A DNA stretch of 28,052 bases from a virus, in the IMG/VR virus record IMGVR_UViG_3300037264_007788, positions 1-28,052 of that record; one strand, 5' to 3'. A program made the position numbers and the translations under genes. Shown here one piece after another: positions 1-28,052 of the stretch; positions within the stretch are counted from its first letter, which is position 1, and every line of letters starts with the position of its first letter. The notes under the pieces were generated by a model that ran no database searches, was not told the DNA's origin, and saw only the letters and a list, made by a program, of their open reading frames with translations.

Positions 1-1872
1 GTTGGTCGTCGTCCACGTGTTCGTGGTGATGTTGTAGCGGCGGAAGAAGAGGGTCCCGTCGCCGATCGTGTTGTCGCCGTTCTGCTCGAAGCGAAAGAGT
101 TCGTCCCGCTGCGGGTCGTAGCAGGCGACCCACGGGAAGTCCGAGCCCGCGTTGAGGACGCCGTGATTCGTACCCATATCGGTGAAGCCGTTCGCCGGCG
201 CGAGCGGATCGAACGTCATCATGTGCCGGTACAGAAACGGCGGCTCGTCGGTGCCAGTGTCGGTTTCGTCGCCGCCGGCCGCGATCGGGCAGTTCATGAG
301 CGCGGCGGAGGTGTGGAAGTCCTCGCCAGGGACGTGCCAGAAGCGGCTCCGCTTCGAGTCCCACGCCCAGCCGACGAAGTCGGGGTGCTTGGGCCGCAGG
401 AGCGGGAGGACCGTGCACAGCGGGAACTCTTCGCGCCAGCCGGTGTTCGGGCTGCCGACGGCGGCGATACGGGCGCCCAGGTCGACGGAGAAGTCGCGCT
501 GGTAGTAGCTGCCGATGGAGGCGCCCTGGTCGACACCGTTCTTGTCGATCGCGTGGTTGCTGTCGCCGCCGTGCTGGTAGAGGCGTTTCGTTACCGGCGA
601 GTACGTCATCGTCGTGTGCTTCTCGGACCAGAAGGCGAGCGGGACGGCGGGGTTCGGCTGTTGGACGGCGTACCACTGGTTCGTGACCATCGGCGTCGCG
701 CGCGGGATGGCGTAGCGGAAGGTGAAGACGTCGACGTCGCCGAGCCCGTTGCCGGGCGTATAGATGTGCAGGTTCCGGGTCGGGTCGTAGACGGCGCCCC
801 CGCACATACGGCCGAAGTTGACGCCGAGGTTCGTCCACGTGTTGTATTCCAGCGAGTAGGCCCACGTGTCGTTCGCGGGCGTCGCGGCCGGGACGGCGCC
901 GGTGGCCGAGCCGCCGGTCAGGATCATGACGTTGTTCTGCGTGTCGTAGGTGAAGAAGCCGAAGGCGCGGGCGGTCGGCGGCCCGCCGGTCGGGTTCAGC
1001 TTCGTCCAGCGTGCGCCGACGGCTTTCGACGGGTCCCAGAGCCAAAGATCGTTCGCGGTGACGTAGGGCGAGATGCTCGTGTTGCCGCCGAAGAGGAGCC
1101 ACTTCTTCGCGCGGCTGTGGTACGCGAACTGGTGGCCGATGTTCGTACGATTCGTGGGGCCGATGACGTTGTCGGCGGTCCAGAAGTCGGCGAGCGCGAT
1201 CGCGCTGCCGTCGCCCGCAAGGGACCAGATGTACGCGCCGGAGCCGAAGCCGGCGTTCCCATTCTCGCCCATGACCTGGAGGAAGCGGCCGCCGCCGAAG
1301 TCCGGATCGTAGCCTTGCGCGGCGGACAGGAAGCGCGGGCGTTGCGGCGAGGTGATCGAGCCCCACCCGGACATGGCCGGCATCGTCAGGATGTGCGTCG
1401 ACGGGTTGTAGAGGTAGCCGCCGGTCGTCGCGCCAAACTCCGGGATGTAGTGGTTGAACCAGGTCGGGTCCTGTTCGTTCGGGGCGACGTTGCCGGACGC
1501 GTTGCCGCCCCACGTGAGAATGTTGCCGGTCACGGGGTTGTACGCGACCTGTTTGTTGTCGCCGGCGTTGACGCCGAAGCGATCCTGGTAGCCGTTGGTC
1601 GAGTCGTCGAAGGCGCCGAAGCCGAGCGCGTCGGTCGGGTCGGGGCGGACGCGCGTGAACTGGCGGTCCTCGATGCTGTAATGCCACCAGGAGGACGTGT
1701 AGGTGCTGTTCTCGCCGTCGCCGCCCACGAGGACGACGCGGTCGATGTTCGAGGCCATGACGCACTTCGTGCCGAAAGTGCGGTACTGGTAGGAGCCCGC
1801 GGGGTTCTGGTTCGTCGGGTTGCACGACGCGTTCTGGGCGGTGAAGGCGTTATTGTTGACGAAGTAGGGCAT
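1..1872 (-). CDS. kelch-repeat beta-propeller virion/tail protein (3' end outside window)
   Basis: The minus strand is open from the ATG at 1872 to the left edge, giving 624 residues with no stop. It contains recurring kelch/galactose-oxidase-like blade signatures: VAYNPVTGNILTWGG near residue 109, AYHSRAKKWLLFGG near 250, TYDTQNNVMILTGG near 308, NDTWAYSLEYNTWTNL near 335, TYSPVTKRLYQHGG near 423, and YNITTNTWTTTN at the visible end. The Gly-Gly followed downstream by a Tyr/Trp pair is the kelch hallmark. The start overlaps the preceding stop as TGATG, so translation is probably coupled. It is the last visible gene of the virion module, so a role as tail-tip or surface glycan-binding protein is inferred. 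Enzymatic activity cannot be judged because the C-terminus is missing. Confidence 0.85.
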   Translation of the reverse strand, partial: MPYFVNNNAFTAQNASCNPTNQNPAGSYQYRTFGTKCVMASNIDRVVLVGGDGENSTYTSSWWHYSIEDRQFTRVRPDPTDALGFGAFDDSTNGYQDRFGVNAGDNKQVAYNPVTGNILTWGGNASGNVAPNEQDPTWFNHYIPEFGATTGGYLYNPSTHILTMPAMSGWGSITSPQRPRFLSAAQGYDPDFGGGRFLQVMGENGNAGFGSGAYIWSLAGDGSAIALADFWTADNVIGPTNRTNIGHQFAYHSRAKKWLLFGGNTSISPYVTANDLWLWDPSKAVGARWTKLNPTGGPPTARAFGFFTYDTQNNVMILTGGSATGAVPAATPANDTWAYSLEYNTWTNLGVNFGRMCGGAVYDPTRNLHIYTPGNGLGDVDVFTFRYAIPRATPMVTNQWYAVQQPNPAVPLAFWSEKHTTMTYSPVTKRLYQHGGDSNHAIDKNGVDQGASIGSYYQRDFSVDLGARIAAVGSPNTGWREEFPLCTVLPLLRPKHPDFVGWAWDSKRSRFWHVPGEDFHTSAALMNCPIAAGGDETDTGTDEPPFLYRHMMTFDPLAPANGFTDMGTNHGVLNAGSDFPWVACYDPQRDELFRFEQNGDNTIGDGTLFFRRYNITTNTWTTTN

Positions 1873-2030
1873 CAGACGGGCTCGCGGTGGCAGTGATCGG
1901 CGCAGCGCTCGCAGCACCGACAGGACGGGCGGAGTTCGCGCGGGACCTGCTCCTTGATGCGCCCGGACTCACAAGGGTGTTCCGTTGTCGCTTCGCGTTC
2001 CGTGCACGCCGGGCACGGAGCGGTCGTCAC
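1872..2030 (-). CDS. small Cys-rich probable zinc-binding protein (52 aa)
   Basis: A 52-residue product starts at a GTG that overlaps the preceding stop as GTGA and ends in a TGATG overlap with the kelch gene. It has an N-terminal CPAC pair and a C-terminal cluster CRCCERCADHCH, enough ligands for one or two zinc sites. I recognise no family. The double overlap is the main argument that it is translated, since there is no strong Shine-Dalgarno before the GTG. It follows another Cys-rich gene directly. Function is unknown. Confidence 0.6.
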   Translation of the reverse strand: MTTAPCPACTEREATTEHPCESGRIKEQVPRELRPSCRCCERCADHCHREPV

Positions 2031-2332
2031 TGGCCGAGCCGCCGCGCGCGCCAGTCGGTGAAGGTCTCGGCCCAGCGGCCACGGAGCGGCCTGCCCTCTT
2101 GGGCGTCCAGCCATGCCTCGAACGGGAGACACACGCCCGCGTCGACACACGCCTTGCAGAGCGGTGTCTGACACTGGTAGCACCCGCCGCCTTCGGGGTC
2201 CGAGAGCCCGAGGTGGACGATGCGGTTACAGTGCCCGCACGTGAGCGTGTCGGCTTCGCGCTTCCCCTGCGGGAGCGCGGGGTCGACGATCACGGCGTAC
2301 CCGCCCGGCTGACGGGCGGTCGCCTGGTACAT
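2027..2332 (-). CDS. small Cys-rich probable zinc-finger protein (101 aa)
   Basis: The ATG at 2332 is preceded by GGAG seven bases upstream. The middle of the 101-residue protein carries CGHC near residue 32, then CYQCQTPLCKACVDAGVC near 51-68, an arrangement able to bind two zinc ions in a B-box/RING-like way. The C-terminus is basic and aromatic. It sits between a beta-rich structural-type gene and another Cys-rich gene with a GTGA overlap. The family is not recognised. The metal site is inferred from Cys spacing, and no catalytic motif is visible. Confidence 0.75.
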   Translation of the reverse strand: MYQATARQPGGYAVIVDPALPQGKREADTLTCGHCNRIVHLGLSDPEGGGCYQCQTPLCKACVDAGVCLPFEAWLDAQEGRPLRGRWAETFTDWRARRLGQ

Positions 2333-2336
2333 CGCG

Positions 2337-2783
2337 CTACTCCGAGTGCGACGCGGTGACGGAGATCGCGACGGCGGTGGCGGTCGGCGTCTGCCACCCG
2401 AAGCCGTTGTTCTGCGTCGCCGGGTAGACGAGCTCTTTGCCCGGCACGGCGACCCAGCGGTAGGTCGCGCGCTGGTTCAGCGGGAGCCGGTTCATCACGA
2501 GGTTCGCGGTGTAGGTCGGCTCGACCGTATGGTTCTGCCCGGCGACGGCGTTCGCGGCGACGGTGTCGCCAGGGTCGCGGGTCGACGGGGTCACGGCGGT
2601 CGAGGTCCCCAGCGCGGTACAGCGCTGAATCACCCAGAGGAAGACGTTGTCGGCCGGGGTGCCTTCGGAGCCGAACTCGATCTCGTAGACGAAGCCACGG
2701 CGCGGGGTCGCCCCGGCGCCGAGCGTCCCGAGGGACGCCGTCGTCGAGGCGGTCCGGGCCAGCGCGGTGAGATAGTCAGCCAT
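2337..2783 (-). CDS. beta-rich probable virion-associated protein (148 aa)
   Basis: The start ATG at 2783 follows AGGAG with good spacing. The 148-residue product is rich in Thr, Ala, Val and Asn. It lacks cysteine clusters or membrane segments and looks like an all-beta structural protein. It lies in a run of small beta-rich and Cys-rich genes between the large internal virion protein and the kelch propeller, which suggests a tail or appendage component. I cannot name a family, so function is inferred from position and composition only. Confidence 0.75.
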   Translation of the reverse strand: MADYLTALARTASTTASLGTLGAGATPRRGFVYEIEFGSEGTPADNVFLWVIQRCTALGTSTAVTPSTRDPGDTVAANAVAGQNHTVEPTYTANLVMNRLPLNQRATYRWVAVPGKELVYPATQNNGFGWQTPTATAVAISVTASHSE

Positions 2784-2798
2784 GTCGAGGGTCTCCTG

Positions 2799-3002
2799 TT
2801 AGCCGAGGGTCGCCACGAGGTGCTCGTGGTAGCAACCGAGGCAGACGCGCACCCCGGTGTGGGAGTAGGTCGCGTACGACGCGGCGCGGTGGCCGCAGTC
2901 GAGACGGAGTTCCTGTGGGTCGGCCGCGGGTGGTTGGCGGATCGCGGAGTCGGCCGGGACGTGGAACGGGTCGGTGAAGAGCGCGCACAGCCAACCGAGC
3001 AT
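2799..3002 (-). CDS. small probable zinc-binding protein (67 aa)
   Basis: The 67-residue protein begins at an ATG that overlaps the upstream stop as TGATG. Its C-terminal half has the ligand set DCGHRAASYATYSH then CLGCYHEH, that is C-x-H, then C-x2-C with further histidines, consistent with a single zinc site. The N-terminus is hydrophobic (MLGWLCALF), but too short to be a convincing membrane segment. Family unknown. It is one of several small Cys-rich proteins interleaved with virion genes here. Confidence 0.7.
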   Translation of the reverse strand: MLGWLCALFTDPFHVPADSAIRQPPAADPQELRLDCGHRAASYATYSHTGVRVCLGCYHEHLVATLG

Positions 3003-3364
3003 CAGTTCAGCTCCTGGAAAAATATGGAAATCTGTAGCTCGCCGGTGATGCCACCTCGGAGACTACAGCGGACGCGCTCGTTGTTCAAGATCGTAATTTT
3101 GTTCGGGAAGATGAAGTAGTCGTTGCCGGCCGCCGGCCGGGAGCGCTGGGACTGGAGGGTCGAGGCGTTCGCGGCGTCGCGGTGCTCGACGTCGTAGACG
3201 GCGGCGACGGAGCCCGCGGCGTAGCAGGCGAAGATGTACTCCCCGCCGGGGCTGATCGGGCCGGTGTCCACAATGACAGTGTTGTCGGTGGGGTTGGAGA
3301 GGACGGCGCCGGCGGCCCAGGTGCCGAGGCCGCGCTGATAGCCGACTGCCCGCGGACCGGCCAC
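3002..3364 (-). CDS. beta-rich probable virion protein (120 aa)
   Basis: The protein begins at a GTG preceded by GGAG eight bases upstream and ends in a TGATG overlap with the next gene. The 120 residues look like a compact beta-sandwich, with alternating hydrophobic strands such as NTVIVDTGPI and ISIFFQEL. The 3' third uses noticeably more A/T than its neighbours. Position next to other small structural-type genes suggests an appendage or decoration protein. No family is recognised. Confidence 0.7.
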   Translation of the reverse strand: MAGPRAVGYQRGLGTWAAGAVLSNPTDNTVIVDTGPISPGGEYIFACYAAGSVAAVYDVEHRDAANASTLQSQRSRPAAGNDYFIFPNKITILNNERVRCSLRGGITGELQISIFFQELN

Positions 3365-3368
3365 CGAG

Positions 3369-3665
3369 TTAGCTCCAGAGCACCGTGACGTCGCCGGAGA
3401 CGCCGCCGGTGTTGCTGACGAAGAGGCCGTTCGGGCACATGACGTTGTAGGTGACGGTGAACGAGGCCGTGCCCGTCGACGCGCTGTTGACGATCGCGAC
3501 GGTCCCGGCGCCGGTCGACGTTGCGTTGTGGATCGAGAGCTTGTTCGCGGAGCTGCCAGAGGTATTGAAGACGACCGCGGAGAGCAGGATCGTCCCGGTC
3601 GAGATCGACGTGCCAGCAGTCGTCGTGGCGAGGCGGGTGAAGTTGTAGACGAAGCCTTGGGCCAT
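3369..3665 (-). CDS. small beta-rich virion/decoration-like protein (98 aa)
   Basis: The ATG at 3665 has a strong GGGAGG site eight bases upstream. The 98-residue product is rich in Thr, Ser, Gly and Val (for example STGTASFTVTYNV). It looks like a single immunoglobulin- or jelly-roll-type beta domain, with no charged helix or enzyme motif. It directly follows the largest internal virion gene. A structural role is inferred from composition and position, and the exact function is unknown. Confidence 0.75.
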   Translation of the reverse strand: MAQGFVYNFTRLATTTAGTSISTGTILLSAVVFNTSGSSANKLSIHNATSTGAGTVAIVNSASTGTASFTVTYNVMCPNGLFVSNTGGVSGDVTVLWS

Positions 3666-3668
3666 GCG

Positions 3669-6008
3669 TTACCTCCCAGACGGGATGAGGTCGGGGTGGC
3701 GCGCGAGGAAGCCCTGCGGCGCGCGGCCGGTGAGGCGCTCGGCGCGGGGCTGTTCGACGCGCGTGATCGCCCGGTTGATGAGCGAGTCGGTGACTTCGAC
3801 GTCGGGGAACTGCTTCTGTACTTTCACAAGGCCCGCCATGAAGGCGGGCCAGTTGCGCGACGTCGTGACGGTGTTGTGGTAGAGGACGGAGACGGCGCGG
3901 GACGCGTCGCCGAGCTCTTCGTGGTAACTGTGGAGCGCCTCGGCGAAGGCCTGCGTCGTCTTCACGGCGGTGGGTTCGTCGAAGCCGAGCCAGTGGGCGA
4001 TCGCGTTCGGCGGGGTGGAGGGGACGACTTGTTCGCCGTACCGAGTCCGGCGCGTCCCCTCGCCGAGCTCTTGACCGAGGCGGATCGTCGAACGGAGGCC
4101 GAGTGGGAGCGAGACCGGGCCGGTGTCGTAGATGTCGCGGCCGGAGAAGGCGACCGGGGAGACCTTATTGAAGACCTGATCGAACAGGCGCGAGGGGTCG
4201 TGGCCGACGCGCGCGATGTCGGCGCCGAGCTGGAAGACCGGGCCCAAGTGTGGGAAGAAGCCGTGGAGCACTTTGCGGAGGCCAAAGCCGACCTTGCCGA
4301 GGACGTCGTAGATCGGGATGCGCTCCGGGTCGAGGCCGGTATGCTTGGCGAACATCTCATCGAGTGGCAGGCCGGTGAGGAAGGCGGTCCCGAGGAGGGT
4401 GCGGGTAAAGGGCGACCAGTCACCGCCGGTGAAGCGCTTCATCTGGTCCCAGACGAGCTCGGCGCGCTGCATCTTCTTCGAGGAGAACTGGAAGGCGAGC
4501 TTCATCGGGGTCGAGCGGAGGAGGCCCGGCATATCGAGCGGCGTCTGGCGCGGCACGGTGTAGCGCGTCAGGCGGTTGGCGTATTCGATCGCGGCCTGTT
4601 CGGGCGTCATGCCGCGGGCGAGGAGGTCACGGACCGGGGCGAGCGTCTCGCCCTTCGCGAGGGCCTTCTGGTAGCCGCCGATCCAGGCGGTGTACTGGTT
4701 GCCGAGGTCGACCTTCTGGTAGGCTTTGAAGGCCCATTCATTCAGGCCACGGAGGGCGCCTTTGACGCCGCGCTGGGACGCCGGAAGGAAATCGGAGAAG
4801 AGCTCGACGTCGGGGATGCGTTCGCGGACGTTGCCGATCTCACGCGCCATCTGACGGAGCGCGCGGGAGGTGGCGTCGGGCGAGAGCGTGTGAAAGAAGC
4901 CGCGCTCCGTCCACGGGTTGCCGATCTCGGCCCAGATCGACATCATGTCGGCGACGAAGTGCTTCTTGATCGGGGACGGGTTGAAGCCGATGTCCCAGAA
5001 CGCGATCGTGTAGTAGGTGGAGCGGAAGGCGCGCTCGATCCCGTTCGGGCCTGGGTTGACGCGACCGCCGGTCAAGGTGCGCGCCCACGTCTCGAACGGG
5101 GCCCAGGTCGCTTGGAGGAGCTTGTCCATCTGGGTCGGCTTCCGGAGCATGCCGTGTTCGATGCGGCTCTTGAGCTCGGCTTTGAGGTTCGGCGGGAGGT
5201 GCTCGGCGAGGACGGAGACCTGGCGGAGCGCGGGCTCGAGGTGATGTTGGCGGTAGACGGCGCGGGCGTAGGTGCGGGCGACGTCGTAGAAGTCCTTGCT
5301 GTAGACGGGGAAGCCCTTGCGCATTTGTTCGAAGGCGTTGAAGACGTGGCGCGGGATCGTGCCGTTGTCGGTCAGATCGCGCATGTACTGCGGCGTGCCG
5401 CCCATGACGTCGAGGGCCTGCGCGAGGGGCACGCCTTCGCGGGTCGAGATCGCGTGGATGGCACGGATACGGAACTGGTCGGCGGCGGAGAGGGTCTCGC
5501 GGCCAGCGGTGCCGGCGAGCACGGCTTCCATTTGGGGACGGTTCATCGGCTCGACGAGGTGGGTGAAGTAGCGCTCGGTGCGGCCGTCAGGGCCGAGGCC
5601 CATCAGGAGGCCGGATTCGCGGCGGAATGAATCCCACCAGTCGTGGACGCGGCGTTGGGCCGGGTTGAGCGAGGCGACGGGGAACTGGCCTTCGGCGGCC
5701 AGAATGGCCTGTTCGAGGGCCGGATTGCCGGGGCCGAGGCCGGTCGACTTCGCAAGGGTGTTGAGTTGCGTCTCGACGCCTTCGACGGCGCGCATGTTGG
5801 CTTCGTAGGCCGAGTCGAGGAGGCGCGGAATCTCGGGTTCGTAGCGTTCGAGATAGCGGCGCACGCCGGAGAGGTTGCGGCCGACGATGCCGATGTCGGG
5901 GCGGGACTGGAAGTCGAGCGGCGCGCGGCGGATCGGGAGGCCGACCTTGCTGAGGAGCGAGGCGGCGCCTTCGGCGACGGCGGGGCCGACCGGCCAGAGG
6001 GGCGGCAT
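3669..6008 (-). CDS. large internal (ejection-type) virion protein, 779 aa
   Basis: The second longest gene in the window starts two bases after the previous stop (TAAcgATG). It is mostly helical, with no signal peptide or obvious catalytic motif. A central segment near residues 335-360 (FWDIGFNPSPIKKHFVADMM) and a later one (GLLRSTPMKLAFQFSSKKMQ) resemble the C-terminal large polyvalent-protein-type domains seen in phage internal proteins; I offer this as a resemblance only. Its place at the end of the internal-protein block, after the tail hub, fits a protein ejected with DNA. A transglycosylase or protease activity is not visible. Confidence 0.8.
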   Translation of the reverse strand: MPPLWPVGPAVAEGAASLLSKVGLPIRRAPLDFQSRPDIGIVGRNLSGVRRYLERYEPEIPRLLDSAYEANMRAVEGVETQLNTLAKSTGLGPGNPALEQAILAAEGQFPVASLNPAQRRVHDWWDSFRRESGLLMGLGPDGRTERYFTHLVEPMNRPQMEAVLAGTAGRETLSAADQFRIRAIHAISTREGVPLAQALDVMGGTPQYMRDLTDNGTIPRHVFNAFEQMRKGFPVYSKDFYDVARTYARAVYRQHHLEPALRQVSVLAEHLPPNLKAELKSRIEHGMLRKPTQMDKLLQATWAPFETWARTLTGGRVNPGPNGIERAFRSTYYTIAFWDIGFNPSPIKKHFVADMMSIWAEIGNPWTERGFFHTLSPDATSRALRQMAREIGNVRERIPDVELFSDFLPASQRGVKGALRGLNEWAFKAYQKVDLGNQYTAWIGGYQKALAKGETLAPVRDLLARGMTPEQAAIEYANRLTRYTVPRQTPLDMPGLLRSTPMKLAFQFSSKKMQRAELVWDQMKRFTGGDWSPFTRTLLGTAFLTGLPLDEMFAKHTGLDPERIPIYDVLGKVGFGLRKVLHGFFPHLGPVFQLGADIARVGHDPSRLFDQVFNKVSPVAFSGRDIYDTGPVSLPLGLRSTIRLGQELGEGTRRTRYGEQVVPSTPPNAIAHWLGFDEPTAVKTTQAFAEALHSYHEELGDASRAVSVLYHNTVTTSRNWPAFMAGLVKVQKQFPDVEVTDSLINRAITRVEQPRAERLTGRAPQGFLARHPDLIPSGR

Positions 6009-6010
6009 CG

Positions 6011-7027
6011 TTACAGCCCGGCGGCCATGCGGCCGCCGACGGCGGCGTCACGCATGAGCTCGAAGATTTGCTGCATCACGGCGTCGCGCTCGGGGCCCTC
6101 GGGGGTGCGGTTGTAGGCGTTCGAGAGCTGGACGAAGCGGGCGGTGTCGGGGCCTTGGAGGCGGCCGCGGTTGGCCTGGAGGTAGGCGTTGAAGTCCTCG
6201 AGGCGGGCAGGCGGTTCGGGCCCGACGACGCCGGCGGGCGGGCGGCCTGCGGCGGCCCCTTCCCACGGGGCTCGACGCTCGGCGGGCTCCGTGGCGATCG
6301 GCGGCCGGACTGGGTCGGGCATCGGGACGGGGCGCGGGCCGGGCGTCGGTCCGGGGCGCGGCATCGGCGGCTGCACGGTCAGTGGACCTTGGACGCCGCG
6401 CTCCGGCATGGCAAAGCCGGGAGTCACGCGGCCGCCCATCGGGAAGCCGGAGCCGAAGACGGAGGGGCCGGCCTCTTGTGGGAGCGCAAGCGGCCCGCGA
6501 GGGCGCGCGACCGCGCCGGCACCTTGAGCTTCGGCGATGCCGGCGGCGACGTCACGGCTCAGGCCGCGAGCGCCCCCGACAGCGCCGCGGACGCCGCGCA
6601 GGAGATCGCCGATGCCGGTCCGCCACGGCGGCGCGACTTCGGCCATGTTCCCGAGGCTGAACGCGGGCGAGCCGCCTGGTGTCACGATACCGCCAACGGG
6701 GCGTCGGATGCCGAGGGCGTCGCCGGCCGTGTCAGCGAGTTCGCCGCGAAGCGCGAACGGCGAGAAGGCGAGGCCGAGGGCGCCACCGAGCGGGTTCGCC
6801 GCCCAGCCGGCGGTGGTCGTCGGGATACCGGCGCGCTCGGCGAGGCGGCCGCCGAAGCCTTTGGGCGCGCGGATGTCGCCGTAGGGGCTCGGACCGGCCG
6901 GCGCGGCGACACCAGGCTGCGCGCCAGGTTGGCCGCCGATGTTTGGGCGAATCGTGACAGTCTGCGGCGTGCCGGAGCCCCGCACGGCGGCGGTGATGGC
7001 TTCGAGGTCTTCGGCGCGGAGGGCCAT
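6011..7027 (-). CDS. Gly/Pro-rich probable internal virion protein (338 aa)
   Basis: The start at 7027 shares an A with the upstream stop (TAATG). The first 15 residues are helical (MALRAEDLEAITAAV). A long Gly/Ala/Pro-rich middle is followed by a Pro-rich stretch near residues 225-290 and a short helical C-terminal domain (EDFNAYLQANRGRLQ onward). The composition suggests a flexible linker-type virion protein rather than an enzyme. It is coupled to the genes on both sides in the internal virion block. No family is recognised. Confidence 0.75.
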   Translation of the reverse strand: MALRAEDLEAITAAVRGSGTPQTVTIRPNIGGQPGAQPGVAAPAGPSPYGDIRAPKGFGGRLAERAGIPTTTAGWAANPLGGALGLAFSPFALRGELADTAGDALGIRRPVGGIVTPGGSPAFSLGNMAEVAPPWRTGIGDLLRGVRGAVGGARGLSRDVAAGIAEAQGAGAVARPRGPLALPQEAGPSVFGSGFPMGGRVTPGFAMPERGVQGPLTVQPPMPRPGPTPGPRPVPMPDPVRPPIATEPAERRAPWEGAAAGRPPAGVVGPEPPARLEDFNAYLQANRGRLQGPDTARFVQLSNAYNRTPEGPERDAVMQQIFELMRDAAVGGRMAAGL

Positions 7028-8061
7028 TATTCGCTCGGCCTCGGATAGCTCGGCATGAAGGCGGGGCCGGCGGCGCCTTCCGGCTCGCCGATTGTCGTCC
7101 GCTTGTTCGTGATCTTCGGCATGCGCGTGATCGCGCGCGGCTCCCACTGACCAGTCGCCTTGTTGAAGAACGGCTGGACGTCATAGTGACGCTTACGCAT
7201 CTCCAAGCGGATGATCTCGGCGCGGCTGATCGTGTCGGTTTTCCCGTTCGCGGACGTGACGGTCCACGTATCGATGGCGGGGTTGTCCCAGCCGGGCCAG
7301 GTCTGCGCGATGAGGCCGGGGACGGCCTCGACGCCGCCGACGGTCGTGCCGAACCAGCCAGCACCGGCGGGTTTCCCGACGAGGCTCGTGAAGATTTCCT
7401 GCACGGTCTTTTCTTCCTGGAAGCCCTCGAGCGGCCCGCCGGGGCGCTCTTCGACGACGGTGCGCGGCTGCGAGCCGGCGGCGGGGCGGTTCGCCAGGCT
7501 CTGCCAGTAGCGCGCCTGCGCGGCGTCGTGTTCGGCTTTGCGCCACGATTCCATCATGGTGCCAAGCGGGCCGGAGAACTCGGGGTATTTGATGGCAAAG
7601 CGCATGAGGCCGACTTTGTCGGTCGGCGCGATCGCGTTGCTCTCAGCGATGGCGGCGGCGGTCCGCTCAGGAGACACCTGACGCTCAGTCTTCGTGACCC
7701 CGTCCGGGGTCGTCACGCGCACGAAGCCGTTGCCGAGGTCTTCCATCTTCGGGCGCGGCAGCGGGACTTCGCCGAGGTAGTCGCCGGTTGGACTGACCTT
7801 GGCGATGCCGTACGGGTGCTGGAACATCTGCGGCTGCGTGAGCTGCTGGCGCTCGTGCTCGAGGCGTTGCTGCGCGCCCCGGAGGCCGAGCTGCTCGCGC
7901 TGGAGGTGGAGCGGAAAGAGCTGGCGCTTCATGTTGGCTTCGTCGATGCGGGCGCGCAGTTCGGGGCCCATGACGGCGCCTTGCACGGCGCCGCCGAGCG
8001 TCGAGCCCAGCGCGTCGCCGAGCGCGCCCAGGCCCATCGCGAGACCCGCGAGGTTCGCCAT
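7027..8061 (-). CDS. probable internal virion protein with coiled coil (344 aa)
   Basis: Translation starts at an ATG in a TAATG overlap; an in-frame upstream extension exists but lies inside the preceding gene. The N-terminus is small-residue rich and helical (LAGLAMGLGALGDALGS). It is followed by a Gln/Glu-rich coiled coil near residues 50-80 (REQLGLRGAQQRLEHERQQL), then a mixed region. Gly/Ala helices plus a coiled coil are typical of phage internal or ejection proteins. Function is assigned by position and composition only. Confidence 0.75.
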   Translation of the reverse strand: MANLAGLAMGLGALGDALGSTLGGAVQGAVMGPELRARIDEANMKRQLFPLHLQREQLGLRGAQQRLEHERQQLTQPQMFQHPYGIAKVSPTGDYLGEVPLPRPKMEDLGNGFVRVTTPDGVTKTERQVSPERTAAAIAESNAIAPTDKVGLMRFAIKYPEFSGPLGTMMESWRKAEHDAAQARYWQSLANRPAAGSQPRTVVEERPGGPLEGFQEEKTVQEIFTSLVGKPAGAGWFGTTVGGVEAVPGLIAQTWPGWDNPAIDTWTVTSANGKTDTISRAEIIRLEMRKRHYDVQPFFNKATGQWEPRAITRMPKITNKRTTIGEPEGAAGPAFMPSYPRPSE

Positions 8062-8780
8062 TAGTACGGGTCTTCCCGCCGGTGCGGCATCCACTCCTGG
8101 TCGGTCGTGCCGAACGTCGGCGCCGCGCCGTACGCGTTGTGTTGGGGTGTGTTCAGCTTGGCCCAGCCCTCGCCCATCGGCGACTGGGTGCCGTTGTAGA
8201 AGTCGTAGGGGCCGCGCGCGCCACCGAAGGCGGAGGGGTCGTAGGCGAGGTTCAGGCCGGTGGTGTCGGTGAGGCCGCCGCCGGAGCCGCCGCGGTTGCC
8301 GAGGAGCTGGCGCAGGAGGAGGTACTGGCTGATCGCCTGGCCAGGGGCGCCGCCTTGCGCGCCGCCGTACGCCTGCTGCTGGAGCATGCCTTTACCCATC
8401 AGGCGCGACATCCAGTCGCGCTGCGCGAGCTGGGCCGCGTTCTGGTAACGCTCGCTCTCGCGGGAGGCCATCGCGGTCCCGAGGAGGTCGGAGAAGGCGG
8501 CCGACTGCGGCGGAATGAACTGCTGGTTGTTGACGGCGACGCCGCGCGTGTACGCGAGCTTCTCGGCGTCGGACATCGGGGCGTAGTAGTCGGAGACGCG
8601 CGGGCCGCGGTTGAGGAGTTGCTGGTATTGAGCTTGCTGGTTCCGGGACTGGACCATGTTGTTGATGCGGGACATCAACGAGAAGAGGTCGCCGGCGCCG
8701 GCCATGACCCCGAGCGGGTTGTCTTGGCCCCAGTTCCACGCCTGCTGTCCACCGCGGACGACGGTATCCCAGAGTGCCAT
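8061..8780 (-). CDS. Gln/Asn-rich probable internal virion protein (239 aa)
   Basis: The start ATG at 8780 has a textbook AGGAGG site six bases upstream. The 239-residue product is rich in Gln, Ala, Gly, Asn and Tyr. It has helical stretches (LFSLMSRINNMVQSRNQQAQ) and a Gly-rich C-terminal third, and ends in a charged tail. It lies between two other Gly/Ala-rich genes downstream of the tail hub, the usual position of internal ejection proteins in short-tailed phages. No enzymatic motif is seen. Confidence 0.75.
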   Translation of the reverse strand: MALWDTVVRGGQQAWNWGQDNPLGVMAGAGDLFSLMSRINNMVQSRNQQAQYQQLLNRGPRVSDYYAPMSDAEKLAYTRGVAVNNQQFIPPQSAAFSDLLGTAMASRESERYQNAAQLAQRDWMSRLMGKGMLQQQAYGGAQGGAPGQAISQYLLLRQLLGNRGGSGGGLTDTTGLNLAYDPSAFGGARGPYDFYNGTQSPMGEGWAKLNTPQHNAYGAAPTFGTTDQEWMPHRREDPY

Positions 8781-8788
8781 CGTACCTC

Positions 8789-9268
8789 CTACGCGTAGAC
8801 CTGCCGCCGCTCGTCCTGCGCGCCCGGCTGGAAGGAGTAGCCGTACGGGTTCTGGAGCTGCATATTCGTCATGGTGTCGAAGAAGTCGGGCGACGCGCCG
8901 GAGAGGCCCTGCGCCTGGAAGTCGGCGCGCGCGAGACCGCGGCGCGGGTACGGGCCGGCGAGCGGCGGCGCGTTCTGGCCGAACGAGGCGGGCGCGCCCT
9001 GACCGGCGCCACCGCCGCCGAAGGACTCGTACATGCTGGCGCCGGCGGTGCCGAGCGAGCCGAGCGCTTGGAGCGCGGCCGTCGGGTTCTGGCCGACGAG
9101 GGACCCGATGCCGCCGAGCGCGTCGGCGCCACCGGAGCCGATCGAGCTGAGGAGCTGCATGAGCCAGTTGCCCCCGCTCCCGACGTTCGACGCCGCGCCC
9201 CCGCCAGCGGCGTCGAAGCCACCGAAGAGGTTACTGAGGATGTCGAGGTCGCCGAAGCCAAAGTCCAT
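8789..9268 (-). CDS. Gly-rich probable internal virion protein (159 aa)
   Basis: The ATG at 9268 overlaps the preceding stop (TAATG). The protein is very Gly/Ala-rich, with an N-terminal segment that could insert in a membrane or form a fusion-like helix (LGSLGTAGASMYESF and similar). Its C-terminal region is rich in Pro, Tyr and Gln. Small Gly/Ala-rich proteins in this position are often ejected with DNA. That role is inferred, and no family is recognised. Confidence 0.7.
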   Translation of the reverse strand: MDFGFGDLDILSNLFGGFDAAGGGAASNVGSGGNWLMQLLSSIGSGGADALGGIGSLVGQNPTAALQALGSLGTAGASMYESFGGGGAGQGAPASFGQNAPPLAGPYPRRGLARADFQAQGLSGASPDFFDTMTNMQLQNPYGYSFQPGAQDERRQVYA

Positions 9269-10458
9269 TACGCCCCCGTGCGCGGCGTGGTCGCGCCGCT
9301 GCTACGCGTATCATAGTCGAAGTAGGCGTGCGCGCGCGCGAGTAAATCGGCGAGGGACTGCATCGGCGCGAGGCTGTGGAACGGCTGGGTGCCGGGCGTG
9401 CGCGTGAGGGTCTTGCCGTGCAGCTCGCGGCCGGTCGCGTCGCGGAGGCGCTCGGCGAGGGGACCGCGCGGGATGACGAACTCGCCCTCTTGGAGGGTCG
9501 CGGGGACGTCGCGCTTCCCTTTGCCGCGCGGGCCGGCGATGTAGCCGCCCTTGTGCGGAGCTTGGCCACCAGGACCGCCGGCCGGACCGTCACCCGCGGT
9601 GCCTGGCGCGCCGCCGGCGGTGCCGCCACCCGCAGGGCCGGTGCCGCCGGGTCCAGGCGTCCCGCCCTCGCCAAATTCGTTCGGGCCAACGGTGGGATCG
9701 CTAACGGTGGGATCGCTGGGGTCAACGCCGCTCCGATTCCCAGCCGGTGCGAACGACGTGCTCGATAGGCCGAGGCCACTATACCCGTGCGTCACGGAGA
9801 GTGGGCCACGGCCGATCGCCGAGGAGATCGCCTGCGGGGCGAGCGTCGTCGGCTGGGTGAGATCAATGGCCTCGTCAACGAAGGACGTAAAGTGCGGGTT
9901 GTTGAGGAGCGCCATGACCTGGCCGACCGTCAGGTTGCTCATGCCGGGGACGGTGGCGGCGCTGGCGCCGTACTTGCTTCCCTGGTTGATCGCCATGTTG
10001 ATGCCGCTCACGATCGGGTTCGAGAGCCCGGTCCCGAGGGCCAAGCTCGCGAGCGTCGACATCGCGTTCGTCGCGAGGTTCGGGCCGAATCCGAAGGCGG
10101 TGCCGGCAAACGGGGCACCAACGACACCGAATTGCGCTTGGCCCATCGTCTGCCCGAGCGAGGAGGCTGGGCCGAAGCCGGTGTCTGCGGTCTGTCCAAT
10201 ACCCGATCCGCCGCCGCCCCACATATCGTCGGGGCCGGGGCCAGTGCTGGGGTCCGGAGCAAGCCCAGCCGGGGCCGCGGGCGCGCCTGCGGCGTGGCCG
10301 CCCAGGTACGCGCGGGCGGCGGTCGTCGCGTCGCCTTCGCCGACGTCTGGCAGCATGCGACTGAGATAGCGGCCGAGGAGGTCGGGGTTCATGTTGCGGC
10401 CCATCGCGGACTGGAGCGTCTGGGCCAGCATGGTGATCGTCGGGAGGTCGAGGACCAT
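9268..10458 (-). CDS. virion protein with collagen-like linker and VPATLQEGEFVIPR motif (396 aa)
   Basis: I place the start at the ATG 10458, nine bases after AAGGG; a GTG 24 bases upstream would lie in the ribosome-binding region. The order is a helical N-terminus (1-55), Gly/Ala-rich segments (80-180), a helical patch near 178-200, a collagen-like Gly-Pro-rich linker (262-301), then DVPATLQEGEFVIPR at 317-331. Variants of that motif recur near the C-terminus of phage tape-measure and internal proteins. A 15-bp tandem duplication encodes SDPTV twice. Likely an internal or tail-length-like component; the exact role is unknown. Confidence 0.75.
   Translation of the reverse strand: MVLDLPTITMLAQTLQSAMGRNMNPDLLGRYLSRMLPDVGEGDATTAARAYLGGHAAGAPAAPAGLAPDPSTGPGPDDMWGGGGSGIGQTADTGFGPASSLGQTMGQAQFGVVGAPFAGTAFGFGPNLATNAMSTLASLALGTGLSNPIVSGINMAINQGSKYGASAATVPGMSNLTVGQVMALLNNPHFTSFVDEAIDLTQPTTLAPQAISSAIGRGPLSVTHGYSGLGLSSTSFAPAGNRSGVDPSDPTVSDPTVGPNEFGEGGTPGPGGTGPAGGGTAGGAPGTAGDGPAGGPGGQAPHKGGYIAGPRGKGKRDVPATLQEGEFVIPRGPLAERLRDATGRELHGKTLTRTPGTQPFHSLAPMQSLADLLARAHAYFDYDTRSSGATTPRTGA
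9688..9717. repeat. 15-bp tandem duplication inside a virion gene
   Basis: The unit aacggtgggatcgct occurs twice in direct succession. On the coding minus strand it adds a second SDPTV pentapeptide just before the Gly/Pro-rich linker. It keeps the frame, so it looks like a linker-length variation. Confidence 0.85.
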
Positions 10459-10514
10459 CGGCTTAGCCCTTTTCCTTAGCACATGCGGTACAAGTACATG
10501 AATTCATTAGCTTT
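10459..10514. promoter_or_regulatory. AT-rich 56-bp gap with two adjacent palindromes
   Basis: This is one of the longer spaces in an otherwise packed gene array and is clearly more AT-rich than its surroundings. It contains gtacaagtac (10488-10497) directly followed by atgaattcat (10498-10507), both inverted repeats. The downstream ribosome binding site (AAGGAAAAGGG on the minus strand) is also here. I see no good -35/-10 pair, and no stem followed by a T-run, so a regulatory role is only suggested. Confidence 0.35.
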
Positions 10515-11066
10515 CTATCCCTCGATCCAAAAACGCACGTGTTTGAACTTGAAGGTGTTGCCGGCGCCGCCGACGAGCAGGCCCACGGACGAGGTCGTCG
10601 CGGTCGGCAGGTCGACGTTCGCCGTTTGCGTCACGAGCGTGCCGAGCGTGTTCGTGTCCATCGCGGCGGCGATGAGCGGGCGCGCGACGTCGGTGTCGTG
10701 ACCGCCCACGAAGAGGAGGGCCAGGCCGTTGCCAGTGCCGACGTTGGCGAAGGTCGAAGCGGCGGTGACGTTCGTGGCGTTCACGCGCCAGATGAGGGTC
10801 GGGGCGGCGGTAGCGCCAGACCACGAGAACGGCACCATCGCGATAATGGACTTCGTGGCGACGACGGAGACGCTCCAGTCCTTTGAGGCGCCGGTCGCGA
10901 CGGTGTAGAGGCTGTCGTCGACGAAGCCCTGTTGGAAGACGCCGATCGTGCCGGGGATGTTCATGGCATTGAACGTGTTGTAGAGGGTCACGACCTGCGA
11001 GGCGTCGGCAACGGAGCCGTTGGCGAGGCCGGCCGGAATCGGCAGGTTCTGGGTGATGATCGGCAC
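10515..11066 (-). CDS. beta-rich virion/tail-associated protein (183 aa)
   Basis: The start is a GTG three bases after the upstream TGA, with GGG-containing sequence before it. The 183-residue product is rich in Thr, Val, Ala and Asn. The strand-rich pattern (WSVSVVATKSIIAMVPFSWS, then LALLFVGGHDTD) suggests an all-beta fold, and it ends with an aromatic strand (FKFKHVRFWIEG). It sits immediately after the tail hub gene, so a tail appendage or needle-associated role is plausible. Family not recognised. Confidence 0.75.
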   Translation of the reverse strand: MPIITQNLPIPAGLANGSVADASQVVTLYNTFNAMNIPGTIGVFQQGFVDDSLYTVATGASKDWSVSVVATKSIIAMVPFSWSGATAAPTLIWRVNATNVTAASTFANVGTGNGLALLFVGGHDTDVARPLIAAAMDTNTLGTLVTQTANVDLPTATTSSVGLLVGGAGNTFKFKHVRFWIEG

Positions 11067-11069
11067 GGG

Positions 11070-12668
11070 TCAGACCCTCGCTTTCGTGAGCGGCTTCGAC
11101 AGCGCCTGGATGGTCACGCCGCGGACGCGCACGGAGCCGGTGCCGCTTACGGTCAGCGCGCACGAGGCGGCGGTGCGCATGATGTCGACGGAGACGCGGG
11201 ACTCGACGGTCTGGCCGGCGCCCCAGATGAACTGGCCCCAGATCGTCGTCGGGGAGCCCCAGAGGGAGCCGGTCGACGGCGCGCTGAATGTCGCGGTACG
11301 GCCGAACGTCCCGAGCCCGGCGGGCGCGACGGTGACGCTGACGGGCTGCGTCGGGGTGTAGACGACGTCGAGGGTCGCGCGGCGGAAGTAGGCGACTTCG
11401 GTCGCGAGGTTCGTCGGCGACATAGGGCGCATCTGAAAGGCCCAGTCGATGAGGGTGCCGTTATCGGTCGGGTCGCCGCCAAAGAGGCGGATGAGCTGGC
11501 CGCTGGCCGCGGTGCCGGCCTGGACCTGCGGCTGCGTAGTCGGCGTCGTCACGAGCGCGAGCGACTGAAAGGGCGTCGGGTAGTCGCAGATCGTCCAGGC
11601 TTTGCGGATGAGGTCGTAGATGAAGACGCGCGTGAGGGCGTTACCGGAGACCGGGACGGCGCAGACGTACAGCGGCGGGTTCTGGGACTGGACGGAGGCG
11701 GCGCGGATCACGGCGGCGAAGTTGATGCCGCTGACGCCGTTGGCGTGCGAGAGCGGGCCTGGCGGGTCGCCGAAGATCGCGGGGCGGATTTCTTCGCTGA
11801 TGAGCTTGTCGTCGACACCGTTGTAGAGGGCGAAGCCTTTGTGGGTCAGGCGGATGATGCCGAAGCCGGCGACGAACTGGATCGAGCGCGGGGCCAGGCA
11901 GCCCATGTCGGACTTGATGCGCTGGACGGAGAAGTTCGCCGCGCCGAAGACGCCGTTGATCTGATAGGCGGAGTAGTTCTTGAAGGCCACGAGGGTCGCG
12001 GTCGGGCTGATGCCGGTCTCGGCGATCGTGTAGGCGGACAGGCCCATGCCGACCTGGCCGTCGTCTTTGGCGATGAAGGACTGGTTCGCGGACGGCCACG
12101 AGCCGGTCGGGTTGACGGCGTCCGACATGCGCAAGGACGACGGACCGTCAAGGACAGTCGTCGTCGGCGCGGTGTTCCAGACCCAGAGCGAGCCCAGGTG
12201 GAAGGCGATGTGCTGCGTACCGGGCGGCACGGTCTGGCCGCCGAGGGCGGTGATCGGCGTGTACGTGGTTCCGTCCCACGTTTGCGGGGATTCGTAGCCG
12301 AGGGCGAAGACTTCGCGGTCGACGGCCGTCACGGACTGTGGAATGAGGAAGCCGGTCGTCGTCGTGGCGACGAGGGTCCACGGGTCCGTATCGGTACGGT
12401 ACAGTACGTTCTGCGTACCGGTGTTCTGGAGGGCGAAGGGGAACGAGGTCCCGTCGACGCGGTTCAGGATGCCGCGGTAGACGAGCGGGTTGGTCGTGTC
12501 CGGGGACGTCGAGACGGTCAACGAGCCGTCACGGGTCGAGAGCGAGCCGTGCTCGTCCAGGAGCATGTTGCGGACGTTCAGGAGCTGGCGCGGCTGCACG
12601 AGGTACGGGTTGGCGACCATGTTGATGCCGCCGGAGAAGTCGCGCTGGGCGAGGGGCTGGAGGGGCAT
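11070..12668 (-). CDS. tail hub / DNA-stabilisation-like propeller protein (532 aa)
   Basis: The 532-residue protein opens with a signature common to podovirus hub or stabilisation proteins (P22 gp10-like): QRDFSGGINMVANPYLVQP followed by NVRNMLLDEHGSLSTRDG. The rest is a repetitive beta-rich array (residues about 60-430) suggesting a propeller, then a C-terminal beta domain. It starts in a TAATG overlap with the membrane-protein gene, and the adaptor lies just upstream, the expected neck order. The role would be closing the portal channel and anchoring the tail. Assignment rests on the N-terminal signature, length and position. Confidence 0.8.
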   Translation of the reverse strand: MPLQPLAQRDFSGGINMVANPYLVQPRQLLNVRNMLLDEHGSLSTRDGSLTVSTSPDTTNPLVYRGILNRVDGTSFPFALQNTGTQNVLYRTDTDPWTLVATTTTGFLIPQSVTAVDREVFALGYESPQTWDGTTYTPITALGGQTVPPGTQHIAFHLGSLWVWNTAPTTTVLDGPSSLRMSDAVNPTGSWPSANQSFIAKDDGQVGMGLSAYTIAETGISPTATLVAFKNYSAYQINGVFGAANFSVQRIKSDMGCLAPRSIQFVAGFGIIRLTHKGFALYNGVDDKLISEEIRPAIFGDPPGPLSHANGVSGINFAAVIRAASVQSQNPPLYVCAVPVSGNALTRVFIYDLIRKAWTICDYPTPFQSLALVTTPTTQPQVQAGTAASGQLIRLFGGDPTDNGTLIDWAFQMRPMSPTNLATEVAYFRRATLDVVYTPTQPVSVTVAPAGLGTFGRTATFSAPSTGSLWGSPTTIWGQFIWGAGQTVESRVSVDIMRTAASCALTVSGTGSVRVRGVTIQALSKPLTKARV

Positions 12669-13018
12669 TATTCGTCAATCCACGGACAGGCGCGGATGAA
12701 ACTGCCCGGCTGATAGGTCTTGCGGAACCAGGTCCGCTCGTCCACACCCATCGCGACGACGCAGGAGGTGCGGTCCAGCGACAGGCGTATCCTCTCCTGA
12801 TTCTTGAGAATGAGCGCATGCGCGGCGTCTGCGTGCCCGTTCACGCGTCTGAGTTCGTCGGCGATCAGCGTGTTCTCTCTGGTGATCGTCTGCTGGATTA
12901 GGTAGCCCGCGTAGAAGTTGGAGGCCGCGAGCACTACGACTGCGATGACCATGATAACGGTCGTCCCACGAGCCGTGAGGGTCTTGGCCGCCCAGTTCGC
13001 TTCGAGTTCGTCAGCCAT
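12668..13018 (-). CDS. single-pass membrane protein between neck genes (116 aa)
   Basis: The product starts at the ATG 13018 in a TGATG overlap and ends in a TAATG overlap. A hydrophobic helix at about residues 19-41 (VIMVIAVVVLAASNFYAGYL) follows a short charged N-terminus. A helical region and a C-terminal part with two cysteines come after. The topology would suit a holin- or spanin-like protein, but no endolysin is nearby and the gene lies between adaptor and hub. It could equally be a virion or morphogenesis factor. Function unknown. Confidence 0.75.
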   Translation of the reverse strand: MADELEANWAAKTLTARGTTVIMVIAVVVLAASNFYAGYLIQQTITRENTLIADELRRVNGHADAAHALILKNQERIRLSLDRTSCVVAMGVDERTWFRKTYQPGSFIRACPWIDE

Positions 13019-13938
13019 CACGGCACCACGACGCGGCCGTACCAGAGGACCGGGCCGTCGGTGGCCGAGCGGACCTGGAGCCCCTGGCGCAAGCCGGGCA
13101 CGGGGTTCTTCGTCTCGAGCGCGCGCATCGCCTCGGTAAACTCCTGGCGGAGCCGGGACGCCGTCCCGTGGTCCTGTTCGGCTTCGCGGACCTTCGAGAG
13201 GACGTAGACCTCGATGAGCGGCGTCAGCCCCACGGGGATTTCGACGAGGTCGGTGGCGCTCGTGAGCGGCGTCGGGAGACGGGAAACTTTCATCATGACG
13301 TTCCGTTCCGTGGCGACGGCGCCGCTGAGGTGCGAGACGGCGGTCGTGCCCGCTTGGCCGCGCAGGATGGCGGCGAGGCCGACCGGCGCGGTCGTCACGG
13401 TCCGGTAGGCGATGATCTCGCCGTCGATGTCGAGGTAGCCGTACGGGCGGAAGCCAGCGGTCGACGTGAGCGAGATGACGACCGCCGCCGCGTCGATCGA
13501 CGTGGCGAGGGTTGTCACGGCGCCGGTCCGATCGCACGCCGGGTACAGCGCGAGGCGCGGCGTCTGATGAATCGAGTGCGGGCCGAAGAAGTAGGAGCGC
13601 GAGGTGATCTTCGTCAAGCCGAGATTGCTGTACTCCGGCGCGCGGACACAGACGAAGTTGTCGTACCAGAGCTGCTCGACGGACAGCGTCGTCGAGGGGA
13701 GGACATAGAGGTCCATGCCCTGCGTGGACTGGAGGGCGTACCAGTCCTGGATGATCGGGGCCGTGGTCGCCATGATGCGGAGGCCGTCGTTCATCCACCG
13801 GAGGAGAGACGCCAACGTGAAGGCCGTGCCGTCCTGGGACGGGTCCGTGACCTGGTCCGGGATCATGTCGCGGATCGACGAGAGGACGGAGGCGGCGGTC
13901 GTCCCGGCGACGGGCGTGCCAATGGCGGGCGTGGGCAT
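13018..13938 (-). CDS. head-tail adaptor-like protein (306 aa)
   Basis: The 306-residue product starts in a TGATG overlap. The first 90 residues are helical (SSIRDMIPDQ, LASLLRWMNDGLRIMATTAP), a pattern seen in phage neck adaptor proteins of the P22 gp4-like type. A beta-rich insertion (about 130-210) and a helical C-terminus (EVYVLSKVREAEQDHGTASR) follow. Position between the capsid region and the tail hub supports a connector that docks on the portal. This is inference from fold pattern and order rather than a family-defining motif. Confidence 0.7.
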   Translation of the reverse strand: MPTPAIGTPVAGTTAASVLSSIRDMIPDQVTDPSQDGTAFTLASLLRWMNDGLRIMATTAPIIQDWYALQSTQGMDLYVLPSTTLSVEQLWYDNFVCVRAPEYSNLGLTKITSRSYFFGPHSIHQTPRLALYPACDRTGAVTTLATSIDAAAVVISLTSTAGFRPYGYLDIDGEIIAYRTVTTAPVGLAAILRGQAGTTAVSHLSGAVATERNVMMKVSRLPTPLTSATDLVEIPVGLTPLIEVYVLSKVREAEQDHGTASRLRQEFTEAMRALETKNPVPGLRQGLQVRSATDGPVLWYGRVVVP

Positions 13939-14522
13939 CAGGCCTGCTTCCGCCAGGTGGGCGTCGTGAGATCGTACGTGAGGAGAAAGGTCTGGTTCGC
14001 CGCCATCGCGACGGAGGCGCCGGTGCCGGTGAGGATGCGGTTCGCGGCGAGCGAGGCGGCGTCGGCGTTCGTGACCGTGATCGTCTGCGCGCCGACGTTC
14101 AAGAGCAGAATCTCAGTCCCGTCGAAGAGCGGGGCGGCGATGCCGGTCAGGTTGACGGGCGCGGTCGCGCTGATGCGCCAGCGGCGGGCCTGGAGGCCAT
14201 TCGACGGGGCATAGTCGTTCGTGTTCGCGGCGAGCGCCGCCGGCGTGATAAAACCGGCCGCATCCCACAAGAGGATGTCGGTCGTCGCGGCGGCGGTGAA
14301 GGTGTAGCCGCCTTTGACGATCGTGACGTCGTAGCGGCCGTTGCCGGCGTAGAACTGGTACGTGCCGTCGACGGCGCCCACGAACGGGTTCGCGAGCGCG
14401 GTGTACGTCGCGGTCGAGAAGATGGAGGCGACCGTCGCCGTCCCAGCCAGCTTGACCGTGATCGACGGGTTTGCGAGGGCGTTCCCCGCGGTGTCCTGGG
14501 CGACGCCGGCGACGCGCTGCAT
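13938..14522 (-). CDS. beta-rich appendage/fibre-like protein (194 aa)
   Basis: The ATG at 14522 lies two bases after the previous stop (TAAccATG). The N-terminal half looks like a carboxypeptidase-regulatory or Ig-like beta domain (AGNALANPSITVKLAGT, then GTYQFYAGNGRYDVTIVKGG), as found in phage fibre and appendage proteins. A second beta-rich half follows. No cysteine or catalytic motif is evident. It closes the enzyme cassette, so it might be the modified or partner protein, but that is speculation. Confidence 0.75.
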   Translation of the reverse strand: MQRVAGVAQDTAGNALANPSITVKLAGTATVASIFSTATYTALANPFVGAVDGTYQFYAGNGRYDVTIVKGGYTFTAAATTDILLWDAAGFITPAALAANTNDYAPSNGLQARRWRISATAPVNLTGIAAPLFDGTEILLLNVGAQTITVTNADAASLAANRILTGTGASVAMAANQTFLLTYDLTTPTWRKQA

Positions 14523-14524
14523 GG

Positions 14525-15277
14525 TTAGGTGCTCACGGGCCGGAGGCCCGCGAGGGCCCCGCCGCGCTGCTCGCGCTCGTGGACGGAGGCCCAGTAGGCC
14601 TGCTCGTCGGCCGCGCCTTTCCAGCGGGCGAGCTCCTCCGAGGCCGCGGCGATCTTGGCGGCGATGCCGGCTTTCCGGTCGGCGATGACGGTCGCCCACT
14701 GATCGAACGGCATCGGGTGGTAGCCGTAGCGCCAGCCACTGAGGCCGTACGGCTTCAAGAGGGCGGACTGCTCCGGGATCGTGACCTTGATGCCGGCGCC
14801 CTTGGCGTAGTAGAGGAGCGCTTCGCAGGAGGGTTTCTGGTAGCCGTACTCGCTCTCGTGGATCATGTCGACGCCCCAGACGCCGATCTCCTCGGCGCCT
14901 TCGGCGATGGCGTCGGCGATCATGTAGGCGATCGAGGAGGCGAAGTATTCGCCGAACTGGGCGACGCGCTCGTCGATCGGGTAGCGGACGGAGGACGGGT
15001 AGGCCGGGTGGCGCTCGAGCATGACGAGCGGGATCGGGCAGGCGCGCATCCACGCGGCGTAGTCTGTGCCGGCGACCTGATCGGCGAGCGGGTCGGCGTG
15101 CATCTCGTACCAGCGCGTCGCGCGCGGGAGGAAGCGGTAGAGCTGGTTCTCGCCCCAGATCGCCCAGGACGGGTCGTGGTACGGGGCCAGGTCCATCGTC
15201 GACTCGGAGAAGCCGAGGATCGCGATTTTCTTCCGCGGCGGCGACGGGTCGTCGAACTGGATGCGGTACTCTTTCAT
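14525..15277 (-). CDS. Rossmann-like putative glycosyltransferase (DUF115/GT42-like), 250 aa
   Basis: The start ATG overlaps the methyltransferase stop as ATGA, so the two are translationally coupled. After a short N-terminus comes a Rossmann-like first strand and loop, KIAILGFSEST (17-27), then WAIWGENQLY (38-47). A conserved-looking second half has SSIAYMIADAIAEGAEEIGV (114-133), GVDM (135-138) and EYGYQ (143-147). The helix followed by an EIGVWGVDM-type strand resembles DUF115/MptE-like and sialyltransferase-like proteins, so a nucleotide-sugar or other diphosphate ligand is plausible. No active site can be proved. It is an unusual gene in a head-assembly operon. Confidence 0.6.
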   Translation of the reverse strand: MKEYRIQFDDPSPPRKKIAILGFSESTMDLAPYHDPSWAIWGENQLYRFLPRATRWYEMHADPLADQVAGTDYAAWMRACPIPLVMLERHPAYPSSVRYPIDERVAQFGEYFASSIAYMIADAIAEGAEEIGVWGVDMIHESEYGYQKPSCEALLYYAKGAGIKVTIPEQSALLKPYGLSGWRYGYHPMPFDQWATVIADRKAGIAAKIAAASEELARWKGAADEQAYWASVHEREQRGGALAGLRPVST

Positions 15278-15915
15278 GCGGGCTCCAGGGTCAGGGTGCA
15301 CACGGCGTTCAGCCGGTCCACGGGCGGGTGGACGGGCAGCACGGACACGGTGGCGTCGCGGCCGAGGTCGCGACAGACCGTGTCGAGGGCCAGAATGTAG
15401 TCGTGGGTCCACTCGGGGTAGGCGAGCAGGGCGCGGCCGGCGCGGCGGTCCGGGGCCATCGGCTCGGCGAGCACGAGGGCCACGCGCGCCTCGGCGACGA
15501 GGCGCCGGAGGACGGCGGGAAGGTCGTCTGGCGCCACGTACGCGAGCGTGTAGCACGTCAGGATGACGTCCGGCTTGACGAGGAACGGGGCGTTCAGGTC
15601 GTCAAGGAGGTCGCCGTGCCAGAGGACGACCTGCGGGTCGTCGCGAAAGTACATCTTCCCCACCTCGATTGCAGCCGCGTGCACATCAGACCCCTGGCAC
15701 AGCGAAGACGGAAAGTGCTGCCGGATCAGGCGCAAGTTCGGGCCCACGTGGCAGCCAGGCTCGTACAGACGCGTCCAAGCGGGGAGCGCCCGAAGCGCCT
15801 GCACGATGACCTGGCGATGCCGCTGGCCCGTACTGGCCCAGTACGTCTCGCACCACGCGTCGTGGTCGACGCGGGGCGCAGCCCAGAACGCGGTCGCCTC
15901 CGCGGTGACAGCCAT
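15274..15915 (-). CDS. class I SAM-dependent methyltransferase (213 aa)
   Basis: The start is the ATG 15915, nine bases after the stop of the decoration-like gene; a longer in-frame extension would run through that gene. Motif I is EPGCHVGPNLRLI (52-64), the acidic SAM ribose contact is GSDVHA around D77, a GDLLDD element follows at 101-106, and VILTCYTLAYV (117-127) corresponds to motif IV. There is no NPPY or DPPY, so a DNA adenine target is unlikely. The closest type is small-molecule, protein or sugar methyltransferases. Coupling to the putative glycosyltransferase suggests modification of a glycan or capsid component (inference). Confidence 0.8.
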   Translation of the reverse strand: MAVTAEATAFWAAPRVDHDAWCETYWASTGQRHRQVIVQALRALPAWTRLYEPGCHVGPNLRLIRQHFPSSLCQGSDVHAAAIEVGKMYFRDDPQVVLWHGDLLDDLNAPFLVKPDVILTCYTLAYVAPDDLPAVLRRLVAEARVALVLAEPMAPDRRAGRALLAYPEWTHDYILALDTVCRDLGRDATVSVLPVHPPVDRLNAVCTLTLEPA

Positions 15916-15923
15916 CGCGCGCC

Positions 15924-16448
15924 CTAAGCGGCGTCGATGATAATATCCACCGCCGTCGAGGAGGCCACCGAGCCGAACGCCTGCGGCGTCACGAAGTTGA
16001 CGCGCGCGAACTGGCACCCAGCGACGAAGGGCACAGTGCCTTGCAGCGTGAACGAGTAGACGGCACCAGTCGCGGTGCCGGCCATGACCTTCGAGTCGAG
16101 GACGTAGATGTTCCCGACCGTCTGCGTGCCGGAGCCGGTGGAGGTCCCGGTGGCGAAGGCCGTCGAGGTTGCGGCTTCGAGCTGGATGATCGGCCCGATG
16201 CGGGCGCCGGTCGAGGTGGTGTCGGCGATCGTGGATTTGACGAAAACGACGGCGCGGAAGTTCTTGCGCGGGGCGCCGAAGTCCCCTTGCGAGGACGAGA
16301 CGGTCGCGGTCGCGGCCATCGTGGTGTCGACGAACTGCCACCGCGCGCCGGGCAGTTGCCCGGCCGTGGACGAGGACGTCGTCGGCGTGGTAACGAGACC
16401 GGCGAACTCCGTGACCTGCTGGACGTTGTTTAGAAGCTGCATCGCCAT
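15924..16448 (-). CDS. capsid decoration-like beta-rich protein (174 aa)
   Basis: The start ATG has AGGAGG eight bases upstream. The 174-residue product is rich in Thr, Ser, Ala and Val with a beta-strand rhythm, and contains one cysteine. It lies directly downstream of the major capsid gene, the usual place for a head decoration or stabilising protein. That placement plus composition is the basis of the call. It could alternatively be a minor capsid subunit. Confidence 0.7.
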   Translation of the reverse strand: MAMQLLNNVQQVTEFAGLVTTPTTSSSTAGQLPGARWQFVDTTMAATATVSSSQGDFGAPRKNFRAVVFVKSTIADTTSTGARIGPIIQLEAATSTAFATGTSTGSGTQTVGNIYVLDSKVMAGTATGAVYSFTLQGTVPFVAGCQFARVNFVTPQAFGSVASSTAVDIIIDAA

Positions 16449-16461
16449 TGGGGTCGGCCTC

Positions 16462-17448
16462 CTAGCCGTTCGTGATCGCGGTGAGCGTCTGGTTCATGCG
16501 GGGGTTGATGACCTTGAGGTTCATCGTCACCCAGATGAACGAGCTGAGCACGCGCTGGTTCGTCGGCCGGATGAACGGATCGACGATGAAGTAGTCGTCC
16601 TGGTGGAAGCAGGGGTACACGTACTTCGTGTTCAGGAAGGTCGCGGCCTGGGCCGTCGCGAACTGGTCGTGGAGCACGACGGCGTTGTTGAACATCAGGT
16701 GGCGCTTGAAGCCCATTCGGGTCGTCTCTTCGTCGCGGATGTAGCGGATGTTGCCGACGAGGAGGTTCCAGTAGGCGTTGAAGCCGAGCTGCGTCATGAT
16801 GATCGTGTCAACTTCCTCGTTGCCGAAGATCACGTCGCCGTAGGCGTTCTGCATGTCGGCGAGGATCAGGTTGCCGGTCGCCGTGCGCGTGCCGGCGTTG
16901 GTGCCGCCGGGCTTCCAGAAGGCGTTGGCGCCGACGGAGCGGTCGATCCCGGCGTAGGTGTTCGAGTTCGTCCCGACGGCCGCGACGAGGGAGTCGAGGT
17001 CGAGGGAGGTGTTCTGCGGCGCGGTGCCCCAGACGGCGCGGGAGAGCTTCTGGAGGAGCGAGCCCATCGCCGTCTCTTCCTTCGTCGAGATCAGGTCGAT
17101 GACGGCGCCGGGGCCGCGGTTCAGCAGGACGTCGGTGTAGGGCACGGTGATCGGCTGGTTGTAGAACTTCCACTGGAGCTCGGCCGGCTGCACGGAGTCG
17201 GTCGCCGTCGTGTCGAGAATCTGCGTGCCCCAGTAGGCGCCGCCGACGGTCTCTTCCTGGAAGACGACGGGCCAGACGAGGGCGGAGCCGCCCTGGAGCT
17301 TCTTGCCGAGGCGCGTGACGCGCCACCAGGTCGGGGACGGCTTGAAGATCGCGTCCGCGAGGATCGGCGCAAAGTATTTCTGCGAGATCGCGTTCGCGGT
17401 ATTCGTGAGGACAACGGGCGGCTGAGAGACGCTGACGCCGACGGCCAT
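16462..17448 (-). CDS. major capsid protein (328 aa)
   Basis: The ATG at 17448 has GGAG eight bases upstream. The 328-residue product has the expected size and mixed alpha/beta character of an HK97-fold capsid subunit. There is an N-terminal arm, a long middle helix (ISTKEETAMGSLLQKLSRAV, about 119-138), and a typical segment (EEVDTIIMTQLGFNAYWNLL) followed by strands to the C-terminus. It follows the coiled-coil scaffold and precedes a decoration-like gene. The call rests on position, size and general pattern. Confidence 0.85.
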   Translation of the reverse strand: MAVGVSVSQPPVVLTNTANAISQKYFAPILADAIFKPSPTWWRVTRLGKKLQGGSALVWPVVFQEETVGGAYWGTQILDTTATDSVQPAELQWKFYNQPITVPYTDVLLNRGPGAVIDLISTKEETAMGSLLQKLSRAVWGTAPQNTSLDLDSLVAAVGTNSNTYAGIDRSVGANAFWKPGGTNAGTRTATGNLILADMQNAYGDVIFGNEEVDTIIMTQLGFNAYWNLLVGNIRYIRDEETTRMGFKRHLMFNNAVVLHDQFATAQAATFLNTKYVYPCFHQDDYFIVDPFIRPTNQRVLSSFIWVTMNLKVINPRMNQTLTAITNG

Positions 17449-17482
17449 GAGGTAGTCTCCGTTCGAGAGCCGTCAGGCGGCA

Positions 17483-17496
17483 GGCGCGGGCGCGCC
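17483..17496. repeat. GC-rich inverted repeat right after the scaffold stop
   Basis: The sequence ggcgcg-gg-cgcgcc can form a six-pair stem in the 47-bp gap between scaffold and capsid. No T-run follows on the minus strand, so it does not look like an intrinsic terminator. It might shape mRNA stability between low- and high-abundance products. Confidence 0.4.
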
Positions 17497-18299
17497 TAGC
17501 TGCCGGGCAAGCCCTCCATAGTGGCGAGGATTTCGGGGTCCCGGCTGGCGGCCTCCCAGGCGTCGCCGAGCGACTTGGGAGCGTCCGGGGCGAGCGCCGG
17601 GGCCAAGCGCCGCTGCGGCAGTTGCGCCGGGGCGGCGAGTTCCTGTTTCGCTTGCGCGTAGGCTTTCTTGTGGGCGTCTTCGGCGGCTTTCTTCGTCGCG
17701 GCCTCGAGCTGCTGGTCGCGTGTGAGCTCGTTGAAGGCCAGATCGAGGCGCGGGATGCTGTGCTGCTTGGCGAAGGCGATGACGTCGTCGGCTTTGACGC
17801 CATATTCGTCCATGCGCGGCTTGAGCGTCGCGAGCGCGCGCTGGTGGAGATCGGTGTAGAACCACTGTTGCTGCTGCTTGAGCGCTTCGGCGGCCTGTTG
17901 CTGGCCGGCCTTGAGGGTCTCGAGCTCGGTCATGAGGGCCTGCTGCTTGGCGAGGAGGCGCTGGCTGACCGGGTCACGGGCCATGTAGGCTTCGACCTCG
18001 TCGATCGACGCGGCGGGGGCGCCGGCGGCGACGTTCTGGGTCCGCTGAACGACTTGTTCGGCCAGGCGGGCGAGTTCGGCTTCGGCGCCGGCCTTGGCCT
18101 GCTCGAACTGGGACTTCTCCTGCGCGAAGGCGTCGCGGTCACGGGCGAGGGCTTCGGTCTTGCGCGTGTAGTCCTGTTTCCGGAAGTAGCCCTGGTCGCG
18201 CAGGTCGCCGAGCGTGGTTTCGACACCGTCCGCCAGCGTGATCTTGCGATCGTCGGGGAAGCCCTTCTTGTCTTCGAGGATCTCAGCGAGTGAGGGCAC
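17496..18299 (-). CDS. scaffolding protein (267 aa)
   Basis: I choose the GTG at 18299, eight bases after GGAGG, over an upstream in-frame codon lying before that site. The 267-residue protein is highly charged and helical. Coiled-coil stretches cover about residues 45-88 (LARDRDAFAQEKSQFEQAKA) and 112-147, then a Lys-rich helix at 190-222. The C-terminus is short and Pro-rich. No cysteine is present. A coiled-coil protein of this length directly upstream of the capsid gene is the classical scaffold arrangement, where it directs procapsid assembly and then leaves. Confidence 0.85.
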   Translation of the reverse strand: MPSLAEILEDKKGFPDDRKITLADGVETTLGDLRDQGYFRKQDYTRKTEALARDRDAFAQEKSQFEQAKAGAEAELARLAEQVVQRTQNVAAGAPAASIDEVEAYMARDPVSQRLLAKQQALMTELETLKAGQQQAAEALKQQQQWFYTDLHQRALATLKPRMDEYGVKADDVIAFAKQHSIPRLDLAFNELTRDQQLEAATKKAAEDAHKKAYAQAKQELAAPAQLPQRRLAPALAPDAPKSLGDAWEAASRDPEILATMEGLPGS

Positions 18300-18325
18300 G
18301 GTTAGGCCTCCGGTGACAGCGCGGG

Positions 18326-18340
18326 GCACGCGGGGCGTGC
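18326..18340. repeat. inverted repeat upstream of the scaffold gene
   Basis: gcacgc-ggg-gcgtgc forms a six-pair stem with a three-base loop within the 67-bp gap before the scaffold start. Apart from this and the GGAGG site the gap holds nothing recognisable. There is no T-run, so terminator function is unsupported. Confidence 0.4.
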
Positions 18341-18366
18341 GGTCCGGCGTCGGGTCGGGTGCGGCA

Positions 18367-18792
18367 TTACATCATCCCAGGCATGCCGCCGCCAGGGGCG
18401 GGGCCGGGCATCGAGGGCGAGGGACCGCCACCCATGCCCATCCCGAGCGCGAGGTCGGGTGGGGGCTGGGGCGGGGATTCCTGGCGGATTTCGGAACGGA
18501 TCGTGAGGAGGCTGCGGGCGACCGCGTGCGCTTCACGGGCGGCTTTCGGGTTCCACTGCCCGATCTGCGGGAGCGCGGACATCACGAGCTTGTAGGCGAG
18601 ATCGAAGGCTTCCTCGACTTTGGCGATCGAGGCGGCACCGGAGGGCTTGGGGCCCATGCCGGACAGCGCCGCCATCGCCATCGCGGAGGCCGGGTCCTGG
18701 CCACCGGGCGCAGCCATGCCGTCGGGGCCGCCGGGTCCGAGACCAGGCGGAGGGCCGGCGGCCTGCGCGAGCGCCATCGGGTCCAGCGGCAC
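18367..18792 (-). CDS. Met/Pro/Gly-rich phage protein with helical core (141 aa)
   Basis: The start is a GTG three bases after the upstream TAG, with AAGGA overlapping that stop. The product has disordered Met/Gly/Pro-rich ends around a helical core at about residues 50-105 (IAKVEEAFDLAYKLVMSALP, then EAHAVARSLLTIRSEIRQES). Such proteins are common between portal and scaffold genes of podovirus-like phages and are usually called hypothetical. It may be a head-assembly accessory protein. Function unknown. Confidence 0.75.
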   Translation of the reverse strand: MPLDPMALAQAAGPPPGLGPGGPDGMAAPGGQDPASAMAMAALSGMGPKPSGAASIAKVEEAFDLAYKLVMSALPQIGQWNPKAAREAHAVARSLLTIRSEIRQESPPQPPPDLALGMGMGGGPSPSMPGPAPGGGMPGMM

Positions 18793-18795
18793 GAA

Positions 18796-19026
18796 CTAGT
18801 CCTTCTGGGCGTGCGTGCCCTTGTTCGGCGCGACGCGCGTGTAACTGCGCGACGGGGCAGGCGAGCCGTCGTTCAGGCCGTGCGTGTAGCCCATCGGGTC
18901 GGCCGGATTCTTCGGGCCCTTGGGGCCTTCGACGCGATGCGCGCCGAGGGACTCACCGGGCACGGGCTCGGTATAGAGGGGCCCGACGAGACCGGAACCT
19001 TTCGAGGTGGATGCGTCCTTCGCCAT
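18796..19026 (-). CDS. small hydrophilic protein (76 aa)
   Basis: The ATG at 19026 has a strong AGGAGG site six bases upstream. The 76 residues are rich in Gly, Pro, Lys and Ser with little secondary structure. There are no cysteines or hydrophobic segments. Good ribosome binding and tight spacing to its neighbours support real translation. Likely an intrinsically disordered virion or assembly factor, but the function is unknown. Confidence 0.7.
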   Translation of the reverse strand: MAKDASTSKGSGLVGPLYTEPVPGESLGAHRVEGPKGPKNPADPMGYTHGLNDGSPAPSRSYTRVAPNKGTHAQKD

Positions 19027-19050
19027 GTGAAGCCTCCTGTCAAGACTGCG

Positions 19051-19212
19051 TTACGTGCGACCCCCGCCGCGGCGCTTCGTGCGACCGCTCTTGCGGAGCT
19101 GTCCACGGCGCTGCATGTCGAGCGAGGCGGCGACCGCGCGTTTCTGCGGCCACCCTTTGTCGCGCATCAGGTGGCTGACTTCGCCGCTGACGGTCCGGTC
19201 TGGGTTCGGCAC
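19051..19212 (-). CDS. small basic protein with WPQKRAVAAS motif (53 aa)
   Basis: The GTG at 19212 follows GAGGAG with seven bases spacing. The 53-residue product reads VSHLMRDKGWPQKRAVAASL and then a strongly basic Arg/Lys/Gly tail. A (P)QKQAVAIAL-like motif in a small basic protein recurs in many phage late operons, and this fits that type. The family function is unknown; nucleic-acid contact is suggested by charge only. Confidence 0.7.
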   Translation of the reverse strand: MPNPDRTVSGEVSHLMRDKGWPQKRAVAASLDMQRRGQLRKSGRTKRRGGGRT

Positions 19213-19242
19213 CGCGCGCTCCTCTGTCGACGTTAGGGGACT

Positions 19243-19264
19243 ACGACCCAGAGGGTCGTGTCAA
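19243..19264 (-). promoter_or_regulatory. palindrome next to a TTGACA hexamer
   Basis: In the 62-bp gap before the small basic gene the inverted repeat acgaccc-aga-gggtcgt (19243-19259) is directly preceded on the minus strand by a perfect TTGACA (19264-19259). No convincing -10 hexamer lies 16-18 bases downstream; the best is a weak TAGTCC at about 15. It could be a weak internal promoter with an overlapping operator, or an RNA hairpin. There is no T-run for a terminator. Confidence 0.3.
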
Positions 19265-19274
19265 ACTTTTCCTC

Positions 19275-19505
19275 CTACCGGCGGGTGCCGGCGCCCCCGT
19301 CGGACGGGAGCAGCGCGGTGCCGAGGAGCGTCCGGCGGATGAGCGCACGATCGCTGCCGCCGGCGCGCTTCTCGAGGTCCGGGGCCGGGATGTGGGCGTG
19401 GACGGCCTTGCCATCGGCGACGCCGGACACGGTGTAGTAGTCGCCGCGCTTGTCGACTTTCGTAATGGCGACGCGGTCTTTCGGGTCGAACTCGGGCTTA
19501 GCCAC
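19275..19505 (-). CDS. small beta-strand protein (76 aa)
   Basis: Translation starts at a GTG seven bases after AGGAGA, overlapping the end of the preceding gene by eight bases. The first 45 residues have a KOW/SH3-like strand rhythm (DRVAITKVDKRGDYYTVSGV). A basic Leu/Arg-rich tail follows. No cysteine or catalytic motif is present. It lies between the portal-coupled zinc gene and the scaffold. Function unknown. Confidence 0.7.
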   Translation of the reverse strand: MAKPEFDPKDRVAITKVDKRGDYYTVSGVADGKAVHAHIPAPDLEKRAGGSDRALIRRTLLGTALLPSDGGAGTRR

Positions 19506-19914
19506 GGGGGCTCTCCTGGATGGTAATGAGGGCGGCGTTGAGGTCGAGGAGGACGACGCGGCGGGTCGTCTGGATGATGAGGATGCCGGGAGACGGCTCG
19601 CGGGTGGCGATGATGTCTTCGCCCTCAGCCGCGGCGAAGAGGGTCACGGGCGCCGGCGACCGGCCGTGGCCGTTGTCGGCGTGCGACGGGAGGGTGCGCG
19701 TTTCGGTTGTGATCGAGGTCGGGTCGCGGCGGAAGGCCAAGACGGTGTCACAGAAGGAACACGTGGTCGGCGTGCCGGCGACGGGGGCGGCCTGGCCGTC
19801 CTCGGGGAGAAAGTCGTCGGGGTTCAGCGTCTCGCCGGGGGCGTAGGGGCGCGAGGAGCGCAGGCGGACTTCGCCGCACTTGGGGCAGATCGCGACGACG
19901 GGGACGAGGCTCAT
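19498..19914 (-). CDS. zinc-ribbon-like protein coupled to portal (138 aa)
   Basis: The ATG overlaps the portal stop as ATGA, indicating coupled translation. An N-terminal CPKC (10-13) and a CSFC (52-55) form a four-Cys zinc ribbon. The C-terminal half is beta-rich and hydrophobic (GILIIQTTRRVVLLDLNAAL). No family is recognised. The coupling to the portal would allow roughly matched synthesis, so an assembly or connector role is possible. Confidence 0.75.
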   Translation of the reverse strand: MSLVPVVAICPKCGEVRLRSSRPYAPGETLNPDDFLPEDGQAAPVAGTPTTCSFCDTVLAFRRDPTSITTETRTLPSHADNGHGRSPAPVTLFAAAEGEDIIATREPSPGILIIQTTRRVVLLDLNAALITIQESPRG

Positions 19915-21695
19915 GCCTTGCTCCCTTTCTTGCCGTCGTATTTCCCTTTTTCTTTTGCGTACGCCATCATCTGATCGGCCTCCTGCATGCGCTTCGAGAC
20001 GGCCTGCCAGTCCGGCCAGCCGAGGCGCTCGAGGAGGGCGTCACGGTCGATGCCGCGCAGTTTGAACAGCGCGACGGAGAGGCGGCGCAGCAGCGTCTGG
20101 GACATGACGGTGAAGGAGGCCGGATCGACGTAGATACGGTAAGCGTCGGGCTTCTCGAGCGGCGTCCAGGTCACGGGCTCGAAGCGTTCGCCCTCGACGG
20201 CGGGGATCGAGCGCTCGGTTGTGTAGCCCCACGCCATGTGAGCGAAGATCATTTCGGCGAGGCGCTGGGCCGTGTTGGCGAGGAGACGCGAGCGCAAGCG
20301 CGTGGTCGACTGGGCCTGCGCGATCTCCGTCTCGGTCAGCTCCGGTGAGACGTTCCCCTGGGACGGCGCGCCCCCGCGGGCGCCCTCGAAGCCGAGGAGG
20401 CGCTTCTGGAGGTCGAGGAGGCGGAACGGGAACTGGATCATGTCGGCGGGCATCGGCGGCGGGTACTGGATCTTGAACTCGGAGCCGGGATTGATTTGCA
20501 CGACCTGGGCAGGGATGCCGGCGAAGCTCTCCCAGTCGAGGCCCGTGTTCGTCGTCGAGATGACGATGCCGTTATTGAGGCGGATGGCGTTTTCGACGAC
20601 CTGCGAGAGGCCCTTGTCGGCGGCGAGTTGCAGTTCGGCGGTCTGCTGGACGAAGCCGGTGCCCCAGAACCGCCCCAGGGTCGGCTCCAAGATGACGCGC
20701 AGGATGCCGAACGAGCCGTCCTGGTGCGGATTGTCGCCGTCGTAGAGGATCGAGCCGTTGGCGCCGACGATGCGGCGGCCGCGGGGGTATTTCGGACGGA
20801 CGTAGTGGTGCAGCATCGGCTGGCCCTCGTCGTCGAGGGTCGCGGTGCCGTCGGGATTCTGCATCTCTTCGACGCCCTCGTCGGTGCGGTCGTCGCGGAT
20901 CAGGCAGTCGAGGACGCGGGCGCGCGCTTTCTTGTAGCCGGGGACGGTGCCGTGCAGGAACGCGTCGGAGGGCGTGAGCGGGCCCACGTAATCGGCCCCC
21001 GAGAGGCCTTGCGGCGCGGATTTCGTGTCTTTGACGGAGAAGGCGTCGTCCGGTTGGACACGCCAGCCGGATTGCGGGAAGAGGCGGCGGATTTCCTGGA
21101 TGTCGAGCACCTGTTCGCGGATGACGTAGAGCCATTTGCGGTCATCCAGCGCGTCCGGATCAGGCAGGACCCCTCGGGGGTCCGCGTGTTCGACCTCGAC
21201 GTCGCCCAACAGGCCCGAGAGCTCGGGATTCCAGCCGACCGTGAGGAAGCCGGTGCCGACAATGAGCGCCCAGAGGCAGGCGTAGGTGAGTTGGAGGTCG
21301 ATTTCGTTGCGGGCCCAGACGGCGCGGAAGGCGCGCTCGACCATCGTGTCGCGATCGGCGCGGCGCGGGTCTTTGGTGATGTACACGCGGAGCTGCGTCT
21401 CGGTCAGGTCGGAGGCTTCGGAGAGGATGAGGGTCCGCAGCTCGTTCGCGACGACCGGCGGCCGGAACGAGGGGAGGACGGTCGGCCAGTGTTTGCCGTA
21501 GAAGAGGTCGAGGTAGGTGGAGAATTCGTCGAAGCGGGCTTCGTCACGGCGGACGCGCTCGGATTCGGTCGCGAGGGAGTCGAGCCACGCCCAGTCGGCG
21601 GCCTCGTGCGGGCGGAGGTCGGCGCGGGTGCCGACGCGGACCTGGCTCGGGCCGTCCATGCCGGTCGACATCGCCCCCAAGTTGAGCGCGGGCAT
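19911..21695 (-). CDS. portal protein (594 aa)
   Basis: The 594-residue product has the size and pattern of podovirus-type portals. A helical N-terminal region includes VVANELRTLILSEASDLTET (about 81-100). A wing and clip region has strand pairs (LTVGWNPELSGLLGDVEVEH). A stem-like segment with QFPFRLLDLQKRLLGFEGAR is followed by NVSPELTETEIAQAQSTTRL, a region typical of portal crown domains. The C-terminus is charged and helical. It forms the dodecameric DNA channel at one capsid vertex. Five small genes separate it from the terminase, an atypical spacing. Confidence 0.85.
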   Translation of the reverse strand: MPALNLGAMSTGMDGPSQVRVGTRADLRPHEAADWAWLDSLATESERVRRDEARFDEFSTYLDLFYGKHWPTVLPSFRPPVVANELRTLILSEASDLTETQLRVYITKDPRRADRDTMVERAFRAVWARNEIDLQLTYACLWALIVGTGFLTVGWNPELSGLLGDVEVEHADPRGVLPDPDALDDRKWLYVIREQVLDIQEIRRLFPQSGWRVQPDDAFSVKDTKSAPQGLSGADYVGPLTPSDAFLHGTVPGYKKARARVLDCLIRDDRTDEGVEEMQNPDGTATLDDEGQPMLHHYVRPKYPRGRRIVGANGSILYDGDNPHQDGSFGILRVILEPTLGRFWGTGFVQQTAELQLAADKGLSQVVENAIRLNNGIVISTTNTGLDWESFAGIPAQVVQINPGSEFKIQYPPPMPADMIQFPFRLLDLQKRLLGFEGARGGAPSQGNVSPELTETEIAQAQSTTRLRSRLLANTAQRLAEMIFAHMAWGYTTERSIPAVEGERFEPVTWTPLEKPDAYRIYVDPASFTVMSQTLLRRLSVALFKLRGIDRDALLERLGWPDWQAVSKRMQEADQMMAYAKEKGKYDGKKGSKA

Positions 21696-21700
21696 GCTGG

Positions 21701-21934
21701 TTAGCCGACGAAGTTCGCGGTGAAGTAGAAGGTAATCGCGTCGTCCAAGCGCCCCTCGGCGCGGTCGTCTTCGACTTCGATCAGAAATTCGCAGATGCGG
21801 CCGATCATCACGGGGACCGGCTCGTTATTCCCCGTTGCCAACGCGAGAAGTAATGACCGTGTCGCCGGGGCGAGCGTCGAGAGGTCCGGGATCGGGCTGT
21901 CCGGTCCGTACCCGCGCTCGACGTACCCAATCGG
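21701..21934 (-). CDS. C-terminal segment in shifted frame, possible +1 frameshift product
   Basis: This frame encodes 77 natural-looking residues (ending DDAITFYFTANFVG), with the GC-rich third positions typical of the neighbours. It has no convincing start of its own: the only ATG/GTG choices (21811 or 21808) lack a ribosome binding site. Upstream in this frame the sequence becomes low-complexity Pro/Ser/Ala because it shadows the zinc-type gene at 21825-22172. The codon bias switches frame around 21930-21960, where that gene contains CCC followed by G, a plausible +1 slippage site. It may be the real C-terminus of that protein, or one gene broken by an indel. Confidence 0.45.
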   Translation of the reverse strand, partial: PIGYVERGYGPDSPIPDLSTLAPATRSLLLALATGNNEPVPVMIGRICEFLIEVEDDRAEGRLDDAITFYFTANFVG

Positions 21935-22172
21935 GCTCTGCGTCCAGTCCGTGGCGGCGCTGCCACTCGACGGCGTGGGGGGCACAGACGTCGAAGACGA
22001 CGGGCGGGGCGCCGGGGTCGCGCGCGGGGCCGTGGCCGTAGCAGAGGTGGCGGAGGAAGCCGATACGGCGGCCGGCGCGGGGGCCGACTTGGAGGGCGCC
22101 GCCGGCGTCGCAGCCGGGTTCGGCGCACTGCCAGTCGGTCGTGGCGTCGTAGTCTCGCGGAGCGTCTGCCAT
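21825..22172 (-). CDS. Cys/His-rich probable zinc-binding protein, likely N-terminal part of a frameshifted gene (115 aa)
   Basis: The ATG at 22172 has GGGAGG four bases upstream. The product carries CAEPGC (16-21), then LRHLCYGHG and DVCAPHAVEW, a Cys/His set able to bind one or two zinc ions. Codon use is typical up to about residue 80 and atypical in the last 35, while the +1 frame becomes typical at the same place. Either the protein ends here, or it continues in the other frame to give about 156 residues. No family is recognised. Confidence 0.7.
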   Translation of the reverse strand: MADAPRDYDATTDWQCAEPGCDAGGALQVGPRAGRRIGFLRHLCYGHGPARDPGAPPVVFDVCAPHAVEWQRRHGLDAEPDWVRRARVRTGQPDPGPLDARPGDTVITSRVGNGE

Positions 22173-22223
22173 GTGGCCTCCCGTTGCGCGGCTTTCCAGG
22201 CGTCGCGGTCGCGCATGACGCAC

Positions 22224-22538
22224 TTAGCCTGCGGTGATGGTAATGGTGCCGACGATGCTAATGACCACGTCGGCCACGACGGCGAAAGGGGGCGATTTGA
22301 TGACGTCTCCGACCGGCGCGCCGGCTACGTCGCGCTGGCCACCCCAGACTTCGAATGTGCCGGGCGGCAGGTCGGTGAAGGTGACGGTCGTGATGGGCTC
22401 GGTGAAGGTCTGCTCGGCGCCGACCGGAGCGCCGGCCAGGTCGCGGACGCCGAAGTACCACAGCACGGGGAGCGGCGCGTCACCGGGCACGGTCTGCGTC
22501 GTATAGCCGATCGTCGTATGTTTGGTGCCCGCGGGCAT
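22224..22538 (-). CDS. small Ig/fibronectin-like structural protein (104 aa)
   Basis: The ATG at 22538 follows GGAGG with ten bases spacing, and the site overlaps the stop of the preceding gene. The 104 residues form one beta-sandwich-like domain: WYFGVRDLAGAPVG, TVTFTDLPPGTFEVWGG, then RDVAGAPVG and a C-terminal run of hydrophobic strands. The two AGAPVG segments come from a 26-bp imperfect direct repeat (22309-22334 and 22420-22445, three mismatches). Single-domain proteins like this are often virion appendages. Lying between terminase and portal, its role is unknown. Confidence 0.75.
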   Translation of the reverse strand: MPAGTKHTTIGYTTQTVPGDAPLPVLWYFGVRDLAGAPVGAEQTFTEPITTVTFTDLPPGTFEVWGGQRDVAGAPVGDVIKSPPFAVVADVVISIVGTITITAG

Positions 22539-22545
22539 GGCGGCG

Positions 22546-22752
22546 TTACCTCCGGGTGGCGTAGCGGTCGACATGGGCGGTGGAGACGGCGCGGACGGCG
22601 CCGCAGCGAGGACACGAGAAGACCCAGTGGCCGGGCTTCCAGTTCGGGCCGAAGGCCGGCTGCCGCTCGGCCAGCGGGACCATCGGGGTATCACAGGTCA
22701 GGTCCGTTTCGATTTCGACGGCCTGGCAGCGGGGCGCATGGTACTTGGGCAT
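22546..22752 (-). CDS. small zinc-finger-like protein (68 aa)
   Basis: The 68-residue product has four cysteines: PRC at residue 9, TC at 20, and CPRC at 47-50. It ends in a basic tail (HVDRYATRR). The start is the ATG 22752, seven bases after the previous stop, with a weak ribosome binding site. C-x10-C with a later C-x2-C fits a zinc ribbon. No family is recognised, and nothing suggests a catalytic role. Confidence 0.75.
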   Translation of the reverse strand: MPKYHAPRCQAVEIETDLTCDTPMVPLAERQPAFGPNWKPGHWVFSCPRCGAVRAVSTAHVDRYATRR

Positions 22753-22759
22753 TGCGCCG

Positions 22760-23188
22760 CTACGTCGTTGTCGAGATGGCTGGGGCGTAGATGCCGAGCG
22801 TAAAGAGCTGGACTTGGACGCCGGTCGTCGTGGCGACCGCCCCGGTGGCCGTCGCGCTCGTGCCGGACCACGTCCGCAGCCATGAGACAGCCAGTTGGCC
22901 CGGGCCCGTGGAGGTCGCGTTGAAGCGTGGGGTTGGGGTGAGCGGCCCGGGCGACGTCATCGCCCCGAAGCCGAACGGCCCGGTGGATGGGACGAGGGCG
23001 ATCGGGACTTCCTGGCTGGTCATCCCGCCGATCGTGTAGATGCGATCCCCGGCCGTGACGTTGGGCCCACCGCCGGTCGAACCGGTCGAGCTGATCGAGC
23101 CGGTGTCGGTGAGGGTAAAGTTGTACACCTTGAGCGTGGTGAGTTGCGCGCCGTAGGCGCCCACTTGGAGGTCGGTCATCGTTTCCAT
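22760..23188 (-). CDS. beta-rich protein downstream of terminase (142 aa)
   Basis: The ATG 23188 has GGGAG upstream, and the terminase stop is 13 bases away. The 142-residue product is Thr/Ser/Gly-rich with strands (LTTLKVYNFTLTDTG, VQVQLFTLGIYAPA) and no cysteine. The look is of a small capsid- or tail-associated beta domain. It separates terminase from portal together with three other small genes. Structural role inferred, family unknown. Confidence 0.7.
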   Translation of the reverse strand: METMTDLQVGAYGAQLTTLKVYNFTLTDTGSISSTGSTGGGPNVTAGDRIYTIGGMTSQEVPIALVPSTGPFGFGAMTSPGPLTPTPRFNATSTGPGQLAVSWLRTWSGTSATATGAVATTTGVQVQLFTLGIYAPAISTTT

Positions 23189-23201
23189 ATTAGTCTCCCG
23201 G

Positions 23202-24935
23202 TTAGTATTGCATGTAATGCTTCGCGGCGTCGCGGGCGGTCCGCAGGAGCTTCGAGATGCGGCGCTGCGCGTCGGCGCGGACGTCGCGGGCTTCGACGAT
23301 ACGGATGCCGAGCGGGTCGTGCGCCGACAGCGTCGGCGTCGACACGCGGACGACGTAGTTCTCCTCGCGCGTCCGGAGGGCGAGGAGGAGGGCGATGACG
23401 CGGTCGTCGTGGCCGGCTTCGGCTTCGTAGCGGCCGTCGTCCGTCTTCGTGAAGTGTTTCAGCTCGTCGATCAGCCCCTCTTCGTAGAGCGTGACGAGGC
23501 CGCGGTTGATGGCGCGCTGCCCCGCTTCGATGAGGAGCGGCCTCGACCAGGCGTTCGTTTCCCAGCCGTAGAGGCGCGTCGGGCCCGGCTTCGCCCGGTC
23601 GGGTTTGCCGCGCCAGCGGTGGAGGTTCGGGTACATGGTGTGGCGGATGAGGACGTCCTGGACGGCGTGGCCCTGCGGGTAGACTTCGATGTTCAGCATG
23701 GCGTTGTTGTACGTGCGGCCGACGGCGTTCAGGAGGAGGGCGAAGTCGTACGGCTGGATGTGGCCGTGGATCGAGGCGACCTGCGTGAGCGTCGCCATGT
23801 CGAGGACCTGCGCGGCGGCGTAGTCGCCGAGGTGCCCACCGTCGACGCTCGTGCGCGCCTCGGCCGTGTCGGCGCCGATCGCGTACTGGGCGCCGGGGAC
23901 GGGCAAATGCCAGACGCGGACTTCGCCGCGCTCGCTCTCGACGAGCGTCTTGTCGCCTTGGAGCGTCCAGCGCTCCGTCGGCGCGCGCTGGTCCTTCCGC
24001 ATCGCGAGCAGTTTGAGGTCGTCGAACGCGGGGTTGCCCTTGGAGATGAAGGCTTCGTCCGGCGAGGACGGGTACTCCTGCTTGAAGAGGTCCTTCGAGC
24101 CCTGGGTGCGCGTCATGATCGTCGCGCGGCGCCAAGCGAGCTGTTCCCCGTCGAGGCCGTACGTCGCGACCAAAATTTTCTCTTCCTCGGTCCAGTCGTC
24201 CGGGGCGAGACCCGGCGACCGGCGGTACTCCGGAATCGTGAACCACGGAATGAAGATCGGGGTCAGGTCCGACTCGCCGCGGATCGCGCGGTTCCATTCG
24301 TCGTAGAACATCCGCCCCTGGCCGACGAGGCCGTTGGCGGTCGACTCGAGGACCCAGATCGTGTCCGGCAAGTCGGGCATGGCCTGGAAGAGGCCGGTCA
24401 GGATTTCCGGGTGCGGCCAGAAGGCGACTTCGGAGCAGTGCACGCAGGTCTGCGTCGTGCCGCGGCCCTTGGCGGCGATGCCGGCGGAGATGACGCGGTA
24501 GCGAGAGGTGCCGTCGGGGAACGGGAATTCGAGTTCTTTGATCTTCGACGGCCGCATCTTCGGGAGCGGGAGGTAGTCGTAGAAGAGCTTCGACTTGCCG
24601 AAGAGGTCGCCGCTCGTGTCCAGGTCCTGCGCGATGACGAGAGAGTTCGTGCCCGGCGACTCCAGCGTGCGGATGAACGTGAGCGCCTGGAAAAATGTGG
24701 ACGCGTACACTTGACGGCCCTTCAAGACGATGTACCAGAGCTTGCGGCCGGCGTCGAGGTCGGGGGCGATCGTGCGCCACAGGATTTCCTGCGACGGGCG
24801 GAAGCGCATCGGGATGATACGGCCGGACTTGGAGCGGATGCGGAGCGCTTCCATCGCGCGGCGATACCGCGCGGAGCGCGTCGCGACCGCCGGCGACGTC
24901 GGGGTGTGCGTCGCCGCGACCGAGGCGGTCGTCAC
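23202..24935 (-). CDS. terminase large subunit (577 aa)
   Basis: This is the DNA-packaging motor: ATPase plus headful nuclease. The ATPase has a Walker A-like LKGRQVYAST (71-80) with Tyr where Gly is usual, a Walker B-type IWVLESTANG (193-202), and a coupling region after it. The nuclease (RNase H fold) has GADTAEA (354-360), a LNIEV acidic strand near 417, and a GHDDRV element (508-513). The start is uncertain: I take the GTG at 24935, four bases after the preceding TGA. A further GTG at 24971 would overlap the zinc gene by 32 bases, and an ATG lies at 24854. It lies upstream of the capsid-building genes. Confidence 0.9.
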   Translation of the reverse strand: MTTASVAATHTPTSPAVATRSARYRRAMEALRIRSKSGRIIPMRFRPSQEILWRTIAPDLDAGRKLWYIVLKGRQVYASTFFQALTFIRTLESPGTNSLVIAQDLDTSGDLFGKSKLFYDYLPLPKMRPSKIKELEFPFPDGTSRYRVISAGIAAKGRGTTQTCVHCSEVAFWPHPEILTGLFQAMPDLPDTIWVLESTANGLVGQGRMFYDEWNRAIRGESDLTPIFIPWFTIPEYRRSPGLAPDDWTEEEKILVATYGLDGEQLAWRRATIMTRTQGSKDLFKQEYPSSPDEAFISKGNPAFDDLKLLAMRKDQRAPTERWTLQGDKTLVESERGEVRVWHLPVPGAQYAIGADTAEARTSVDGGHLGDYAAAQVLDMATLTQVASIHGHIQPYDFALLLNAVGRTYNNAMLNIEVYPQGHAVQDVLIRHTMYPNLHRWRGKPDRAKPGPTRLYGWETNAWSRPLLIEAGQRAINRGLVTLYEEGLIDELKHFTKTDDGRYEAEAGHDDRVIALLLALRTREENYVVRVSTPTLSAHDPLGIRIVEARDVRADAQRRISKLLRTARDAAKHYMQY

Positions 24936-24939
24936 GGGC

Positions 24940-25092
24940 TCAGTCCGACAGCGCGCATGCAAGATTTGCACATTTGAACGCCGGGTAGCCCTGCGGCGAG
25001 TCGCCGACGCGCACCATCGGCTCGCCGCACGCGGTACACGGCGGCATCGGCTGGCCGGGGAGCCAGTTACGCTGGCTCGTCTGCGCCGGCAT
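24940..25092 (-). CDS. small zinc-finger protein upstream of terminase (50 aa)
   Basis: The ATG lies two bases after the preceding stop (TAAcgATG). The 50-residue product has CTAC (18-21... region PPCTACGEPM) and a C-terminal CANLAC, four cysteines in zinc-finger spacing, with little else. Its position immediately before the terminase is where a small terminase subunit is often found, but it is too short and lacks a helix-turn-helix. Function unknown. Confidence 0.65.
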   Translation of the reverse strand: MPAQTSQRNWLPGQPMPPCTACGEPMVRVGDSPQGYPAFKCANLACALSD

Positions 25093-25094
25093 CG

Positions 25095-25301
25095 TTACCC
25101 GGAGCCGCTGTCGCGGGCAGTGCCGACGCCGCGGTAGGGCGTCGCGTTCGTCTCCTGGCACTCGGGACCGGCGACCGGCGCGTTCGCCGTGTCGTTGCCG
25201 TGCGTGGTGTCGCGCCAGCCGATGTAATGCATGAGCTTCGCCGTGTGCGTCGTGCCGCTGAACGGGGTCTGCTTAGCGACGCGCGTCGGGGCCTTCGCCA
25301 T
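25095..25301 (-). CDS. small polar protein (68 aa)
   Basis: The ATG at 25301 follows AGGAGG six bases upstream and lies inside the 3' end of the preceding gene, which it overlaps by 29 bases. The 68 residues are polar, with Gly, Thr and Asn rich parts (for example GWRDTTHGNDTANAPVAG), and a single cysteine. The strong ribosome binding site supports it. A longer in-frame extension upstream is a shadow of the neighbouring gene. Function unknown. Confidence 0.65.
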   Translation of the reverse strand: MAKAPTRVAKQTPFSGTTHTAKLMHYIGWRDTTHGNDTANAPVAGPECQETNATPYRGVGTARDSGSG

Positions 25302-25692
25302 CGTGTGCCTCCTCGTCGTCCTCGGTATCTTGGGGGAGCGCCGCGGGCACGAGCGCGCTGGTCGCGCCGACCTGGGCGGATGGGGCGTCTTCGCGCTCGC
25401 CGCGCAGGTAGCTCTGGAACCAGGCGTAGGCGTCCTGGTCGCTGTGCGCGCGGGACTTGTCCGACGCCATTTCGCTGAACAGCGCGTGGCGGTCGCAGTC
25501 GATCGCGAGCTTGATAATGAGGGCCGGCGGCATGTCGCTCTTGAAGAGCTCGTAGCGCTCGAGGAGGACGTCGCGCGCGGCGGACCAGCCGACGGCGCGG
25601 CCTTCCTCGCGCAGGATGTCGACGAGGTGCGCGAGCTTGCCGACGCGGCGCGGCAGGACGGCGGCGCGGTCGTGGCCGTTCGGCTCAGCCAC
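25273..25692 (-). CDS. helical protein upstream of terminase, possible small-terminase analogue (139 aa)
   Basis: The start is the GTG 25692, six bases after GAGG, overlapping the previous gene by eight bases. The 139-residue product has an amphipathic helical core (VGKLAHLVDILREEGRAVGW, later ALIIKLAIDCDRHALFSEMA) and a very acidic C-terminus (DTEDDEEAHDGEG). Position and an acidic tail would suit a DNA-packaging accessory or small terminase, but I see no helix-turn-helix signature. Treat the role as undetermined. Confidence 0.7.
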   Translation of the reverse strand: MAEPNGHDRAAVLPRRVGKLAHLVDILREEGRAVGWSAARDVLLERYELFKSDMPPALIIKLAIDCDRHALFSEMASDKSRAHSDQDAYAWFQSYLRGEREDAPSAQVGATSALVPAALPQDTEDDEEAHDGEGPDARR

Positions 25693-25870
25693 GGAGCGCC
25701 TCTAACAGGGCCGCTTCGTCGTCGGTCGCGCCGCGCTGGAGCCACGCGCACCGTCCGATCTCGCTCAGACGCGCGTAAAGCGGCGACGGCTCGAACACGC
25801 TATCCACGAGCGTCGCCGTATACGAACGCGTTAGCGCGTCAAGTGCCGCGTTCATCCGCTCGCTAACCAT
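25685..25870 (-). CDS. small helical protein (61 aa)
   Basis: The 61-residue product starts at ATG 25870, overlapping the membrane-protein gene by eight bases, and overlaps the next gene by eight. It is amphipathic and helical (RMNAALDALTRSYTATLVDS, DDEAALLEALRG) with one cysteine. No known motif. The consistent overlaps and codon use like its neighbours argue that it is real. Function unknown. Confidence 0.65.
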   Translation of the reverse strand: MVSERMNAALDALTRSYTATLVDSVFEPSPLYARLSEIGRCAWLQRGATDDEAALLEALRG

Positions 25871-26126
25871 GCACGCGCTCCCGCACGGACCGCTTCGCCT
25901 GCAACAACTTCTCGCGCGCGGCGATCTCTTCGTCGCTGAGCGACATGACGCGCTCCCGGTTCAGCAAGCTCAACGCCTCCGTGACCTGGCGGGCGAGCGC
26001 CTGCATGTCCGTCCGCATGGTCTTCCACGGCTTGTAGACGTACGTCCAGATGACGAAGGCCGTGACGGCGACCGTCACCACCCAGAGGGTCAGCGCCACC
26101 CCCACCAGCACCGCCAGTAGCGTCAC
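25863..26126 (-). CDS. one-helix membrane protein with charged coiled-coil tail (87 aa)
   Basis: The GTG at 26126 has a strong GGGAGGGG site and overlaps the preceding stop as GTGA. A hydrophobic segment at about residues 3-30 (LAVLVGVALTLWVVTVAVTA) is followed by a charged helix to the C-terminus (DMQALARQVTEALSLLNRER). The topology fits a holin- or inner-membrane-spanin-like protein. No endolysin is visible in the window, so a lysis role is unproven. Confidence 0.7.
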   Translation of the reverse strand: MTLLAVLVGVALTLWVVTVAVTAFVIWTYVYKPWKTMRTDMQALARQVTEALSLLNRERVMSLSDEEIAAREKLLQAKRSVRERVHG

Positions 26127-26875
26127 GCGTCCCCTCCCTGTTGGGCTGAGGCTACGGGGGCCGCGGCGGCCCTGTCAATCTTTTTCCGGTGATACGGCCG
26201 CTTGCCCGACCCGAAGTTGACGCGCACCCACATGCGGAACTGCGCGTATCCATGATGGGTATTGTACGTGGCGACGCGCGCGGCGACGCCGGCCGGGCCG
26301 AGCACGCGGGCGGCGTGCGGCGCCACCTCGGCGAACACGGCGGCGCGGCGCGCCAGCCCCGCGGCGGCACGGCGTGCGTTACTGGTCTCCCACGGGCGGT
26401 GCGTCCCTGCGCGCATGCGCGCCCATATCTGGAGGAGGCCGCGCCGCTTGTACACCATATAGTTGTGGTACTTGCGCTGCGCGAAGTCGGTGTGCGGCAG
26501 CGCCTTGTAACAGATCGGGCACGCGCCGTGCGAGCGCGTGTCGGCGCGCCAGTTCACGCCGCGCAACCGCCCGCCGTACTTGCGCCCCTCGCGCCGCGGC
26601 CGCACGAGCGCGACACCGCGCGTGAGCTCGACCGTCTCGAGGCCGGTGCGCGCCCAGCGCCGGCGCAGCTTGTCGAGCGCCGCCAGCTCGCGCCGGAAGC
26701 GCCGCACCTCGTCGGCCGTCAGCTCCGGGAAGCGGCGCGGCAATTCCCGCGCCAGCGCGCGGACATCAAAGTCCACACCAGGAGGTTGGCGTGAGAGACC
26801 ACACGCGGGGTCTCCGTCCGGATAGATACCCTGCCCGGGGTGGGGGGACCCAGAGGACACGTCACCGTCTTTCAT
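26123..26875 (-). CDS. Arg-rich protein with CPIC motif (250 aa)
   Basis: I place the start at ATG 26875. It overlaps a short ORF as ATGA, and an in-frame GTG at 27010 is an alternative. The N-terminus is polar. Residues about 37-75 are helical (VRALARELPRRFPELTADEV). A basic region then holds ACPICYKALPH (near 137), followed by KYHNYMVYKRRGLLQIWARM, a strongly basic helix. The Cys pair could be half of a zinc site, and the charge suggests nucleic-acid binding. Family not recognised. Confidence 0.65.
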   Translation of the reverse strand: MKDGDVSSGSPHPGQGIYPDGDPACGLSRQPPGVDFDVRALARELPRRFPELTADEVRRFRRELAALDKLRRRWARTGLETVELTRGVALVRPRREGRKYGGRLRGVNWRADTRSHGACPICYKALPHTDFAQRKYHNYMVYKRRGLLQIWARMRAGTHRPWETSNARRAAAGLARRAAVFAEVAPHAARVLGPAGVAARVATYNTHHGYAQFRMWVRVNFGSGKRPYHRKKIDRAAAAPVASAQQGGDA

Positions 26876-27102
26876 TGTGTCAGGGCCACCCCACCCCCAC
26901 CCCGCCGCGACGGAATCCGCTGGTGACACAGCGCCTCCGACAAAGAGATGCCCCACCGACAGCCACGGGCGCAGCCGCCGGCAGGGCACTGGACCTGGGA
27001 GGGCACCCACGGTCGCTGATCCGCCGATGGGCGCGGCGGACCACGCTCCCGACCGTAGCGCCGCGCCGCCGCGCTGTCAAGGCTTTCGTGTACGCGCGTC
27101 AC
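26872..27102 (-). CDS. possible small Cys-containing protein (76 aa)
   Basis: A GTG-started frame fills the otherwise empty 200 bases between the methyltransferase and the Arg-rich gene. It overlaps the former's 3' end and ends in ATGA with the latter. The middle has QCPAGGCARGCRWG and later LCHQR, a possible zinc-ligand set. The ribosome binding site is weak (GGAG twelve bases upstream), and the Arg-rich composition could be chance in GC-rich DNA. Tentative. Confidence 0.35.
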   Translation of the reverse strand: MTRVHESLDSAAARRYGRERGPPRPSADQRPWVPSQVQCPAGGCARGCRWGISLSEALCHQRIPSRRGGGGVALTQ

Positions 27103-27547
27103 CCCCGGTCGGTCTCCACACGACGATCACGCTCGGGAAGAACCCCGAGGCCCGATAGGGGCCGTCGGTCAAAAACCGTACGCGGCCTCTGATATAGCGC
27201 ACCTCAGCGCGGCACGCGACGACGTCGTCATGCCACCACGCGAGATCGGTCGACGCCGGGAGGAGCCCCACAACGAGCGCGCCGTGCGCCACGGCCTCGC
27301 GCGCTTTTCGCGTCCACGCGTAGAGTGCCTTCCCATACGGCGGGTTGAGAAAGACCCGCTCGGTGCCCCAGTCTTGACGAAGTCCGTCGTCCGCTTCCGT
27401 GAAATAGCGCGGCACCTTGGCGGTCGCCGCCGTCGCGCACGGATCGAGCGTGAAGGCAAACTCGGCGTGGAGCGGGTCAAACACCTCCGGTGGCGTGGCC
27501 CACTCCCGCCCGTTGCCGTTGTACCGCCCGTTGTTTCGCGCGGTCAT
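27077..27547 (-). CDS. phage-type DNA N6-adenine methyltransferase (Dam family, 156 aa)
   Basis: The protein matches the small phage Dam family (DNA N-6-adenine-methyltransferase). It has the N-terminal EWATPPEVFDPL (15-26), TLDPCA (33-38), YFTEADDGLRQDWG (48-61), and the catalytic VFLNPPYGK (65-73). I choose the ATG at 27547; an in-frame TTG at 27620-27622 extends 25 residues but lacks a ribosome binding site. It transfers a methyl group from SAM to adenine in DNA. No restriction nuclease is adjacent, so protection of phage DNA or gene regulation is likely. It is first in the leftward array. Confidence 0.9.
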   Translation of the reverse strand: MTARNNGRYNGNGREWATPPEVFDPLHAEFAFTLDPCATAATAKVPRYFTEADDGLRQDWGTERVFLNPPYGKALYAWTRKAREAVAHGALVVGLLPASTDLAWWHDDVVACRAEVRYIRGRVRFLTDGPYRASGFFPSVIVVWRPTGGDARTRKP

Positions 27548-28012
27548 CCCGTTGACGACCGCTGCTCTCGTCGATCTACCGATGGTCGTTCCGCGCTGCA
27601 CGCACTGAGTGTAACATGCCAAGCCGGAGGGCGTCGAGGACGGAAAACATCAATGATTCTGCGTACTTAGCACCATTTACGTTGGAATTGGGCCAAAAAT
27701 TTCTACAAATCCATCCGGGGTTTGGCGCCGCGACGCGGCGACCGGGCCGGGGGTGCTCGCCACTTTCGCCTCGCGCGCGTCTTTTGGCGAGCTCGGCCCG
27801 GCACGGACCGTGCACGACGGGCGCGGGCGCCGGGTGATCCTTCTTCCCGCCCTTGATTCACCCTCCCTCGCGCACGTCGCGGCGCACGGCGCGTGACGCG
27901 TGCGGCGTCCGGCCGCGCACGGAGGAGCAACATCCGTATCCGGCGGCGCGCCGGAGCGGAAGGTGACGGCGGCGATGCGGCGAACGGCGGCACAACGACG
28001 GAGGACGGCGAC
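27548..28012. promoter_or_regulatory. divergent intergenic control region
   Basis: About 465 bases lack a credible gene. The leftward array starts on one side and a rightward gene on the other. The stretch 27640-27712 is strikingly AT-rich for this genome. Rightward, ttggaa (27682-27687) and tacaaa (27704-27709) are 16 bases apart, resembling -35/-10 boxes. Leftward, an extended -10-like TGTTACACT (27616-27608) lies about 60 bases before the methyltransferase ATG, without a -35. The rest is GC-rich with the palindrome noted separately. Promoter calls are tentative. Confidence 0.45.
27801..27813. repeat. 13-bp palindrome in the divergent region
   Basis: gcacgg-a-ccgtgc is a perfect inverted repeat with one central base, downstream of the putative rightward promoter and before the rightward gene. 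It has the look of a dimeric repressor operator half-site pair, although in GC-rich DNA a chance occurrence is possible. Confidence 0.35.
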
Positions 28013-28052
28013 ATGGCAACGCGACTGACCGACCCGGTAGACCGCATGGCAT
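28013..28052 (+). CDS. start of a rightward gene (truncated by window end)
   Basis: An ATG at 28013 follows a consensus GGAGG (28000-28004) eight bases upstream. The 13 visible codons read MATRLTDPVDRMA. It is the only credible plus-strand gene in the window and runs divergently from the leftward late array. The product cannot be identified from this fragment. Opposite orientation suggests an early or regulatory module beyond the right edge. Confidence 0.6.
   Translation, partial: MATRLTDPVDRMA

Follow-up and report, generated by a model that had tools for sequence, protein, structure and literature searches.

The window, meaning the whole stretch of DNA that was analysed (28,052 nucleotides of virus record IMGVR_UViG_3300037264_007788), carries a methyltransferase gene and a gene for a 250-aa protein side by side on its minus strand. 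The pair lies in a head operon. In the order of transcription, the operon starts upstream with the terminase large subunit (phrog_2, 1.1e-22) and the portal (phrog_156, 2.8e-18) and continues with the scaffold, the major capsid protein, a 174-aa protein, the methyltransferase, the 250-aa protein, a 194-aa protein, and an SU10-type adaptor. From the scaffold onward, the features are:

17496–18329, minus strand: head scaffolding protein (phrog_3927, 1.3e-5)
16462–17448, minus strand: major capsid protein, candidate acceptor (phrog_9953, 1.5e-38)
15924–16448, minus strand: 174-aa small capsid-adjacent protein, candidate acceptor (position 3' of the capsid gene; Ser+Thr 24.7%)
15274–15915, minus strand: class I SAM-dependent methyltransferase, 213 aa (ATG start, TGA stop; motif I EPGCHVG, residues 52–58)
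15274–15277, minus strand: ATGA start/stop overlap of the pair (read directly in the sequence; kept in L002)
14525–15277, minus strand: predicted GT42/Maf/DUF115-like glycosyltransferase, 250 aa (AlphaFold2 pLDDT 88.6; Foldseek; VIA-align)
13938–14522, minus strand: 194-aa fibre-like protein, candidate acceptor, downstream (weak phage_tail_N and Phage_depo_C matches, E about 0.03)
13018–13938, minus strand: SU10-type head-tail adaptor (SU10_adaptor PF24175, 30.1 bits, cut-off 27)

The two genes are translationally coupled through the ATGA overlap. A preliminary description of the locus had reported an EPGCHVG methyltransferase coupled in this way to a Rossmann-type protein, and both the coordinates and the overlap were confirmed. 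The window is GC-rich and has many long spurious frames on both strands. ORF length is therefore poor evidence for genes here; both genes are considered real because L002, a viral contig of 17 kb with the operon order of the window, carries orthologues of the two in matching order and retains the ATGA overlap. Identity between the two phages is 92% for the capsid protein, 79% for the 174-aa protein, 72% for the transferase, 67% for the 194-aa protein, 66% for the adaptor, 58% for the scaffold, and 53% for the methyltransferase. The pair had also been placed between a decoration-like and an appendage-like gene. This layout holds; the term decoration reflects only the position of the 174-aa protein, which has no family match in Pfam or PHROG, and the term appendage reflects the weak tail-fibre matches of the 194-aa protein, which is conserved in both L002 and L079. 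Downstream of the head genes, the long minus-strand frames at 1–1917, 3669–6008, 6011–7147, and 9268–10482 have no PHROG match.

In L079, whose capsid protein shows 65% identity to that of the window, the scaffold, the capsid protein, and a 133-aa protein are followed directly by the homologue of the 194-aa protein and the adaptor. Neither the methyltransferase nor the transferase is present in this otherwise intact head operon, which makes the pair an accessory cassette. The 133-aa protein (L079 7000–7401) occupies the place of the 174-aa gene of the window. It was set aside as a homologue of the 174-aa protein, since the alignment score of 33 lies below the shuffle maximum of 42 and homology is not clear. 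The small capsid protein may thus vary or be exchanged together with the cassette as one unit, as far as this one case indicates.

The 250-aa protein belongs to a family without a named model in Pfam, PHROG, or NCBIfam. Searching viral contigs with a profile of three members detected 58 loci, and the family is very diverse, with a mean column identity of 23%. P32, D35, S37, W38, I40, A123, G135, E143, and Q147 are invariant over 46 divergent members. The AlphaFold2 model built from this 46-member alignment has a pLDDT of 88.6 and contains a long C-terminal helix (residues 191–237); a model made without the alignment (pLDDT 39) was set aside. Foldseek against the PDB gave the sialyltransferases CstII as the best matches (4.5e-5). 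With VIA-align, the top match was the flagellin glycosyltransferase Maf (5mu5, Z 11.6, 154 residues), and CstI/CstII (146–160 residues) and a Pasteurella GT42 enzyme gave Z of about 10; the DUF115 enzyme MjHPPK and thiamine pyrophosphokinase (TPK) reached Z 10.1 and 9.8, and the DUF115-fold matches were 5mu5 (Z 11.6) and 8sd5 (Z 10.1). The predicted structure clearly belongs to the GT42/Maf/DUF115 fold group, within which the fold of the model alone cannot tell transferases from pyrophosphokinases.

The earlier DUF115/GT42-like reading of this protein is thus borne out by the fold search and not by the sequence models. The Pfam matches of 32 members at E 0.05 include no GT42 family, and the 250-aa protein and 31 relatives gave no match to Pfam PF01973 (DUF115/MptE-like). 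The sole informative echo in a PDB sequence search was a GT42 enzyme over ...TSxxYMxAxAIxxGxxxIxxxGxD..., whose E of 0.92 is not significant alone. The 250-aa protein has a TSS-like stretch at 113–115 and GxD at 135–137. In the 46-member alignment, no invariant His stands at the expected GT42 place, and E143 and Q147 are invariant with Y144 in 41 of 46 members, as judged from the alignment only. One family member belongs to an isolated phage, Microcystis phage Mvi-Yong1342-1 (L003 11905–12708; PP496355.1 34781–35584). This protein, XAN61349.1, is 42% identical to the 250-aa protein and is annotated as a "type 11 methyltransferase"; its alignment with the GT42-like family covers most of the protein, which suggests that the annotation is wrong. 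A "sugar O-methyltransferase" (XAN61327.1) is encoded by this phage as well. Two copies of the transferase family per phage contig were seen in L069 (10371–11878) and L073 (2122–10182). A contig of an Anaerolineae MAG (L086 9777–11221) has the order capsid, small protein, transferase, with a methyltransferase and a second protein matching PF01973 (DUF115, 52.9 bits) slightly downstream.

A Pfam tally of the neighbours of the transferase flagged cytidylyltransferases. CTP_transf_3 (CMP-sugar synthetase) is found in 20 of the 51 records carrying the family and NeuB (sialic-type synthase) in 12 of them, versus 0/50 control phage contigs for each (Fisher test, 1.9e-7 and 2.4e-4), where the records are fragments that are not independent of one another and the controls are contigs of similar total length, free of the transferase family, that were picked by a terminase profile and represent one terminase lineage. 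After collapsing one clade of near relatives, the synthetase enrichment is 3.7e-5. The synthetases are similar to PDB entries for CMP-NeuAc synthetases and to the PseF model of NCBIfam. The donor genes lie 4–17 kb from the transferase in several records. Mapped onto the tree of the family, presence of the synthetase requires 9 changes, and well-supported branches force at least 7 of these; the linkage therefore recurs across the family and is not the habit of a single lineage. L050, the sister of the pair formed by the window and L002 (98/87), has both the synthetase and NeuB. No CMP-synthetase or NeuB was found in the window or L002, the window having no PF02348 or PF03102 match.

Two relatives illustrate how the transferase and the donor genes are arranged. 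The order in L065 is capsid, 131-aa protein, transferase, PseF-like synthetase, 93-aa protein, methyltransferase, NeuB, and head-tail connector, so that its donor module holds the same head-operon place as the pair in the window. In L066 (1137–9782), two tandem transferases are followed by PseB-, PseC-, WbuX-, and WbuZ-like genes, a CMP-sugar synthetase, a Pse methylase, and a NeuB-type synthase, which by their sequences appear to form a near-complete acetamidino-nonulosonate pathway. From this gene context, the probable donor of the transferase family is a CMP-linked nonulosonate (or Kdo); the context also separates the transferase from the pyrophosphokinase reading, which the fold cannot do. 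The added sugar is probably not the hexose that had been supposed, since genes for CMP-sugar synthetases and NeuB-type synthases accompany the family.

The 213-aa protein is assigned to the class I SAM methyltransferases by its Rossmann methyltransferase profile and motif I. Its Pfam Methyltransf_12 match (25.1 bits, 3e-5) lies below the cut-off of 30, and SAM methyltransferases in the PDB were matched at about 1e-4 with A2. The only NCBIfam match is TIGR03587, the pseudaminic acid biosynthesis-associated methylase (1.4e-6, 28.6 bits), which is also the best NCBIfam match of the L002 orthologue (4.9e-10, 39.9 bits). Since both scores are far below the cut-off of 112.05 bits, membership is not claimed, and the match of the window protein is confined to the Rossmann core. 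In hhalign, the window methyltransferase paired with phage Pse methylases at a probability of 85.9, versus 3.3 with other phage methyltransferases. TIGR03587-family methylases of relatives (L066, 113 bits, over the cut-off; L067, 105; L068, 205) sit among Pse/Leg (NulO) genes; the window methyltransferase does not lie in a nonulosonate biosynthesis cluster. Its affinity to the Pse methylases does not depend on the evidence from the transferase, and both suggest one class of sugar. No relative of the methyltransferase was found in 50,697 phage records, and L002 held the only one in the viral contigs. The methyltransferases within the donor clusters of relatives are of several kinds. A single methylase common to all donor clusters was rejected, because those of the L065 and L069 clusters are not close to the methyltransferase of the window.

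A major capsid gene lies 1–3 genes upstream of the transferase in 10/10 relatives scanned, covering five PHROG capsid families; the ten were picked for the capsid-like length of the upstream protein and are therefore no random sample. In L003, L011, and L060, the transferase adjoins the terminase and not the capsid gene. The preliminary description had stated that head operons normally lack such enzymes at this place, which is true of the 50 control contigs and not of the transferase family, whose usual place it is. Modification of a virion protein, one of the roles suggested there, appears to be favoured by the recurrent placement after capsid genes of unrelated families and by the empty site in L079. 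Action on phage nucleotides is unsupported by any linked gene, and a DNA- or nucleotide-modification role was dropped for this reason. The Ser+Thr content of the 174-aa protein is the highest among the seven operon proteins measured, which is a weak hint only.

We consider it marginally better than an even chance that the pair comprises a CMP-ulosonate-dependent transferase and a sugar methylase, which would modify the capsid protein, a decoration protein, or another virion protein of the same operon with a host-made donor. The 250-aa protein would use a CMP-activated donor and move its ulosonate, of the pseudaminic, legionaminic, or sialic type or possibly Kdo, onto Ser/Thr of its acceptor; the 174-aa protein next to the capsid gene and the major capsid protein itself are the likeliest acceptors. 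Methylation of this sugar by the coupled methyltransferase would come before or after transfer. Since donor-making genes are absent from the window, the CMP-sugar would come from the host, while related phages carry their own donor pathway. Maf enzymes O-glycosylate Ser/Thr of surface loops, need no sequon, and can use CMP-Neu5Ac and CMP-Kdo in place of a missing native donor (PMC11339370); a host donor is therefore plausible for a phage without the pathway. The proposal sharpens the O-methylated glycan of the preliminary description from a hexose to a nonulosonate. Counting against it are the nearly equal fold match to pyrophosphokinases, the GT42 catalytic histidine that was not located, the methylase score of 28.6 against 112 bits, the lack of CMP-synthetase and NeuB in the window and L002, the distance of the donor genes, the single-lineage controls, and the placement in L003, L011, and L060.

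The pair could instead act on glycans of the infected host, its surface sugars or others, for receptor masking or superinfection exclusion, and leave the virion unmodified. GT42 enzymes natively act on lipooligosaccharide, and surface modification encoded by phages is a known theme. However, the gene stands in the late head operon and not in a lysogeny or early module, across phages with unrelated capsid genes, and late expression fits virion modification better; we regard a host target as unlikely. A second alternative, that the 250-aa protein binds nucleotides like other enzymes of the wider fold group (pyrophosphokinase, MptE- or TPK-like) and acts on a small molecule, is improbable. The Z values of MjHPPK and TPK and the missing sequence-family assignment agree with such an enzyme, whereas the recurrent linkage to CMP-ulosonate genes, found in none of the 50 controls, and the general neighbour tallies, in which no pterin or thiamine linkage was seen, argue against it.

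The protein might also be catalytically dead and serve the head as a structural or chaperone part via its long C-terminal helix. The modelled helix, the position next to the capsid gene, and a GT42 general base that was not identified in the alignment are in line with this idea, which we nonetheless hold to be of low probability, because the nine invariant positions look like an active site, the family co-occurs with sugar-donor genes, and the protein is missing from the intact L079 operon. That the two genes form an unrelated accessory pair, with the methyltransferase acting independently on protein or small molecules, seems very improbable: a Methyltransf_12-type match is present in only 9/51 transferase records and the donor-cluster methyltransferases are diverse, but the ATGA coupling is retained in two phages and the methyltransferase has a specific affinity to the Pse methylase family.

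Modification of a virion protein with a CMP-derived ulosonate, our preferred reading, can be extended to the family, tentatively and at slightly less than an even chance. Sequence context and the predicted fold suggest that a large unnamed GT42/Maf-like family, whose genes lie just 3' of the one for the major capsid protein in phages with capsids of unrelated families, may modify capsid proteins or decoration proteins with nonulosonates taken from CMP-sugars, of the sialic, pseudaminic, or legionaminic type and in some cases methylated. Some of these phages would have the full donor pathway, and others, including this one, would have only the transferase and methylase and obtain the donor from the host. 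The findings suggest that in many phages the particle may carry sialic-acid-type sugars added by the phage's own enzymes. If so, a common head-operon gene of uncharacterised phages would mark a negatively charged, sialic-type capsid decoration, which would matter for the stability of the particles, their adsorption and immune recognition, and the question why phage genomes hold nonulosonate pathway genes. To our knowledge, phage virion glycosylation is known from few systems. No paper on nonulosonate glycosylation of phage virions was found in the open literature searched, which is no proof of absence.

Among known systems, TIGR03587 resembles the methyltransferase as its only NCBIfam match, with family members among the Pse/Leg genes of L066, L067, and L068; unlike them, the window protein matches over the Rossmann core only and far below the cut-off, and the window has no pathway genes. 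CstI/CstII of GT42 share the fold of the 250-aa protein (Foldseek 4.5e-5, VIA Z about 10), but at 17–18% identity, with the catalytic histidine not located in the 250-aa family and with a glycan as the GT42 acceptor. The nonulosonate synthase gene pseI is already on record as a phage-borne auxiliary gene in marine phages, whereas the part of that source available to us draws no link to a capsid-adjacent transferase or virion modification (PMC6359870). In the mycobacteriophages Che8, Corndog, and Myrna, the phages' own glycosyltransferases modify proteins of the capsid and the tail tube (Freeman et al. 2023, cited in PMC12363180). This resembles the proposed role in that phage glycosyltransferases act on virion proteins; no CMP-nonulosonate link is stated in the available part of that source (PMC12363180). 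The Maf flagellin glycosyltransferases (motility-associated factor, DUF115; 5mu5) differ from the 250-aa protein in their length of 632 aa, in sharing only 14% identity with it, in the PF01973 match that it lacks, and in being partnered with flagellin, where the 250-aa gene is partnered with a capsid gene. They nevertheless provide its best fold match (Z 11.6) and, like the role proposed here, O-glycosylate structural proteins with CMP-nonulosonates (PMC11339370).
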